Assembly: GCF_009296025.1 (NCBI RefSeq)
Contig: NZ_CP045178.1
Span: 1,550,001 to 1,614,000, forward strand
Direction of reading: 5' to 3'
DNA length: 64,000 nt
Source: Streptomyces tsukubensis
GTDB taxonomy: Bacteria > Actinomycetota > Actinomycetes > Streptomycetales > Streptomycetaceae
Shown one piece after another: positions 1 to 64,000 of the stretch. Numbering within the stretch: position 1 is the first letter of the stretch; every line of letters starts with the position of its first letter. Position numbers and translations under genes: made by a program. Under the pieces are notes generated by a model that was not told the DNA's origin, did not search any database, and saw only the letters and a program-made list of their open reading frames with translations.

Positions 1-1
1 C

Positions 2-844
2 TTCATGGTGACGACTGCGGAGGTGATCTCCTGGTCCCTGCGGAACGCGGCCCCCGCACAGCGCTACCGGCTGCTGACCGCCGTCGAGGACGGCCGGGTG
101 ATCGGCCGGGCGCAGACCGGTCTCTCCCACGACAGCCCGAAGCCGGGGGCCGCCTTCTGCAATGTGTACGTACATCCGGACCACCGGGGGCGCGGGGCGG
201 GCTCGCTGCTGGTGCGGGCTGCCGAGGATCATCTGCGTGAGGTGGGCGGTACATCCGTCTACTCGTGGGTCCTTGACGAACCCGCGTACCGGTCCTTCGC
301 GGGCCGGGCAGGCTACCGGCCGCTGCGTTCCGCCCATTTCCTGCGGCTCGACCTGACGGCGGGCCTGCCGCCCCTCACTGAGCCGCCCTCCGGGGTGGAG
401 CTGCGTACGGCGGCCGACTTCGCCGCGGATCCGCGTGCGGTCTTCGCACTCGACGCCGAGGTCTCGGCGGACGAGCCGAGCGATGTCGGCGCTGAGCTGG
501 ACGACTACGAGGACTGGCTGGAGCACATCTGGGGCCATCCGCTGCTCGACCGGGAGGTGACGACGATCGCCGTGGCGGGGGGCAGGCCCGTGGCGTTCAG
601 TGCGGCGTACACGGACGGGGTGAGCCAGTACTCGTCGGCCATGACCGGCACGGCAAGGGACCACCGCGGCCGTGGTCTCGCCAAGCTCGTGAAGAACACG
701 GCGCTGCACCGGGCGCGGGAGGCCGGTCTCACCGAGGCGTTCACCGGCAACGACGCGGAGAACGGCCCGATGCTGGCGATCAACAAGTGGTTCGGCTATG
801 AGGTCGCGGCCACCGAGGTACACCATCTCCGCGAACTCGGCTAG
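2..844 (+). CDS. GNAT N-acetyltransferase, tandem two-domain (5' end outside window)
   Basis: The protein carries two GCN5-type acetyltransferase units. The first acetyl-CoA loop reads HPDHRGRGAGSLL, about 55-70 residues into the visible part; the second reads DHRGRGLAKLV near residue 217. Such tandem GNATs transfer an acetyl group from acetyl-CoA to an amine, but the substrate cannot be told from sequence. An ATG lies at position 5, but the reading frame is open to the window edge and the first beta-alpha unit expected before the visible start is missing. The gene is therefore probably truncated by the window rather than short. It is followed by a 300-base gap holding only a weak coding remnant on the other strand. 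Confidence 0.85.
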   Translation, partial: FMVTTAEVISWSLRNAAPAQRYRLLTAVEDGRVIGRAQTGLSHDSPKPGAAFCNVYVHPDHRGRGAGSLLVRAAEDHLREVGGTSVYSWVLDEPAYRSFAGRAGYRPLRSAHFLRLDLTAGLPPLTEPPSGVELRTAADFAADPRAVFALDAEVSADEPSDVGAELDDYEDWLEHIWGHPLLDREVTTIAVAGGRPVAFSAAYTDGVSQYSSAMTGTARDHRGRGLAKLVKNTALHRAREAGLTEAFTGNDAENGPMLAINKWFGYEVAATEVHHLRELG

Positions 845-897
845 GTGGCGTCCTGCCCGGTCGTGGGCCGTGACGGTGGAGAGCCGGGTCAGTGGGG

Positions 898-1080
898 TCA
901 ATCGGGTCCCTCGGCTCGGACTCGGGCTTCGGTCACCCACAGGTCCGCGGCATCGAGGCGCAGGCCTTCGCTCACCTGACCGAGGTCACCGAGGTGACTG
1001 GGCCGCAGGCCCGACAGCGTGTACGAGCCGCCTTCGACCTGCGGCGGAAGCGCTTCGTCCTGCCGCCAGGGCAGCTCAAT
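898..1080 (-). pseudogene. possible coding remnant in the 845-1159 gap
   Basis: About 60 codons on the minus strand read without a stop and end in TGA at 898. Third positions are roughly three quarters G/C, and the peptide looks protein-like (for example GLRLDAADLWVTEARV). There is no convincing start or ribosome site, and I do not recognise the family. It may be the 3' end of a decayed gene, or chance. Nothing else is visible in this gap apart from the 5' region of the following gene. Confidence 0.22.
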
Positions 1081-1159
1081 GTCCGTTAAGCCGCCCCGGG
1101 ATGCGCTGGGATTCGGGAAATCCACGTTGTGCGCCTGCCTCGGTCGGCAAGATGAGTAC

Positions 1160-2269
1160 ATGAGCCGTGAAGACATGAGCCGGGGACCGATGTGGCCGAT
1201 CGTGGTGAGGCCTCCGGATCATCCGGTGGAAGCGGTCGTGGAGGCCGACGCACGCGACGCCGCACGGGACAGCGAGACCCTCCTGGTGCGAGGGCCCCTG
1301 TTCGGGGTGGCCGCCCAGGACGCCGGGGAGACGAGGCGGTGGCGGGTGGTGATCGCTGTGGACTCCGGCTTCCCGCAGCTGGCCAGGGACAGTCTCAACT
1401 CACTGCTGTGGTTCCGTGCGAAGGACGACACCCAGGACAGGGAGGAGCGGCGCGCCCTGCTGGCCGCCGTCGCGCGGCTGGAGAGCGAATGCGTCGATGA
1501 ACTCACCGTGTTCGGGACCCGCTACCGCGTGGTGCGGGCCGAGGACTACGTGAGTACGGGGCGCAACGGCATCGAGCAGCCGCGCCCGACCGACCCGGAG
1601 CCCGCCGTCCCGGACTGGAACTGGGGTGTGAAGGAGCAACGGATCGATGAGGGACTGGTGCTGGATCCACAGGCGCCGGTCACACCCGCTCAGGCCGCAG
1701 AGCGGCTGGCCCTGCGGAGCCTGGCCTACACCGGGGCCCGGTTCCCCGAACACGTGGCCGGTGACTCCCGGCGGGCTCTGGAGACCCACCCCGACGTGCT
1801 CCTGATGCCTCCGGCGTTCAGGATCATGGAAGAGGACGGGTCCGGATGGAAGTCGGGCAGTGGACTGCATACCAGCGCGCACTATGCCCGCAAACAATTG
1901 GACTTCACTCTCACGTGGTTCGAGCCGCGCCAGCGGGGCCTCATTCCGCAGGGTGCCGACGGCAGGGACGTCGACGCCCGTTCGGTGACCGCCGAGGGCG
2001 GGGACACCGCGGCCCAACAGGAGTTGGCCGAGTACGTCCGGGCCGCCGACAGGCTGCGGGCCGAACGTGCCAATCAGATCGAGGTCGGGGGCATCATCCA
2101 CCGGGTCTGCCGTGCCCGCCGACTGCTGCGCTGGGGACCTGACGGGCCCGAAGGACCCCGTCCGTCCGACACGAGCAGCCACCCTCCTGAGCAGATTCAC
2201 CCCTTCCTCGACGAAGACGGCAACGTGCACTACGAGGTCGATGTCGAGGACGACGCCGAGGACGCGTGA
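1160..2269 (+). CDS. DUF5954-like protein
   Basis: This is a 369-residue soluble protein with no signal peptide or membrane segment. The opening (MWPIVVRPPDHPVEAV) and the block RRWRVVIAVDSGFPQLARD resemble the Streptomyces DUF5954 family, whose role is unknown. The C-terminus is very acidic (VDVEDDAEDA). The start at ATG 1160 is chosen because the open frame upstream is not protein-like; a second in-frame ATG at 1175 is possible. It converges with the methyltransferase-NUDIX gene, with only 38 bases between stop codons. The family assignment is from memory of the conserved opening and is moderate. Confidence 0.7.
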   Translation: MSREDMSRGPMWPIVVRPPDHPVEAVVEADARDAARDSETLLVRGPLFGVAAQDAGETRRWRVVIAVDSGFPQLARDSLNSLLWFRAKDDTQDREERRALLAAVARLESECVDELTVFGTRYRVVRAEDYVSTGRNGIEQPRPTDPEPAVPDWNWGVKEQRIDEGLVLDPQAPVTPAQAAERLALRSLAYTGARFPEHVAGDSRRALETHPDVLLMPPAFRIMEEDGSGWKSGSGLHTSAHYARKQLDFTLTWFEPRQRGLIPQGADGRDVDARSVTAEGGDTAAQQELAEYVRAADRLRAERANQIEVGGIIHRVCRARRLLRWGPDGPEGPRPSDTSSHPPEQIHPFLDEDGNVHYEVDVEDDAEDA

Positions 2270-2307
2270 GCCGCGTGGGTCTGTCTGTGGTCAGCGCACC
2301 CTGATCG

Positions 2308-3495
2308 TCACCTCTCCCCCGCCACGGCAAGCGCCACCGCCCTGGCGGGCCCGTCCGGTACGTACGCCACGGGGTCGCCGGGCTCGTGCAGGTGGAGGAC
2401 GAAACGCTCGCCCGCCGCGTAGGCCTTCGCACCCGCCCTGCAGTACGCGACCATGTCGTCGGGCAGGGCGTCGAGCGGGAACCAGGCAAGCTCCGAGCAC
2501 TTGTGCGGCTCGGTGTTGACCGGCTCGCCGCCCGCGCCGTGCTCCACCTCGAAGAACCAGCCCACGCGGGTCGCGCCCGACGGCGCCCTGTGCTGCATGA
2601 CCAGCGCGATCCGCAGATCCTCCGGGGTCAGTGCCAGTCCGACCTCCTCCGCCGCCTCGCGGACCATGGCCTCCCTGACGTCCTCGCCCTCCTCGACGTG
2701 TCCGGAAGGGGAGTTGAAGAGGCCGTCCCCATAGCCGGTGTTGGCGCGCCTCGCGAGCAGTACCTCGTCGCCGCGCCGTACGAAGAGGTGGACGTCGACG
2801 ACTTCGGTGTGGCGCCTGGCAGGCGTGGGGACCGCCACCGTCGCGTACCGCTCGTCGGAGACCGGTCCGCCCCAGAGCCGCGCGTCGCCCGAAAGCCGCT
2901 CGGTGTGGACGCGTTCGGTGAGCGGGGCGAGCAGCTCGGTCAGTTCCGCCGCGGGGATGCCGATGCCGTCCCGGAATCCCTCGACGAGGACCAGTCTGCC
3001 GCCCGGCCGCAGCAGCGCGCACCAGCGGCGCAGCGCCGCGGCCGGGTCGGGCAGCGTCCACAGCACGTGCCGGACGAGAACGGCGTCGAATCGACGGGCG
3101 GCGACGGGCGGCCTTGAGGCGTCACCTGCCACTGTCCTCGCTCCGGTCCCCGCGAGCTTCGCTCGGGCCAGCTCCACCATGGGCAGGGACCGGTCGACGG
3201 CCGTCACCCGGTGACCGGAGAGCGCGGCGAGCAGCGAGAGGCTGCCCGTGCCGCAACCGAGATCCAGCACGTCGGCCGGGGCCGCGGGCAGCCAGGCCGC
3301 GAGCCTGGCCGCCCACGCCTCCCGCACGTCGGGATCGCCCAGCCCGTGGTCGGCCTCCTGGTCGAACGTCGCCGCCTCGACGTCCCGGTCGACGTCCCGG
3401 TCGACGTCCCGGTCGACGTCCTGGCCACCGTCCCGTCCGGCACCCCGGCCGGCGTCTCGGCGGTCCGGGCCCGCGCTGTCCCTGTTGATCGTCAT
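2308..3495 (-). CDS. class I SAM methyltransferase fused to a NUDIX hydrolase
   Basis: The 395-residue protein has two catalytic modules. Residues about 55-180 form a class I methyltransferase with motif I VLDLGCGTGSLSLL at 76-89 and the post-motif acidic residue in VTAVDRS. Residues about 232-370 form a NUDIX domain with a complete box at 265-287 (G-x5-E-x7-REAAEEVGL). The N-terminal 40 residues are Arg/Asp-rich and contain a VDRD repeat encoded by three perfect 12-bp copies. The two activities in one chain suggest that one product feeds the other, or that a modified nucleotide is cleared, but the substrate is unknown. Separate methyltransferase and NUDIX genes would be the usual arrangement. 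Confidence 0.82.
   Translation of the reverse strand: MTINRDSAGPDRRDAGRGAGRDGGQDVDRDVDRDVDRDVEAATFDQEADHGLGDPDVREAWAARLAAWLPAAPADVLDLGCGTGSLSLLAALSGHRVTAVDRSLPMVELARAKLAGTGARTVAGDASRPPVAARRFDAVLVRHVLWTLPDPAAALRRWCALLRPGGRLVLVEGFRDGIGIPAAELTELLAPLTERVHTERLSGDARLWGGPVSDERYATVAVPTPARRHTEVVDVHLFVRRGDEVLLARRANTGYGDGLFNSPSGHVEEGEDVREAMVREAAEEVGLALTPEDLRIALVMQHRAPSGATRVGWFFEVEHGAGGEPVNTEPHKCSELAWFPLDALPDDMVAYCRAGAKAYAAGERFVLHLHEPGDPVAYVPDGPARAVALAVAGER
3381..3416. repeat. 12-bp tandem repeat, three perfect copies, inside the fusion gene
   Basis: The unit CGTCCCGGTCGA repeats three times and continues into a degenerate fourth copy. Because 12 is a multiple of 3, copy-number change lengthens or shortens the VDRD tract at the N-terminus without shifting the frame. 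Confidence 0.9.
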
Positions 3496-3565
3496 ACGGC
3501 GATCGTCGCAGGGGCCACTGACATTGACGGGGATGGGTGAGCCCCGGCCTCAGCGACTGCCCGCC

Positions 3566-5161
3566 TCATCGTGGCTCCCCGCCGTCGCTGCTCCCTGCCC
3601 CGTCTCGGCTTCCCGCCCCGTCGCTGCTCCCCGCCTCGTCGCGGCTCCTCGCCCCACCACCGGTCTCCGCCTCCGCCGACCGCCGACGCGGCAGCACCCT
3701 TCGTATCAGCGGCCAGGCCACGATCAGCAGGACCAGGACGTAGACCGTGACGGAGAAGGGAGTGTTGACCAGGCCGCCGACACCTCCGTCGCTGATCTGG
3801 AGGGCGCGACGCAACTGCTGTTCCGCTGCCGGGCCGAGGATGACCCCGATGACCGCGGGCAGCACCGGCAGGCCGTAGCGCCGCATCCCGAAGCCGAGGA
3901 GGCCGATGACGAGCAGGATCACCAGGTCCACGGATTCACCGCCGACCGCGTAGGCGCCGACCGCGGCGAAGAAGAGGATGCCCGCGTAGAGGTAGGGGCG
4001 CGGGATGCGCAGCAGCTTCGCCCAGAGGGGTGCCAGGGGAAGGTTCAGCGCGAGCAGCAGGACCATGCCGACGAAGAGGGAGGCGATCAGCCCCCAGACG
4101 AGGTCGGGTTCGCGTGCGAAGAGGAGTGGGCCCGGCTGGATGCCGTACTGCTGGAAGGCGGCGAGCATCACGGCGGCGACGGCTGTCGTGGGCAGGCCCA
4201 GGGTCAGCATGGAGACTAGGGTCCCGGCCGCGGAGGCGGAGGAGGCGGATTCGGGGCCCGCCACCCCCTCGATGGCGCCCTTGCCCCACTCCTCCTTGTG
4301 CTTGGAGAGGCGTTTCTCCGTCACGTAGGAGAGGAAGGTCGGGATTTCCGCGCCGCCCGCGGGGATGGCGCCGAAGGGGAAGCCGATGAGCGGGCCGCGC
4401 AGCCACGACTTCCAGCTGCGCCGCACGTCGGCCCTGCCGAGCCAGGGGCGTCCGACGGGGATGGCCTCCGCTCCCGTACGCCGCAGGTGGGCCGCGACCC
4501 ACAGGGCCTCGCCGATCGCGAAGAGCCCGACGGCGACGATCACCACGTCGACGCCGTCGGCGAGTTGGAGGGTGCCGAAGGTGAGCCGCTGCTGTCCTGT
4601 CATCTGGTCGAGGCCGACCAGGCCGATGGTGAGGCCGATGAGGAGGGAGGCGAGTCCGCGTACCCGGGAGGAGCCGAGGACCGAGGTGACGGCGATGAAG
4701 GCGAGCACCATGATGGCGAAGTAGTCGGGCGCGCCGATGTCCACGGCGAGGTCGGCGACGGTCGGTGCGAGCACCACCAGCAGGATCGTGCCGATCATGC
4801 CGCCCGCGAAGTGGCCGATGGCGGCGGCCGCGAGCGCCTGGGCGCCCCGGCCCGCCTTCGCCATGGGGTTGCCCTCCATGGCGGCGACGACGGCGGCGGA
4901 CTCGCCGGGGGTGTTGAGCAGGATCGAGGTGGTGGATCCGCCGAACATCGCCCCGTAGTAGATCCCGGCGAACATGATGAACGCCCCGGTCGGATCCAGC
5001 CCGTAGGTGACGGGGAGCAGCAGGGCGACGGCCATGGCGGGGCCGATGCCGGGCAGTACGCCGATGGCGGTGCCGAGCAGGACACCCACGGCGGCCCAGA
5101 GCAGGCCCCGCGGGGTCAGGGCCGTGCCGAACCCGTCCATGAGGGAGGAGAGGGCGTCCAT
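3566..5161 (-). CDS. tctA: tripartite tricarboxylate transporter large permease TctA
   Basis: The 531-residue integral membrane protein has about eleven hydrophobic spans and the family signature [17 protein letters not shown] near residues 34-50. TctA is the large membrane subunit of TTT transporters, which import citrate or other carboxylates using a soluble binding protein. It is the last gene of tctC-tctB-tctA; the stop of tctB and this ATG are one base apart. The C-terminal tail is a low-complexity Ser/Asp/Gly repeat ([19 protein letters not shown]) that is not part of the transporter fold and may be a local expansion. The substrate cannot be predicted from the permease. Confidence 0.93.
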
Positions 5162-5162
5162 G

Positions 5163-5714
5163 TCAGATCACTCCCATCAGGGGTCCGCCCGGCAGGGGGA
5201 CGCCGAGCAGGTTGTTGAAGACGACGTAGGTGAGCAGGGCGAGTCCCGCGGCGATGAGCGGGTCGCGGGTGAGGTGGCGGCTGCCGAGTGCGTAGGCGGC
5301 GCCCCAGAAGAGCAGCGCGCCCGCGACGGGGAAGCCCAGGGGGTCGATGAGGACGGCGGTGGCGAGGAAGACGCCGGCGAGGAGCAGGACGGTGCGCCAG
5401 TCGGCGGGTTCTTCGAGGTCGATGTCCTCGCCTCCCTCGGCCTCGCCCCGCCCTCCGCGCAGGACGTCCGCGGCGAGGAGCAGGGCGACGAGCAGCAGCC
5501 CAGCGCCGACGACGAGGGGCACGGTCCGCGGGCCGACGGGGCCGCGCTGGGTGAGGTCGACGTTCATGGTGAGGGCGTCGGTGAGGACGAGGACGCCGAG
5601 GACCAGCAGCAGTACGCAGACGCCGAGTTCCGAATGGTCGCGCAGCCAGGAGGCGCGGGTGCGCGCGGGGGTCGGCCCGGAAGGCGTCGGGGTGGGTTCT
5701 GGCGACGTGGTCAC
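5163..5714 (-). CDS. tctB: tripartite tricarboxylate transporter small permease TctB
   Basis: This is a 183-residue protein with four predicted membrane segments and a long cytoplasmic loop between the second and third, typical of TctB. The GTG start at 5714 is preferred because it overlaps the TGA of tctC in a GTGA junction; the open frame further upstream is Arg-rich and not TctB-like. It is translated between the binding protein and the large permease, as in the usual tctCBA order. Confidence 0.88.
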
Positions 5715-6706
5715 AGTCCCAGCTCCTTCAGTACGGACACCACGTGCTTGTCCTGCTCTGCGAGGAAGTCGCCGAACTCGTCGCCGGTGGCGAAGGCGTC
5801 GTCCCAGCCGTTCTTGCGCATCGACTCGCGCCACTCGGGTGATTGATGGAGCTTGGTGAACAGGTGGGTGAGTTTGTCGCGTTCGGCGTCGGAGAGGCCC
5901 GGTGGAGCGACGACACCGCGCCAGTTGGTGAAGTTCACGTCGTAGCCGGCCTCGCGCAGGGTGGGTGCCTTCAGCCCCTTGGCGCGCTCGGGCCCCGTGG
6001 TGGCGAGCAGCCGCAGCTCCCCCGACTTGATCTGGTCGAGGTATTCGCCGACGCCTGAGACGCCGAAGGCGACCTTGTCACCGAGGATGGAGGCGAGGAG
6101 TTCGCCGCCGCCGTCGAAGGGCACGTAGTTGACCTTCTTCGGTGGGATGCCCGCGGCGGTGGCCATCATCATCGGGGCGAGGTGGTCGGGGCCGCCCGGG
6201 GAGGAGCCGCCGCCGACGGGGACCTTGCCGGGGTCGGCCTTCCACGCCTTGATGAGCTGGCCGATCGTCCTGTACGGGGAGTCCTTCGCGACGACCACGA
6301 CGTCCTGTTCCTCGGTGAGGCGGGCGATGGGGGTGGTGTCGGCCAGGGTCTTGGGCGCGTGGTTGGAGCGGGCGGCGCCGACCACACCGAGCCCCATGGA
6401 CATGGCGAGCCGGCCGTTGCCGTGTTCACCGACGAGCCGGGTCAGGCCGACGGTGCCGCCCGCGCCCGGGAGGTTGAATACCTCGACGTTATGAGTGAGT
6501 CCGGCGTCCTCCGCGTCCTTGACGAGGGTGCGGGCGGTGATGTCGTAGCCACCGCCCGGGGTGTTGGGGACCATGAGACGCAGCCCGGGGATCTGGGTGC
6601 CTGTGGCGGCGCCGCTGCCCGGGGTGAGCAGCGGCGGCCCCACGAGTACGAGCACCGCGGCTCCGGACAGGGCGAGGGGGGTGCGTAGACGCACGGGGGC
6701 CACCAC
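5711..6706 (-). CDS. tctC: TTT-family extracytoplasmic solute-binding protein TctC
   Basis: The 331-residue protein has an N-terminal hydrophobic export segment and then a Bug/TctC receptor domain. The characteristic PNTPGGGYDITARTL loop near residues 47-61, which contacts the ligand carboxylate in this family, is present, as is the GGSSPGGPDH region. There is no clear lipobox Cys, so it may be secreted or membrane-tethered by its N-terminus. It is the first gene of the transporter operon and is divergent from a response regulator across a 190-base promoter region. Confidence 0.9.
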   Translation of the reverse strand: MVAPVRLRTPLALSGAAVLVLVGPPLLTPGSGAATGTQIPGLRLMVPNTPGGGYDITARTLVKDAEDAGLTHNVEVFNLPGAGGTVGLTRLVGEHGNGRLAMSMGLGVVGAARSNHAPKTLADTTPIARLTEEQDVVVVAKDSPYRTIGQLIKAWKADPGKVPVGGGSSPGGPDHLAPMMMATAAGIPPKKVNYVPFDGGGELLASILGDKVAFGVSGVGEYLDQIKSGELRLLATTGPERAKGLKAPTLREAGYDVNFTNWRGVVAPPGLSDAERDKLTHLFTKLHQSPEWRESMRKNGWDDAFATGDEFGDFLAEQDKHVVSVLKELGL

Positions 6707-6887
6707 CTTGTCGGTACGTGTTACGTGTACGGAATGAGCGGAAAGGGAGGAGGCGCGCCGGTTCTTCCTGGGGGGACGGGTCGCGGCGGCCCGAAGTGCC
6801 CATATGTTGCCCCCGTGTTAACTCGCTGTCTCCCTTCGCCAACCAACGGACGTTGTGGTCGTTGTGGCCGTGGCGGGAGGGGGCCTC

Positions 6888-6893
6888 TAACCT
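6888..6893 (+). promoter_or_regulatory. -10 element giving a leaderless response-regulator transcript
   Basis: TAACCT matches the TAnnnT form of the actinobacterial -10 and ends six bases before the GTG start at 6900, so transcription would begin at or very near the start codon. No ribosome site is visible. The best -35 (TTGTGG at 6862) is 20 bases away, which is longer than ideal. Confidence 0.5.
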
Positions 6894-6899
6894 GGCCCG

Positions 6900-7586
6900 G
6901 TGACAAGGGTGCTGGTCGTGGATGACGACTTCATGGTCGCCGAGCTGCACAGCCGGTTTGTGTCCGCGATGGACGGATTCACGGTTGTCGGAGTGGCCCA
7001 CAGCGGCGCGCAGGCGCTGCGCGCGGCGGAACAGCTTCGCCCCGATCTGCTGCTGCTCGACGTGTACCTACCCGATATGAACGGTATCGCCGTACTGCGG
7101 GAGTTGCGTGCGGCCGAGGGCAGGGACCCTGCTCGGGCCGGGGCCGACGCGCTGTTCATCACGGCGGCCAGGGACGCGGGACTGGTGCGGGACGCGCTGC
7201 GTTCCGGGGCGCTGCACTACCTGATCAAACCGTTCAACCGGGCGGCGCTACAGGAACAGTTGCGGCACGTCGCCTCGCTCAGGGCACGTCTTGAGGGGCT
7301 GGGAGAGGCGCGCCAGTCGGACGTGGACCAGATCTTCGGCCCGCGCCCGCCGGGCTCCAGGGAACTGCCGAAGGGGCTCGCCGCCCCCACCGCCGAACTG
7401 GTGGAACGGACACTGCGCGGGCGTCCCGAGGGCCTCTCCGCGTCGGAGTGCGCCGGGGCGGGCGAGTTGTCGCGGGTGAGCGCGCGCCGGTATCTGGAGT
7501 TCTTCGCGGAGACGGGGCGCGCCGAGGTGACGCTGCGGTACGGGGGTACGGGGCGGCCCGAGCGGCGCTATCGGTGGATCGGTTGA
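6900..7586 (+). CDS. CitB/DcuR-type response regulator (orphan)
   Basis: The 228-residue protein has an N-terminal receiver domain with the acidic pair DDD at 8-10, phosphoacceptor Asp54 in LLLLDVYLP, Thr in ITAARD and Lys in YLIKPFN. A C-terminal winged or HTH domain from about residue 160 ends in RYRWIG. Regulators of this kind pair with CitA/DcuS-like kinases that sense carboxylates and control the adjacent carboxylate transporter. Here the transporter (tctCBA) is divergent next door, but no sensor kinase gene lies on either side within the window. The start is GTG 6900, probably leaderless. Confidence 0.88.
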   Translation: MTRVLVVDDDFMVAELHSRFVSAMDGFTVVGVAHSGAQALRAAEQLRPDLLLLDVYLPDMNGIAVLRELRAAEGRDPARAGADALFITAARDAGLVRDALRSGALHYLIKPFNRAALQEQLRHVASLRARLEGLGEARQSDVDQIFGPRPPGSRELPKGLAAPTAELVERTLRGRPEGLSASECAGAGELSRVSARRYLEFFAETGRAEVTLRYGGTGRPERRYRWIG

Positions 7587-7911
7587 GCGCGTTCCGGCGT
7601 CGGGGGCCCTGGCTGGGCGGCTCGCCGAGCGCACTTGTGCCGGCATCGGGGGCTGACGCCACGGCACGAGTGGTCCGCCGCCTTCGGCGAGTTGCTTAAC
7701 GACCACTGAGTGTGTCCTTAACAGGACCCTAAGATCGCCGTCCGCGCGCCGGATCGGCGGATTCCGGCCCCGCGGGGCGGCTAGTTTTCTCGACGCCGGA
7801 CGGGCCTCGGCGCCGGAGTGGATTCTCCCCCTCCGGCGTCGTGCCCGGCGCGCCGCGGGCGCGCTCCGTCACGGCACGTCCCCCGCCCCCGTCGTCGAGG
7901 AGAACCCGTCC
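7587..7911. other. intergenic region upstream of the LPMO gene
   Basis: No gene is seen. The segment contains two copies of CTTAAC (7694-7727 area) next to a possible -10 TAAGAT near 7730. The ribosome site GAGGAGA at 7897-7903 serves the ATG at 7912. Confidence 0.4.
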
Positions 7912-8964
7912 ATGACCGCTCGCCCCAGGACCGCCCGCAGGATCGCGGGATCCGCCGTCGCCGGTCTCGTCCCGCTCGCCCTGGTCACGCTCGCCGCTTC
8001 GCCCGCCTCGGCGCACGGCTCGCTGGCCGATCCGGTGAGCCGGGTGTCCGCCTGCTACGCGGAGGGGCCCGAGAGCCCGACGTCCGCCGCGTGCGAGGCG
8101 GCGGTGGCGGCGGGTGGCTCGCAGGCCCTCTACGACTGGAACGCGGTCAACATCGCCGACGCGGCGGGCAACCATCGCGGGCTCGTTCCCGACGGGAAGC
8201 TGTGCGGAGCGGGCAACTCCAAGTACCGGGGGCTCGATCTGCCGCGCGCCGACTGGCCGGCGAGTGAGCTGTCCGCGGGCCGCCACACCTTCAGGTTCAA
8301 GGCCACCGCCCCGCACAAGGGCGCCTTCGAGCTGTACATGACGAAGCAGGGGTACGACCCGGCGAAGCCGCTGAACTGGTCGGACCTGGAGGCGAAGCCG
8401 TTCGTGAAGGTCACCGACCCGACGCTGACGGACGGGGAGTACGTCTTCGACGGCATCGTGCCGCGGCGTACGGGGCGGCAGTTGATCTACACCGTCTGGC
8501 AGCGCTCCGACAGCCCGGAGGCGTTCTACGCCTGCTCCGACGTGGTGTTCGGCAAGGACACCACGGGGGCGGGGCCCGCGGCCTCCGCTCCGAGCGACAA
8601 GGAGATCGCGGCGGGTACGGCCCACTCGACGGTGGAGCACGGTGGCCACGGGGACGCGGACGCGGGCACGCGGGCGAAGGCTCAGGGCGGGAGCGCCTCC
8701 GACGCGGTGGACTCCACCGACTCCGACGCGGGGACCCCCTCCGGCGCGGCGGGCTCCGCCGAGCACACCGCGGGCGCCAACCACCCAGAGGTGAAGGGCG
8801 CGGCCGAGTCCCCCGCCGCAGGCCGGGAGCGCTTGGCGGAGACGGGCGGGGACAGCACCACCGCGTATCTCGTGATGGCCGGCGCGGGCGCCGTGGCGAT
8901 CGGCGGCTGCGTACTCATCACCTCGGCCCGCCGCCGCGCGGGGACGGGCACCCGCGGGCGCTGA
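7912..8964 (+). CDS. AA10 lytic polysaccharide monooxygenase with sortase anchor
   Basis: The 350-residue precursor has an Arg-rich Sec or Tat-like signal ending ASPASA. Cleavage exposes His at residue 35 (HGSLADPVSR), which with the later His in TAPHKGAFEL would form the copper histidine brace of AA10 oxidative chitin- or cellulose-active enzymes. The catalytic domain runs to about residue 220. A Gly/Ser/Ala-rich linker follows, then LAETG near residue 308, a hydrophobic span and an Arg-rich tail. That is a class E-type LAXTG sortase signal, so the enzyme should be covalently attached to peptidoglycan rather than released. A strong ribosome site lies nine bases upstream. The true substrate (chitin or cellulose) cannot be decided here. 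Confidence 0.93.
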   Translation: MTARPRTARRIAGSAVAGLVPLALVTLAASPASAHGSLADPVSRVSACYAEGPESPTSAACEAAVAAGGSQALYDWNAVNIADAAGNHRGLVPDGKLCGAGNSKYRGLDLPRADWPASELSAGRHTFRFKATAPHKGAFELYMTKQGYDPAKPLNWSDLEAKPFVKVTDPTLTDGEYVFDGIVPRRTGRQLIYTVWQRSDSPEAFYACSDVVFGKDTTGAGPAASAPSDKEIAAGTAHSTVEHGGHGDADAGTRAKAQGGSASDAVDSTDSDAGTPSGAAGSAEHTAGANHPEVKGAAESPAAGRERLAETGGDSTTAYLVMAGAGAVAIGGCVLITSARRRAGTGTRGR

Positions 8965-9052
8965 GACCGGACGCTCCCGCCACCGACGTCTTCGCGAGCG
9001 CCCCCGGTCTCGGCACCGAGCGCGCTCCGGCGGACCGCTCCACCCCAGGACC

Positions 9053-9099
9053 CCGCGTACGGCCGTACCTCCAGCTCCGGTGGGAACGGCCGTACGCGG
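9053..9099. terminator. bidirectional hairpin between LPMO and Y-polymerase genes
   Basis: A perfect 14-bp stem (CCGCGTACGGCCGT at 9053-9066 with its complement at 9086-9099) has a 19-base loop. It sits between convergent genes, so it can stop transcription from both sides. Confidence 0.65.
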
Positions 9100-9118
9100 C
9101 TGCCCGACTGGCCGACGT

Positions 9119-9203
9119 GTACGGCCGCGCGGGTGCCCTGCCGTACGAGGCCGCGCGGGTGCCCGGCCGTACGAGGCCGCGCGGGTGCCCGGCCGTACGG
9201 CGG
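9119..9203. repeat. 26-bp tandem repeat, about three copies
   Basis: Units at 9119-9142 (24 bases, two bases short), 9143-9168 and 9169-9194 share the core GGCCGCGCGGGTGCCC, and a partial fourth copy follows. The second and third copies are identical. The array is in non-coding DNA downstream of the LPMO hairpin; no role is evident. Confidence 0.85.
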
Positions 9204-9296
9204 ATACACGAAAGTCCGAGCCCACGGCTGCCGCACCATGGGTTCGGCCCGACGCGGCGGCCCCCGGCCGCGTACGCTCCGCCGCACCTGCGCCCC

Positions 9297-10265
9297 TCAC
9301 GCGGCCAGCGTCCCCGGCACCACCGCGCCGGGCCCGAATCGTGCCCTCGCCCGGTCGGCCGCCTCCTCGATACGGCGTGCCTTCTCGTCCGCCGGGTCGA
9401 AGGTGAGCTGGTGGGAGGCGTGTTCCGCGGGGGTGAGCCCCTCCGCGCGCAGGGAGACCCCGCGTACGCGGGCGCGTTGCAGGCCGAGCGCTTCGTACAG
9501 GGCGTACGCGGCGGCGGTCAGGGCCGTGGTGTGGGCGGTCGGTTCCTGGAGTCCGCGGGTGCGGGTGGTCGTGGAACGGTCCGCGTAACGCACCGTCAGC
9601 GTCAGCGAGCGGCAGATCTGTTCCTCGTCGCGCAGCCGCGCCCCCAGTTCACCGGTGATCGAGAGCAGTGCCCTGCGGTGGCGGAAGGGATCGAGTTCGT
9701 CGCGGTCGAAGGGGCGTTCCGCGGCGACGGAACGCGCGGCGGCGTTCGGGGTGACCGGCGCGCGGTCGATTCCGTGTGCCTTCTCCCGCACTTCGCGCCC
9801 CGCGCGGGCGCCGAGGATGCGCTGGAGTGTGCCGAGCGGCGCGGCGGCGACCCGGTCCACCGAGTCGAGTCCGTACGCGCACAGGGCGCGGGCCGTCGCG
9901 GAGCCGACGCCCGGCAGGGCCGCGACCGGCTTGCGGGCGAGGTACTCCGCGACGCCGTCGTCCGCCACCACCAGGGTGGTGCCCGCGGGCGCCTCGCGCG
10001 CGGCCATGCGGGCGATCATGGGCGTCGGTCCCGCGCCGATCGCGCACTCCACCCCGTGCAGGGCGAGCGCCCTGACCCTGATCAGTGAGGCGAGCCTGCC
10101 CGCGTCGCCGGCGAAGTAGCGGCGGGCGCCGCTCACATCGGCGAGGGCGGTGTCCGGCGGCAGCGCCTGCACCGCGGGGGTGATGCCCTCGACCGTGGCG
10201 AGCAGCGCGGGCAGGGCGGCCTCTTCCGCCGCGTCGAGCCGGAAGCGTACACAGAGGACGGTCAT
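9297..10265 (-). CDS. dinP2: Y-family DNA polymerase-like protein (DinP2/ImuB-like)
   Basis: This 322-residue protein has the helix-hairpin-helix region (LPGVGSATARAL) and little-finger domain of Y-family translesion polymerases, but its N-terminus is short. Only about 40 residues precede the block TALADVSGARRYF, which aligns with the DEAYLDVTG region of active enzymes; the catalytic Glu there is Thr, and no N-terminal Asp-x-Asp-type motif is seen. It therefore looks more like the non-catalytic ImuB adaptor than a working DinB, although S. coelicolor's counterpart was named DinP2. The ATG at 10265 overlaps the dnaE2 stop in ATGA, so the pair is co-translated and presumably SOS-controlled. Confidence 0.82.
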   Translation of the reverse strand: MTVLCVRFRLDAAEEAALPALLATVEGITPAVQALPPDTALADVSGARRYFAGDAGRLASLIRVRALALHGVECAIGAGPTPMIARMAAREAPAGTTLVVADDGVAEYLARKPVAALPGVGSATARALCAYGLDSVDRVAAAPLGTLQRILGARAGREVREKAHGIDRAPVTPNAAARSVAAERPFDRDELDPFRHRRALLSITGELGARLRDEEQICRSLTLTVRYADRSTTTRTRGLQEPTAHTTALTAAAYALYEALGLQRARVRGVSLRAEGLTPAEHASHQLTFDPADEKARRIEEAADRARARFGPGAVVPGTLAA

Positions 10266-13200
10266 CCGGCGCTCCCCTGGCTCTGGTGCCACAGCTTTCC
10301 ACCGGCGAGGGTGCGTCCGGTGGCCGCGGTGTCGGCGCCCGCGGGTTTGAGGTCGGCCCAGGGGTTGAGCTCGAACCCGGTGGACAGCTTGATGCGGCGG
10401 GCGGCCGACGGCGGTTCCTCCGGCATCGGTTCGAGCGGCTGGGCGAGTCGGCGGGAGACCGCTTCGAGGCCGCCCTCCGCGCGCAGTTCGAGGAGTTCCG
10501 CGAGGTTCCACGCGGCGACGCCGACGACGCTGAGGCTGCGTGGTCCGCGCCGCTGGACCGTACCGCGCACCAGCAGCAGCCACGAGTGGAAGACGGTGTG
10601 GGCGCAGCGTTCGTGGCTGTCGTCGAAGAACGCGAGGTCGGTCAATCCGCTGCCGTCGTCGAGGGTGGTGAAGACGACACGTTTGCCCGAGCGGATCGGC
10701 GGGGTCTGGGTGGCCGCCTTGGCGCCCGCGACCAGCACCGTGCTGCCGTGCGGGGCGTCCCGCAGTCGGCGTGCGGAGACCACGCCGAGTTCGTCGAGGA
10801 ACGCCTGGTGGTCGCCCATGAGGTGGCGGGAGGTGTCCATGCCGAGAACGCCGAGTTCCGCGCTGAGGCGCTCCGTCTCGTCCAGGTCGGGCAGGCCGGC
10901 CGCGGCCGTGCCGCGACCGCCGGACAGGGGGAGCTGGGCGCCGCCCGCTGTCGCGCCGCGCCGGGAGCGGTGCAGTTCGGACAGGTGGAGCAGCAGGTCA
11001 CGGCGGTTGGCGCCGAACGCGTCCAACGCGCCGACCTGCGCGAGCCGTTCGGCGACGGGTTTGCCGGGTCTCGCCCGCTCCCAGAAGTCGAGCAGGGAGG
11101 TGTAGGGCCGTCCCGCGGCGATCCGTTCCGCCTCGGCCTCGCTGATGCCGTGGACGTCGGAGAGCGCGAGTCGCACACCCCATTTCTCCCCCTCCTCCCC
11201 TCTCTTCCTCTTTTCACCAGACACCAGTTCGATGCTGTGAGCGACCGCCGAGTGGTTCACGTCCAGCGGCAGGATCGGCACACCGCGCCTGCGTGCGTCC
11301 GCGAGCAGCAGCCGCTTGGGGTACATGCCGGGGTCGTGGGTGAGCAGCCCCGCGTAGAAGGCGGCCGGGTGGTGGGTCTTGAGCCAGGCCGACTGGTAGG
11401 TGGGGACGGCGAACGCGACGGCGTGCGCCTTGCAGAAGCCGTAGGAGCCGAACGCCTCGACGATCCCCCAGGTGCGGGAGACGGTGTCCGCGTCGTACCC
11501 CTTGGCCGTCGCCTGCTGGGCGAACCAGAAACGGATCCGCCCCTGCGACTCGGGGTCGGAGAGGCCGCGCCTGACCCGGTCGGCCTCGTCCCTGCCGCAG
11601 CCGGTCATGACGTTCACGATCTCGATGATCTGCTCGTGGAAGACGACGACGCCGTACGTGTCCTCCAGGGCGTCCGCGAGGTCGGGGTGCGGGTGGCGGA
11701 CGGGCGCGCGGCCGTGTCTGGCCTCGATGAAGGGGCGCACCATGTCGGCGGCGACCGGCCCGGGGCGGAAGAGGGAGATGTCGACCACCAGATCGTGGAA
11801 GGTGGACGGCTGGAGGCGGCCTACCAGGTCGCGCTGGCCGGGAGACTCGATCTGGAAGCAGCCGAGCGTCTCGGTGGACTGGATCATCCGGTAGGTCGCG
11901 GGGTCGCCCTCGGGTACCGCGTCGAGGTCGACCTTCTCGCCCGAGGCGCGGCCGACCTCGGCGACCGCGTGGGCCATCGCCGACTGCATCCGTACGCCGA
12001 GTACGTCCAGTTTCAGCAGGCCCAGGTCCTCCACGTCCTCCTTGTCGAACTGCGCCATGGGCAGCCCCTCGCCGCTGGTGGGCACGACGGGGGTGCGGCG
12101 CGGCAGCGAGGCGTCGGAGAGCAGCACTCCGCACGGGTGCATGGCGATACCGCGCGGCAGCGCGTCCAGCGCCTCGACCATGTCCCAGAGCCTTGAGTAC
12201 TCCTCCTTCTCCTTGGCGATCCCGGCCAGTTCCGGCAGTTCCTCCATGGCGGAGCGGGCGTCGCGGGCGCGGATGTGCGGGAACGCCTTGGCGATCCTGT
12301 CGATGTCGGCGGGGTCGAGGGAGAGCGCGGCGCCCACGTCCCTGATGGCGTGCCGCACCCGGTAGGTCTCGGGCATGGCGACGGTCGCGACGCGCTCGGC
12401 CCCGAAGCGGTCGATGATCGTGCGGTAGACGTCGAGCCTGCGCGCGGATTCCACGTCGATGTCGATGTCGGGCAGTACGGAGCGCCGCTTGGAGAGGAAG
12501 CGTTCCATCAGGAGCCCGTGGTCGAGCGGGTCGGCGTGCGCGATCCCGATGAGGTGGTTGACCAGGGAGCCCGCGCCGGAGCCGCGTGCGGCCACCCTGA
12601 CGCCCATCTCCCTTACGTCGTCCACGACCTGGGAGACGGTGAGGAAGTAGGAGGCGAATCCGTGGTGGGCGATGATGTCCAGCTCGTGGTGCATCCGCTC
12701 CCAGTACGCGCGCCGCCCCGGCACCCTGTCGTAGCCACGCAGCACCATGCCCGCGGTGGCGCGGGAGGCCAGCGCGCGCTGGGCGGTACGCCTTCCCGCC
12801 CCGACGAGGTGCGGTTCCGGGAACCGTACGGAGCCGATGCCGAGGTCGTCCTCGGGGTCGACCACGCACTCCGCGGCGGCGGTGCGGGTCTGTTCGAGCA
12901 GGTGGTGGGCGGTGTCGCGGCGGAACCCCGCGGCCTCCACGATCAGCTCGGCCTCGCGCAGCATCAGCTCCTCACCCTTGAGCCAGCGCTCGCCGCTGTC
13001 CAGTCCCCCGCGCGGGTCGACCGGCACCAGCCTGCGGGCCGCGTCCAGGATGTCGGCGACGGGCCCCTGGCCGGGGTCGGCGTAGCGGACGGCGTTGGTG
13101 AGTACGGGGCGTATCCGCTGTTCGGCGGCGAAGCCGACCGTACGTGCGGCCAGCCGGAGCGAGCCGGGGCCCGTGCCCTTGCGGCCGTGGTGGACGGCCT

Positions 13201-13732
13201 CCAGCCGTATCCCGTCGCCGTACAGCTCGCGCCAGGGTGCGAGGAGTCGCGCGGCCCGGTCGGGGCGGCCGGCGGCGAGGGCCCTGCCGACGTCGGAGGC
13301 GGGGCCGAGCAGCACGGTCAGTCCCTCGCCGTGGTTCTCCTGCCAGGGCAGCAGGGGCGGCCCGCCGTCGGCGTGGGCGGCGGTGAGCAGCCGGCACAGG
13401 GAGGCCCAGCCCTTCGCACCCTCGCGGGCGAGATAGGTCGCGCGAGGCGCGGACTCGTCGACGAAGGCGCCGCCGCGCACCGGGGCCCTGCGGCGGTCCC
13501 TCGCGGGCTCCCCCACGGCGATCTCGGCGCCGAACAGCGGGCGTACCCCTTGCGCGGCGCATGCCTTGGCGAAACGGACCGCTCCGGAGACGGTGTCACG
13601 GTCGGTGAGCGCCACGGCGTCCATACCGCGCTCGGCGGCCCGCTCCGCGAGTCGCTCCGGGTGCGAGGCGCCGTAGCGGAGGGAGTATCCGGACGCGGTG
13701 TGCAGATGCGTGAAGCCCGGGAAGTTCGGCAC
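10262..13732 (-). CDS. dnaE2: error-prone DNA polymerase III alpha subunit DnaE2
   Basis: The 1156-residue protein begins with a PHP domain (FTHLHTASGYSLRYG), followed by the C-family polymerase core with the catalytic PDIDIDVES motif, then HhH and OB domains. DnaE2 (ImuC) performs mutagenic lesion bypass. I choose GTG 13732 because AGGAGG at 13739-13744 sits six bases upstream and the PHP domain starts immediately after. An in-frame ATG at 13792 overlaps the probable -10 element and lacks a ribosome site. A LexA-like box lies about 70 bases upstream. The downstream Y-family-like gene overlaps by four bases. In S. coelicolor this pair has been linked to telomere replication as well as damage tolerance. 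Confidence 0.95.
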   Translation of the reverse strand: MPNFPGFTHLHTASGYSLRYGASHPERLAERAAERGMDAVALTDRDTVSGAVRFAKACAAQGVRPLFGAEIAVGEPARDRRRAPVRGGAFVDESAPRATYLAREGAKGWASLCRLLTAAHADGGPPLLPWQENHGEGLTVLLGPASDVGRALAAGRPDRAARLLAPWRELYGDGIRLEAVHHGRKGTGPGSLRLAARTVGFAAEQRIRPVLTNAVRYADPGQGPVADILDAARRLVPVDPRGGLDSGERWLKGEELMLREAELIVEAAGFRRDTAHHLLEQTRTAAAECVVDPEDDLGIGSVRFPEPHLVGAGRRTAQRALASRATAGMVLRGYDRVPGRRAYWERMHHELDIIAHHGFASYFLTVSQVVDDVREMGVRVAARGSGAGSLVNHLIGIAHADPLDHGLLMERFLSKRRSVLPDIDIDVESARRLDVYRTIIDRFGAERVATVAMPETYRVRHAIRDVGAALSLDPADIDRIAKAFPHIRARDARSAMEELPELAGIAKEKEEYSRLWDMVEALDALPRGIAMHPCGVLLSDASLPRRTPVVPTSGEGLPMAQFDKEDVEDLGLLKLDVLGVRMQSAMAHAVAEVGRASGEKVDLDAVPEGDPATYRMIQSTETLGCFQIESPGQRDLVGRLQPSTFHDLVVDISLFRPGPVAADMVRPFIEARHGRAPVRHPHPDLADALEDTYGVVVFHEQIIEIVNVMTGCGRDEADRVRRGLSDPESQGRIRFWFAQQATAKGYDADTVSRTWGIVEAFGSYGFCKAHAVAFAVPTYQSAWLKTHHPAAFYAGLLTHDPGMYPKRLLLADARRRGVPILPLDVNHSAVAHSIELVSGEKRKRGEEGEKWGVRLALSDVHGISEAEAERIAAGRPYTSLLDFWERARPGKPVAERLAQVGALDAFGANRRDLLLHLSELHRSRRGATAGGAQLPLSGGRGTAAAGLPDLDETERLSAELGVLGMDTSRHLMGDHQAFLDELGVVSARRLRDAPHGSTVLVAGAKAATQTPPIRSGKRVVFTTLDDGSGLTDLAFFDDSHERCAHTVFHSWLLLVRGTVQRRGPRSLSVVGVAAWNLAELLELRAEGGLEAVSRRLAQPLEPMPEEPPSAARRIKLSTGFELNPWADLKPAGADTAATGRTLAGGKLWHQSQGSAG

Positions 13733-13802
13733 ACGCACCTCCTGGACCACTTTCGTATCTCTTCGGTATTCCACCCCCTCCTTCTCCACCATAGACCAAG
13801 TT

Positions 13803-13818
13803 TCGAACGTTCGTACGA
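13803..13818 (-). promoter_or_regulatory. LexA/SOS box of dnaE2
   Basis: TCGAACGTTCGTACGA matches the actinobacterial LexA operator TCGAAC-N4-GTTCGA at 11 of 12 conserved positions. It lies 71-86 bases upstream of the chosen dnaE2 start and would overlap the -35 region of a promoter whose -10 is TATGGT on the minus strand. Confidence 0.78.
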
Positions 13819-13943
13819 TTGCCGATTCGGGGCACCTCCGCTCACCCCCGGCCGTACCCCGTTCGGCCCCGCCGACCACCCCGCGTCACCCGTCTCGCCC
13901 GCCCCCGCCTGCGGGACCTGCCCGCGCCCAGGACCGTGGGGGC

Positions 13944-15068
13944 ATGACGCAGACCGCCGACGCACCCCGCAGAGACTTCCGCGACGAGGTGAGGAACGCG
14001 GTCACCCCGAGAGCCGCGCTGCTCGTCATCGGCGTACTGGCCCTCCAGATGCTCTTCATCGCCTCCTACGTCGGAGCGCTGCACCACCCCGAACCGAAGG
14101 ACATCAAGGTCGCCGTCGTCGCACCCGAACAGGTCTCCTCGCACACGGTGCGACGGCTGGAGCGGCTGCCCGGCAGCCCGCTGAAACCCAGGGCACTGCC
14201 CGACGAAGCGAGCGCCAGGCGCCAGATGATGAACCGCGACATCGACGCCGCCGTGGTGATCGATCCACGCGGGGAGACCGACAGGCTGCTGACCGCCTCG
14301 GGCCAGGGCGCCTCGGAGACCCGGGTGATCGAACAGCTCTTCCAGAAGGTCGAACAGTCGCAGAACCGGACCCTCAAGATCGAGGACATCGCCGCCGCCG
14401 ACCCCGAGGACGCCAACGGCCTCTCCTCGTTCTATCTGATCATCGGCTGGTGCGTGGGCGGCTATCTGTGCGCCGCGATCCTCGCGATCAGCGCGGGGGC
14501 CCGCCCCGCGAACCTCAGCAGGGCCGTGATCAGGCTGCTGGTGATGGTGCCCTACTCCATCGCCTCAGGACTGCTCGGCGCGGTCATCGTCGGGCCGATC
14601 CTCGGCGCGCTGCCCGGCAGCCTCCTCGGCCTGTGGGGGCTCGGGGCGCTGGTGGTCTTCTCGGTCGGCGCGGCCACCCTCGCCCTCCAGACCGTCTTCG
14701 GGATCGTCGGCATCGGCCTCGCCATCCTGCTGATCGTGGTGGCGGGCAACCCGAGCGCGGGCGGCGCCTTCCCGCTGCCGCTGATCCCGCCCTTCTGGCA
14801 GGCGATCGGCCCCGCCCTGCCGCCGGGCGCGGGCACCTGGGTGGCACGCTCCATCGCCTACTTCCGAGGCAACGCCGTCACGGGGCCACTGCTGGTCCTC
14901 TCCGCGTGGGCGGTGGCCGGCACCCTCATCACCCTGCTCGGCTCGGCGCTGCGCGGGGGCCGCACCCGCGAGGGCGTGCACACGGGCCCGGCCACCCCGT
15001 ACGGGGACACGGCGAGCGGGGCCCACCAGGCCCCTGGCGGACCCGGCCGCCCGAACGGGCTCGGCTGA
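13944..15068 (+). CDS. multi-pass membrane protein, ABC-2/YhgE-like
   Basis: The 374-residue protein has one membrane segment near residues 25-47, an extracytoplasmic domain of roughly 150 residues, and then five to six clustered membrane spans from about residue 175 to 345. That topology, one span, a large loop and a block of spans, is shared by ABC-2-type permeases and YhgE/Pip-like or DUF3533-like proteins. No ATPase gene is adjacent. ATG 13944 is preceded by a G-rich ribosome site. The start codon is about 130 bases from the LexA box of divergent dnaE2, so the promoters may interact. Function is not known. Confidence 0.75.
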   Translation: MTQTADAPRRDFRDEVRNAVTPRAALLVIGVLALQMLFIASYVGALHHPEPKDIKVAVVAPEQVSSHTVRRLERLPGSPLKPRALPDEASARRQMMNRDIDAAVVIDPRGETDRLLTASGQGASETRVIEQLFQKVEQSQNRTLKIEDIAAADPEDANGLSSFYLIIGWCVGGYLCAAILAISAGARPANLSRAVIRLLVMVPYSIASGLLGAVIVGPILGALPGSLLGLWGLGALVVFSVGAATLALQTVFGIVGIGLAILLIVVAGNPSAGGAFPLPLIPPFWQAIGPALPPGAGTWVARSIAYFRGNAVTGPLLVLSAWAVAGTLITLLGSALRGGRTREGVHTGPATPYGDTASGAHQAPGGPGRPNGLG

Positions 15069-15147
15069 GCCGAGGGGGCCCGCGATACCGGAGGCCACAA
15101 CACCCCAAGACCGCCGTGACACCCGAAGGACCGCTGTGACACGCGAA

Positions 15148-15195
15148 GGACCGCTGTCCCGCCCCCGGCGTACGAGGGGGACGGGACAGCGGTCC
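15148..15195. terminator. bidirectional terminator hairpin
   Basis: A perfect 14-bp stem (GGACCGCTGTCCCG at 15148-15161 with its complement at 15182-15195) is extended by inner C/G pairs. It lies between the convergent membrane-protein and protease genes. Two near-copies of its left arm (GACCGCTGTGACAC type) precede it at 15111-15145. Confidence 0.75.
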
Positions 15196-15209
15196 GTGCG
15201 GTGGTGCTC

Positions 15210-15274
15210 GATCGGTCAGGCCGGTCGGTCAGGCCGGTCGGTCAGGCCGGTCGGTCAGGCCGGTCGGTCAGGCC
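15210..15274. repeat. 13-bp tandem repeat, five copies
   Basis: The unit GGTCGGTCAGGCC occurs four times perfectly after one copy with a single mismatch, and is followed by related GACCGGCC blocks to about 15292. It is non-coding and lies downstream of both convergent genes. Confidence 0.9.
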
Positions 15275-15342
15275 GACCGGCCGACCGGCCATCCATCCGG
15301 CTACGGGCAGGGCCGGAAGAAGGACCGGAGGCCGAGGGGGCC

Positions 15343-16431
15343 TCAGCCGATCTCGGCGCCGAACGCGTCCAGCGCCTCAGGCACCGGCTGGAAGAAGGTC
15401 TCCCCGCCGGAGGTGCAGTCGCCGCTGCCGCCCGAGGTGAGGCCGATCGCGCTGGAACCGGCGAAGAGCGAGCCGCCGGAGTCGCCGGGCTCGGCGCAGA
15501 CCGTGGTCTCGATCAGGCCCTCGACGATCCCGTCCGCGCCGTAGTTCACGGTCGCGTCGAGCGCGGTGACCTCACCGTCGTGCACCTGGGTGGTCGAGCC
15601 GCTGCGGGTCACCTTCATCCCGACGGTGGCGTCACCGGCGCCGGTGATCTCCTGGGCGCTCCCGTCGTACAGGTTCACCTCACTCGGGTGGTCCGTGTCG
15701 GAGCTGTACTTGACCAGGCCGTAGTCGTTGCCGGGGAATTCGGAACCGGCGTTGCTGCCCAGCGCGTTGCCCGAGGAGTCGGTCCAGTCGTCGATCGCCT
15801 CGGTGCAGTGGCCCGCCGTGATGAAGTACGGCTCACCGCCCTTCACGACGTTGAAGCCGAGCGAGCAGCGCCCTCCCGACCCCTCGATGGCGTCGCCACC
15901 CGCGATGAGCGGCTTGAACTCCCCAGCGCTGCGCTTGAGTTCGGCCTTGGCGCCGAGCTTGTCCACGGCCTTGGTGAGCTGCCCGAGCTCGGCGGCGCCG
16001 ACCGTACGGTCGGCGGTGACGACCACCTTGTTGGAGGTGGGGTCGATGGCCCACGACGTGCCGGGGATCTTGGTGGTCCGCTTCGCGACGGCGCCGCGGG
16101 CCTCCTTCAGTTCGGCTGTCGAGTTCTCCACGACTCTCGCCTTGGCACCCGCCTTCTCGACGGTGTCCGCGGCCTTCTCGCTCACGACGTTCACGACAAG
16201 GTGCTTGGCCTTGGCGTCGTAGTAGGTACCGGCCGAGCTGTCGGCACCCAGGTCTCCCGTGAGGTGCGAGGCCAGCTTTTCGGCCTTCGCCACGGACAGA
16301 GTGTGCGGGGCGGCCGTGGGGGTCGCCTCACTCGCGCTCGCACTCTGGAAGGTGAAACCGGCCACCACGAGCGCGGCGACACCGGTACCGGCGACGGCTG
16401 CACGCCGCCCGACTATCCGACGGTGCTTCAA
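15343..16431 (-). CDS. secreted chymotrypsin-like protease, streptogrisin family (S1E)
   Basis: The precursor is 362 residues: an Arg-rich signal, a propeptide of alpha-lytic type, and a mature domain starting near [11 protein letters not shown]. The catalytic triad is visible as [13 protein letters not shown] and GDSGGS. The N-terminal pro-region normally folds the protease and is then removed. The start is TTG 16431: AGGAGG at 16439-16444 is spaced seven bases away and the signal peptide begins directly ([10 protein letters not shown]). The gene faces the membrane-protein gene across a strong hairpin. A second streptogrisin lies 1.8 kb away, on the far side of a slipin gene. Confidence 0.93.
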
Positions 16432-16720
16432 TTTACGTCCTCCTGTGGGGGGTTGGTCCCGGCTGTTGTGGGGGGCCGAGACCGGAAGGCGTACGCGCAC
16501 GGAGCCATGCCGCAGGAAAAAGCCGCGTCCATGTCAACGTGTGACGCCCACTATCGCGACGCCCCCCAGGGCCACACAAGACCGACTTCAGGACGCGTGT
16601 ACGACACCTACCGGCCTACGGGGGTTTAAATTCCAGCCACCTCGCCGTCCATGGTCACGCCGCTCGTGGTGACTGGTTCACGCGTCGCGGAACGGCCAGC
16701 AGAACGGCGATGAGCGAGGT

Positions 16721-17812
16721 CTAGTCCTGTCTTGTTCTCGCCCCTTCGAAACCGGAAACCATCGGGTCCTGTCGACCATCGGGCTCCTCGGCGTCCGATG
16801 CCGGGGGCGCGGCCGGAGCGTTCGGTTCCGCCGCGGCCCCTGCCACTCCCGCCGCCCCCGGCGATGCCAGGCCCGCGGCCTTGGCTGCCTCGATGGCCTC
16901 GGCCCGAGTCGCCGGAGCCACGGCCTCCGCATCGGGCGCACCCGGCGCCACGACCTCCGGCGCGGCCGAGGGAGCGGGGGCGGGTGCGGGAGAGGTAGGA
17001 GCGGAGTCGCGTACGGCGGCTGGCTCCTGCTCCGCCCCGGGGGCCGGGGCCGGCTGTCCCGCGCGCTCAAGGAAGCGCAGCAGTTCCACGGGGAAGGGCA
17101 GGACGAGGGTGGAGTTCTTCTCGGCCGCCACGGCGGTGATGGTCTGGAGCAGCCGCAGTTGCAGCGCCGAGGGGGTCGCCGCCATCTGCTGGGCGGCCTC
17201 CGACAGCTTCTGGGACGCCTGGAGTTCCGCGTCGGCGTTGATGACCCGGGCCCGCCGGTCCCTGTCGGCCTCCGCCTGACGCGCCATCGAACGCTTCATC
17301 GTCTCGGGCAGCGACACATCCTTGATCTCCACCCGGTCGATGCTGACGCCCCACCCCACGGCGGGACTGTCGAGCATCAGCTCCAGACCCTGGTTGAGCT
17401 GTTCGCGGTTGGAGAGGAGATCGTCGAGGTCGCTCTTGCCGATGATCGAACGCAGCGAGGTCTGCGCCATCTGGGAGACGGCGAAGCGGTAGTCCTCGAC
17501 CCTGACCACCGCTTCGGAGGCGTCGATCACCTTGAAGTAGATGACGGCGTCCACCCGGACCGACACGTTGTCGCGCGTAATGCCGTCCTGGGCCGGCACG
17601 GGCATCGTCACGATCTGCATGTTGACTTTCCGCAGCCGGTCGACGAACGGCACGATCATCGTGAACCCGGGCCCGCGCGCGGCCGGGAGGAGTTTCCCGA
17701 GCCGGAACACCACACCGCGTTCGTACTGCTTGATGACCCGGGCCGCCGCCAACGTGTAGACCACGGCGGCGGACGCCACTGTCACGCCCGCCGTAATCAA
17801 CTCTTCGCCCAT
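16721..17812 (-). CDS. slipin/stomatin-like SPFH (band 7) membrane protein
   Basis: The 363-residue protein has a single N-terminal membrane anchor (about residues 5-25) followed by the YERGVVFRLGKLL opening of the band 7/SPFH domain, then a coiled-coil region rich in Ala and Glu to about residue 240. Slipins oligomerise at membranes and act as scaffolds, often with an NfeD-type protease; no nfeD is visible here. The C-terminal 110 residues are Ala/Pro-rich and low complexity. The start ATG 17812 is chosen because the segment before it is not membrane-like. It lies between two secreted-protease genes, all on the minus strand but with separate spacing. Confidence 0.9.
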   Translation of the reverse strand: MGEELITAGVTVASAAVVYTLAAARVIKQYERGVVFRLGKLLPAARGPGFTMIVPFVDRLRKVNMQIVTMPVPAQDGITRDNVSVRVDAVIYFKVIDASEAVVRVEDYRFAVSQMAQTSLRSIIGKSDLDDLLSNREQLNQGLELMLDSPAVGWGVSIDRVEIKDVSLPETMKRSMARQAEADRDRRARVINADAELQASQKLSEAAQQMAATPSALQLRLLQTITAVAAEKNSTLVLPFPVELLRFLERAGQPAPAPGAEQEPAAVRDSAPTSPAPAPAPSAAPEVVAPGAPDAEAVAPATRAEAIEAAKAAGLASPGAAGVAGAAAEPNAPAAPPASDAEEPDGRQDPMVSGFEGARTRQD

Positions 17813-18082
17813 GAGGGCCCCCAGAGGTCGAACGGGACGGATATGTCCTGAGAAGACGGTAACCCCACCACCCGGCGGGCAGGGAGGCCCGCGCACCGGC
17901 CTCTTCCACCCGCTTTTTCGGCTCAAACAGCCACGTACGGGAGCGGCGTCGAAGAGGACGGGACTCCGTCCGGTCCGGAGAGAACCGACGGGGAGGAAGA
18001 CCGGGAGAAACAGGAGGGAGCAGGAGCAGAGGGAACAAGGGGGGGGACAGCAGAGGGAAGGAACGGCAGGGAAGAACAGCGA

Positions 18083-18115
18083 AGGGCCCCCGCGCGGCGT
18101 CCCGCGCGAGGGCCC
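18083..18115 (-). terminator. terminator downstream of streptogrisin B-like gene
   Basis: GGGCCC-flanked arms with an inner CCGCGCG stem form a hairpin of about 13 pairs with one mismatch, roughly 75 bases past the stop at 18192. The rest of 17813-18191 is low-complexity purine-rich DNA with no gene. Confidence 0.55.
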
Positions 18116-18191
18116 CTCCACAGTGGGCCGCCTTCTGGTGAAGGGCGTCCCGCCCCTGGCGTCCGGCCCGAGGGACCGGAGCCGGATCCGG

Positions 18192-19100
18192 TCAGAAGAC
18201 GCTGACGCCGTAGGCGCTCAGGGCCTCGGTGACCGGCTGGAAGTACGTGACACCACCCGAGGTGCAGTTGCCGCTGCCGCCCGACGTCAGGCCGATGGCG
18301 GTGTTGCCGGAGTAGAGCGGGCCGCCGGAGTCGCCGGGCTCCGCGCACACGTTGGTGCGGATCATGCCGGTGACGATGCCGTCCGCGCCGTAGTTGACGG
18401 TGGCGTTGAGGCCGGTGACGGAACCGCTGTGCACACCGGTCGTGGACCCGCGCCGGGTCACGCTCATGCCGTTGGTGGCGTTGGCCGCGCCCGTGATGTC
18501 CACGCTGCCGACCGTGCCCTCCTTGGCGATCGTGGTGTTGGTGTACCTGACGATGCCGTAGTCGTTGCCCGGGAAGCTGGAGCCCGAGGTCGTACCGAGC
18601 ACGGTGGTGTGCGCGGAGTTCGACCACCACGTGGTGGCGCCGCTGGTGCAGTGCCCCGCGGTCAGGAAGTAGTAGGTGCTCCCGCTGCGGACGTTGAAGC
18701 CGAGGGAACAGCGCCAGCTACTGGCGTAGATGGCGTCGCCGCCGGAGATCAGCTTGGTGAACTTACCGGGGGTCCGCTCGATCTTCAGAGCGCCCGCGTT
18801 CTCGTCCGCCGCCGCCTTGATCTTCGCGATCTCGGCCGCGGAGACGGTGCTGTCCGCGGTGACCACGAGCCGGTTGGTCTTCGGGTCGATGTTCCACGCG
18901 GTGCCCGCCACGTCGGCGTCGAGTACCGCGTCACTCGCGGACTTGAGCTCGGCCGTGCTGTAGACGGTGTTCGTGGTGTTCTCGCCAGCGTGTGCCGCGG
19001 GTACGGCGAAGGCGGCAGCGGCCACGAGTCCTGTCGCCACGGCGGTCAGCCGGGTTCGTCTCGCTATGCCGCTACGGGGGGTGGTGCGCTTGATCCTCAC
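18192..19100 (-). CDS. sprB: streptogrisin B-like serine protease precursor
   Basis: The 302-residue precursor matches the classic Streptomyces griseus protease B architecture: signal peptide ending AAHAG, a propeptide of about 75 residues, and a mature domain starting [14 protein letters not shown]. The catalytic elements are [13 protein letters not shown] and [10 protein letters not shown]; the mature C-terminus [11 protein letters not shown] is nearly that of SGPB. The enzyme should be a broad-specificity secreted protease, autoprocessed on export. GTG 19100 is chosen for its upstream GGAGG and because the signal peptide (RIKRT) starts there; the frame upstream is not protein-like. Confidence 0.94.
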
Positions 19101-19522
19101 GTGGTTCCTCCAAAGGGGAATCGAGGGCCCGGGAGTGGGGTCGGGCCGTGAGGCGCAGCCAAGGGAGGGTCCCGGATTCCGGATACGCCGTGCCCCTGAC
19201 AAGCGCTGCACGGGAGTTTCGAGCACCACCGCTGAGTCCACAAGGGCATATTTCGGCCGGGCTTGCCGCCGCCCGTTCGTGCCCCTGTGACGCGAGTGCA
19301 CCCGTGGGAGAGACGTCTACGCGTGAGGCGTCCCCCGAGGGGGGTGCGATGCCTTCAGGCGGACCGATCGCGTCCGAAACCGTACGGAGAGGCCCACGGA
19401 CACGGTCCGGTCCTGCCCCCGCCCCTGTCCCTGCCCCTGCCCCGCCTCGGCGCGGCCCACCGCCCCACCGGCCACCGGCCACCGGCCACCGGCGCGGAGC
19501 CTCACCCGGGCGCGGAGATCGT
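19101..19522. other. promoter region of streptogrisin B-like gene and 3' flank of the monooxygenase gene
   Basis: No gene is seen on either strand. Four copies of the 7-mer CCACCGG lie at 19465-19492, and C-rich short repeats (CCCCTG) lie at 19415-19442. Confidence 0.5.
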
Positions 19523-20485
19523 TCACACGGAGCCGCCCACGACCCGATGGCGGACGACGGCGGCGTGGCGTTCGAGCCCCAGATGCTCCCGAAGGGTGCC
19601 GCCCGGATAGAAGGTACGGAAGAGCCCGCGGTGCTGGAGCAGCGCCACCGTCCCGTTGACGAACCGTTCGAGGTCCCTGTGCGGCTCCACGGGGGTGATG
19701 TGGAAGCCGTCGACAGCGCCCACCCGGTGCCAGCAGCCGATCAGTTCGGCCAGGTCGACGGGGCCGCCCCGGTAGAGGGGACGGCCCTGGCCCCTCCCCC
19801 CGCGTGGGCCTCCCCCTCCGTGGTCGGGTCGCGCCGCGCCCTCGCCTCCGCCCAGGTCGACGGCGAGCGCGGCGAGGACCCGCAGGGCTTCGGGGTCCCT
19901 GCCGTGGGCCGCGGCCCTTTCGCGCAGTTCCTCGCGGACCGCTTCCGCGCTCTCCGGCGTGGCCGCGCCGACGAGTGCCACGTCGGCATGGGCGGCGGCC
20001 AGGGCGCGGACGTGCGGATCTGTGACGTCGACCACGGCCACGGGTCCGCCCCGCGGGGGCCTCGGTAAGCGGGCCGGTCCGGCCTCCGGCCGCCCGCCGG
20101 GCACTTCGAGCACCCAACCCGCGCGCCCCCCGCTCACCCGGTCGAGGGCGGCGGCGGTCTCAGGGAGCCGCAACGGATCAGCCTGCGCCGCCGTCAGCGT
20201 CGGCACCAGCCCGATCCGCCTGGTCCTCGGCGCGAGGCCGGCGAGGACGGACAGAACGGAGAGCGCTCCGGAGCCGGGGCCGGGGCCAGCGCCGAGGCCG
20301 GAGCCGCCGAAGGTATCACCGAGGGAATCACCGAAGGCGTCGCCGAGGGTGACGAAGTCGAGCATGCCCCGCTCCGCGAGTCCGGCGAGCGCGGCGAGAT
20401 CGGCGGGCGCGACGGGATCACCGCTGCCGCGCCCACCGATGGCGGCGGCGAGATGCGGCAGCCCTCGGCCGGCCTGTGCGGACAT
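19523..20485 (-). CDS. LLM-class flavin-dependent oxidoreductase
   Basis: The 320-residue protein has a luciferase-like monooxygenase fold: LAERGMLDFVTLGDAF near the start, the RTRRIGLVPT strand, LDRVSGGRAGWVLE, and a C-terminal HITP segment. Members of the NtaA/SnaA/YtmO group use reduced FMN and oxygen to cleave C-S or C-N bonds. At 320 residues it is shorter than the usual 400-450 of that group, with less in the middle. It is the last gene of the minus-strand transporter cluster; ATG 20485 has GGAAGG upstream. Context, with amino-acid ABC genes and an acetyltransferase, suggests oxidation of an N-acetyl S-substituted cysteine, as an inference. Confidence 0.83.
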   Translation of the reverse strand: MSAQAGRGLPHLAAAIGGRGSGDPVAPADLAALAGLAERGMLDFVTLGDAFGDSLGDTFGGSGLGAGPGPGSGALSVLSVLAGLAPRTRRIGLVPTLTAAQADPLRLPETAAALDRVSGGRAGWVLEVPGGRPEAGPARLPRPPRGGPVAVVDVTDPHVRALAAAHADVALVGAATPESAEAVREELRERAAAHGRDPEALRVLAALAVDLGGGEGAARPDHGGGGPRGGRGQGRPLYRGGPVDLAELIGCWHRVGAVDGFHITPVEPHRDLERFVNGTVALLQHRGLFRTFYPGGTLREHLGLERHAAVVRHRVVGGSV

Positions 20486-20600
20486 GGGGTTACTGCCTTC
20501 CTGACGGCGTGAAGTGCGGCGGTGGGGGCTGCACGAGGCGAAGACGGCGGCGCGCCGAGGCGACCAACAGCACGGGCTGCCCGTCGGGGTGGGAGGGGCC

Positions 20601-20687
20601 GATCCCCGGCTTGGGCAGCCCCTCCGGCCGATCCCCGGCTTGAGCAGACCCGCCGGCCGGTCTACGGCTTGGGCAGCCCCTCCGGGT
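20601..20687. repeat. 29-bp tandem triplication overlapping the 3' end of a binding-protein gene
   Basis: Three 29-base units (20601-20629, 20630-20658, 20659-20687) share the core CGGCTTGRGCAG. The third unit contains the last codons and the TAG stop of the gene ending at 20662; in the first two units the stop triplet position has changed to CCC. Confidence 0.85.
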
Positions 20688-21651
20688 TGATCTCCGACTT
20701 CTCGACCGCCTCGGCCGAGAGCCCCCAGCGCTTGAGGACCTTGGCGTACGACCCGTCGGCGATGACATGGTCGAGCGCGGCCGCGTAGGCGTCGGCGAGG
20801 CCGCTGCCCTTCTTCGTGGTGGCGGCGATCTTCCCCTGGAGCCGGTCGCCCGCGCCGGAGAGGCTGCCGATCACCTGCGACTGCTCCGCGGTGGCCACGT
20901 GGTAGGCGACGGTGGGGCTCGGGCCGAGGTAGGCGTCGATACGACCCGACTGGAGCGCCAGGTAGTAGTCGGTGTCCTTCTGGAAGTACTTGATGTCGAT
21001 GGGCTTCCTGCCCGCCTTCTTGTTCTGCTTGTCCCAGTCGACCAGGATCTTCTCCTGGTTGGTGCCCGAGGCGACGGCGACCGTGCGGCCCGCCAGGTCC
21101 GCGGGGCCCTTCACTCGCCACTTCGTAGGCTTCTTGGCCTCGAAGGCGATGTTGTCGAGGCGGTAGGTGGCGAAGTCGTACTTCTCCTTGCGCTCCTCGG
21201 TGACCGTGACGTTCGACAGCACACCGTCGAACTTGCCGCTGTCGAGGCCGACGAAGAGGTTCTCCCAGGAGACCTCCTCGAACTTCGGCCTGAGCCCGAG
21301 GACGTCCGCGATCAGGGTCGCGATGTCGATCTCGGAGCCGATACGGGTCTTGTCGTCCGAGGCGTAGAAGCCGAGCGGCGGCGAGGCGTCGGCGCTCCCG
21401 CCGAAACGCAGTGTGCCCCTGGACCGGATGGCGGCGGGCACTTCGGCGGCGATGGCGGCGACCTTCTTGACGTGGACGCGGTGCTGGTCGGGGCCGATGT
21501 TGATCCCCCCGGCCCGGTCGGCGCGGGCTGGGGAGCCGCCCCCGGCCCCCGCGCCCGTGGCCGCGTCGGTGTCACCGCCGCAGGCGCTGAGCACGGGTGC
21601 GGCGACGAGCGCGGCGAGAGAGAGGGCGAGAGTACGGCGACGGGCAGACAT
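20662..21651 (-). CDS. ABC transporter amino-acid-binding lipoprotein
   Basis: The 329-residue protein has a lipoprotein signal with lipobox LSAC near residue 23, a Gly/Ala linker, and a family 3 solute-binding domain (RFGGSADASPPLGFY, IGSEIDIATLIADVLG, FDGVLSNVTVTEER). This class binds polar amino acids or related compounds outside the membrane. It follows the ATPase gene by 73 bases and precedes the flavin monooxygenase. A second binding protein of the same family is encoded by the divergent arm of the cluster, so the two may share the permeases or bind different forms of the ligand. Confidence 0.92.
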   Translation of the reverse strand: MSARRRTLALSLAALVAAPVLSACGGDTDAATGAGAGGGSPARADRAGGINIGPDQHRVHVKKVAAIAAEVPAAIRSRGTLRFGGSADASPPLGFYASDDKTRIGSEIDIATLIADVLGLRPKFEEVSWENLFVGLDSGKFDGVLSNVTVTEERKEKYDFATYRLDNIAFEAKKPTKWRVKGPADLAGRTVAVASGTNQEKILVDWDKQNKKAGRKPIDIKYFQKDTDYYLALQSGRIDAYLGPSPTVAYHVATAEQSQVIGSLSGAGDRLQGKIAATTKKGSGLADAYAAALDHVIADGSYAKVLKRWGLSAEAVEKSEINPEGLPKP

Positions 21652-21724
21652 GGAAGCTCCATGGGTGGCGGGGCGGGCGACGGAAGGGGGCGAGCCGGTT
21701 CACTTGGCGGGCGTCGGCCCCCGC

Positions 21725-22570
21725 TCACAGCACCTTGGAGAGAAAGGCGCGGGTCCGCTCGTGGGCCGGGTGGTCGAGGACGGCCTCGGGCGTGCCCTGC
21801 TCGACGATGCGGCCCGCGTCCATGAAGACCACGGTGTCCGCGACCTCACGGGCGAAGCCGATCTCATGGGTGACGACGATCATCGTGGTGCCCTGCCGGG
21901 CCAGGCCCTTGATGACGTCGAGCACTTCCCCGACGAGTTCGGGGTCGAGGGCGGAGGTCGGTTCGTCGAACAGCAGCAGCTTCGGCTCCAGGGCGAGCGC
22001 CCGTGCGATGGCGACGCGCTGTTGCTGTCCGCCGGAGAGTTGCTTGGGGTACGAGTCGGCCCGGTCGGCGAGTCCGACCTTCTCCAGGAGCGCCTTCGCC
22101 GCTTCGACGGCCTCCTTGCGTGGTTTGCGCAGCGCGGAGACCGGCGCCTCGATGATGTTGTCGAGCACGGTCAGATGGGGGAAGAGGTTGAAGTTCTGGA
22201 AGACGAAACCGATCCGGGTGCGCTGCCTCAGCACCTCACGTTCACGGAGTTCGTAGAGCTTGTTCCCGGAGCGCCGGTAGCCCACCAGGGCGCCGTCCAC
22301 GCTGATCCAGCCGCTGTCCACCTTCTCCAGGTGGTTGATGGTCCGCAGCAGTGTGGACTTGCCCGAGCCGGAGGGGCCGAGGACGACGGTCACCTCCCCC
22401 GCGCGTACGGCGAGATCGATACCGCGCAGGACCTCCGTGGTGCCGAAGCTCTTGCGTACGCCCCTGACGTCGACCATGAACCCGCCTGAGCTGTCCTTGT
22501 TGATCCGGGTGTCGTTGCCGGGGGTGTCGTTGCCGGGGGTGTCCTGGGTCTCTGCCGCCGTCGCGCTCAT
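21725..22570 (-). CDS. amino-acid ABC transporter ATP-binding protein
   Basis: The 281-residue protein has Walker [10 protein letters not shown], signature LSGGQQQR, Walker [13 protein letters not shown] and the switch His in VVTHEIGF. It closely follows the GlnQ/HisP polar amino-acid uptake class. The ATG at 22570 overlaps the permease stop (ATGA). The first 30 residues are extra and contain a five-residue repeat (TPGND twice) encoded by a 15-bp duplication around 22511-22540. This is the only ATPase gene for the two permeases in the cluster. Confidence 0.95.
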
Positions 22571-23457
22571 CGCGTGGCCCCTTTCGAGAAGTGTCGTTCC
22601 ACGTAGTGCTGGAGTACCGAGAGCACGGTGGTCAGGAGGATGTACCAGGCGGTGGCGACCATGAGCAGCGGTACGACCCGGCCGTTGCGTCCGTAGATGA
22701 CCTGGACCTGATAGAACAGCTCGCCGATCGCCATCACGGAGACGATGGAGGTGCCCTTGAAGAGGGAGATCACCTCGTTGGCGGCGTTGGGCAGGATCGA
22801 GCGCATCGCCTGGGGCAGCACGATCCTGCGGATCTGCCGCAGCCTGGGGATGCCGAGCGCCGCCGCCGCCTCCAACTGCCCGCTCTCCACGGCCAGCACG
22901 CCACCGCGCACGATCTCGGCGGCGTAGGCCGCCTGGTGCAGGGCGAGACCGAGTACGGCCGCGCTCATCGCCCCGACGAGCCCCATCGTGTCGAAGGAGA
23001 AGAAGCCGGGGCCGAAGGGCACACCGAACTGGAGCCGGTCGTAGAGGTAGGAGAGGTTGAACCAGAAGAGGAGTTGGACGATGAGCGGGATGGAGCGGAA
23101 CGCCCAGATGTAGCCGAAGGCGACGCCTTTGAGGAACGGGCTGGCCGAGAGCCGCATGAAGGCCAGCACGATACCGAGGGCGAAGCCGAGTGCCGTGCCG
23201 TAGACGGTGAGCTGGACGGTGACCCAGACCGCCTTGAGGATGACGTCTGCGGTGAAGAACCGCGCGAAGACCTCCCACTCCCAGCCGGTGTTGGTGGCGA
23301 AGCCGTGGGCGAACTGCGCGAGGACGACGACGGTCACCGCGATGGCGGCCCAGCGCCACGGATGCCGGACGGGCACCACTTCGAGGGCGCCGTAGTCGTC
23401 GGCGGCGCCGGACACCTGCGCCGTGGCGCCGAGGGTGGGATCGCTGGTCAGGGACAT
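22567..23457 (-). CDS. amino-acid ABC transporter permease
   Basis: The 296-residue protein has about five membrane spans and the HisM-type inner-membrane loop ([26 protein letters not shown]) that docks on the ATPase. The N-terminal 40 residues are cytoplasmic. It is translationally coupled to the ATPase gene downstream and separated by 159 bases from the FAD/NAD(P) gene upstream. A paralogous permease lies on the other side of that gene, suggesting a heterodimeric or duplicated membrane pore. Confidence 0.94.
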
Positions 23458-23616
23458 GGGGTTCCTCTGGTGGGCGGGTGCGCGAGGACAGGACGCGGCG
23501 GGTGCGCGAAGGGTCCTGTCGGGTGGGGACCACGGGCGGCGGACCGCGCGGCCGGGCCCGGCGCGCTCCCGAAGGAGCGGGCGGGGCCGCGGCGGCGTCG
23601 GACGGTCCGCGTCGGG

Positions 23617-25413
23617 TCAGGCCGCGGAGGCCGGACACTCCAAGTCGCGCAGGAACCCGATGAGGGCGCGCGCGGTGGCGTCGTTCTGCCGGAAGGAGGG
23701 GCTGTTGGTGCGGGGTCTGGTGAACGCCCCCGCTCCGCGCGCGTCGGTGTGCGGGCCGAGTGCGAAGCGCCTGGGATGCGACCGGCCGCTCACGTCCCGC
23801 ACCCGTCCGTCGGCGGGTGCGACGGCGAGCAGTCCGTCCGCCGTGGAGAGCGCCCCTTCCGCGAACAGCTCCCGCAGCAGCGGATCGCGTACCCGGTCGG
23901 CGGTGGGCTGCGGCAGTCGCGCCTCGACGAGGGCGCGCGCCCGGAACGTGGCCCCTGGCACGGTCGTGGTGGTGGCGGCGAATCCGCCTGGCTCCGTGGT
24001 GATGGTCAGTCCCGCGCCGAGGAAGCGGACGACTCCGGCGCGGGAGAGGGCGAGGAGCTGTCGCAGCCGGGGTCCTGGCGGCCCCGAGGCGAGGAAGCTG
24101 AAGAACCCGTGCCACCAGGGGCCGATGTCCCCGAGCCGCATCAACTGGCCGTATACGGAGAGCAGTCCGAGGAAGACGGCCAGGTCGGGGCTGTGTGCCG
24201 GGTCGTGCCTGCGGTCGAGGTCGGTGGCGACGAGAGTGCGCAGGCCCTCCTGGAACTCCTCGTACGAAGCGTGGCGCACCTCGTGGAGCGGATGGTCGAG
24301 CGCGTCGAGGTCGAGCCGGTCGGCGGCGTCGGGTACGGCGGAGGCGACAAGGGCGTACAGCTCGGCGCTGAGCGGCTCGGCGGCCGCGTACTTCTCCTCG
24401 AAGTCCGCCCAGGCGATCCGCGTCCGCTCGGGGTGGACGGCGAAGAGCCGGTGGTAGTGGGCGAAGCCCAGTTCCTTGTCGACCAGGGGCCACACATCGC
24501 GCCGGAAGTCGAGCGGCCCCGGGCGGGCCAGCAGTTCGTCGGTCTGGGCGGGCCCGAGGAAGCGGGGCAGCGGCGGTCGTTCACCCTCCCACTGGTAGCC
24601 GATCTTCGAGTGGTAGGGCACTCCGCGCCGTGAACCGACGTGCAGGACGGGCTCGCGTCCGGAGGGGAGGTAGGTCAGCTCCCCGTCGTCCCCTTCCTCG
24701 TAGCGTCCGCCTCGCCCCTCTGTTAGCAGGACCATGAGGTCGATGAAGGCGAGCCCGAATCCGCGTACGAGGACGGGCTCACCAGGGGCGAGTGCCGACA
24801 GGTCGGTGTCGGCGGTGAAGTCGGGCGGCAGGTGGACCAGGCCGTCGCGCCGGGCGTGCGCGGCGAGGTGCCGCTGTTCCTCATCGAGTTCCGCGTCCTG
24901 GTGGCCGAGGGCGAGGACGACGAGGTCGGCGAGGAGCGGGCGGCTCTCCCCCTCGATCCACACCTGCTGCCTCCCGTCCCGCGGGCCGCTCACCCGGCTG
25001 GCCCTGGTGCGGTGCTCGTGGACCCGGACGTCGGAGGGGAGCGCGGAGACCGTCCGCTCGTACACCCATCGCAGATAGGCGCCCTGGTCGCGGCGGCCCG
25101 CGAAGGTCGCCCCCTCGATCTCCGCCCACTCGTGCAGGGTGGGCCCCGGCCTGACGGGCCCCTCGATCTCCACCGTGTCGTCGGTGAACATGGTGACGTC
25201 CTCGGCCATGGAGTTCATCCACAGCAGCGGCGACTGCTCCTGGCGCCATATCCGGCCGCCGCCGGGCGGGTAGGGGTCGATGAGGTGGATGTCGAGCCCT
25301 TCGGCTCCGTACGACCCGGCTCCGTACGGCTCGGACGCGTTGGCCGCGATGCGCTCAAGCAGCCCGACGGCGCGAGGACCTGCCCCGACGACGACCAGCG
25401 TGCGCGCCGTCAT
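23617..25413 (-). CDS. FAD/NAD(P)-binding protein, possible flavin monooxygenase or reductase
   Basis: The 598-residue protein opens with a dinucleotide-binding motif [16 protein letters not shown] and has GGGRIWR nearby. A second Gly-rich segment [14 protein letters not shown] lies near residue 227. This corresponds to the FAD-NAD(P)-binding family (PF13454-like) found in large single-component flavoproteins. The C-terminus ends [13 protein letters not shown]. It sits between two amino-acid permease genes, and its ATG at 25413 overlaps the stop of the upstream permease (ATGA), so it is part of the uptake operon. It could supply reduced flavin to the LLM enzyme or act on the imported compound itself; neither is shown by sequence. 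Confidence 0.85.
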
Positions 25414-26291
25414 GACCGCTCCGTACCGCGCGCATAGTGCCGCTCCACATAGTGCTGGCCGACGCTGAGGACCGAGGTGACCACGATGTACCAGATGGTC
25501 GCGACCAGCAGCAGCGGGATCACTTGGTAGGTGCGGTGGTAGACGAGTTGCACGGAGTAGAGCAGGTCCTCGACGGCGATGACGCTGACGATGGAGGTGC
25601 CTTTGAGCGTGCCGATCAGCATGTTCCCGGCCGGCGGCACGATCGAGCGCATGGCCTGGGGCAGGACGATCCTGCGCAGCCTGCGCCACCGGCCGAGCCC
25701 CAGTGACTGGGCGGCCTCGATCTGCCCCCTGTCCACGGAGAGCAGCCCTCCGCGCACCACCTCGGCGGCGTAGGCGGCCTCATGGAGGGTGAGCCCGATG
25801 ATGGCGACGGTGATGGGGCCGAGGAGGTTGACCGTGCGGACGGTCAGGAACTCGGGGCCGAAGGGAATACCGAGGCCGAGCCGGGGGTAGAGCGCGCCGA
25901 TGTTGAACCAGAAGAGCAGCTGCACGAGGATCGGCGTCGACCTGAAGAACCAGACGTAACCCCAGCTCACCCTGGTGAGAACGGGGTTGCTCGACAGCCT
26001 CGCGAGCGCGAGCAGGGTGCCGAGGACGAAACCGAGCACCATGACGACGGCGGTGAGCCAGAGGGTGAGCCCGAGGCCGCGCAGCACAGCGGTGGTGGCG
26101 AAGTAGTCGGCCACCACGTCCCACTGGAACGCCTTGTTGCGGGCGACGGAGTTGACCGCCATCGCGAGCAGCAGGACGACGAGTACCGCCGCTGTCCACT
26201 GTCCGGTACGCCGGACCGGGACGATGCGGGGCTGGGCGTCGGCTTCGCCCGGTGGGGCTACCGGGCGCTTGGTGAGTGTGTCGGAGGACAT
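25410..26291 (-). CDS. amino-acid ABC transporter permease (second copy)
   Basis: The 293-residue protein is a HisM-type permease, clearly paralogous to the permease at 22567-23457 (shared SIVSVIAVEDLLYSV and IPLLLVATIWYI regions, and the loop IEAAQSLGLGRWRR). About five membrane spans are present. It is the first gene of the minus-strand arm. ATG 26291 is chosen because the upstream frame is not permease-like. It overlaps the FAD/NAD(P) gene by four bases. Confidence 0.94.
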   Translation of the reverse strand: MSSDTLTKRPVAPPGEADAQPRIVPVRRTGQWTAAVLVVLLLAMAVNSVARNKAFQWDVVADYFATTAVLRGLGLTLWLTAVVMVLGFVLGTLLALARLSSNPVLTRVSWGYVWFFRSTPILVQLLFWFNIGALYPRLGLGIPFGPEFLTVRTVNLLGPITVAIIGLTLHEAAYAAEVVRGGLLSVDRGQIEAAQSLGLGRWRRLRRIVLPQAMRSIVPPAGNMLIGTLKGTSIVSVIAVEDLLYSVQLVYHRTYQVIPLLLVATIWYIVVTSVLSVGQHYVERHYARGTERS

Positions 26292-27077
26292 GCGAGGGCT
26301 CCGTGGATGCTGCGATCGAACACGGGTCTCGCCTTCACACGGTCCGCGCCCCTCAGCGCATCCCGCGTCCCCGAGATTACGGGGCCCTTTCGGTCCGCTG
26401 TCAAGGCTGTCCACACTATGAGCCGTTCGTCTCATGTCAGTTGACGGGAAACCGGATGCCTGTTCCACTTGTGCCCATGCTTGTACAGCAGTGGCTGGTC
26501 ACGCGCTCCCACATCGACTTCGGTCGCGTGTGGTCCGCGTCCTGTTCGGGGACCACCGCGATCGCGGCCTCCCGTCGAGCCTGACCCCCTGCCCCGCCCG
26601 CGCCACCGGCCGGGCGTCTCTCTGAGGCTCAGGACCCTCCCTTTCCGCGGTTCGCGCGCCTGACGGCCCGATACCGCTGTCGTCCCACGGGCCCCTGCCC
26701 GCGGGACCCGCGGCCTTCACCCACCCCGTTTCCGGGGACGGTCGGCCTGCCCTTCCTTCCTGCCTTCACCGCACCACCTCCCCTCGCGCACACCGCACCT
26801 GAACGTCTCCGCGTACACCGCACGTGAACGTTTTCCACGCGCACCGCACCTGAACGCTTCCAGGTACACCGCACGTGAACGCCTCCGCGTACACCGCACG
26901 TGAACGTCTCCACCCGCACCGCACCTCGCCCTTTCACGCCCACACCCGTCCCGTACCTCTCTCGCGCACGCACACCCCATGCGGACCTTTCCTCGGAGAG
27001 CCGGCGCAGGCCCGCCCGCCCCACGAGGCGAGGCGTACCGCGCCCCGCATCCCCACCCCACCTCCGGAAGGGCACGC
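26292..27077. other. divergent promoter region of the transporter cluster
   Basis: This 786-base gap separates the two arms of the amino-acid transporter cluster. It contains no gene I can support. The half nearer the acetyltransferase holds an array of degenerate 25-bp repeats (26785-26930); the half nearer the permease has somewhat lower GC (26330-26480), fitting a promoter. Confidence 0.6.
26785..26930. repeat. 25-bp degenerate direct repeats, five to six copies
   Basis: The core ACCGCACSTGAACG recurs five times at about 25-base spacing (for example at 26792 and 26817), with the flanks CGCGTACACC and TCTCC partly conserved and a sixth, eroded copy at 26913. Spacers are not unique sequences, so it is not a CRISPR array. 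The position between divergent operons fits an array of operator sites for a helically phased regulator, as an inference. Confidence 0.75.
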
Positions 27078-27656
27078 ATGACGTTCGCCCCCAGCCGTCG
27101 GCCGGCGCTGCCCGGCGACGGCCTCTCCGTGCACCACACCTCCGTCGACGACCCGCTGGTCCGGCCGATGCTCGATGAGCTGGCCCGTGAATATCGGGGC
27201 CGCTACGGGTCCGACCACGACCTGCACCGCTATCCGGCCGCCGAATTCGCCCCACCGGAAGGGGAGTTCCTGCTGCTGCTGGAGAACGGCGAAGCGGTCG
27301 CGGGCGGCGCCTACCGCCGTCACAGCCCGCTGACCGCCGAACTCAAACGCATCTGGACCCACTCGGAACACCGCCGAAGAGGTCTCGCGCGCCGAGTCCT
27401 GCTGGCCTTGGAGCAGTCGGCCGTGGCCGCCGGTTACCAGCGTCTCTACTTGACGACGGGGCCGCGTCAGCCCGAGGCGAAGGGGCTCTACCTGGCCTCC
27501 GGCTACCGGCCGCTCTTCGACCTGTCCGTCGATCCCGAGACCATCGGCCCGCTGCCCTTCGAGAAGGACCTGCCACCCGCGCCCGACGGCCCGAACGACG
27601 GCCCGCCGGTCCCGCCCGGCACCCCGCGACACGATCTGGAGACCCGTACCTCATGA
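27078..27656 (+). CDS. GNAT N-acetyltransferase
   Basis: The 192-residue protein has a single GNAT domain with the acetyl-CoA loop HRRRGLARRVLLALE near residue 97 and a short beta-bulge region GEFLLLLENGEAVAGGAYR. The C-terminal 20 residues are Pro-rich. ATG 27078 is chosen at the start of the recognisable fold. The stop overlaps the start of the following binding-protein gene (ATGA), so it belongs to the transporter cluster. In Bacillus ytmI and yxe operons a GNAT of this type N-acetylates S-substituted cysteine; the same role is an inference here. Confidence 0.85.
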   Translation: MTFAPSRRPALPGDGLSVHHTSVDDPLVRPMLDELAREYRGRYGSDHDLHRYPAAEFAPPEGEFLLLLENGEAVAGGAYRRHSPLTAELKRIWTHSEHRRRGLARRVLLALEQSAVAAGYQRLYLTTGPRQPEAKGLYLASGYRPLFDLSVDPETIGPLPFEKDLPPAPDGPNDGPPVPPGTPRHDLETRTS

Positions 27657-28630
27657 ACGCCCACCCCACGCCCGAGCGCCGCAGGCGACTCGGCGCACCC
27701 CTCGCCCTGCTCGTATCCGCGGCTCTCGCCCTGACCGCGTGCGGCTCGGGCGAGCCCGCGGGGACGGGCGCGGGAGGCGGAGGCGGGGGCGCCAAGGCCG
27801 CCGCCGAGCCGGGGAAGGTCCCGACGAACGACGTGGTCTCCGGCGTACACGAGGACAAGGCGGCCGCCGGCCTGCTCCCCGCTGACGTGGCGAAGTCGGG
27901 CACCCTCAATCTGGCCGCATCGGTGGGCGCCCCGCCCTCCTCGACCTATCTGGCGGACGGCAAGAGCGTCGCGGGTATCGACATCGACGTGTCGGAAGCC
28001 GTCGCGAAGACCCTCGGCATCAGGCTGAAGAGGCAGGTCGCGAGCTTCGAGGCCATCCTGCCCGCGCTCGACAGCGGCAAGTACGACGTGGGGACGGGGA
28101 ACTTCGGAGTCACCGACGAGCGCCGCCACACCCTCGACTTCGTCACCTACATCAACGACGGCCAGGGGTTCGCCACCCGTGAGGACAGCGAGCTGAAGAA
28201 GGTCACGACGCTGAAGCAGTTGTGCGGTCTGACGGTCGGCACGGGGGCGGGCACCACCTTCGAGGTCACCCTGGAGAAGAGCAGGCATCTCTGCGCCGAG
28301 GCGGGCAGGAAGCCGTACGACGTGAAGACCTACTCCGACCAGAGCGCCTCCTGGGCCGCACTGCAACAGGGCCGCATCGATGTCGTGATGAGCACCATCA
28401 ACGGGCTGCGTTACGCGGTGGCGCAGCAGGAGGGGCTGGAGTTCCGAGGCGAGTTCCACCGTCTCGACGTCGGCTTCGCCTTCAAGAAGGGGACGAAACT
28501 CGCGCCGGCCTTCCAGGCGGCCGTGAACGAGATCATCAAGAACGGCACGTACGCCCGCATCCTCAAGAAGTGGGACGTCACCCCTTCCGCGCTCACCTCG
28601 TCGAAGATCTCGCCGCCCGAGATCAAGTGA
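27653..28630 (+). CDS. ABC transporter amino-acid-binding lipoprotein (second)
   Basis: The 325-residue protein has a lipoprotein signal with lipobox LTAC near residue 28, a long Gly-rich linker and a family 3 solute-binding domain (IDIDVSEAVAKTLGI, LDSGKYDVGTGNFGVTDER). It diverges considerably from the binding protein at 20662-21651 in sequence. It is translationally coupled to the acetyltransferase and has no permease on its own strand, so it presumably uses the divergent permeases. The gene ends facing the DUF5685 gene across a hairpin. Confidence 0.92.
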   Translation: MNAHPTPERRRRLGAPLALLVSAALALTACGSGEPAGTGAGGGGGGAKAAAEPGKVPTNDVVSGVHEDKAAAGLLPADVAKSGTLNLAASVGAPPSSTYLADGKSVAGIDIDVSEAVAKTLGIRLKRQVASFEAILPALDSGKYDVGTGNFGVTDERRHTLDFVTYINDGQGFATREDSELKKVTTLKQLCGLTVGTGAGTTFEVTLEKSRHLCAEAGRKPYDVKTYSDQSASWAALQQGRIDVVMSTINGLRYAVAQQEGLEFRGEFHRLDVGFAFKKGTKLAPAFQAAVNEIIKNGTYARILKKWDVTPSALTSSKISPPEIK

Positions 28631-28646
28631 TGTCGTCGAGTGGGTA

Positions 28647-28683
28647 CCGCGGGGGAACCCTCCACCGAGGGACGTCCCCGCGG
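28647..28683. terminator. bidirectional terminator
   Basis: CCGCGGGG (28647-28654) pairs with CCCCGCGG (28676-28683), and an inner CCCTC/GAGGG stem completes a long hairpin between convergent stops. Confidence 0.7.
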
Positions 28684-28713
28684 CCCCTGTCCGACTCCGC
28701 CCGCCCGCCCGCC

Positions 28714-29910
28714 TCAGCAGCCGTCGCAGCCGCAGTCACAGCTGTCGCAACCGCAGTCACAGTCGCAGCAGTCACAGTCGGGGCAGTCGCAGCCGTCGCA
28801 GCTCTGGCAGCAGCCTTCGCGCTTCTTGCCCGACCAGGGCCCCTCGTACTCGGAGGCGCAGCAGACCTTGCAGGTGCAGCAGAGTCCGACGAGGGCCGCG
28901 CAGCCGGCCAGGAGCCCACGGCCACCGGGCCGAGGGGGTTGCCCGCCCGCGCCACCGGCACCGCCCCGATCCCCCTCCCCCGTCTTCTCGTCCCGGTCCG
29001 GGGAGAGCGGCTCGAAAGCGGGGCCCGGCCGGTGGGCTCCGCGGGGTGAACAGCCCGAGGCGCGAAAGGCCCGGTCCACGGAGCGCGGGAGTTCGTGGGC
29101 GAGCAGGAGGTGCGCGAGCCGGCCGTCGGTGAACTCGACGTCCCGCAGCGCCAGCCGGATACCGTGCACGGCGTCGTCCGCGAGGCGCCGCGCCTCGGTG
29201 AGCGGTGTCCCGGTGGCGGTCAGCGGGTTCCACGCACCCGACGCGGCGTCAGTCTCCTTGTCCTCCACGGCGTCGAGCAGGTGGGCGAGGCGTCCGAAGA
29301 GCCGGCCGGCCTCGGCGAGCGGCGCGCGGTTTCCCGGCCGGCCCGCGAGGACAGCCGTGTGCGCGAAGGCGGCGGCCGTGGCGGTCTCCGTCGGTTCCGT
29401 GACGGTGGTCAGCGCCGTGCCGGGTCCGGCCAGCGCCTCTATGGAGCCCTGCCGGCCTGCCGCCGAGACCAGTACGGCGGTGTCGAAGCCGACCCCCACC
29501 CCCGAGCGCCGCCCCGCCTCGGCCCAGCCTGAGGCGACTCTGCGGGCCGCGGCGGCGACGGGTCTACGGGCCAGTACGCCGTCGCCGTCGGCGACATGGT
29601 CGTGGACCTTGGCCGAGGCGAGCACGAGGGAGACTGCGGCGGCGAGCCTCGCCCCCTCGCCCCTGGCGACGGACGCGGTGCGCATCCCTCTGAGCGGACA
29701 GGGCCCCGCGGTACGTCTGCGGCCGTTGGCCGATTCCGCCTGAGCCTCCGTCAGAACGGAGATGATCAGACCGTCATAGTTCGTCACGACTCGGGCGAAT
29801 TGGCCATGATCTGTCCGCAGTGCGAGACAGAGCCCGCACAAATGAGCCATCCACTGACTCTTCAGCGCCTCCCCGAGGCTGTGGGCACAGGGTCTGACAA
29901 TTCCGAACAC
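28714..29910 (-). CDS. DUF5685-like protein with Cys-rich tail
   Basis: The 398-residue protein begins FGIVRPC and contains the block MAHLCGLCLALRTDHGQ typical of the Streptomyces DUF5685 family, with paired Cys motifs that could bind metal. From about residue 365 the tail is extraordinarily rich in Cys and Asp: 15 Cys in the last 32 residues, mainly as CDC and CDCC repeats. It is preceded by a short hydrophobic and Cys segment (LVGLCCTCKVCC) that could be a membrane or metal site. GTG 29910 is preferred over the first ATG because it has a G-rich ribosome site and matches the family start. Function is unknown; metal handling is a guess from the Cys content. Confidence 0.82.
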   Translation of the reverse strand: MFGIVRPCAHSLGEALKSQWMAHLCGLCLALRTDHGQFARVVTNYDGLIISVLTEAQAESANGRRRTAGPCPLRGMRTASVARGEGARLAAAVSLVLASAKVHDHVADGDGVLARRPVAAAARRVASGWAEAGRRSGVGVGFDTAVLVSAAGRQGSIEALAGPGTALTTVTEPTETATAAAFAHTAVLAGRPGNRAPLAEAGRLFGRLAHLLDAVEDKETDAASGAWNPLTATGTPLTEARRLADDAVHGIRLALRDVEFTDGRLAHLLLAHELPRSVDRAFRASGCSPRGAHRPGPAFEPLSPDRDEKTGEGDRGGAGGAGGQPPRPGGRGLLAGCAALVGLCCTCKVCCASEYEGPWSGKKREGCCQSCDGCDCPDCDCCDCDCGCDSCDCGCDGC

Positions 29911-30216
29911 CGACGTTTCCCCCAAGGACCCGAACACCCCGATACGATCGCGGCATCGTACCGGCGGCCCGATGGGCTGTTTCGTTCACCCGTACGCACC
30001 GCCCGTCACCCATAGGCACCCATCGGGCGCGAATAATCACATTTCACTCTCCGTCAGCACATGTGCACGGCTTAGGCCTTGAAGAATCACGGTGCGCTCT
30101 GCACCAGTACCGTCACGAAAACACCGCGCGGCGACTATCCCCTTGGCGCACCATCCGCATCATGGACGACCATAGAGATGCGGAAAGCAGGGAAACCGCT
30201 GCGAGAGGAGGCGTCC
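29911..30216. other. divergent promoter region between DUF5685 and sepF-like genes
   Basis: No gene is recognised in these 306 bases. GC content falls around 30030-30130, consistent with promoters in both directions. The ribosome site GAGGAGG for the sepF-like gene is at 30205-30211. Confidence 0.4.
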
Positions 30217-30660
30217 ATGGGATCGGTGCGCAAGGCGAGTGCCTGGCTGGGCCTCGTCGACAACGACGACGAGCGTTACTACGACGGTTACACGGATGAA
30301 CCGGCGGAGGGCCCCGAGACGGGCAGCAACTGGGCGACGGACCCGCGGGTGCGGGCCGCGGCCGACACGGCGGAGGAGGAGGACCGCAGAATCGGCACGG
30401 TCACTCCCGACAGCTTCAGGGACGCCCGCCGCATCGGAGAGCTCTTCAGGGACGGCATCCCCGTCATCATCAATCTGACCGCCATGGAGCCCGCCGACGC
30501 CAAGCGCGTGGTGGACTTCGCCGCCGGTCTGATCTTCGGCCTCCGCGGCTCGATCGAACGCGTCGCGACCCGGGTCTTCCTGCTCTCCCCCTCCGACACA
30601 CAGATCGTCGCGGGGGAGAGGTCGAGCCGCTCCAGCGGCGGCTTCTTCAACCAGAGCTGA
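30217..30660 (+). CDS. sflA: SepF-like cell-division protein
   Basis: The 147-residue protein has a membrane-targeting N-terminus ([14 protein letters not shown]), an acidic Asp/Glu/Tyr linker, and the SepF C-terminal domain with [20 protein letters not shown] and [15 protein letters not shown]. SepF proteins tether FtsZ to the membrane and curve it. Streptomyces has two SepF paralogues besides the one in the main division cluster; the neighbourhood and short length fit SflA. ATG 30217 follows GAGGAGG. Third positions are strongly G/C-biased as expected. The assignment to SflA rather than SflB rests on remembered gene order. Confidence 0.85.
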
Positions 30661-30669
30661 GCAAGGGGC

Positions 30670-31869
30670 TCACCGGAACGCGTCGAGACCGGTGAGCGCC
30701 TTGCCCAGCACGAGCTGGTGCATCTCCACCGTCCCCTCGTAGGTGAGCACCGACTCCAGGTTCGTGGCGTGCCGCATCACCGGGTATTCGAGAGAGATCC
30801 CGTTGGCGCCGAGCACGGTCCGCGCGGTGCGGCAGATCTCGATCGCCTCGCGGACGTTGTTCAGTTTGCCGAAGCTGATCTGTTCGGGCCTCAGCCGCCC
30901 GGCGTCCATGCGTCGGCCCAGGTGGTGTGCGAGCAGGATGCCCTTGTGCAGCTCCACCGCCATGTCGGCGAGCTTGGCCTGGGTGAGCTGGAACCCGCCG
31001 ATGGGTTTGCCGAACTGCTCCCTGGTCCTCGCGTAGTCGAGCGCGGCCTCGAAGGAGGCGCGCGCCGCCCCCATGGAGCCCCAGACGATGCCGTAACGGG
31101 CGTGGCTGAGACAGCTGAGGGGCCCGCGCAGTCCGACGGCGTCCGGCAGTACGGCGTCGGCGGGCAGCCGCACCTCGTCGAGGACCAGTTCACTGGTGAC
31201 CGAGGCGCGCAGCGACCACTTGTGCTTGATCTCCGGGGCGGTGAAGCCGGGGGCACCGGCGGGGACCAGGAAACCCCTGATGCCGTCGTCGGTCATGGCC
31301 CAGACCACGGCGACGCCCGCCACGGAGCCGTTGGTGATCCACATCTTGCGCCCGGTGAGCACCCAGTCCCCGCCGTCCCTGCGGGCGTGGGTGCGCATCG
31401 CCGAGGGGTCGGAGCCGTGGTCGGGTTCGGTCAGTCCGAAGCAGCCGATGATCTCGCCGGCCGCCATCCCCGGCAGCCACCGCTGCTTCTGCTCCTCGGA
31501 GCCGAACCGGTGGATGGCGTACATGGCGAGGGAGCCCTGCACCGAGACGAGCGAGCGGATACCGGAGTCTGCGGCCTCCAGTTCCAGACAGGCCAGCCCG
31601 TACTGGACGGCGCCGGCGCCCGCGCAGCCGTATCCCTTCAGGGACATGCCGAGCGCCCCGAGCGCGCCCAGCTCCTTCGCCAGTTCCCGGATCCCCGGCA
31701 GCTCGCCGCGCTCGTACCACTCGGCGATGTGCGGGAGCACGCGGTCACCGGCCCAGGCCCGCACGGTGTCCCGTACGGCGAGGTCCTCGGGTTCCAGCAG
31801 GTCGTCCAGGCCCAGCGGGTCCGCCCGGTCGAAGGGCGGGGGCTTGGGCACTGAGGACATGGCGGACAT
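30670..31869 (-). CDS. acyl-CoA dehydrogenase, glutaryl-CoA dehydrogenase type
   Basis: The 399-residue protein has the acyl-CoA dehydrogenase domains in order: an N-terminal helical region, the middle beta domain with IIGCFGLTEPDHGSDPS and WITNGSVAG, and a C-terminal helical domain with ARTREQFGKPIGGFQLTQ. The catalytic base is the Glu in LTYEGTVEMHQ. The overall pattern (ARYGIVWGSMGAA, VMRHATNLESV) resembles glutaryl-CoA dehydrogenase, which oxidises and decarboxylates glutaryl-CoA in lysine and tryptophan breakdown. ATG 31869 is chosen for GGAGG six bases upstream. It converges with sflA nine bases from its stop. Confidence 0.9.
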   Translation of the reverse strand: MSAMSSVPKPPPFDRADPLGLDDLLEPEDLAVRDTVRAWAGDRVLPHIAEWYERGELPGIRELAKELGALGALGMSLKGYGCAGAGAVQYGLACLELEAADSGIRSLVSVQGSLAMYAIHRFGSEEQKQRWLPGMAAGEIIGCFGLTEPDHGSDPSAMRTHARRDGGDWVLTGRKMWITNGSVAGVAVVWAMTDDGIRGFLVPAGAPGFTAPEIKHKWSLRASVTSELVLDEVRLPADAVLPDAVGLRGPLSCLSHARYGIVWGSMGAARASFEAALDYARTREQFGKPIGGFQLTQAKLADMAVELHKGILLAHHLGRRMDAGRLRPEQISFGKLNNVREAIEICRTARTVLGANGISLEYPVMRHATNLESVLTYEGTVEMHQLVLGKALTGLDAFR

Positions 31870-32651
31870 GGCGGACCTCCGGGGCGTTACGGGTGGCGCG
31901 AAACTAGCGGTGTTAGTCACAGCTTTGGAACAGACGCTACGGGCCCGCCCACGCGCCGTCCAGGCTCTCCGGAACCCGTCACCCCACAGGGCCCTCGCCG
32001 GGCGGCACGGCGATCACACACCACCCGCGGCGGCGCACGGGCCCCTCCGGCCGCACGAGGAACCCCTCGGCCGCCCCCGAGCGTCGCCCTCCGGCATGTT
32101 CCCGGCCGTCGTGGTCCGCCCCGGCTGTACGGGGCCGACGGCTCAGGAATCGGCCCCTGGTCGGCGACGAGGGGCCCACCCCCGTCGTACGGGGTACGGG
32201 GACCGACGGCAGGTGGTCGACGTGGATTGCACGGGGAGCCGATCCGGCCGGCCGCACGGGGGCCGGGCCGACACCTCGGGGACGTCGGTCGCGCGTGTGT
32301 GTGGCGGGGGGCCCGCCCGGACGCACAGGGGCCGACACCTCGGAGACGTCGGTCGCCTGCGCGTGTGGCCGGGGCCCGCGCGGACGCACGGGGACGGCAC
32401 GTGCACGTGTGCCGGGGCCCGCCCAGCCGCGCGCGGGCGGCACCTCGGGAACGTCCGCCGCGCGCCGGGGGCCCGCCCGGACGTAAAGGGGCCGACACCT
32501 CGGAGACGTCGGTCGCCTGCGCGTGTGGCCGGGGCCCGCCCGGACGTACAGGAACCGACACCTCGGGGCCCATCGGCCGCGTGCGCCGCGTGCGCCGCGT
32601 GCGCCGCGTGCGCAGGGGCCGGGCCCGCCAGGCCGCGCGTGGGCCGGTGCC
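31870..32651. other. repeat-bearing spacer between dehydrogenase and MFS genes
   Basis: No gene can be supported. Open frames are long on both strands only because of extreme GC and repeats. The part near 31870-31930 probably contains the dehydrogenase promoter. Confidence 0.6.
32255..32650. repeat. degenerate 45-65 bp repeat field
   Basis: About six related units recur, with landmarks GGGGCCCGCCCGGACG, GACACCTCGGRGACGTCGG and TGCGCGTGTGGCC in the same order. Two of them (starting near 32308 and 32468) are almost identical over 60 bases. The field ends with four copies of GCGTGCGCC near 32577. It decays in all reading frames, so I regard it as non-coding. Confidence 0.8.
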
Positions 32652-34358
32652 TCAGCGGCGGCGCTCTGCGCCGACCGCCGGCACCCGGCGCGCGGCCCGC
32701 GCCTCCGTGTCCCCGGACCTCGGGGCGGTGCCACTCTTCTCCCGTACGGCAGGGGGTCGGGCTCCGTCGTCCTCCGCGCCGGACGCGTCCCCCTCGGGGC
32801 CGCAGTCCATCCTCGGCGGCAGCCGCAGCGCGGCCATCGCCCCGAGCAGCAGCAGCGCGGCGCTGACCAGGAGCGTCACATGCAGGCCGTGGACGAAGGA
32901 CTCGCGCGCCGCCGAGCGCAGAACCGCGCCCGCGTGACCGCCGAGCCGGTGGGAGACCTCGTAGGCCTCCCCGAGCGAGTGCCCCGCGAGGGCGCTCGAC
33001 GCGGCGGAGACCCCTGGCACCGACGACAGTCCTGGCGCGTAGGCGGCGTTCATGACGCTGCCCAGCAGGGCGATCCCGATGCCCGCGCCCAGTTGGTACG
33101 ACGTCTCCCCTATCGCCGCGGCCCCGCCCACCTGGTCCTGCGGGGCCTCGCTCAGCATCGACTCGTACGCCCCGAAGAGGGTGCTCTCCAGACCGAAGCC
33201 GAGCAGCACGAAACCGCAGATCATCAGCGGCGGGTTGTCGTGGGCGCCCATCCCCGTCAGCGTCAGCACGGCGGCCGCCGTCAGGGCGAAGCCGCAGGCC
33301 ACCATCGCCCTCGGTCCGAACCGGTGCAGCAGCTTCGAACCGAAGAGTCCCGCCGCCATCGCCGCGAAGGTGAGCGGCAGCAGCCGCAGCCCGGTCTGGA
33401 GCGGCGAGAGGCCGAGGACGAGCTGGAGATACTGCGCGGCGACGAGTTCGAGGCCGACGAGGGCCAGCATGGCGAGCACGATGCAGCCGACCGACGTACC
33501 GAACGCGGACCGGGAGAACATCCGCAGGTCCACCAAGGGGTGCGGGCGCCCTCGCTGTCTGCGGACGAAGAGGAACATCAAGGCCGCGCCCACCACCAGG
33601 GACCCCAGGGTGACGGCGTTCAGCACGCCCTCTCCCCCGCCGGCGCGCTTCACCCCGAGGACCAGGCCGAAGAGGCCCGCGGCTGCCATCAGCGCGCCCA
33701 CCACGTCCCAGGGCCCGTCCTTCGCTCCCCTCGACTCGGGCAGCAGCAGCCGGCCCACGGGCAGGCTGACCAGCATCAGGGGGATGTTGACGAGGAAGAC
33801 GGACCCCCACCAGAAGTGCTCCAGCAGGAAGCCGCCGAGCAGCGGGCCGACCGCCGCGCCGACGGCGGCGACCGCGCTCCACACGCCGATGGCGAGGGCG
33901 CGCTCCCTGCGGTCGGGAAAGACCATACGGAGTATGGAGAGGGTGGCAGGCATGATCATGGCGCCACCGACCCCCAGCAGGGCGCGGGCGGCGATCAGCA
34001 GCTCAGGGGTGGTGGCGAGCGCGGCGACCGCCGAGGCCACCCCGAAGAGCGCGTAGCCGATCAGCAGGACGCGCCTGCGCCCCACCCGGTCCCCGAGGGT
34101 GCCGAAGAGGATGAGCAGCGAGGCGCAGACCAGCGGGTAGATGTCGACGATCCACAGGAGCTGGACCGCGCCGGGGCGCAGGTCCTCGGTGACCGCGGGG
34201 ACCGCCACATGCAGCACGGTGGCGTCGAGAGCGACGAGCAGCAGGCTGACGCAGAGGACCACGAGAACGAGCCAGCGGTTCGCGCCGGCCGTGTGAAGGC
34301 CCCCGGGCCGGCCCGGCTCCGCCCCGCCGCGTGGCGCGGCCGTGGTCGTCCCCGACAT
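32652..34358 (-). CDS. MFS drug-resistance-type exporter (DHA2, 14 spans)
   Basis: The 568-residue protein has about 14 membrane segments, motif A GTLGDRVGRRRVLLIG after the second span, and the antiporter motif C region GVGGAMIMPATLSI. This is the proton-driven DHA2 family, whose members export drugs, dyes or natural products. The N- and C-termini are polar and low complexity. ATG 34358 is chosen because GGAGG lies seven bases upstream; an ATG at 34388 lacks a ribosome site. No TetR regulator gene flanks it. Its 3' end runs into the repeat field. Confidence 0.93.
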   Translation of the reverse strand: MSGTTTAAPRGGAEPGRPGGLHTAGANRWLVLVVLCVSLLLVALDATVLHVAVPAVTEDLRPGAVQLLWIVDIYPLVCASLLILFGTLGDRVGRRRVLLIGYALFGVASAVAALATTPELLIAARALLGVGGAMIMPATLSILRMVFPDRRERALAIGVWSAVAAVGAAVGPLLGGFLLEHFWWGSVFLVNIPLMLVSLPVGRLLLPESRGAKDGPWDVVGALMAAAGLFGLVLGVKRAGGGEGVLNAVTLGSLVVGAALMFLFVRRQRGRPHPLVDLRMFSRSAFGTSVGCIVLAMLALVGLELVAAQYLQLVLGLSPLQTGLRLLPLTFAAMAAGLFGSKLLHRFGPRAMVACGFALTAAAVLTLTGMGAHDNPPLMICGFVLLGFGLESTLFGAYESMLSEAPQDQVGGAAAIGETSYQLGAGIGIALLGSVMNAAYAPGLSSVPGVSAASSALAGHSLGEAYEVSHRLGGHAGAVLRSAARESFVHGLHVTLLVSAALLLLGAMAALRLPPRMDCGPEGDASGAEDDGARPPAVREKSGTAPRSGDTEARAARRVPAVGAERRR

Positions 34359-34824
34359 CTGCCTACCTCCAGTGGTTCGCTCGCTCATGGCGGTGCGGCG
34401 GGGTGCGGTCTCCCGGGCCCCGCGCCGGTGGCAAGTGAGCCGTCAGAGTACGCGAGCGTCCCGGCCCGGTACGTGGCGCACCTCTCACCCTGCCGGACCA
34501 GCGTCCATGGCGTGCGCCACAGGACGGCTCCTCGCGCGGGCCCCCGACACGCCCGCCGTGACCGTACCGCTGCCCCTCGGGACGGGCGGACCCGCCCCGG
34601 ACAAGGCCAGGAAGGGGAAATTCCGTGCGGAGCGGGGGTGAACAATTTCGTAAGACCGATAAACACCCTCCGGATAACCCCCTTGGAATTGAAGGAACGG
34701 CAGCCCGGGGGTCGGTGAATTGATAGGAATAAACATCTATCTGAGAGCAATCCCACATCACATCGTCATCACGAAGCGGGGGAATCGGCGGGGTTTGCCA
34801 CTCACTCGCTGTAACGTCGATTGG
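34359..34824. other. divergent promoter region between MFS and PAP2 genes
   Basis: There is no gene. The segment 34620-34790 is unusually AT-rich for this genome and contains several possible -10 sequences (for example TATCTG near 34737). Confidence 0.5.
34812..34817 (+). promoter_or_regulatory. -10 element for a leaderless PAP2 transcript
   Basis: TAACGT ends seven bases before GTG 34825, with no ribosome site between them. The spacing fits a transcript starting at the GTG. No good -35 is visible. Confidence 0.4.
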
Positions 34825-35889
34825 GTGCGTACCGAACCAAACCCAGGCCGCCTTCAGCGGCTCTTCGCGCGGCTGGACCGTGAGCCGGAACGGCCGGCCA
34901 GTCTTCACGTGCCCGGGATGAGCCGACACCGAGTCGCACTCCTGGGCGCGACCCTCGCCTTCTACCTGGCCATCGTCTGGGCGGTGGTGATCAACTCCTG
35001 GCTGGTCCGGCTGGACTGGCAGGTCATGTTCTTCCGTCCTTACCAGCAGTGGCCGCAGGTGCACGCCTTCCTGGACTACTTCGTGGTGCTGGGACAGCGC
35101 GGCCCCACCGCCGTCATGGTGATGGCCTGGCTCGGCTGGCGTTCGTGGCGCCAGCACACCCTGCGCCCGCTGCTCGTCCTCGGCGCCTCGCTGCTGCTGC
35201 TCAATGCCACGGTGGGCGCCGCCAAGTACGGCATGGGCAGGCTCGGACCGCACTACGCGACCCTGATCGGCTCGAACGAGATGGGCCAGGGCGGCGATAT
35301 ATTTCCCTCAGGACACACCGCCAACGCCGTCGTGACCTGGGGAATCCTCGCCTACCTCGCCTCGACCCCCCGCGCCAGGCGCTATCTCTCCGCGGGCTCC
35401 GCACTGGTCTCCCTCGGCGTCGGCCTCACGACCGTCTATCTCGGTACGCACTGGCTGAGCGACGTCGTCCTCGGCTGGGCGGCGGGACTGCTCGTCCTGC
35501 TGGCGCTGCCCTGGTGCGAGCCGTTGATCACCCGAGTGGAGGCCTGGATCTTCTCGCTGCGCGAGGCCTGGCGCCACCGCCCCGCCCCGGTCATGCCCAC
35601 CCCGGCCGCGCCCGTCCCTGTCGGTGCCTCCTCCGACGCGCTCCCGCAGAGCGCACGGACGGCCGAGGGCGGCTCCCTGCGGGACCCCTCGGCCGAGGAG
35701 GGCACGAAGAGCGGCCGCGACCCGGTCGGTGCGGGCCACGGCGGGACGGGCCGCACCGCACGCCAGGAGCGCGCGCACAACCTCCGCCCCGACCGCGCGC
35801 CCGGCACGCCCTCCGGCACCCGCAGGCCGCAGCCGCCCGACCGGGTCGCGCCGCGTTCCACCTCGGCGAGGCCGGTGACCGGCGGCTGA
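34825..35889 (+). CDS. PAP2-family membrane protein with altered phosphatase motifs
   Basis: The 354-residue protein has about six membrane spans and the PAP2 (type 2 phosphatidic acid phosphatase) layout. The PSGHT core and the late His/Asp (TVYLGTHWLSDVVLGW) are present. The first motif reads KYGMGRLGP where the usual Arg is Gly, and the third lacks the usual Arg before VYLG. These residues bind phosphate, so activity is uncertain; I recall other Streptomyces sharing this form. The C-terminal 80 residues are a polar, Arg/Pro-rich cytoplasmic tail. GTG 34825 is chosen for the adjacent -10; ATG 34918 is an alternative. Confidence 0.82.
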   Translation: MRTEPNPGRLQRLFARLDREPERPASLHVPGMSRHRVALLGATLAFYLAIVWAVVINSWLVRLDWQVMFFRPYQQWPQVHAFLDYFVVLGQRGPTAVMVMAWLGWRSWRQHTLRPLLVLGASLLLLNATVGAAKYGMGRLGPHYATLIGSNEMGQGGDIFPSGHTANAVVTWGILAYLASTPRARRYLSAGSALVSLGVGLTTVYLGTHWLSDVVLGWAAGLLVLLALPWCEPLITRVEAWIFSLREAWRHRPAPVMPTPAAPVPVGASSDALPQSARTAEGGSLRDPSAEEGTKSGRDPVGAGHGGTGRTARQERAHNLRPDRAPGTPSGTRRPQPPDRVAPRSTSARPVTGG

Positions 35890-35925
35890 CCCCCTGAGCC
35901 GCGGGGACGGTACGCACATACCCAT

Positions 35926-35986
35926 CCCCGCACACGGCGAAGGTCCCGACCCCTGAGAGGGGCCGGGACCTTCGCCGTGTGCGGGG
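35926..35986. terminator. perfect 23-bp bidirectional terminator
   Basis: A 23-base arm at 35926-35948 (starting CCCCGCACACGGCG) pairs without mismatch to 35964-35986, and the loop itself contains a CCCCT/AGGGG stem. It lies between the convergent PAP2 and I78 genes. Confidence 0.9.
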
Positions 35987-35999
35987 TGAGCGGCGCCGC

Positions 36000-36215
36000 T
36001 CACCCCTTCCAGCAGCGCTTCACGGTCTCGTCGGCGACTTCGAAGTTCAGCCGTCCCGAGAGGAACTCCATGGTGATGATGGTGCCGGGGGCCAGCGACC
36101 TGACCGTGGCCCAGCCGCGCTCGCGGGCCAGCCGCTCCGCGCTCGCCCGGTCGAGGCCGACGTAGGTCTCCGGGTTGTCCTCGGGGTCCTCGGACGGGGT
36201 CGGGATAGGTGCCAT
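36000..36215 (-). CDS. I78-family peptidase inhibitor
   Basis: The 71-residue protein has the short I78 inhibitor pattern: YVGLDRASAERLARERGW, a central strand, and RLNFEVADETV near the end. Members inhibit serine proteases such as elastase or subtilisin. There is no signal peptide, so it would act in the cytoplasm unless exported some other way. ATG 36215 is used; an in-frame GTG at 36224 is an alternative, since GGAGG overlaps the region between them. It faces the PAP2 gene across a strong hairpin. Confidence 0.82.
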   Translation of the reverse strand: MAPIPTPSEDPEDNPETYVGLDRASAERLARERGWATVRSLAPGTIITMEFLSGRLNFEVADETVKRCWKG

Positions 36216-36613
36216 GTCCTCCACGGTAGGCGCCGCCGAGTACGGACGGAAGGCGTCCGGCCGCGCTCCGCGGAGCCCCGACGGGCGGGAATCACGGATA
36301 CCAAGGGTCACCGATCCCTCTCCTGTCACACTTTTGTCACAGGATCACGACAACGTTTCCTTCGAACTCCTTCACACGATCGAGGGGTTAACACGCCTAT
36401 CTCGTCGTCATATCGGACCGGCGGAACAGTCAAGAACCGATCACGTCAATTCCCTTGCGAGGAAATCCACTCAGGGGTCATCGGGAACACTCTGCCGAAT
36501 TCACAGGAAGGGGTTCCTACGGTGGAGTCGGGACCGCCAGACGGAACTCAGCCAATTCCACGGACGGTTCCCCGGCCACATCGGATCCGCCCCCGCTCAG
36601 CGTCACCGCGCCG
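36216..36613. other. intergenic region upstream of the I78 gene
   Basis: I cannot support a gene. The stretch is comparatively AT-rich and has a TGTCACA direct repeat near 36325-36342 and a GTG with a good ribosome site at 36522. That frame runs into the antisense of the WYL gene, so it may be a truncated gene start. Confidence 0.4.
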
Positions 36614-37606
36614 TCATCCACCGGATACCGGAGTGGGCTCGGCGGAGCGTTCCAGCGCCCGCGAGAGCCGGTCCCTGGCCGCGGCGAGGTGCTCGGTGAG
36701 CCCTTCGGCCTCCAGCACCTCGAACTCGAAGCCGAGCAGCATCACATGGATGACGAGGACATCGAGACTGGCGGCCCCGGTCCGCAGCAGGCAGGTCGTG
36801 TCGCTCTCCGGCTCGATCGCCCCCGAAGTCGGCGTGACGCGCCCCGCGGCCGTCTCCGCCGATACCAGCAGCCTGATCACGGCCCGCGCCGAATAGACCC
36901 GGCTGGAGACCCCCTCGGAGACGTAGGCGGCCAGATCGTCGGCCGGCGGATCGCGGGGCTCGAACCGAGGACCGTGCGGCGGCTTCGGCGAGATGCGGTC
37001 GACGCGGAAGGTGCGCCAGGCGGAGCGGTCCACGTCCCAGGCGACGAGGTACCAGCGGCGCTCGGTACAGACCAGGCGGTGCGGTTCGACGGTGCGGCGG
37101 GTGACGGTGCCCCCGTGGTCGCGGTAGGAGAACCGCAGCCGTCGGCTGTCGCGGCACAGGTGGGCGAGTTCGGTGAGGAGCGACGGGTCGATCGTCGCCT
37201 CCCGCGCGGGCCGCATCATCGGCACGGTGAAGGCGTTGAGCGCGCCGACCCGGTGACGCAGCCTCCCCGGCAGGACCTGTTCGAGTTTGGCGAGGGCCCG
37301 GACCGAGGACTCACCGATGCCCTCTACGCCGCCGCCTGCGGCCTGGCGCAGTCCCACCGCGACGGCCACGGCCTCGTCGTCGTCGAGCAGCAGCGGCGGC
37401 AGTTCGGCGCCTGCACCCAACTGGTAGCCGCCACCGGTCCCCGGGGTCGCGTTGACGGGATAGCCGAGTTCCCTGAGACGGTCGACGTCGCGCCGCACCG
37501 TGCGCGGGGTGACGCCGAGGCGGTCGGCCAGTGCCGCACCGGACCACTCACGGTGTGCCTGGAGCAGCGAGAGCAGACGCAGCAGTCGTGCCGAGGTCTC
37601 CAACAT
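36614..37606 (-). CDS. WYL-domain transcriptional regulator
   Basis: The 330-residue protein has an N-terminal winged helix (LADRLGVTPRTVRRDVDRL) and a WYL domain near residues 140-220 (RRWYLVAWDVD, FRVDRI), then the WCX-like C-terminal extension. WYL regulators bind small ligands or nucleic acid and act locally or globally. No obvious partner gene lies next to it; upstream is a cytochrome P450 relic, which may have been the original target. The family commonly serves as a repressor, but nothing here shows direction. Confidence 0.9.
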   Translation of the reverse strand: MLETSARLLRLLSLLQAHREWSGAALADRLGVTPRTVRRDVDRLRELGYPVNATPGTGGGYQLGAGAELPPLLLDDDEAVAVAVGLRQAAGGGVEGIGESSVRALAKLEQVLPGRLRHRVGALNAFTVPMMRPAREATIDPSLLTELAHLCRDSRRLRFSYRDHGGTVTRRTVEPHRLVCTERRWYLVAWDVDRSAWRTFRVDRISPKPPHGPRFEPRDPPADDLAAYVSEGVSSRVYSARAVIRLLVSAETAAGRVTPTSGAIEPESDTTCLLRTGAASLDVLVIHVMLLGFEFEVLEAEGLTEHLAAARDRLSRALERSAEPTPVSGG

Positions 37607-37659
37607 GCGGGGAAGTCTGCCAGGGATCGCGGACCATCACGGTCCGCGATCCGTCCGCG

Positions 37660-37855
37660 CGGAGGCCGCCTCGTGGATCCGGTCGGCGACCACGCGGTCT
37701 CCTCCCGGGCGAGGTGCGCGCCGGGACAGCGGTGGGCGCCGTGCCCGAACCCGACGTGGGACCACCGGCCGGGGTGGGTGAGGAGCGCCTCGGTCCCATG
37801 GGCGATGAGGTTGACGGTGGTGATGTGCCCCGCGACGACGAGGTTCAGGACGGGC
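37660..37855 (-). pseudogene. cytochrome P450 relic
   Basis: On the minus strand the peptide VAGHITTVNLIAHG, the P450 I-helix oxygen-binding region, runs after a few residues directly into GFGHGAHRCPGAHLARE, the haem-binding Cys loop (FxxGxHxCxG). In an intact P450 about 90 residues separate these motifs, and about 220 precede the first. The remnant is therefore internally deleted and lacks its N-terminus; the C-terminus appears to shift frame. Confidence 0.8.
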
Positions 37856-37879
37856 GCGGCCGGTCCGTCCGCGCCCCTC

Positions 37880-38791
37880 TCAGCCCTTCCCTTCCTGCTC
37901 CACCGCGCCCTCGGAGACCGAAACAACCCTGATGACCAGGTCGTTGTCCTGGGTGAAGGCCGGACCCACCAGCGCCGAGCCGTCGGCCGCCGCGCACACC
38001 ACCGCCGGATAGGTGTAGATCTGCCGCTTGTCGACCACGTCGTCGAGCAGCCTGGCCAGCCGCACTTCGGGACCCGACTCCCCCGAGGGCCGCAGCCACA
38101 GCTGCCAGTCGCCCCTGGCGCTCTCGGCGAGCCCCGGGTGGTCCAGGGCGATGGTGAACTCCGCGCCCACGCCCGTCGCCTCGGCCCGACGGACAGCGCC
38201 GCCGTCCGCCCCGTACCTGGCCTCCGCGTAGGCACCGGCGCCGAGTTGGGTGCCGTAGAGCCTCCCGCTGACCGTGGTCGTCCCGGTACCGACGTGGATC
38301 TCGCCCGCCTCTGCGTGCGGGGCGCGCCGCCAGCTCCGCACGGTGAGATTGCCGTACTTGGTGACGTACGGGATCCGCACGGCGACATGGCCGAGCGAGC
38401 CGCTCGGGCTGCGGTCGAGCAGTGAGCGCAGGTCACCCACGCCGAGCACGAGACGTTCCGGCTCGGCTCCGTACAGCTCGGCGTAGGCGTCCCAGCGGCC
38501 CTCCGCCAACTCCACCGTGCTCGGCAGCGCCGCCCGCAGCCGGCCGTCACCGGTCGGCGTGAGCGGCAGCCGCACCTCGTCCTCGTCGACGCGCCTGCGC
38601 AGCAGCAGGTGGGCGATGCCCTCCCCACCGGGATCGGCGAGGTCGAAGGTGAGGCCTCCCGCGGAGTCCGCGATGCAGTCGGCGCAGGGCGGGCCCTGGC
38701 CGTCGGCCTGGCCGGGGCCCTCGGTGGAGGCCGGGCCTCCCACCGGTCCCCGTGGGCGCCTCGGCGCGGGCGGAGTGGCCAGGGTCGTCAT
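37880..38791 (-). CDS. hypothetical protein coupled to a glycosyltransferase gene
   Basis: I do not recognise this 303-residue family. Residues 1-35 are Pro/Gly-rich with a CADC pair; the rest is rich in beta-strand-like segments with no signal peptide or membrane segment. The blocks DAYAELYGAEPERLVLGVGD and YVTKYGNLTVRSW are similar in style to extra domains that accompany cell-wall glycosyltransferases in Streptomyces. The ATG at 38791 overlaps the stop of the GT4 gene in ATGA, so it is translated with it. The 3' flank is the P450 relic. Confidence 0.75.
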   Translation of the reverse strand: MTTLATPPAPRRPRGPVGGPASTEGPGQADGQGPPCADCIADSAGGLTFDLADPGGEGIAHLLLRRRVDEDEVRLPLTPTGDGRLRAALPSTVELAEGRWDAYAELYGAEPERLVLGVGDLRSLLDRSPSGSLGHVAVRIPYVTKYGNLTVRSWRRAPHAEAGEIHVGTGTTTVSGRLYGTQLGAGAYAEARYGADGGAVRRAEATGVGAEFTIALDHPGLAESARGDWQLWLRPSGESGPEVRLARLLDDVVDKRQIYTYPAVVCAAADGSALVGPAFTQDNDLVIRVVSVSEGAVEQEGKG

Positions 38792-40056
38792 GCGGTGCGC
38801 CCCTTTCTCCATGTCGTTCTTCCGGCGTCGCGGACGGCGTAGGCGCCGCTCAGAAGCGTGCCGCGGGTGCGGTGCAGCGAGGCTCGCACCCGGCCGCCCA
38901 TGTGACGTCCGCGGCGGGCCAGGGACGAGGTGAACAGTGTCTCGTACCGCTCCGCGATCCTGCCCGGGTCGAACCGCGCGGAGGATTCCAGCGCGGCCCC
39001 GGACATCCGCAGCCGCAGTTCGTCGTCGTTGATGAGTTCCAGCAGCCCCGCCGCGACCGCGCCCCTGTCGCCGACGCGCACCAGCCTGCCGTCCACCCCG
39101 TTGTTGATGATCTCGCCGGGGCCGAGAGGACAGTCGGTGGAGACGACGGGCAGCCCGCACCTTATCGCTTCGACGATCGTCATCCCGAACGACTCCAGAC
39201 TGGAGGTGACGGCGCCGATCGACCCCTTGACCCACTCGGGCTCGATGGGGTGGGTGGGGCCCATCAGATAGACATGGTTGTAGAGGCCCAGCCGGTCGAT
39301 CAGCTCGCGCAACCGTTCCCTCTGCGCCCCGCCCCCGTAGATGCGCAGCCGCCAGTCCGGGCGTTCGGCCCGCACCGTGTCGAAGGCCTTGACCAGCAGG
39401 TCGTAGCGTTTCAGCGGGGCGAGCCTGCCCGCGGCCACGACCCACTTGCCGTGGCCGTCCGCGGGTTCGATCCGCGGCGCGGGCACCGGATTGGGCACGG
39501 CCTCGACGTGGACACCCGGCAGCCGCATCTTGCGCCGGTAGACCGCCGCGTCGGCCTCGGTGGTGGTGGTGAACACGTCGAGTCGCGGGTAGGCGCCGCG
39601 GAGTTGGAGGCGCAGCTCGCGCGAGTGGGTGTCCAGGGTGAGGTGCTCCTGGCCCACGAGCAGCGGTCCGCGCCTGGTCTGGGTGGCCAGGTGGTAGTTG
39701 AGTCCCGGCCTCGTGCTCACGACGATGTCCGCCCGGACACTGCGCAGGTAGTGGGCGATCCGCAGGTCCGTGAGGGCGCTGTACTGCCGGTAACGGCCCT
39801 CCGTCGAGGGGAAGACCTTCGCGGGGACGTAGTGGCGCGGATCGTCCCCGTCGTAGTCGGGGCTGTCCTTGCGCAGATCGACGAGGTGACGCAGCCGGAT
39901 ACGCGGGGCGGGCGCGAAGACGGGTTCCTCCCTGTTGCGGAAGACGGAGACGATCTCGACATCGTGCTGCTCGGCGAGCGCGCCCGCAAGGTTGTACGTC
40001 GTGCGGATCGTCCCTCCGATCCCGTAAGCGTTGTGGATCAGGAATGAAATATGCAT
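38788..40056 (-). CDS. GT4 family glycosyltransferase
   Basis: The 422-residue protein has a GT-B fold: an N-terminal acceptor domain starting ISFLIHNAYGIGGTIRT and a C-terminal donor domain with IYGGGAQRERLREL and the E-x7-E motif ESFGMTIVE. It transfers a sugar from an activated donor, probably to a polysaccharide or glycolipid of the envelope. The C-terminal 70 residues are basic and may be membrane-associated. It overlaps the downstream hypothetical gene and is preceded by about 580 bases without a gene. Confidence 0.92.
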   Translation of the reverse strand: MHISFLIHNAYGIGGTIRTTYNLAGALAEQHDVEIVSVFRNREEPVFAPAPRIRLRHLVDLRKDSPDYDGDDPRHYVPAKVFPSTEGRYRQYSALTDLRIAHYLRSVRADIVVSTRPGLNYHLATQTRRGPLLVGQEHLTLDTHSRELRLQLRGAYPRLDVFTTTTEADAAVYRRKMRLPGVHVEAVPNPVPAPRIEPADGHGKWVVAAGRLAPLKRYDLLVKAFDTVRAERPDWRLRIYGGGAQRERLRELIDRLGLYNHVYLMGPTHPIEPEWVKGSIGAVTSSLESFGMTIVEAIRCGLPVVSTDCPLGPGEIINNGVDGRLVRVGDRGAVAAGLLELINDDELRLRMSGAALESSARFDPGRIAERYETLFTSSLARRGRHMGGRVRASLHRTRGTLLSGAYAVRDAGRTTWRKGRTA

Positions 40057-40640
40057 ACGTCCCGTATCCCGCTCTTCCTCGCGGACAGTCCGTCTCGTCC
40101 GCCTACCTGGGGGTTAGACGGCTCTGCCGGCCAGGAGGTTGGGTGCCATCATCGTCTTGTTCTGCAAGCGTTGCGGTATTGGTAGGCGGTATCGGGAACC
40201 CTCGGACGGCGCCGCAGGTCACGCGGGATGACCAACGTTTGGGCAACTGCGACGCAATGCCAGCCGAACGGCCGCACGCAGACGTTCGGGGAGCGGAAAC
40301 ACGTACGAGCGGCGCGTGGACACCTCCAACCCCAGGTGGCGATTTCCAGCCACCCGATTTCCCGCTGCATTTCATGATTTGTCGACCCGTCTCCGGGCTG
40401 ACCCCGTCGGCTCCTCCCCTGCCAAAGGGCCACTGTCCAGCCACTGTTGCCGACTCGTGACCGGTTTCGCCTCACGCGGCCCGACACTCACGCGCCTCGG
40501 GGAATGGGTCGATTCCATGGGCCGGGCGGCGTGACCCCGGCACACGCTGTCCCGTTGTCCTCTTCATGAGCCGGGACCCGCCCGGTGCGTGAGCCGGGCC
40601 CACCGGTCACGCGGATCCACACGATTCCGAGGAGCCACCG
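40057..40640. other. intergenic region, no gene recognised
   Basis: Both strands were read and no protein-like frame or RNA gene was found. The middle (40110-40380) is less GC-rich than the surroundings. The right end carries the GAGGAG ribosome site of the gene at 40641. Confidence 0.5.
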
Positions 40641-41432
40641 GTGCCGCGCATGCTCGACGTCAGCGACGAGGTACGAACCGAGATCGGCGACGAAGAGGCC
40701 GACCGGCTGCTCGCCGGGGACAGCTCTCCCGGCGGTTACGACTGCACGTCCTGCCGCACCCCTGGCGACTCAGGACAGGAACGCACCAGCACGGTCCTCT
40801 TCGTCGGCGACGAGACCGCCGTTCTCGCCTTCGCCCACTCCACCTGCCTGCCCTCGCAGGTCGTCCGCGTCTCCGAGGAGCAGCTCCAGGGAGCCGTACG
40901 CTCGATCACGGCCGACGGCGAGGACGGCGAGGGCCAGCAGCCGGGCGACCTGCCCGAGCAGGCCGTTCTCGGGGTCACCAGCGGCCTCGTCCTTATCGAG
41001 GGTGAGCTGCACCCCGCCCTGGTGGTCGAACCGACAGGCCCGATCGCCAGGCCGGGCGGCTCGGACGACAACGGCGACGAGTTCCTGCCGCTCCTGAGCG
41101 AACAGGGGTTCCAGCCGGCCGCCAGCACCGCCGAGGTGCCGCCCGTGCTGCATGGCTGGTCCGTGCTGCTCGCCATGGGTCAGCTGCACGCCGTGCTCCA
41201 GCCGGGCACCGGCGGCGGGGCGGCCGTCGCCTGGTGGCAGGCGCATCAGCCGCTCCAGGTCACCGAGGGGTGGCGGACCGCGGCCAACAAGCGGCAGACG
41301 GTTCTCGTCTACGCGGCCCCCGCGGGCACCATCGGCAGGCAGCCGCGCGAGGACCTGCTCCGCGACGCCCTCGACAAGGCCGCGGCGGCCGGGCGGCTCG
41401 TCGCCGCCTCCATGCCGCTGGCCGGCACCTGA
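40641..41432 (+). CDS. hypothetical actinobacterial protein
   Basis: The 263-residue protein has no signal or membrane segment. An N-terminal segment contains a CxxC pair (DCTSCRT), then two alternating-hydrophobic blocks and a C-terminal block ending AAGRLVAASMPLAG. I do not recognise the family. GTG 40641 is chosen for GAGGAG ten bases upstream; an ATG at 40650 is also possible. Codon use is typical of the window. Confidence 0.8.
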   Translation: MPRMLDVSDEVRTEIGDEEADRLLAGDSSPGGYDCTSCRTPGDSGQERTSTVLFVGDETAVLAFAHSTCLPSQVVRVSEEQLQGAVRSITADGEDGEGQQPGDLPEQAVLGVTSGLVLIEGELHPALVVEPTGPIARPGGSDDNGDEFLPLLSEQGFQPAASTAEVPPVLHGWSVLLAMGQLHAVLQPGTGGGAAVAWWQAHQPLQVTEGWRTAANKRQTVLVYAAPAGTIGRQPREDLLRDALDKAAAAGRLVAASMPLAGT

Positions 41433-41577
41433 GCCCGAGCGGTACCGCCGTGGCGCGCCCGCTCCCCCGCGCCCGCTCCCCCGCGGCCGCGCCACGGCGG
41501 TTCCCGGCCGGTCCGCCGGGTCCCTCTCCGGGCCCGGCGCCCGCGTGTCCGCGCGCCCCGTGACGGGGATCCGGTGA

Positions 41578-42036
41578 ATGCGCGGCCTCGGGCCGCATCC
41601 GGCGGGCTCCGGGGTCGTTTGCACGTACGTGCACCTCTACGAGCCCTCCCGCCGCCAGATCCCTTCGATGCGCCCCGCGCAGGAGCCCGGCGCCGTCCCC
41701 TCGGTCACGCCGATCTACGACGAGCTGTACGCCGAGTACCGCAGGCTGTTCCGTACCCTGCCCGGCGATCGCAGCGGCGAGGACGAACTGGGCCTGCCGA
41801 CCTTCGGCAGCGGGCCGCACGGCAACGGCTACGGCATGGGGGGCTACGGCATGGGGGGCTACAGCGGGGCGTACGGGGACCGTCGCCCCGGACAGCCGAG
41901 CGGCTGGGGCTCCGCCTACGGCCCGCCCGGGGCGGGTACGGGAACCGGCTGGAGCAACGCGAGCGGGCGGCAGCACGACGCCGGGAACGTACGTCTCCCG
42001 GCCGCGCTGCCGCCCGCTCCGCGCAGGGGCCTCTGA
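41578..42036 (+). CDS. small hypothetical Gly/Tyr-rich protein
   Basis: The protein has a conserved-looking centre (VTPIYDELYAEYRRLFRTLPGDR) followed by a Gly/Tyr/Met-rich tail containing GYGMGGYGMGGY. The tail suggests disorder or self-association. The start is uncertain: ATG 41578 has a weak ribosome site and an unconvincing opening, and GTG 41629 or ATG 41668 may be the real start. Function is unknown. The stop lies inside the left arm of a terminator. Confidence 0.7.
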   Translation: MRGLGPHPAGSGVVCTYVHLYEPSRRQIPSMRPAQEPGAVPSVTPIYDELYAEYRRLFRTLPGDRSGEDELGLPTFGSGPHGNGYGMGGYGMGGYSGAYGDRRPGQPSGWGSAYGPPGAGTGTGWSNASGRQHDAGNVRLPAALPPAPRRGL

Positions 42037-42070
42037 CGGGGCGTACGCGAGGAGCCCCGTCAGAGGCCCC
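42026..42070. terminator. perfect 17-bp bidirectional terminator
   Basis: A perfect 17-base stem (42026-42042 with 42054-42070; arm beginning GGGGCCTCTGACG) has an 11-base loop. The stop codon of the gene ending at 42036 is inside the left arm. Confidence 0.85.
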
Positions 42071-42132
42071 CGCGCACCCGCCCGCACCCGCCGCTTCCGC
42101 GCCCTCGGTGGCCGCTCTCCGCCCCGCGGTGG

Positions 42133-43605
42133 CTACTTCTTGCGCCCGCGCCTCTCGCGCACACGCACCGAGATGTGGATCGGCGTCCCCTCGAAGCCGA
42201 ACTCCTCGCGGAGCCTGCGCTCCACGTACCGCCGGTAGCCGTGCTCGATGAAACCGGAGGCGAAGAGCACGAACCGAGGAGGCTTGGTGCCGGCCTGCGT
42301 GCCGAAGAGGATGCGGGGCTGCTTGCCGCCGCGGATCGGGTGCGGGTGGGACGAGACCAGCTCACCGAGGAAGGCGTTGAGCCTGCCGGTGGGCACGCGT
42401 GTCTCCCAGCCCTCGATGGCCGTCTCGATCGCGGGGACCAGCTTCTCCATGTGGCGGCCGGTCAGCGCGGAGACGTTGACCCGGGGCGCCCACGCGACCT
42501 GCGCCAGCTCCGTCTCGATCTCCCGCTCCAGGTAGTAGCGGCGCTCGTCGTCGAGGGTGTCCCACTTGTTGAACGCGAGGACAAGGGCACGCCCCGCCTC
42601 GACGGCCATGGTGACGATCCGCTGGTCCTGGACGCTGATGGACTCGGACACGTCGATGAGGACGACGGCGACCTCGGCCTTCTCGACCGCCGCCGCGGTA
42701 CGCAGCGAGGCGTAGTAGTCGGCGCCCTGCTGGAGGTGGACACGCTTGCGGATACCCGCGGTGTCGACGAACTTCCATACGACGCCACCGAGTTGGATCA
42801 GTTCGTCGACCGGGTCACGGGTCGTGCCCGCGATCTGGTTGACGACGACCCTGTCCTCATTGGCGACCTTGTTCAGCAGCGACGACTTGCCGACGTTGGG
42901 GCGGCCGATGAGGGCGATGCGGCGGGGACCGCCGAGCACGGCGCCGCCGAAGGTCATCCGGGGCGCCTCGGGCAGGGCCTCGATGACCGCGTCGAGCATG
43001 TCACCGGTGCCGCGGCCGTGCAGCGCGGAGACGGGGTGCGGTTCGCCGAGGCCCAGGGACCAGAGCGCCGTCGCGTCGGCCTCGCCGGAGAGCCCGTCGA
43101 CCTTGTTGGCGCAGAGCACGACGGGCTTGCCCGCCTTGCGCAGCAGCCGTACCACGGCCTGGTCGGTGTCGGTGGCTCCGACGGTGGAGTCCACCACGAA
43201 GACCACCGCGTCCGCCGCCTCGATGGCGTACTCGGCCTGGGCGGCGACGGAGGCGTCGATGCCGAGGACGTCCTGTTCCCAGCCGCCGGTGTCGACGAGC
43301 TTGAAGCGGCTGCCCGACCACTCGGCCTCGTAGGTCACGCGGTCACGGGTGACGCCTGGCTTGTCCTCGACGACCGCCTCACGGCGGCCGATGATCCGGT
43401 TCACCAGGGTCGACTTGCCGACATTGGGGCGGCCGACGACGGCGAGGACGGGCAGCGGTCCGTGGCCCGCCTCCTCGATGGCGCCCTCGACGTCCTCGAT
43501 GTCGAAGCCCTCTTCGGCGGCGAGCTCCATGAACCGCTCGTACTCGGCGTCGCCGAGCGCCCCGTGCTCGGGCTCCGGGCCGTCGGGCTGGGTCTGGTCG
43601 TTCAT
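42133..43605 (-). CDS. der: ribosome-associated GTPase Der (EngA)
   Basis: The 490-residue protein has two tandem GTPase domains, each with GRPNVGKS in the P-loop, DTGGW and DTAGI switch motifs, and NKVD/NKWD specificity motifs. A C-terminal KH-like domain ([18 protein letters not shown]) follows. Der assists 50S ribosome assembly and is essential in most bacteria. The acidic N-terminal extension of about 60 residues is typical of actinobacteria. ATG 43605 (MNDQTQPDG) is chosen. It is the last gene of a plsC-cmk-tyrA-aroH run. Confidence 0.96.
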
Positions 43606-43656
43606 GAAGTCCGTACCTCTGTCATCCGTCATCGGCGGCGTCACTGTCGTGAGCCG

Positions 43657-44328
43657 CTACTCAAGTGTCGCCGAGCGCCCGGTGAGGCGCCTGGCGTTCG
43701 CCAGGTGGGCGGTGAGCCTGTCCTGGATCCGCACGGTGGCCTCGTCGAGCACCTTGCGCGTACGTGGACCGCTGCCGTCGCCCGCCCGGAAGGCGTCCCC
43801 GAAGACGAGGTCGATCCTGCCGCGCAGAGCGGGCAGTCCCGGTACGAGCCTGCCGGCGCGGTCCGTGGAGCCGAGCACCGCCACCGGGACGATCGGCGCC
43901 CCGCTGCGTACCGCGAAGTACGCGAGCCCTGCCCGTAGTGCGGCGAAGTCCCCCTCACCGCGGGTGCCCTCGGGAAAGATCCCGAGGACGCCGCCGTCCG
44001 CCAGAACGCCCAGGGCGTCCGTGATGGCGGCGCGGTCGGCGCCCGTACGGTCCACCCTGACCTGTCCGATACCGCGCAGGAACGGGTCGAGCGGACCGAC
44101 GAACGCCTCTTTCTTGATCAGGAAGTGCACCGGCCTCGGCGCGGTCCCCATCACCATCGGGCCGTCGATCATGTGGGAGTGGTTGACGGCGAGGATCACG
44201 GGGCCGGAGGCGGGGACGCGCCAGGCGCCCAGCACACGCGGCTTCCACAAGCCGTTCATCAGCCCGACGCCGATCCCCCGGCCGACGGCCGCGCCGCGCT
44301 CCGAGGGAGCCGTGGAGCCTTCTGTCAC
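43657..44328 (-). CDS. 1-acyl-sn-glycerol-3-phosphate acyltransferase (PlsC family)
   Basis: The 223-residue protein has the acyltransferase motif I NHSHMIDG (NHx4D) and motif III FPEGTRG. The family acylates lysophosphatidic acid to phosphatidic acid, an early step in phospholipid synthesis. GTG 44328 overlaps the cmk stop in GTGA. It is frequently found between cmk and der in actinobacteria, and here the three genes are closely packed. Confidence 0.92.
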   Translation of the reverse strand: MTEGSTAPSERGAAVGRGIGVGLMNGLWKPRVLGAWRVPASGPVILAVNHSHMIDGPMVMGTAPRPVHFLIKKEAFVGPLDPFLRGIGQVRVDRTGADRAAITDALGVLADGGVLGIFPEGTRGEGDFAALRAGLAYFAVRSGAPIVPVAVLGSTDRAGRLVPGLPALRGRIDLVFGDAFRAGDGSGPRTRKVLDEATVRIQDRLTAHLANARRLTGRSATLE

Positions 44329-45002
44329 CTGGCCGCCCGCTTCTCCTCGACGAGGGTGACGACACACTCGATGACCTGCTGGAGGGTGAGCTCCGTGGTG
44401 TCGACCTCGACCGCGTCGTCCGCCTTGGCGAGCGGGGAGGTCTTGCGGCCCGAGTCGGCCGCGTCCCGCTGTATCAGCGCCTCGCGGGTGGCGGCCAGGT
44501 CACCGGCCTCCTTGCCCTTCAGTTCGCCGCTGCGGCGGGCCGCGCGGGCCTCGGGAGAGGCGGTGAGGAAGATCTTGAGGTCGGCGTCGGGCAGCACCGT
44601 GGTGCCGATGTCCCGGCCCTCGACCACGATGCCACCGGCCTCGCGGGCGATCGAACGCTGAAGTTCGGTGATCCTCGTGCGCACCTCGGGGACCGCGCTG
44701 ACCGCGCTGACCTTGGAGGTCACGTCCTGGGTCCTGATGGGCCCGGCCACGTCGACGCCGTCGACGGTGATGGCAGGAGCGGCCGGGTCGGTGCCCGAGA
44801 CGATCTCGGGCTTCTCGGCCGCGCCCGCGATCGCCTGCGGGTCTGCGACGTCGATCCCGTTGCTCACCATCCACCAGGTGATCGCCCGGTACTGCGCGCC
44901 GGTGTCCAGGTAGCGCAGGCCCAGCTCGGCGGCGACCGCCTTCGAGGTGCTGGACTTGCCCGTGCCGGAGGGGCCGTCGATGGCGACGATCACGGATTCC
45001 AC
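44325..45002 (-). CDS. cmk: cytidylate kinase
   Basis: The 225-residue protein has the P-loop IDGPSGTGKSSTSK at the N-terminus and the nucleoside monophosphate kinase motif YLDTGAQYRAITWW. It phosphorylates CMP and dCMP. GTG 45002 is preferred over GTG 45014, because the AGGAAGG ribosome site directly abuts the latter. It overlaps plsC by four bases. About 150 bases of spacer separate it from tyrA upstream. Confidence 0.95.
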   Translation of the reverse strand: MESVIVAIDGPSGTGKSSTSKAVAAELGLRYLDTGAQYRAITWWMVSNGIDVADPQAIAGAAEKPEIVSGTDPAAPAITVDGVDVAGPIRTQDVTSKVSAVSAVPEVRTRITELQRSIAREAGGIVVEGRDIGTTVLPDADLKIFLTASPEARAARRSGELKGKEAGDLAATREALIQRDAADSGRKTSPLAKADDAVEVDTTELTLQQVIECVVTLVEEKRAAR

Positions 45003-45149
45003 GGTGAAGGACACCTTCCTGGTGCGTGGGAGCGGTGGAGCGGGACGCGGCGAGCCCTTGCACGCGGACGCCGAACCTCTAGGTTACTGGGTGGGCGGAC
45101 CGCTCCCGTCCGCGGCCATGATCCGCCCCGGCGCCGCCCCGCGCGGCCC

Positions 45150-46235
45150 CTACTGCCGGATCGACCAGCCACGTTCGCGCAGCGCCGCACTGAGTACGGG
45201 GGCGGCGCTCGGCTCGACCATGAGCTGGACCAGTCCCGCCTGCTGTCCGGTGGCGTGCTCGATCCTGACGTCCTCGATGTTGACCGCGGCCCGCCCGGCG
45301 TCGGCGAAGATCCTGGCCAGCTCGCCCGGCTGGTCGCTGATGAGGACGGCCACCGTCTCGTACGCGAGGGGGGCGGCCCCGTGTTTGCCCGGCACTCGGC
45401 CGCGTCCCTTGTTGCCCCGCCGCAGCAGCGTCTCCACCCCCGCGGCGCCCTCACCGCGCTTGGCGGGGTCGGCGGACTCCAGCAGCCGCAGCGCGCGTAC
45501 CGCGTCGTCCAGGTCGACCGCGACGGCGGAGAGCAGGTCGGCGACGGGCCCCGGGTTGGCGTTGAGGATGTCGATCCACATGGCCGGGTCGGAGGCGGCG
45601 ACGCGGGTGACATCGCGCACGCCCTGCCCGCAGAGCCGTACGGCGCCGTCGTCGGCCTTCTCCAGGCGCGCGGCCACCAGCGCGGACATGAGGTGCGGCA
45701 TGTGGGAGACGAGCGCGACGGCCCGGTCGTGGGCGTCGGCCGGCATGACGACCGGGACGGCCCGGCACAGGGAGACCAGCTCCAGCGCCTGGTTGAGCAC
45801 CTCGGTGTCCGTGCCAGGGGTGGGCGTGAGGACCCAGGGCCGGCCCTCGAAGAGGTCGGCGGTGGCGGCCAGCGGCCCCGACCGTTCCCGGCCCGCCATG
45901 GGATGGGTGCCGAGGTAGGTGGTCAGGTCGAGGCCACGCTCCTCCAGCTCCCTGCGGGGTCCGCCCTTGACGCTGGCCACATCGAGGTAGCCGCGCGCCG
46001 CCCCCCGGTCCATGGCCTCGGCCAGGGTGCGGGCGACGTGCGCGGGCGGCACGGCGACGATCGCGAGATCGACGGGGCCCTCGGGCTGCTCGTCGGTGCC
46101 CGCGCCGAGCGCGGCGGCGGTACGGGCCTGGCCCGGGTCGTGGTCGGTGAGGTACACCGTGACCCCACGGCCGACGAGGGCCAGGGCGGCGGAGGTACCG
46201 ATGAGGCCGGTACCGATGACGAGGGCGGTTCTCAC
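45150..46235 (-). CDS. tyrA: prephenate dehydrogenase
   Basis: The 361-residue protein has an N-terminal NAD-binding motif (VIGTGLIGTSAALAL), the active-site region GTHPMAGRERSG, and a helical dimerisation domain. A C-terminal ACT-like domain near residues 290-361 (VAVLISDQPGELARIF) implies feedback control by tyrosine. It catalyses oxidative decarboxylation of prephenate in tyrosine synthesis. GTG 46235 overlaps the stop of aroH (GTGA), so the two enzymes, consecutive in the pathway, are co-translated. Confidence 0.95.
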   Translation of the reverse strand: MRTALVIGTGLIGTSAALALVGRGVTVYLTDHDPGQARTAAALGAGTDEQPEGPVDLAIVAVPPAHVARTLAEAMDRGAARGYLDVASVKGGPRRELEERGLDLTTYLGTHPMAGRERSGPLAATADLFEGRPWVLTPTPGTDTEVLNQALELVSLCRAVPVVMPADAHDRAVALVSHMPHLMSALVAARLEKADDGAVRLCGQGVRDVTRVAASDPAMWIDILNANPGPVADLLSAVAVDLDDAVRALRLLESADPAKRGEGAAGVETLLRRGNKGRGRVPGKHGAAPLAYETVAVLISDQPGELARIFADAGRAAVNIEDVRIEHATGQQAGLVQLMVEPSAAPVLSAALRERGWSIRQ

Positions 46236-46594
46236 TGGGCGATGTCCTTGCGCAGGGCCCCGGCGGCCCCGAGGTAGACGTGGGCGATCTCCGACTTCGG
46301 CCGGTCGGACTCCGTGTGCGCGAGTATCCGCACGACGCGTGGCATGGCTCCCGCTATGTCGAGCTCCTGGGCGCAGATCAGCGGTACGTCGACGATCCCG
46401 AGCCCCCGCGCGGCGGCCGCGGGGAAGTCGCTGTGCAGGTCGGGGGTGGCGGTGAACCAGATGCTGATCAGGTCGTCCGCGGTGAGGCCGTTGCGTTCGA
46501 GCAGGGCCGTCAGCAGCTCGCTGACCTGTTCGGCCATGTGATCGGCTGCGTCCCGCTCCAGTTGGACCGCGCCCCGGACCGCTCGTACCGCCAC
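46232..46594 (-). CDS. aroH: chorismate mutase, AroH class
   Basis: The 120-residue protein belongs to the AroH-type trimeric chorismate mutases: VRAVRGAVQLERD at the start and LISIWFTATPDLHSDFPA, which contains Arg/Glu/Thr residues used for catalysis. It converts chorismate to prephenate, the substrate of the following tyrA product. The ATG at 46594 follows a purine-rich ribosome site. It is preceded by a non-coding segment with a 33-bp repeat. Confidence 0.93.
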   Translation of the reverse strand: MAVRAVRGAVQLERDAADHMAEQVSELLTALLERNGLTADDLISIWFTATPDLHSDFPAAAARGLGIVDVPLICAQELDIAGAMPRVVRILAHTESDRPKSEIAHVYLGAAGALRKDIAQ

Positions 46595-46760
46595 AGTGCT
46601 GCTCCTCGTTCGCCCGCGTCATTCGCTGTCGCGTCCCAGGGTAGTCAGAGCCGTACCCGGAGCGCGGCCCCGCCCGAGGGCCGAGACGTGCGGGCCCGGC
46701 CACCTACGCTCTCGGGGCGCGCCCCCAGCAGCGGCTGACGTCCTGGACGGGCAGGGTCGC

Positions 46761-46853
46761 CGCAGAGGCGGAGGCGGCGGCGAGGACGGTAGGCGCAGAG
46801 GCGGAGGCGGGGACGGTAGGCGCAGAGGCGGAGGCGGCGGCGAGAGCGGCGGG
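46761..46853. repeat. 27-33 bp tandem repeat, three copies
   Basis: Units at 46761-46793, 46794-46820 (six bases shorter) and 46821-46853 each begin CGCAGAGGCGGAGGCGG. The array lies upstream of aroH and downstream of the ADP-ribosylglycohydrolase stop. Confidence 0.85.
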
Positions 46854-46859
46854 CCGCGC

Positions 46860-47924
46860 TCACCGCTCCCAGAGCGCGCCGAACGCCAGCAGCTCGTCCC
46901 TGTGCTCGATCCGGTCCACCCAGGGCGCGGGCCAGGCGTCTGCGCCCAGGTGGGCTCCGGCGAGCGCTCCAGCGAGGCAGGCGATCGAGTCGGAGTCGCC
47001 CTTGGTGCAGGCGGCCCTGCGCAACACGTTCAGCGGCTCCTGAGGGAAGAGCAGGAAGCAGAGCAGGGCGGTGGCCAGGGCCTCTTCCGCGATCCATCCC
47101 TCACCGGTGGCCTCGCACGGATCGGTCTCGGGCGACGGGTCGCGCAGCGCGGCCCGTACGCGGTCGAGCGCGTCCAGACACTCGTCCCACCCGCGTGCGG
47201 CGAACTCGCGCGGCGACCGGTCCCCCGCCCGGTGCCAGAGATCGCCGAGCCAGCGCTCCTGGTAGTCGGTGCGGCGGTCGAGGGCGTAGGAGCGCAGCAG
47301 CCCCACGAGGCCGGTGGGCTCCGCGCCCTCGGCGAGCAGCCGTACGGCGTGCGCGGTGAGATCGCTGGCGGCGAGGGCGGTCGGATGGCCGTGGGTGAGC
47401 GCCGCCTGCCATTGGGCGAGCCCGGAGCGTTCGTCCCCGGTCAGTCCTGGGATCAGCGCCACGGGGACGACCCGCATGTTGGCCCCGCACCCCTTGGAAC
47501 CGGTCTGGCTCGCGTCCTGCCAGCGGCGGTCGCCTTCGAGGAGGCCGCACGCGACCAGGCAGGTACGGCCGGGGGCGCGGTTGTTGTCGGGCGAGTGGTA
47601 CCAGCGCGTGAACTCCTCGCGCACCGGTCCTTCGTACGCCTCAGGGGCGCTGCCGCCTCGTCCGGTGACGGTGGCGAGGGCGCGGGCGAGCGCCAGCGTC
47701 ATCTGGGTGTCGTCGGTGATGTAGGCGGGGGTGGGCAGTTCCATCCCGCGCCACGGGCCGCACTTGGCGAGGATCGAGGGGACGTCGTGGAATTCGGTGG
47801 GGAAGCCGAGGGCGTCGCCGAGTGCGAGCCCCGTCAGCGCTCCCGCGGCGGCCCGCTTGCCCGGGGCGGACGGGCGGATGCCCGGCACGGTGGTCGTGTA
47901 CGGCTTCCTCGGGGCGGTAGTCAT
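46860..47924 (-). CDS. ADP-ribosylglycohydrolase family protein
   Basis: The 354-residue protein has the DraG/ARH metal-binding motifs TDDTQMTLALA (near residue 70) and KGDSDSIACLAGAL (near residue 310), and the opening GALTGLALGDALG. These coordinate two divalent metal ions for removal of ADP-ribose from proteins or small molecules. Its ATG at 47924 overlaps the NUDIX/HTH gene upstream in ATGA. The pair links ADP-ribose and NAD metabolism to a likely NrtR-like regulator. Confidence 0.93.
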   Translation of the reverse strand: MTTAPRKPYTTTVPGIRPSAPGKRAAAGALTGLALGDALGFPTEFHDVPSILAKCGPWRGMELPTPAYITDDTQMTLALARALATVTGRGGSAPEAYEGPVREEFTRWYHSPDNNRAPGRTCLVACGLLEGDRRWQDASQTGSKGCGANMRVVPVALIPGLTGDERSGLAQWQAALTHGHPTALAASDLTAHAVRLLAEGAEPTGLVGLLRSYALDRRTDYQERWLGDLWHRAGDRSPREFAARGWDECLDALDRVRAALRDPSPETDPCEATGEGWIAEEALATALLCFLLFPQEPLNVLRRAACTKGDSDSIACLAGALAGAHLGADAWPAPWVDRIEHRDELLAFGALWER

Positions 47925-48739
47925 ATGTCCTGTCCTTCGGGTGGCGCGGCGACCGGGCGCAGCAGGGGCGGGTGGAGGACGGCGGCGCCGCCCGCGCGGT
48001 AGAGGACGGCGGGTTTGCCCCGCTGGGAGGTACGGCGGCGGGCGCCGGGCGCGGGCTCGACGAAGCCGGGCGCCGCCAGCACCTTGCGCCGGAAGTTCGG
48101 CCGGTCGAGCGCCGTGCCCCAGACGGTCTCGTAGACCTGCTGGAGTTCGCCGAGCGTGAAGGCGGGCGGGCAGAAGGCGGTGGCGAGGCCGGTGTATTCG
48201 AGCTTGGCGCAGATCCGCTCGTAGGCGTCGCCGAGGATGCGGTCGTGGTCGAAGGCGAGCGGCTCGGGGGCGCGGAAGCCGTGCGGAGCACAGGGGAACC
48301 AGCGGGCTCCGGCCGCGTCACTGCCCGCGACCGGCTCGGGCAGGTCGGGCACGAGCGCGGTATGGGCGACGGAGACGACACGCATCCTGGGGTCGCGGTC
48401 CGGGTCGCTGTAGGTACGCAGTTGTTCGAGGTGCAGTCCTTCGACGACAGGCTGCGGCAGTCCGGTCTCCTCGGCCAGCTCCCTGCGGGCCGCGGCGTCC
48501 GCGGCCTCCCGGGGCTGGACGAATCCGCCGGGCAGCGCCCAGCGGCCCGCGTAGGGATCCTCACCGCGCTCGACGAGCAGCACCAGCAGCTCCTGGTGTC
48601 TGACGGTGAAGACGGCGAGGTCCACGGTGACGGCGAAGGGCTCGAAGGCGTACTTGTCGTAGGTCGGTGGCGCGGGCTCGGGACCGTGATCGGGCTCGGG
48701 ACCGGGCTCGGATGTGGGCATGTGCATGGGCACGGACAC
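47921..48739 (-). CDS. NrtR-like NUDIX-HTH regulator
   Basis: The 272-residue protein has an N-terminal NUDIX domain with a complete box (G-x5-E-x7-RELAEETGL) followed by a winged-helix segment (ELQQVYETVWGTALDRPNFRRKV) of NrtR type. NrtR proteins sense ADP-ribose and repress NAD-metabolism genes. Unlike many NrtR proteins this one keeps the catalytic NUDIX residues, so it may also hydrolyse its ligand. It is coupled to the glycohydrolase gene. A palindrome just upstream is a likely autoregulatory operator. GTG 48739 has a GGGGGTG ribosome site seven bases away. Confidence 0.88.
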   Translation of the reverse strand: MSVPMHMPTSEPGPEPDHGPEPAPPTYDKYAFEPFAVTVDLAVFTVRHQELLVLLVERGEDPYAGRWALPGGFVQPREAADAAARRELAEETGLPQPVVEGLHLEQLRTYSDPDRDPRMRVVSVAHTALVPDLPEPVAGSDAAGARWFPCAPHGFRAPEPLAFDHDRILGDAYERICAKLEYTGLATAFCPPAFTLGELQQVYETVWGTALDRPNFRRKVLAAPGFVEPAPGARRRTSQRGKPAVLYRAGGAAVLHPPLLRPVAAPPEGQDI

Positions 48740-48756
48740 GGGAGGACACCCCCTTA

Positions 48757-48773
48757 ATAGTCATTCTGACTAT
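48757..48773 (-). promoter_or_regulatory. palindromic operator upstream of the NrtR-like gene
   Basis: ATAGTCA-TTC-TGACTAT is a perfect 7-3-7 inverted repeat 18 bases before the start codon, extended by near-symmetric A/T bases. It overlaps a possible -10 (TATAGT on the minus strand), so a bound repressor would block the promoter. Confidence 0.75.
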
Positions 48774-48880
48774 AAAGAGCGAACACCGACGGGCACAAGC
48801 CCTGGGGCCGCCCTCCCTCCCGGTCACGCGCCCCGAACACCGCCGCCCGGGTGCGGTGCGCCCCACCACCCGGGAAAAAG

Positions 48881-48922
48881 CCGTGCGGCCGGCCCCCGGG
48901 GAGACGGGGACCGGCCGCACGG
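48881..48922 (-). terminator. terminator of the rlu-type gene
   Basis: CCGTGCGGCCGG (48881-48892) pairs perfectly with its complement (48911-48922), and on the minus strand the hairpin is followed by CTTTTT. It follows the 8-bp repeat array downstream of the pseudouridine synthase gene. Confidence 0.85.
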
Positions 48923-48976
48923 TGAAGCGGTGAAGCGGTGAAGCGGTGAAGCGGTGAAGCGGTGAAGCGGTGAAGC
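48921..48976. repeat. 8-bp microsatellite, seven perfect copies
   Basis: GGTGAAGC repeats seven times without a mismatch between the stop of the pseudouridine synthase gene and its terminator. The unit number could vary by slippage; it lies in the 3' untranslated region. Confidence 0.95.
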
Positions 48977-48999
48977 GAGACGGAAAGGGCGGGGCCGAC

Positions 49000-50271
49000 C
49001 TACAGGTCGACCTCCTGCATCAACATGCCCACCTCGGTATTGCTGAGCCGGCGCAGCCAGCCCGACTTCTGGTCGCCGAGGGTGATCGGCCCGAAGGAGA
49101 CCCGCACCAGCTTGTCGACGGGGAACCCCGCCTCGGCGAGCATGCGCCGCACGATGTGCTTGCGGCCCTCGTGCAGGGTCACCTCGACCAGGTAGTTCTT
49201 ACCGGTCTGCTCGACGACCCTGAAGTGGTCGGCGCGGGCGTACCCGTCCTCCAGCTGGATGCCGTCCTTGAGCTGCTTGCCCAGGTCACGCGGGATCGGG
49301 CCCACGATGTGCGCCAGGTAGGTCTTCTTCACCCCGTACTTGGGGTGGGTCAGCCGGTGGGCCAGCTCACCGTGGTTGGTGAGCAGGATGACGCCCTCGG
49401 TCTCGGTGTCGAGCCTGCCGACGTGGAAGAGGCGCGTCTCGCGGTTGGTGACGTAGTCGCCGAGGCACTGGCGGCGCTCCGGGTCCTCCATGGTGGAGAC
49501 GACACCGGCGGGCTTGTTGAGCGAGAAGAACTGGTACGACTGCGTGGCGACGGTCAGACCGTCGACCTTCAGCTCGTCGTGCTCGGCGACGCGCATGCCC
49601 TGTTCGAGCACGATCTCGCCGTTGACCTCGACGCGGGCCTGCTCCACCAGTTCCTCGCAGGCGCGGCGTGAACCGTAGCCCGCGCGGGCGAGCACCTTCT
49701 GGAGGCGTTCGCCCTCCTGCTCGGCGCCGGGGAAGGTCTTCGGCGTCCGCACGGGGGGCTTGCTGTGCCGCTCCCTGTTGCGCTCCTCGATCTGGGCGTC
49801 CAGCTCGCGGGGGCGGGAGGGGGCGCTGCCCCGTCGTCCGCCGCCCTGGAAGCCGCCACCCTTGGGAGCGCTCTTGGAGGTCTTGGGGCCGCCCTTGGCG
49901 CCGCCGCGCGCGGAGGCACCGCGCCCGCCGGACGCACCGCCGCCCGTGGGGCCGCCACCGGACGGACGACCGCCACCGCCGCCGGAGCCCCGGCCCGCGG
50001 GCGCGCCGGAACCACGGCCACCGCCGCCGCCGGAACCCCGGCCAGCGGGCGCGCCCGAGCCACGGCCACCGCCGCCACCGGACGGGCGGCCGCCGCCGCT
50101 CCCCCGGCCACCGCCGCCCTTACGGCCGCCCGGCTCGTCGGAGGATCCACCGACGTCGTAGCGGCGCTCCTCGGGGCGAGGCCGGCCTGCCCTCTTCTGC
50201 TTGTCGTCGCGGTTTCCCCCACCGGCACCCCGGTGGTTACCGCGGCCGCTGTCCCTGTCGCTGCTTGGCAT
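49000..50271 (-). CDS. RluB-type 23S rRNA pseudouridine synthase with long Gly-rich N-terminus
   Basis: The catalytic part (from about residue 190) has an S4 RNA-binding domain (RLQKVLARAGYGSRR) and the RsuA/RluB active site GRLDTETEG with the catalytic Asp. It isomerises uridine in 23S rRNA. The first 160 residues are an Arg/Gly/Ser/Pro-rich disordered extension containing a 16-residue repeat (GGGGGRGSGAPAGRGS twice); Streptomyces homologues have such tails, which may bind RNA. ATG 50271 overlaps the scpB stop by one base (TGATG). It ends the parA-RHH-scpA-scpB operon. Confidence 0.93.
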   Translation of the reverse strand: MPSSDRDSGRGNHRGAGGGNRDDKQKRAGRPRPEERRYDVGGSSDEPGGRKGGGGRGSGGGRPSGGGGGRGSGAPAGRGSGGGGGRGSGAPAGRGSGGGGGRPSGGGPTGGGASGGRGASARGGAKGGPKTSKSAPKGGGFQGGGRRGSAPSRPRELDAQIEERNRERHSKPPVRTPKTFPGAEQEGERLQKVLARAGYGSRRACEELVEQARVEVNGEIVLEQGMRVAEHDELKVDGLTVATQSYQFFSLNKPAGVVSTMEDPERRQCLGDYVTNRETRLFHVGRLDTETEGVILLTNHGELAHRLTHPKYGVKKTYLAHIVGPIPRDLGKQLKDGIQLEDGYARADHFRVVEQTGKNYLVEVTLHEGRKHIVRRMLAEAGFPVDKLVRVSFGPITLGDQKSGWLRRLSNTEVGMLMQEVDL

Positions 50272-51011
50272 CAATGTTCCGTCGGATCGAGGTGGCTGTC
50301 GTGGCTGTCGTCTGTGGTTGCGTAACTGTCCGTGCGGGTGTCCTGGACGGAGACATCGTCCGCGTCCGGATCGAACGACGGCACCCCCTCCAGCGTCTCC
50401 GCCTCGATCGCGTCCGCATCCGGGAGGAAGGGCGCGAGCTCGGGGAGTTCGTCCAGGCCGCGCAGGCCCATCCGCTCCAGGAAATAGTTCGTCGTCCTGT
50501 ACAGGATCGCACCTGTTTCGGGTTCCGTGCCCGCCTCCTCGACCAGACCCCGCTGGAGGAGCGTGCGCATCACGCCGTCACAGTTCACTCCGCGCACCGC
50601 GGAGACCCGTGAACGGCTGACCGGCTGCCGATAGGCGACCACGGCCAGCGTCTCAAGCGCCGCCTGGGTGAGCCGCGCCTGCTGGCCGTCGAGGACGAAA
50701 CCCTCGACCGCAGGAGCGTACGCGGGTCGCGAGTAGAACCGCCAGCCGCCCGCGACAAGCCGCAGCTCGAAACCTCGGCCCTGCGAGGTGTACTCGTCGG
50801 CGAGCGTACGCAGTGCGCTCGCGACCTCCCTGACCGGCCGCTGGAGGACCTTGGCGAGATGGTCCTCGGTGGCGGGTTCGTCCACGACCATCAGGACGGC
50901 CTCCAGGGCGGGCCGCAGCGCGAGTACGGAGACGGCCGTCTCTCCGTTGTGACCGTCCTGCCGGGCCGGGGGGCCCGCGCCATCCGTGGTGGGGCTCTCG
51001 CCGTCTGTCAC
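50271..51011 (-). CDS. scpB: segregation and condensation protein ScpB
   Basis: The 246-residue protein has two winged-helix domains, as in ScpB (LRPALEAVLMVVDEPAT; TQAALETLAVVAYRQPVSR; VMRTLLQRGLVEE). ScpB binds the kleisin ScpA and regulates the SMC condensin complex. The last 45 residues are acidic. GTG 51011 overlaps the scpA stop in GTGA, which fixes the start. It is translated with the downstream pseudouridine synthase gene by a one-base overlap, a common actinobacterial arrangement. Confidence 0.95.
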   Translation of the reverse strand: MTDGESPTTDGAGPPARQDGHNGETAVSVLALRPALEAVLMVVDEPATEDHLAKVLQRPVREVASALRTLADEYTSQGRGFELRLVAGGWRFYSRPAYAPAVEGFVLDGQQARLTQAALETLAVVAYRQPVSRSRVSAVRGVNCDGVMRTLLQRGLVEEAGTEPETGAILYRTTNYFLERMGLRGLDELPELAPFLPDADAIEAETLEGVPSFDPDADDVSVQDTRTDSYATTDDSHDSHLDPTEH

Positions 51012-52216
51012 GCCGTCTCCTCCGTGCCCGTCTTCTCGGTGCCCGTCCCCACCGTGCCCGTCCCCTCCGTACGGCCCCGCTCGTCACCGGGCGACTCCAC
51101 GGCGGTGCTCCCCTCGGCCGAAGGCATCTCGGCGCGCCGCTCCTCCGCCGCCGGTTCCGCCGCCGGTTCCGCCGCCGGTTCCGCCGCCCGGTCGAACTCG
51201 TCGGTGACCCACGGCCGTTCCTCCCCCTCGCCGCCCGTCCAGCGGACGGTGAGCGGGCCGAGGGCCTCCTCCTGGTCCAGGTCCACGGCCTTCTCCCGAT
51301 AGAGCTCAAGCAGCGCCAGGAAGCGCGCCACGACGGTCAGGGTGTCCCCGGCGTCGGCCACGAGGGCGGCGAAGTCGGACTCGCCGGCCTCGCGCAGCTT
51401 CGCCACGACCACCTGTGCCTGTTCCTGGACCGACACGAGCGGGGCGTGGATGTGATCGATGTACACCCGCGGCTCGGGCTTCGGCTGCATGGCCTTGACC
51501 GCGAGTCTCGCCAATCCCTCGCCGCCGATCCTGATGACGACCTCGGGCAACAGGGCGGCGTGGTGCGGCTCAAGACCGACGGTCCGCGGAAAACGGTGGG
51601 CCTCGTCGTCCAGCCGACCGCTGAAGATGTCAGCGACGCGCTTGTACGCCCGGTACTGCAACAGCCTCGCGAAGAGCAGGTCCCTCGCCTCCAGCAGCGC
51701 GAGGTCAGCCTCGTCCTCGATCTCGGCGACGGGCAGCAGTCTGGCCGCCTTGAGGTCGAGCAGTGTCGCGGCGACGACCAGGAACTCGGTGGTCCGGTCG
51801 AGGTCCCAGTCGGCCCCCATGGCGCGGATGTGGGCCATGAACTCGTCGGTGACCTGGGAGAGGGCGATCTCGGTGATGTCCAGCCTGTGCCGGGAGATGA
51901 GCTGGAGCAGCAGGTCGAAGGGGCCCTCGAAGTTGGCGAGCCGCACGGTGAACCGCCCGTCGTCCGCGGGTCGGTCCTCCCCCTCGGTGCCCTCCGCGGG
52001 CGGGCGCTGCCCGTCGCCCCCGGGCGGGCCCTCCCCGTCCCCGTCCGTCGGCGTCTCCCCGCCGTCTCCGGCTCCGGACGGCGGGCGCTCAGTCCGCTCC
52101 TCCTGAGGCGCTTGGGGGGCCGGCCCGCCACCGGAGTCCGCGGGCGTCTCGCCCGGCCCCCTGCCCAGGGCGCGTCTGCCCCGGGGGCGCCGGGCTGAGT
52201 CGTCGGTCGTGGGCAT
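51008..52216 (-). CDS. scpA: segregation and condensation kleisin ScpA
   Basis: The kleisin domain runs from about residue 85 (FTVRLANFEGPFDLLLQLI) to residue 330, with the SMC-binding N-terminal helix region and the C-terminal winged helix. It bridges SMC heads and ScpB. The N-terminal 80 residues are an acidic low-complexity region. The C-terminal tail has an Ala-Ala-Glu-Pro repeat, from a 12-bp DNA repeat, and a Gly-Thr run. ATG 52216 is used; no clear ribosome site favours it over the upstream GTG 52300. The downstream scpB overlaps by four bases. Confidence 0.92.
   Translation of the reverse strand: MPTTDDSARRPRGRRALGRGPGETPADSGGGPAPQAPQEERTERPPSGAGDGGETPTDGDGEGPPGGDGQRPPAEGTEGEDRPADDGRFTVRLANFEGPFDLLLQLISRHRLDITEIALSQVTDEFMAHIRAMGADWDLDRTTEFLVVAATLLDLKAARLLPVAEIEDEADLALLEARDLLFARLLQYRAYKRVADIFSGRLDDEAHRFPRTVGLEPHHAALLPEVVIRIGGEGLARLAVKAMQPKPEPRVYIDHIHAPLVSVQEQAQVVVAKLREAGESDFAALVADAGDTLTVVARFLALLELYREKAVDLDQEEALGPLTVRWTGGEGEERPWVTDEFDRAAEPAAEPAAEPAAEERRAEMPSAEGSTAVESPGDERGRTEGTGTVGTGTEKTGTEETA
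51145..51180. repeat. 12-bp tandem repeat in scpA
   Basis: The unit CCGCCGCCGGTT occurs three times perfectly and encodes the Ala-Ala-Glu-Pro tail repeat. In-frame copy change would alter tail length. Confidence 0.85.
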
Positions 52217-52357
52217 GGCGGTCCAGGGGGCGGTACGGGGCCGGGGACGGCGTACGACACCCTCGTGAGGGCCGCGCACCGGCATCCCGGGTTCGGGCAC
52301 GCCACGCTACCGGCCGAGCCACGCGCGGCGGGGGAGGCACCCGGCGCCGCGCCCCCT

Positions 52358-52978
52358 TCAACGGCCGCGCAGTCTCCGTACGAGAATGCTCGCGTCCCCT
52401 CGTGATTCGAGGTCCGCGAGCACGACGGCAACCGCTTCGCGCACGATCCGGCCGCGGTCGACGGCCAGCCCGTGCTCGCCCCGCAGGACGAGACGTGCGT
52501 GTTCGAGGTCCATCAGTTCCTCGGCCGACACGTAGACGGTGATCTTCTCGTCGTGCCGCTCACGTCCGCTGGGGCGCCGTCCCGCGGCCCGCGCGCGTCG
52601 GCGCGCCGCGGCGGAGGCCGAGTTGTTGCCCGCGGGGCGCCCCGGCTGCTGCGGCGATCCCGTCGCGGCGCCGTCCTGGGACATCCGCCGCTTGGCGGGC
52701 TCCGCCTCCTGTGTGCGGCTGCGGTGTTCTCGGGAACCCGACTCCGCCGAGGTGGCCGTGTGCTCCGCGGAGCCACCGGCCGTCCCTTCCTGGGCGGGGC
52801 GTGGCGCCTGGCCGGGGAGACCGGGCTGTCCTGACGCCGTCGGCTCCTCCGTCGGTGCGCTCTCGCCCGCCGGGGCCGGGACCCTGGGCTCGCCGGTCGT
52901 GCTCCGCCGGGGCGAGGACGACGTGAGTGACGTGCCCCCGGTCGTGCGGAACAGCTCGTCGGCCCCCGGCAGACTCAC
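52358..52978 (-). CDS. hypothetical protein with C-terminal ribbon-helix-helix-like domain
   Basis: Residues 1-130 of the 206-residue protein are Ser/Gly/Pro-rich and disordered; the last 65 residues (EKITVYVSAEELMDLEHARL ending VLADLESRGDASILVRRL) have the beta-helix-helix profile of ribbon-helix-helix DNA-binding proteins such as ParG/CopG. It is encoded between parA and scpA and overlaps the parA stop in GTGA, so it may be a centromere-binding partner or a regulator of this ParA. I found no ParB-type gene in the window. The RHH assignment is from pattern only. Confidence 0.78.
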   Translation of the reverse strand: MSLPGADELFRTTGGTSLTSSSPRRSTTGEPRVPAPAGESAPTEEPTASGQPGLPGQAPRPAQEGTAGGSAEHTATSAESGSREHRSRTQEAEPAKRRMSQDGAATGSPQQPGRPAGNNSASAAARRRARAAGRRPSGRERHDEKITVYVSAEELMDLEHARLVLRGEHGLAVDRGRIVREAVAVVLADLESRGDASILVRRLRGR

Positions 52979-54144
52979 TCGGCGTGACACCGGGCGAGCA
53001 CCTCCCTGGCGAGCTGACGGTAGGCGGCGGCGCCGACGGAGTTGGAGGCGTACGTCGTGATGGGCTCGCCCGCGACCGTCGTCTCGGGGAAGCGGACCGT
53101 GCGGCCGATGACCGTGTGGTAGACGTGATTGTCGAACGCCTCCACCACCCGGGCCAGCACCTCGCGGCTGTGCACCGTGCGGGAGTCGTACATCGTGGCG
53201 AGGATGCCGTCGAGTTCGAGATCCGGGTTGAGTCGCTCCTGGACCTTCTCGATGGTCTCGGTGAGCAACGCCACTCCGCGCAGTGCGAAGAACTCGCACT
53301 CCAGCGGCACGATCACCTTGTGCGCCGCGGTGAGGGCGTTGACGGTGAGCAGGCCGAGCGAGGGCTGGCAGTCGATCACGATGTAGTCGTAGTCGGCCAT
53401 CAGCGGCTTCAGGGCGCGCTGGAGGGTGGACTCGCGCGCCACCTCGGAGACGAGCTGCACCTCAGCGGCCGAGAGGTCGATGTTGCTCGGCAGCAGGTCC
53501 ATATTGGGCACGGCCGTCTTGAGCAGTACCTCGTCCGCCGCCATGCCCCGCTCCATGAGCAGGTTGTAGACGGTGAGGTCGAGCTCCATCGGGTTGACAC
53601 CCAGACCGACGGAGAGGGCGCCCTGCGGGTCGAAGTCGACGAGCAGCACCCTGCGTCCGTACTCCGCGAGCGCGGCCCCCAGGTTGATGGTCGAGGTCGT
53701 CTTGCCGACCCCGCCCTTCTGGTTGCACATCGCGATGATCTTCGCGGGACCGTGGTCGGTCAGCGGGCCCGGGATCGGGAAGTACGGCAGCGGCCGTCCG
53801 GTCGGGCCGATCCGCTCACGGCGCTGCCGTGCGGCGTCGGGCGCGAGCGTGGCCGCGTACTCCGGGTCCGGCTCGTATTCGGCGTCGGGGTCGTAGAAGT
53901 GCCCTTCGGGCAATTCGTCGTAGTCAGCGAGGCGGCTGGGCTTCCCGCCGCTCCGGTCGCCGGCCATGGCGTTCACGTGATGGCCATCCATGCTCTGGTG
54001 TGCTGTCTGAGTCGGCTGTGGGCCCTGCTGGGCTGCGAAGGTGTGGACGGCCACGGAGCCGACAGCCTCCAGCCCTGTGGAGCCGTGGCTCCCCGCAGCC
54101 GTTCCTGGTCGACCACCCCCGGGAGAAAATGTCGACTCATTCAC
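52975..54144 (-). CDS. ParA-family chromosome-partitioning ATPase
   Basis: The 389-residue protein has a deviant Walker A CNQKGGVGKTTSTIN near residue 140, Walker A' VLLVDFDPQG, and Walker B VIDCQPSLG. This is the ParA/Soj family. The N-terminal 130 residues are a long, acidic, low-complexity extension. It is the first gene of an operon with an RHH-like protein, scpA, scpB and the rlu-type gene. It is distinct from the ParA that partners ParB near oriC in Streptomyces; no parS site or parB is visible here. GTG 54144 is used, with GGAGG 11 bases upstream. Confidence 0.92.
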   Translation of the reverse strand: MNESTFSPGGGRPGTAAGSHGSTGLEAVGSVAVHTFAAQQGPQPTQTAHQSMDGHHVNAMAGDRSGGKPSRLADYDELPEGHFYDPDAEYEPDPEYAATLAPDAARQRRERIGPTGRPLPYFPIPGPLTDHGPAKIIAMCNQKGGVGKTTSTINLGAALAEYGRRVLLVDFDPQGALSVGLGVNPMELDLTVYNLLMERGMAADEVLLKTAVPNMDLLPSNIDLSAAEVQLVSEVARESTLQRALKPLMADYDYIVIDCQPSLGLLTVNALTAAHKVIVPLECEFFALRGVALLTETIEKVQERLNPDLELDGILATMYDSRTVHSREVLARVVEAFDNHVYHTVIGRTVRFPETTVAGEPITTYASNSVGAAAYRQLAREVLARCHAE

Positions 54145-54527
54145 AAGTCGTCTTACCTCCTTGGTGACCAGACAATTTCTAGATAGGTCAGCGTGGCACC
54201 ATGCCGACGGTTGGCGACTCTATGGCGTGTCACCACTCCGCAGCAACACAATCCGCCGGACCCGACCCGATGTGTCGGTAATCAAACACCTCTCTGTCAA
54301 GGGTGCACACGGCCGCGACATGCACTTGTCGACACAGCGAGGTGCGACGCGTATGGGCTGAAGGGTTATTTTCAGGGCGAGTTGGGAGAGCCTACGGCGA
54401 ATCTCCGCATAACTCCGCGCAGGAGAACGGCCGGACCTCTTGCGCGAGGTCCGGCCGCGAGCGTGATATTGACGACTCGGGTTGACGCCCCCACACGCCT
54501 CCAAAAACCGCGCGAGGGGCGCGTGAC
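54145..54527. other. intergenic region between ald and parA
   Basis: No gene is seen. The part next to parA holds lower-GC DNA that probably includes the operon promoter; the other end carries the ald terminator. Confidence 0.5.
54429..54456 (-). terminator. terminator downstream of ald
   Basis: GGCCGGACCTC (54429-54439) pairs perfectly with GAGGTCCGGCC (54446-54456) around a six-base loop, about 70 bases beyond the ald stop. Confidence 0.8.
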
Positions 54528-55643
54528 TCAGCCCAGGAGCGTGCTCAGTTCCACGTGCTCCACGCCGTGTGCCTCGGCGACCTCGCGATAAACCACTTTG
54601 CCGTCATGGGTGTTGAGCCCCTTCGCGAGAGCGGCGTCACGGCGCAGCGCCTCCGTCCACCCCCGGCCCGCCAGTTCCACGATGTACGGCAGCGTCGCGT
54701 TGGTCAGCGCGTGGGTGGAGGTATTGGGCACCGCACCCGGCATATTCGCGACGCAGTAGAAGACGGAGTTGTGTACGGGGAAGGTCGGTTCCGCGTGGGT
54801 GGTGGGACGCGAGTCCTCGAAGCAGCCACCCTGATCGATCGCAATGTCGACAAGTACACTTCCGGGCTTCATCCGTGACACCAGCTCGTTGGTGACGAGC
54901 TTCGGAGCCTTCGCTCCGGGGATGAGGACGGCGCCGATGACGAGGTCGGCGGCGAGGCAGGCGCGCTCCAGCTCGAAGGTCGTGGAGACGACGGTCTGGA
55001 TCCGGGTGCCGAAGATCCTGTCGGCTTCCCTGAGCTTGTTTATGTCCTTGTCGAGCAGGGTGACGTGGAAGCCCATACCGATGGCGATCTGGGCCGCGTT
55101 CCAGCCGGAGACCCCGCCACCGATCACGACGGCCCGCCCCGCCGACACTCCTGGCACGCCGCCGGGCAGCACGCCCCTGCCGCCCACCGCGCGCATCAGG
55201 TGGTAGGCGCCGACCTGTGGAGCCAGTCGGCCCGCCACCTCCGACATGGGCGCGAGGAGCGGGAGACGGCGGTCCGCGGTCTCCACCGTCTCGTAGGCGA
55301 TGGCGGTGGTGCCCGACTCGACGAGTGCGTCGGTGCAGGCGCGCGAGGCGGCGAGGTGCAGGTAGGTGAAGAGGGTCTGGTCCTTGCGGAGCCGGTGGTA
55401 CTCGGAGGCGATCGGCTCCTTGACCTTCAGCAGCAGATCGGCGGCGGCCCACACCTCGTCGGCCGTGGGCACGATCCCGGCACCGGCCGACACGTACTCG
55501 GCATCGGTGATCGAGGAGCCCGCGCCGGCTCCCTCTTCCACGAGGACCTGATGTCCGTGGCGTGCCAGCTCATGGACGCCTGCGGGGGTGATCGCCACCC
55601 GGAACTCGTTGTTCTTGACCTCGCGGGGGATGCCGACCTTCAT
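54528..55643 (-). CDS. ald: L-alanine dehydrogenase
   Basis: The 371-residue protein starts MKVGIPREVKNNEFRVA, the conserved opening of the family, and has the catalytic Lys in VKEP, His in YLHLAAS and the NAD-binding loop VIGGGVSGWNAAQIA. It catalyses the reversible deamination of L-alanine to pyruvate and ammonia. Length and order match other actinobacterial enzymes. It is monocistronic here, with a divergent 160-base region to the NB-ARC/TPR gene. Confidence 0.96.
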   Translation of the reverse strand: MKVGIPREVKNNEFRVAITPAGVHELARHGHQVLVEEGAGAGSSITDAEYVSAGAGIVPTADEVWAAADLLLKVKEPIASEYHRLRKDQTLFTYLHLAASRACTDALVESGTTAIAYETVETADRRLPLLAPMSEVAGRLAPQVGAYHLMRAVGGRGVLPGGVPGVSAGRAVVIGGGVSGWNAAQIAIGMGFHVTLLDKDINKLREADRIFGTRIQTVVSTTFELERACLAADLVIGAVLIPGAKAPKLVTNELVSRMKPGSVLVDIAIDQGGCFEDSRPTTHAEPTFPVHNSVFYCVANMPGAVPNTSTHALTNATLPYIVELAGRGWTEALRRDAALAKGLNTHDGKVVYREVAEAHGVEHVELSTLLG

Positions 55644-55805
55644 CGTCGATCACGGTCCTTGGCTCAGGGATTTTTGGGGCGTAAAGCTACATACCCGTCC
55701 ATATGAGGCGCGACGGGGATCGCCACGCATCGACGCGGCGGAGCCAGTCTAATGAAGGAGTTCGCCGTGTCCAGCCTTCCAAAGCACCAATCTTTGGATG
55801 ACCTG

Positions 55806-57875
55806 CTACGGATTTCGTAGGCCAAAGGCGCTTCGCTCATGCGGTCTCATGGATTCCAGTTCCGTCCCGAGCAGCCGTTCCGCGGCTCCCCTGTGCAGCC
55901 GCGCCGCCGCCGGGTCGCCCAGCCGGTCGAGGGTGTCGGCCAGCCTGAGCTGGAGCGCGGCCTGAAGCCGTACATCGTCGGCCCGACGCGCCCACTCGAC
56001 CGCCTCCCTACAGGTGCGCAGCGATTCCTCCGGCCGGCCCGCGTACTCCTGGACCCTGGCCATCTCACTCAACGCCCGTGCCTGCGCGGGGACATCACCG
56101 CACCTGCGGTGTCCCGCGACGGCGGAGCGCCAGTTGCGCAGCGCCTCGCCGTAGCGGCCCGCGTAGGTCAGGGCCGTACCGATGCGGCCGTACAGTCGGG
56201 CGGCGTCCGCGTGCTCGTCGCGGGCCAGCCGGTGCGTGAGCGCCCGGCCGAACCAGTCGACGGCCCGGCTCCAGTCGTCCAGCTCCTGGTGGGCGCAGCC
56301 GATGGATTCCATGGCGCGCCCGGTCGCGTACGGGTCGCCCGCCGCCCGTCCCGCGTCCAGCGCGGCCCGGTAGCGGGTCAGGGCCTCCTTGGTGCGACCG
56401 GTGCGGGCGTCGAGGTCGGCGATGTTCAGCAGGGCCGCCGCCTGCTCCCTGGGCAGCCCACGCCGCTCGGCCACGTCGAGCACGAGCCGGTGGATCGCAT
56501 ACAGCTCGGGCGCGGCGGCCTCGGTCCCCCGGTGTGCGGCCAGCGCGCGGACCAGGGCCGCCATCAGCCTGCGGGCCAGGGTGTCGAGCTCTCCGTCGGC
56601 GACCGCGAGCCTGGCCCCGGCGAGGAGCGCCGGCTCGCGCACGCGCAGCCACTCGGCGGCCGCGGGCCCGTGGGAGAAGCGCAGGGCGCGCGGGAGCCCC
56701 GCGAGTCTCTCCCGGGCAGGTGACCCTTCCGGCTCCGTGACGGCCCGGCAGGACTGGAGGAGGCTCACCGTCCTTTCCAGCATGCGCGCCCTGGCCAGTT
56801 GGAGCTCGGCCGGACGGTCGTGCTCCACGGCGAGGGCGCGCAGCATCGGGAGCAGCCAGCCCGGCAGCTCGTACTGCGGCAGTGGGGAGGGAAGCACCCG
56901 CAGCAGGCCGAGGGCGACGAAGTCGTCCAGGGTGGTGCGCGCCGCCGAGACCGAGCAGCCCGCGAGCGCCGAGGCGGTGTGCGGGTCGATGCCGCCGTCG
57001 GGGGCGAGATGCAGCAGGCGCAATGTCCGCCGGGCCGCCGAGGGGAGGGCGGTGTAGGTGTGCCGGAAGACGCGCGCGAGGGGAGTCCCGCGGCCGTGCT
57101 CGTCGTCGGGGAGGGCGCGCAGCCGGCCCGCCAGGTCGGCCACGGACACCTTGGGGCGTACGGCGAGCCAGCCACCGGCGAGGACTAGGGCCGCGGGCTG
57201 GGCAGCGCACTCCTCCACCAGGGTCTCCGCGGCCCGGGGGTCGCAGGTGATGCGGACGGCGCCGGTGAAGCGTTCGAGGAGGGTGACGGCCGAGGGGGTG
57301 TCGAGCCCGCCCAGGGTGCAGGGCCGCACGTCGGGGATGCCGGTGAGCGGCCCCTCGGAGACGACCACGGCGAGACATTCGGGGGCGTCGGGCAGGAGTG
57401 CGTCGACCTGTTCGGCGTCGGCAGCGTCGTCCAGCACGAGCAGGGCGCGCCGCCCGGACAGCGCCGCCCGGAGATCGGCGGTGAGGTCGTCCTCTCCCGC
57501 GCCCGGCGGGGCGGGACTGCCGAGTGCCGCCAGGAGTTCCCTGGCCGCGCGCTCGACGGGGACCGGGGTGCCGTCGGGTGTGGTGAGCCGGGCCCGCAGC
57601 ACTCCGCCCGGGTAACCGTCGGTGAGCCTGCGGGTCAGCTCGTCGGCGAGGGCGGTGCGGCCCGATCCGGGTCGTCCCGCGATGAGCAGGACCCGGGCGC
57701 GGGGGGCCTTGCGCCCGGTGAGGGTGTCGAGCCCGGTCCGCTCGATGTCGGCCCTGAGCTCCTTCAACTCCCGCTCCCTGCCGAGGAAGCGACCCTGGGC
57801 CGTGGCCGAGGGACCGGCCGGCCGCTCACCGGGTTCCGTCTCGGGGCCGCTGGTGTCCACCGCCTGATCCGTCAC
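55806..57875 (-). CDS. NB-ARC/TPR-like signalling protein with altered Walker A
   Basis: The 689-residue protein has an N-terminal NTPase-like domain and then helical TPR-like repeats (from about residue 430, for example LNIADLDARTGRTKEALTRY). It resembles STAND-type proteins. The P-loop reads GRPGSGRTAL, where the usual Lys is Arg; Walker B RALLVLDDAADA is retained. There is no DNA-binding or toxin effector domain, so it is likely a partner or sensor protein. GTG 57875 is preferred because its position matches the start of the conserved region. Neighbours are metabolic genes with no obvious link. Confidence 0.8.
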   Translation of the reverse strand: MTDQAVDTSGPETEPGERPAGPSATAQGRFLGRERELKELRADIERTGLDTLTGRKAPRARVLLIAGRPGSGRTALADELTRRLTDGYPGGVLRARLTTPDGTPVPVERAARELLAALGSPAPPGAGEDDLTADLRAALSGRRALLVLDDAADAEQVDALLPDAPECLAVVVSEGPLTGIPDVRPCTLGGLDTPSAVTLLERFTGAVRITCDPRAAETLVEECAAQPAALVLAGGWLAVRPKVSVADLAGRLRALPDDEHGRGTPLARVFRHTYTALPSAARRTLRLLHLAPDGGIDPHTASALAGCSVSAARTTLDDFVALGLLRVLPSPLPQYELPGWLLPMLRALAVEHDRPAELQLARARMLERTVSLLQSCRAVTEPEGSPARERLAGLPRALRFSHGPAAAEWLRVREPALLAGARLAVADGELDTLARRLMAALVRALAAHRGTEAAAPELYAIHRLVLDVAERRGLPREQAAALLNIADLDARTGRTKEALTRYRAALDAGRAAGDPYATGRAMESIGCAHQELDDWSRAVDWFGRALTHRLARDEHADAARLYGRIGTALTYAGRYGEALRNWRSAVAGHRRCGDVPAQARALSEMARVQEYAGRPEESLRTCREAVEWARRADDVRLQAALQLRLADTLDRLGDPAAARLHRGAAERLLGTELESMRPHERSAFGLRNP

Positions 57876-58060
57876 GGGCCACGCTCCCGTCCAACCGCAA
57901 GCCAGGGGCCCCACCGGGACTCCGGCCGGGGTTTTTCCAGAGCCTAATTCACGCTCTGCGACGTTCCGGGCGGAGCACGAGGGGTACGTCACTCCATTGG
58001 ATCAGCGGATGGTCCTATTGGCTGAACGACTGAATAGATGACTGAATGAATGTCCAGAAG

Positions 58061-58091
58061 ACCGGGCGTCCGGGACCCCCGGGCGCCCGGT
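58061..58091 (-). terminator. terminator downstream of the ADP-ribose NUDIX gene
   Basis: ACCGGGCG pairs with CGCCCGGT, and an inner CCGGG/CCCGG stem strengthens the hairpin, with one bulge. It lies seven bases beyond the stop at 58099. Confidence 0.6.
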
Positions 58092-58098
58092 CGGAGCC

Positions 58099-58725
58099 TC
58101 AGCCCTCGAAGGGGCGTGCGGGCCAGGGCGCGTCGGCGGGACGCAAGGATTCGACGCCCTCGCCCGCCAGTACCGCGGTGAGGGCGAGCGCGCCGATCAC
58201 GAGACAGCTGTTGTGCAACTCGCCCACGAGCGCCCCGCGCACCAGCTCTCGCAGGGGGACCTGCCCCTGCTCCATGTCGGCTTCCTCGTCGGCGGTGGCG
58301 AAGCGTTCCTCCTCCGCCTCGGACAGGTCCCTGGCGAGGAAGATCCGTACGGCCTCGTCGCTGCCGCCCGGCGAGGGGTAGACATCGGTCAGCACCCGCC
58401 AGTCACCGGCCTTGACGTGCGTCTCCTCGAACAGCTCGCGCTGCGCCGCGTGCAGCGGGTTCTCGCCCGGCACGTCGAGGAGGCCCGCGGGGATCTCCCA
58501 CAACTTGTGCCGTACGGGGTGGCGGTACTGACGGATGACCAGGACACGGTCCTCGCTGTCCAGTGCCAGGACGGCCACAGAACCCGGGTGCACCTGGAAG
58601 TCACGCCCGGCGACGGAGCCGTCCGGCATGACCACTTCGTCCGTTCGGACGCTGGTCTTGGCACCCTTGAACGGCGTGGACGTGGCGGTGACCTGCCACT
58701 CCTCGGCGGTGTCCTTGATCGTCAT
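58099..58725 (-). CDS. NUDIX hydrolase, ADP-ribose pyrophosphatase type
   Basis: The 208-residue protein has the NUDIX region IPAGLLDVPGENPLHAAQRE followed by LFEETHV and, 15 residues later, PSPGGSDEAVRIFLAR, a pattern of ADP-ribose hydrolases; the usual Gly of the box is His. It likely cleaves ADP-ribose to AMP and ribose 5-phosphate. ATG 58725 has GGAGGACG upstream. It lies between the TPR-type gene and pyrG. A second ADP-ribose-linked pair is at 46.9-48.7 kb. Confidence 0.9.
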   Translation of the reverse strand: MTIKDTAEEWQVTATSTPFKGAKTSVRTDEVVMPDGSVAGRDFQVHPGSVAVLALDSEDRVLVIRQYRHPVRHKLWEIPAGLLDVPGENPLHAAQRELFEETHVKAGDWRVLTDVYPSPGGSDEAVRIFLARDLSEAEEERFATADEEADMEQGQVPLRELVRGALVGELHNSCLVIGALALTAVLAGEGVESLRPADAPWPARPFEG

Positions 58726-58782
58726 AAGGGAACGTCCTCCTGGACTGCGGCGGAACGGTGGTAAGACCCGGATGCGGAAAAA

Positions 58783-58816
58783 CCGGGGTACGGCGCTCAA
58801 AAAGCCCGTACCCCGG
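58783..58816 (-). terminator. intrinsic terminator of pyrG
   Basis: CCGGGGTACGG (58783-58793) pairs perfectly with 58806-58816, and on the minus strand a run of five T follows. This is a textbook intrinsic terminator 53 bases beyond the pyrG stop. Confidence 0.9.
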
Positions 58817-58868
58817 CAACCGTATCTCTAGGCTCTGTACGTCACAGGGCCCTGCTTCACCTCGGTCC

Positions 58869-60527
<1,659 letters not shown>

Positions 60528-60788
60528 GGCCAAGAGGGGGCTCCCGTGGTCGCGGTCTGGAATGCGTACCGGCTAACCCTTGGTCCGGAGGAATCCGGGG
60601 GTGCCGTCGCTGCGGTTCGGGGGTTCAGCGCCCACCGGTCCACGGGCTACCAGGGTATCAGCGCCCAGGAGAGGGTGGATCCGGCCACGCTCCGCACACG
60701 CGGAACCACCGAGCACATCCGCCACACACCCGACGCACACGTCGACCACCCTTTCGGCTTAACCTCGTTGCCGGGAGCGTCGCGCGGA

Positions 60789-60905
60789 TCACCAGGTTGC
60801 GTCGTATCCTTCACGAACATCGCTGCCGAGCTCGCGGACCTGGGCGCGTAGCGCTTCCTCAAAAAGGCGGTGGTGGGCGTCGGGCGGGACGGTGAACGGC
60901 ACCAC
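60789..60905 (-). CDS. possible 38-codon small protein upstream of pyrG
   Basis: A 38-codon frame starts at GTG 60905, or GTG 60902, with a GGGGGAAGG ribosome site, and ends TGA at 60789. The peptide has a helical segment (HHRLFEEALRAQVRELG) and ends GYDATW. Most third positions are G or C, as expected for a real gene here. It may be the first gene before pyrG. The rest of 60528-60988 contains no other supported gene. I do not recognise it. Confidence 0.4.
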   Translation of the reverse strand: MVPFTVPPDAHHRLFEEALRAQVRELGSDVREGYDATW

Positions 60906-60988
60906 CCCCGCCCTTCCCCCGGAACGCGAGAGCTCGTAGACGACCCCAGACCGCTAGACCGCAAAAGCGAGCGCCCTTCAAGGGCGAC

Positions 60989-62815
60989 GTGGCCGTTCGA
61001 CTGGAGATGCACGTGGCCGGGCGCATCGAGGATTACGCACTCATCGGAGACATGCAGACCGCTGCCCTGGTCTGCCGGGACGGCACAGTCGACTGGCTGT
61101 GCTTTCCCCGCTTCGACTCCCACGCGATCTTCGCGGGTCTACTCGGGACCGAGGATCACGGCTTCTGGCGTCTGGGGCCCGCATTCGCCCCCGGCGCCGA
61201 GCCGCCCCCCGCGACCCGCCGCACTTACCGCGGCGACTCGCTGATCCTGGAATCCGAGTGGGAGACACCGCGCGGGACCGTACGCGTGACGGATTTCATG
61301 CCGCCGCGCGACGACGCGCCGCAGCTGATCAGGATGGTGGAGGGCGTCAGCGGGCGTGTGCCGATGCGTTCGGCGCTGCGCATGCGGTTCTCCTACGGGC
61401 GTGTGACGCCCTGGGTCCACAAGGTCGACAGCCGGACGGTGGCCGTCGCGGGCCCCGACTCCGTATGGCTGGACACCGAGGCCGAGACCTACGGCAAGGA
61501 CCTGACGACCTACTCCGACTTCACCGTCGGCCCCGGCGACCGGGTGGCGTTCGCCATCTCCTGGCAGCCCTCGCACCGCGAGCAGCCGCCACTGCCGGAG
61601 CCGGAGAACGCGCTGGAGGCCACGGAGGACTTCTGGCGCGAATGGGTGGAGCACTGTACGTATCACGGGCCCTACCGTGAGGCCGTCATCCGCTCCCTGA
61701 TCACCCTCAAGGCGCTCACCTACGCGCCGACCGGGGGCATCGTGGCGGCGCCCACGACATCGTTGCCGGAGGAGATCGGCGGCGTCCGCAACTGGGACTA
61801 CCGCTTCACCTGGCTGCGCGACGCGGCCATCACCCTCTCCTCGCTGCTGCGCACCGGCTACCGCGACGAGGCGAGAGCCTGGCGCGAGTGGCTGCTGCGC
61901 GCGGTCGCGGGTGATCCGGAGAACCTCCAGATCATGTACGGCATCGCCGGCGAGCGGGAACTGGGCGAGAGCGAGCTCGACTGGCTGCCCGGCTACGAGA
62001 ACTCACAGCCGGTCCGCGTCGGCAACGGCGCCGCCGACCAGCTCCAGCTGGACGTGTACGGCGAGGTCACCGAGGCGCTGCACCTGGCACACATGACGGG
62101 CCTCGCCCGCAACGACTACGCCTCACTGCTCCAACTCAAGCTCATCCGCTACCTGGAGGACCACTGGTCCGAGCCGGACGAGGGCATCTGGGAGGTCCGC
62201 GGCCCGCGCAGGCACTTCGTGCACTCGAAGGTGATGGCCTGGGTCGCCGTCGACAGGACCATCAAGCTCATCGAGTCCGGGGACGCGGACGGTCCGCTCG
62301 ACAAGTGGCGCGAGATGCGCGACGACATCCACCGCGATGTCTGCGAGCGGGGCTACGACGCGGGGCGCAACACCTTCACGCAGTCCTACGGCTCCCAGGA
62401 GTTGGACGCCTCGCTGCTGCTGATCCCGCAGATGGGGTTCCTGCCGCCGGACGACAAGCGGGTCATCGGCACCATCGAGGCCATTCAGCGCGAACTGTCC
62501 ACGCCGGACGGCTTCATCATGCGCTACCCCACCTCCGGCGAGGACGCCGGCGTGGACGGCCTCGCGGGCGACGAGGGCGCCTTCCTCGCCTGCTCGTTCT
62601 GGATGGCGGACGACCTCGCGATGATCGGCCGCGTGGACGAGGCCCGCAAGCTCTTCGAACGACTGCTCGACCTCCGCAACGACTTGGGGCTGCTCGCCGA
62701 GGAGTGGGACCCGGTCAACCGCCGTCAGGTCGGCAACTTCCCGCAGGCCTTCAGCCACGTGCCGCTCATCGACACGGCGCTGCGGCTCACCGCGAGCGGG
62801 GCGTACGGAGGCTGA
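60989..62815 (+). CDS. GH15 glycoside hydrolase (glucoamylase/trehalase type)
   Basis: The 608-residue protein has the GH15 layout: an N-terminal beta-sandwich (IEDYALIGDMQTAALVCRDG) and an (alpha/alpha)6 catalytic barrel containing TTSLPEEIGGVRNWDYRF and the second-acid region GLLAEEWDP. Actinobacterial proteins of this type include trehalases as well as glucoamylase-like enzymes, so the substrate is uncertain. No signal peptide is seen, suggesting a cytoplasmic role such as trehalose breakdown. GTG 60989 is used; ATG 61007 is an alternative. The Tn7-like element begins downstream. Confidence 0.92.
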   Translation: MAVRLEMHVAGRIEDYALIGDMQTAALVCRDGTVDWLCFPRFDSHAIFAGLLGTEDHGFWRLGPAFAPGAEPPPATRRTYRGDSLILESEWETPRGTVRVTDFMPPRDDAPQLIRMVEGVSGRVPMRSALRMRFSYGRVTPWVHKVDSRTVAVAGPDSVWLDTEAETYGKDLTTYSDFTVGPGDRVAFAISWQPSHREQPPLPEPENALEATEDFWREWVEHCTYHGPYREAVIRSLITLKALTYAPTGGIVAAPTTSLPEEIGGVRNWDYRFTWLRDAAITLSSLLRTGYRDEARAWREWLLRAVAGDPENLQIMYGIAGERELGESELDWLPGYENSQPVRVGNGAADQLQLDVYGEVTEALHLAHMTGLARNDYASLLQLKLIRYLEDHWSEPDEGIWEVRGPRRHFVHSKVMAWVAVDRTIKLIESGDADGPLDKWREMRDDIHRDVCERGYDAGRNTFTQSYGSQELDASLLLIPQMGFLPPDDKRVIGTIEAIQRELSTPDGFIMRYPTSGEDAGVDGLAGDEGAFLACSFWMADDLAMIGRVDEARKLFERLLDLRNDLGLLAEEWDPVNRRQVGNFPQAFSHVPLIDTALRLTASGAYGG

Positions 62816-62840
62816 CGGGATGTAGGTTCCCAGATCCCGT
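62815..62840 (+). terminator. weak terminator of the GH15 gene
   Basis: A 7-bp inverted repeat (ACGGGAT/ATCCCGT) starts at the stop codon and is followed by TTTT at 62845. It is weaker than the other hairpins in the window. Confidence 0.45.
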
Positions 62841-63759
62841 GTCCTTTTCCCACCGGCCGTGTCCACTGCGTGGCCAGTAGGACGCGGGCATGGGATTCAT
62901 GCCTCGTGAGCCAGTAGTTCCCCACTTTTTGTACGGGACTGCCCCGGGCGGCGTCTGCGGGCGTGGCCGGGGCAGGACCCCAGCGTTCGGCGGCTGGCGA
63001 GGCTGCCTGGAGAAACGCGGGGTTGGTGGTCCGATGGGTACAGCGGTGGCCGCGCCGGTAGGGCTGAGTGTCCGGCGTGGTGACGAGTCCGTGGTGGAGG
63101 ACCCGGAGTGGCCATCGGTGCCGCTCGGGCTGCTGCGGCAGGCCCGGCCGTGGCGGACGTTCCGCTGGTTCAAGGGGCAGCAGCACTATTCGGGCACATA
63201 TTGGTCGGCGACCGTGGGCGATCATGTGATCTACGAGTCGCGGCTGGAGCTGGGGCGGCTGTTGTTCGCCGGCTTCGCTCCCGAGGTGCGGCAAATCGTC
63301 GCCCAGCCGTTCCTGCTCAAGGCCGGCGTTGATGGCAAGGTCCGCAAGCACATCCCGGACTATCTGCTGCTGACGGATGACGGTCCGGTGGTCGTGGACG
63401 TCAACCGCGGCACCGACTTGAGAAGCCGGAAGTCGCTTTCACCTTCGCCTGGACGGGGGGCCGTGACTTCGCGCGGGTGGCAGTACGAGGTGTGGAGCGA
63501 GCCGGATCCGCACGTGCTGGAAAACGTCCGGTTCCTGGCCGGCTACCGCCGCGCCTGGCTGTTCGACCCTGACCTGGTGGCCGCGCTGCGGGCGGTGGAC
63601 CTGGACGGGATGTCGCTGGGCGACGCCTTCCGGCTGCGGCCGGAGTGTCCCCGGCCGCTGGTGAAGTCGGCGGTGCTGTACCTGCTGTGGTCCGGGCATG
63701 TGACGACCGCGCTGGACCGGCCGTTGAGCACAGGCCACGTGTTGCGGAGGGCAGCATGA
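62816..63759 (+). mobile_element. left part of a Tn7-like transposon
   Basis: A TnsA-like gene and the start of a TnsB-like transposase gene with a 4-bp overlap follow the core chromosome directly. The region before tnsA contains two copies of GCCAGTAG, each preceded by CGTG(A), about 37 bases apart (62873-62880, 62910-62917), which resemble repeated transposase-binding sites in an element end. The exact terminus, its TGT/ACA bases and the target duplication cannot be fixed without the other end, which is outside the window. Confidence 0.7.
63034..63759 (+). CDS. tnsA: TnsA-like transposase endonuclease subunit, apparent compensated frameshift
   Basis: The 241-residue protein has a TnsA-like restriction-endonuclease fold: YWSATVGDHVIYESRLELG (Glu), IVAQPFLLK, HIPDYLLLTDDGPVVVDV (Asp) and the C-terminal block WQYEVWSEPDPHVLENV. 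The position where Tn7 TnsA has Lys carries Asn (VVDVNRG). Between 63421 and about 63455 the frame reads an Arg/Ser/Pro peptide unlike the rest; the adjacent frame there reads EKPEVAFTFAWT. One base missing before 63421 and one extra G in the six-G run at 63455-63460 would explain this. The product cuts transposon 5' ends together with TnsB. ATG 63034 follows GGTGG. Confidence 0.82.
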   Translation: MGTAVAAPVGLSVRRGDESVVEDPEWPSVPLGLLRQARPWRTFRWFKGQQHYSGTYWSATVGDHVIYESRLELGRLLFAGFAPEVRQIVAQPFLLKAGVDGKVRKHIPDYLLLTDDGPVVVDVNRGTDLRSRKSLSPSPGRGAVTSRGWQYEVWSEPDPHVLENVRFLAGYRRAWLFDPDLVAALRAVDLDGMSLGDAFRLRPECPRPLVKSAVLYLLWSGHVTTALDRPLSTGHVLRRAA

Positions 63760-64000
63760 GCGGGGCGGGGACGAAGCTGGGGGTCGGGACGCACTTCCGG
63801 CTGGACGGCGAGACGGTCGAGGTCGTGGAGTTCGCCAGCCTGGCCACGGGCATGGAGGTCGTCCTCAAGGACGGGCGCGACCGGCTGGCCAGGATGTCAC
63901 TGCGCGAGCTGCTGACTTGCGATCGCGCCGAGCTGATCCACGATAGGTCAGGCCCGTCTGCCGCCGATGACGAGGACCTCGCGGCCCGCACGGCCCTGAT
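63756..64000 (+). CDS. tnsB: TnsB-like Mu-family transposase (cut by window end)
   Basis: The first 81 codons are visible, starting MSGAGTKLGVGTHF. The opening matches the N-terminal domain of TnsB/Mu-type integrases in actinobacterial Tn7-like elements (GMEVVLKDGRDRLARMSLREL). The ATG overlaps the TGA of the TnsA-like gene in ATGA. The DDE catalytic domain lies beyond the window. The following TnsC/TniQ-type genes expected for such an element cannot be seen. Confidence 0.8.
   Translation, partial: MSGAGTKLGVGTHFRLDGETVEVVEFASLATGMEVVLKDGRDRLARMSLRELLTCDRAELIHDRSGPSAADDEDLAARTAL

Follow-up and report, generated by a model that had tools for sequence, protein, structure and literature searches.

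The gene cluster at positions 19523..28630 of the analyzed window, a 64,000-nucleotide stretch of the Streptomyces tsukubensis genome (GCF_009296025.1, contig NZ_CP045178.1, positions 1,550,001 to 1,614,000 of the forward strand), is best read as a partly reduced form of an organosulfur scavenging system that is induced by cysteine starvation, a reading to which we assign a probability of roughly 0.6. The sulfur role is supported by a cysteine (Cys) leader, by SsuD-like, SsuA and FMN-reductase neighbors of divergent orthologous loci (with the SsuD-type matches below cut-off), by cystine-type matches of the ABC importer, and by the best match of a second luciferase-like monooxygenase (LLM2) of a relative, which is MoxC/YtnJ. 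We found no paper on this cluster in the open-licence collection that was searched.

All eight genes described in the original prediction were located, and a profile scan of ten proteins (18192-29937) assigned a Pfam class to each. The minus-strand arm comprises LLM1, a luciferase-like (NtaA/DmoA-type) subunit (19523..20485; PF00296, 64.8 bits); the family 3 binding protein (SBP_bac_3) SBP1 (20662..21651; PF00497); an amino-acid ABC ATPase (21725..22570; PF00005); the HisM-type permease PERM1 (22567..23457; PF00528); a 598-residue FAD/NADP class-B monooxygenase (23617..25413; PF13454); and PERM2, a second HisM-type permease identified by profile matches (25410..26291 from its ATG, with the reading frame extending back to 26468). 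The predicted overlap of the FAD gene with the upstream PERM2 is present as ATGA. Ahead of PERM2, a stretch with promoter-like TTGACA...TAATCT (26374..26404, minus strand) is a resemblance only. On the plus strand, the leader is followed by a GNAT acetyltransferase gene (27078..27656; PF00583) and a further family 3 binding protein, SBP2 (27653..28630; PF00497). The interval between leader and GNAT contains a tandem repeat of 5.6 copies of a 25-bp unit (26787..26926).

Neighbor genes were counted in 84 loci with at least 6 kb of flank on each side, all loci in the survey having been found through the FAD gene. An alpha-lytic-type protease gene is near the FAD gene in 79 of these, an acyl-CoA dehydrogenase gene in 73, and a DUF5685 gene in 64. 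Because the gene arrangement recurs at one chromosomal site, it is not due to chance. PERM2 occurs in 56 of the 84 loci, and the ABC genes are missing from about a third while FAD stays, which speaks against the scavenging reading. Compared with its fullest relatives, the window locus lacks both LLM2 and a DUF1684 gene.

The leader open reading frame (26477..26584, plus strand) is an element overlooked by the original prediction. It matches the NF042936 model with 22.6 bits (E 5.9e-5), and the leaders of two relatives score 21.7 and 27.0, all under the cut-off of 45 bits. A promoter-like block 5' of its ATG (26440..26471, plus strand) is conserved in an alignment of 19 regions; no Shine-Dalgarno-like stretch is seen before the ATG, and translation is probably leaderless. 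A stop directly follows the Cys codon in 54 of 60 aligned leader regions, whereas the window leader continues 12 codons further, so the attenuator may not work normally in the window. Within the leader, the inverted repeat CCACA(T)CGAC-TTCG-GTCG(CG)TGTGG (26508..26533, plus strand) pairs in the folds predicted for two related loci, L100 and L044, and does not pair in the best fold of the window itself. The results did not support a hairpin shared by every Cys leader, the CGAC-TTCG-GTCG repeat being specific to the subclass of this cluster. The sole Rfam match between the arms up to an E value of 1 was a CRISPR-repeat model far below cut-off, and was discarded.

Short reading frames with one or more Cys codons do precede sulfur genes in this leader subclass, with the exception of L222 and L223 in other genomes, where the leaders precede Pro-kumamolisin-type genes and no obvious sulfur genes. 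In this the leader resembles the mycobacterial Cys leaders (the NF042936 Ms4527A family), which are also short, Cys-ending reading frames 5' of sulfur genes. In contrast to that family, the score here is below the family cut-off, the rare TGT codon is fixed, and attenuation is putative. Another difference concerns what lies behind the leader: of 95 loci, 53 have it 5' of SBP2 or GNAT, while a further 36 keep both the reading frame and the rare TGT codon with neither gene, and thus no reference operon, downstream. Every one of these orphan leaders points away from the FAD arm, which is retained, and most of them face an antisense gene. Tentatively, the leader may have a second, cysteine-responsive job independent of its own operon, either affecting the divergent FAD arm or producing a trans-acting small RNA or peptide.

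For the ATPase, the top NCBIfam match is TcyN with 326 bits (cut-off 406), with EhuA (307) and GlnQ (304) close behind. Cystine permease is the best curated match of both PERM1 (142 bits against a cut-off of 300) and PERM2; these cystine-family matches of ATPase and permeases are all sub-cut-off with small margins. The highest-scoring model for SBP1 and SBP2 is StpK7, a kinase-fused domain, and for SBP2 the Lys/Arg/Orn model scores above the cystine model. As neither binding protein is specifically of the cystine type, and the Pfam classes alone are compatible with it, a cluster for general amino-acid uptake that has nothing to do with sulfur deserves mention, yet the leader and neighbor evidence makes it very unlikely.

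The cluster resembles the Bacillus subtilis ytm (snaA/tcy/cmoO/cmoJ) and yxe/scm operons in its amino-acid ABC importer, its GNAT and, in the window's relatives, a CmoJ-like LLM, and here the Cys leader suggests sulfur control. It differs from them in that no deacetylase is seen, the GNAT is optional, the window LLM is decayed, and the operon includes a class-B FAD enzyme from a different family. The original prediction proposed S-alkyl-cysteine salvage on this model, with the importer taking up S-substituted cysteine, the GNAT adding an N-acetyl group and the LLM carrying out the cleavage. Its gene classes match, the LLM2 of a relative resembles YtnJ/CmoJ, and sulfoxidation followed by C-S cleavage is a known order of steps for CmoO/CmoJ (PMC10863075). 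At the window locus, however, there is no YxeK/CmoJ-type LLM C-S monooxygenase. LLM1, its catalytic middle eroded, has 320 residues versus 338-377 in 42 of the 45 relatives carrying an intact LLM2. Ten of the 12 relatives aligned carry a 65-residue block that is missing from LLM1 (in the other two the block has 77 and 79 residues), and its identity to the consensus is 0.22 in the middle versus 0.83 at the C-terminus. With this conserved middle gone and LLM2 absent, we rejected the LLM as the key enzyme of the locus. The GNAT, closest among solved structures to YsnE (33 bits), was found in just 9 of the 84 loci, and no deacetylase occurs among the ten proteins scanned, an absence already noted in the prediction. 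The sulfur role that the prediction proposed is supported, while LLM cleavage at this locus and N-acetylation as a conserved step are not, and we consider the complete ytm/yxe-type pathway distinctly improbable at the window locus.

In other loci, LLM1 and LLM2 are adjacent and have repeatedly decayed together, with the LLM1 C-terminus mostly retained. Judging from this pattern, the pair would be a putative heterodimer of a helper subunit and a catalytic CmoJ-like subunit. The NtfO1-NtfO2 heterodimer (PDB 7E36) is likewise an LLM pair, of 324 and 421 aa, with FMN docked into NtfO2; it acts in polyketide tailoring and not on sulfur, and the pairing of LLM1 with LLM2 is putative in comparison. 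At 7.95 Mb the genome has a paralogous LLM1/LLM2 pair, which a Cys leader likewise precedes.

The FAD protein is, as judged from its sequence, a single-component NADPH class-B monooxygenase with the aspartate N-hydroxylase fold and a remodelled pocket. It has 40% identity to aspartate N-hydroxylase and the three-domain class-B fold with FAD and NADP sites. The likeness to the Streptomyces sp. V2 L-aspartate N-hydroxylase (FzmM/CreE type; PDB 8CP2/8CP5) covers the whole fold and includes equivalents of Arg13, Trp51, Asn62, Arg577 and Arg593. The prediction had offered a built-in flavin reductase or a different chemistry for this protein, and the latter was the better half of the guess. A reductase supplying FMNH2 to LLM1/LLM2 would fit with FAD and LLM genes sharing one arm, but W56/N67 and the fold are those of an oxygenase, and at the survey threshold neither LLM1 nor LLM2 accompanies FAD in 7 of the 84 loci. 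More sensitive queries recovered LLM remnants in two of the seven (L140, L164), another two have an SsuD-like LLM (L052, L053), and no LLM was found in the remaining three (L105, L119, L131), even with these queries. We therefore regard a reductase function as scarcely credible.

The FAD protein differs from the V2 enzyme in carrying R266K and R276P/A and no Arg or Asn opposite 409/412/413/416; alignment of the helical domain is weak, and two alignments differ opposite 412-416, with neither placing Arg or Asn there. Across the window protein and 15 orthologs (16/16), the Arg266/276/409/412/416-Asn413 cluster is replaced by K, P/A, L, Y/F, G/A and non-Arg. Since the polyanion-binding arginines are lost from the pocket, a neutral S-alkyl-cysteine or methionine-like substrate is expected, and from these residues we expect oxidation at sulfur (more likely) or at the amino nitrogen. 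Since sulfate and aspartate bind to the V2 enzyme, the acidic substrates aspartate, cysteate, taurine and S-succinocysteine were weighed as well; their likelihood was lowered with the Arg/Asn cluster gone. Another difference is that the FAD gene here sits with an ABC importer and a Cys leader. The shared fold and identity, and the known members of the group, which are N-oxygenases (PMC10404684), would also suit a biosynthetic amino-acid N-oxygenase forming a nitro, nitroso or oxime unit, with the importer feeding a natural-product or signalling pathway. This is unlikely given the conserved chromosomal site, the Cys leader, the SsuD-like/SsuA neighbors, and two scanned window neighbors (protease and DUF5685) that are not biosynthetic. 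No nitrosuccinate lyase partner was found among the ten proteins scanned. If the leader has the second job proposed above, these FAD enzymes could, equally tentatively, form a newly recognized branch of the aspartate N-hydroxylase fold for organosulfur oxidation.

Under the scavenging reading, scarce cysteine would stall ribosomes at the rare UGU of the leader and allow expression of the GNAT-SBP2 arm, as its similarity to known leaders suggests; the FAD-side arm may be controlled as well. The cystine-type importer (SBP1, SBP2, PERM1, PERM2 and the ATPase) would take up a sulfur-bearing amino acid for oxygenation by the FAD enzyme, and in complete clusters the two-component FMNH2 monooxygenase LLM2 + LLM1 would then cut the C-S bond. 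At the window locus, where this pair is lost, the paralogs at 7.95 Mb could substitute. The co-decay of LLM1 and LLM2 with the C-terminus mostly kept offers a naturally occurring test of how subunits of luciferase-like enzymes depend on one another, and the FAD enzyme may show the amino-acid N-hydroxylase fold put to a second use. Should the orphan Cys leaders prove functional, attenuator leaders would have a wider role than thought. The cluster itself is a testable candidate for how Streptomyces in soil may draw on organosulfur amino acids as a source of sulfur.

The eight genes of the original prediction are all present in the window as described, and the cluster (19523..28630), which lies in a host genome of 8.6 Mb, is real and conserved. 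Its left arm runs leftward in the order PERM2, FAD, PERM1, ATPase, SBP1 and LLM1, with an ATGA common to PERM2 and FAD at their junction, and the right arm runs rightward from the leader ORF (26477-26584, +) through GNAT to SBP2. A tandem repeat of 5.6 copies of a 25-bp unit (CACCGCAC(C/G)TGAACGT-like) lies between leader and GNAT at 26787-26926. We compared this locus with 16 others (L040-L055) and with the best 80 of 583 (L100-L179; 77 from records titled Streptomyces); all 96 were retrieved via the FAD gene, so the rate of FAD loss cannot be read from them. Among the 84 loci with at least 6 kb on either side of FAD, LLM1 is found in 75 and LLM2 in 51 (counts that take in decayed or fragmentary copies), DUF1684 in 62, PERM2 in 56, ATPase and SBP2 in 54 each, PERM1 in 19, SBP1 in 17 and GNAT in nine, while an alpha-lytic-type protease gene (window copy at 18192-19301) is near the cluster in 79. 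The most complete clusters (L046 and L047) read PERM2-FAD-PERM1-ATP-SBP1-LLM1-LLM2-DUF1684 with GNAT-SBP2 divergent; LLM2 and DUF1684 are missing from that place in the window locus. In two loci without ABC genes (L040 10666-14348, L042 7679-8251), a small operon between FAD and DUF5685 encodes PF03029 ATP_bind_1, Roadblock/LC7 and NIT-sensor/HATPase proteins and resembles a conservon.

A new point is that LLM1 and LLM2 decay together. Identity of the LLM1 middle (residues 93-199 of the L042 protein) to the consensus of LLM2-intact copies averages 0.87 where LLM2 is intact (43 rows, keeping out the divergent L054 and L055), 0.64 where it is decayed (five rows) and 0.39 where it is absent (37 rows, some contig-cut or fragmentary); the window copy (320 aa, 19523-20485, -) stands at 0.22. 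L054 and L055, with LLM2 intact, score 0.58-0.59, and L054 retains the WDSWE motif. Among the 87 rows in all, 35 without intact LLM2 fall below 0.70. This consensus is biased toward the LLM2-intact rows from which it was drawn, and the internal control is the C-terminus of the same proteins, whose last ~90 residues still score at least 0.83 in 28 of the 35, window included. The C-terminus is not invariant, being below 0.83 (0.36-0.71) in 13 of 45 LLM2-intact rows, most of which belong to a clade where it is shorter; one of the 13, L120, is an ORF artefact. In rows selected to exclude fragments, decayed LLM2 and divergent C-termini, pN/pS across the N, middle, C1 and C2 segments is 0.63, 0.79, 0.54 and 0.25 without intact LLM2 (28 rows) and 0.38, 0.34, 0.57 and 0.29 with it (36 rows). 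On a quick FAD tree of 76 of the 87 rows (excluding L054, L055 and nine rows that are fragmentary or lie at a contig end), LLM2 and the LLM1 middle are intact/intact in 42, lost/eroded in 29, lost/not yet eroded in five and intact/eroded in none, with about 15 changes in each of the two traits. Erosion goes in the same direction in seven to nine of 11 independent pairs and in the opposite direction in none (median sign-test p 0.0039).

In relatives, LLM1 is short and of the NtaA/DmoA type. L046 has a full-length LLM2 (400 bits with TIGR03860, cut-off 280), for which MoxC/YtnJ is the top match among solved structures and 7e36_B comes close behind. A PQGxPVxxQAGxS-type stretch occurs in all nine LLM2-type proteins examined but in none of nine LLM1-type proteins, which suggests that LLM1 is a helper subunit. 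NtfO1-NtfO2 (7E36), a known LLM heterodimer (PMC8027225), gives a precedent for an LLM pair of unequal length. When modelled, the window LLM1 still resembles the LLM fold (mean pLDDT 76), so the protein may fold despite missing a 65-residue excursion of its relatives. Elsewhere in the same genome, L079 (~7.95 Mb) holds a paralogous pair, 43% and 64% identical to L046 LLM1 and LLM2, whose LLM1 retains WDSWE and has a Cys leader-like ORF (..QHIDLLRVAGALCRP) upstream; another short/long pair, L078 (~7.85 Mb), is flanked on both sides by cytochrome P450 genes and is perhaps biosynthetic.

A conserved block encoding MHPQQWLVTRSHIDFGRVWSSSC-stop or close variants is found in 60/60 divergent intergenic regions, window included. 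The leader is present in 95 of the 96 fetched loci (for L053, that of its SsuA gene), the sole exception being a 3.2-kb contig. Cys-rich leader ORFs are described in mycobacteria (PMC4633059); our leader matches the Ms4527A Cys-rich leader family below cut-off. Across 21 genomes, the core pattern matched 82 times, in 20 of them, and its reverse never matched. Although the pattern allowed TGC, 82/82 hits (59/59 distinct cores) have TGT as their terminal Cys codon; predicted genes use TGT for 165 of their 1553 Cys codons. A stop directly follows this codon in 54 of 60 regions; the window leader has lost it, which again points to a copy in change. The window's own genome has five hits, and the four besides the window leader stand ahead of an FMN_red gene, a gene of the PALP (cysteine-synthase-like) type, an operon for sulfite/nitrite reductase, CysH, APS kinase and CysN, and a gene resembling alkanesulfonate monooxygenase (465 bits against a cut-off of 510). 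Of four fetched from other genomes, those of L218 and L221 precede an SsuD-like and an LLM gene. The other two, of the same subclass, in L223 (10387, -) and L222 (1134, +), precede Pro-kumamolisin-type genes, in L222 with a 293-aa ORF without Pfam match in between; this suggests that cysteine may also control secreted proteases.

Orphan Cys leaders are a second new point. For 36 of the 95 leaders, the 1.5 kb that follow hold no reference gene on the leader strand; all 36 are divergent from FAD, and a few of these loci retain other ABC genes (e.g. PERM2 in L045, L117 and L173). In 29 of the 36, an antisense gene is predicted next; the other seven have a sense gene of 145-147 aa at a distance of 482-1245 nt, whose position suggests that it corresponds to SepF in the window. 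Leader-codon pN/pS is 0.37 for orphans versus 0.33 for others and several synonymous sites are also fixed, which suggests constraint on the peptide as well as on the nucleotide sequence. We infer that SBP2 was lost from these loci, not absent from the start; the FAD tree shows 18 changes in its presence.

The remodelled pocket of the FAD enzyme is also a new point. Several orthologues are named 'adenylate cyclase' in public records and one 'FAD-dependent urate hydroxylase', names that match neither the Pfam nor the fold found. Three paralogues that are not ABC-linked (L056, L057 and L066) likewise are without the aspartate Arg cluster, making further substrate classes likely.

The proposed analogy to the Bacillus subtilis ytm/yxe operons (pathways as in PMC10863075 and PMC9706529) holds loosely for the cluster family but poorly for the window copy, with LLM1 eroded and LLM2 missing. 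Divergent FAD orthologues lie beside SsuD-like LLMs in L052-L055 (scores below family cut-offs), SsuA-type binding proteins in L052 and L053 (in L053 with TIGR01728 above cut-off) and, in L053, an FMN reductase. These neighbours, the Cys leader, and an ATPase and permeases of cystine-like type together make a sulfur role of the cluster likely.
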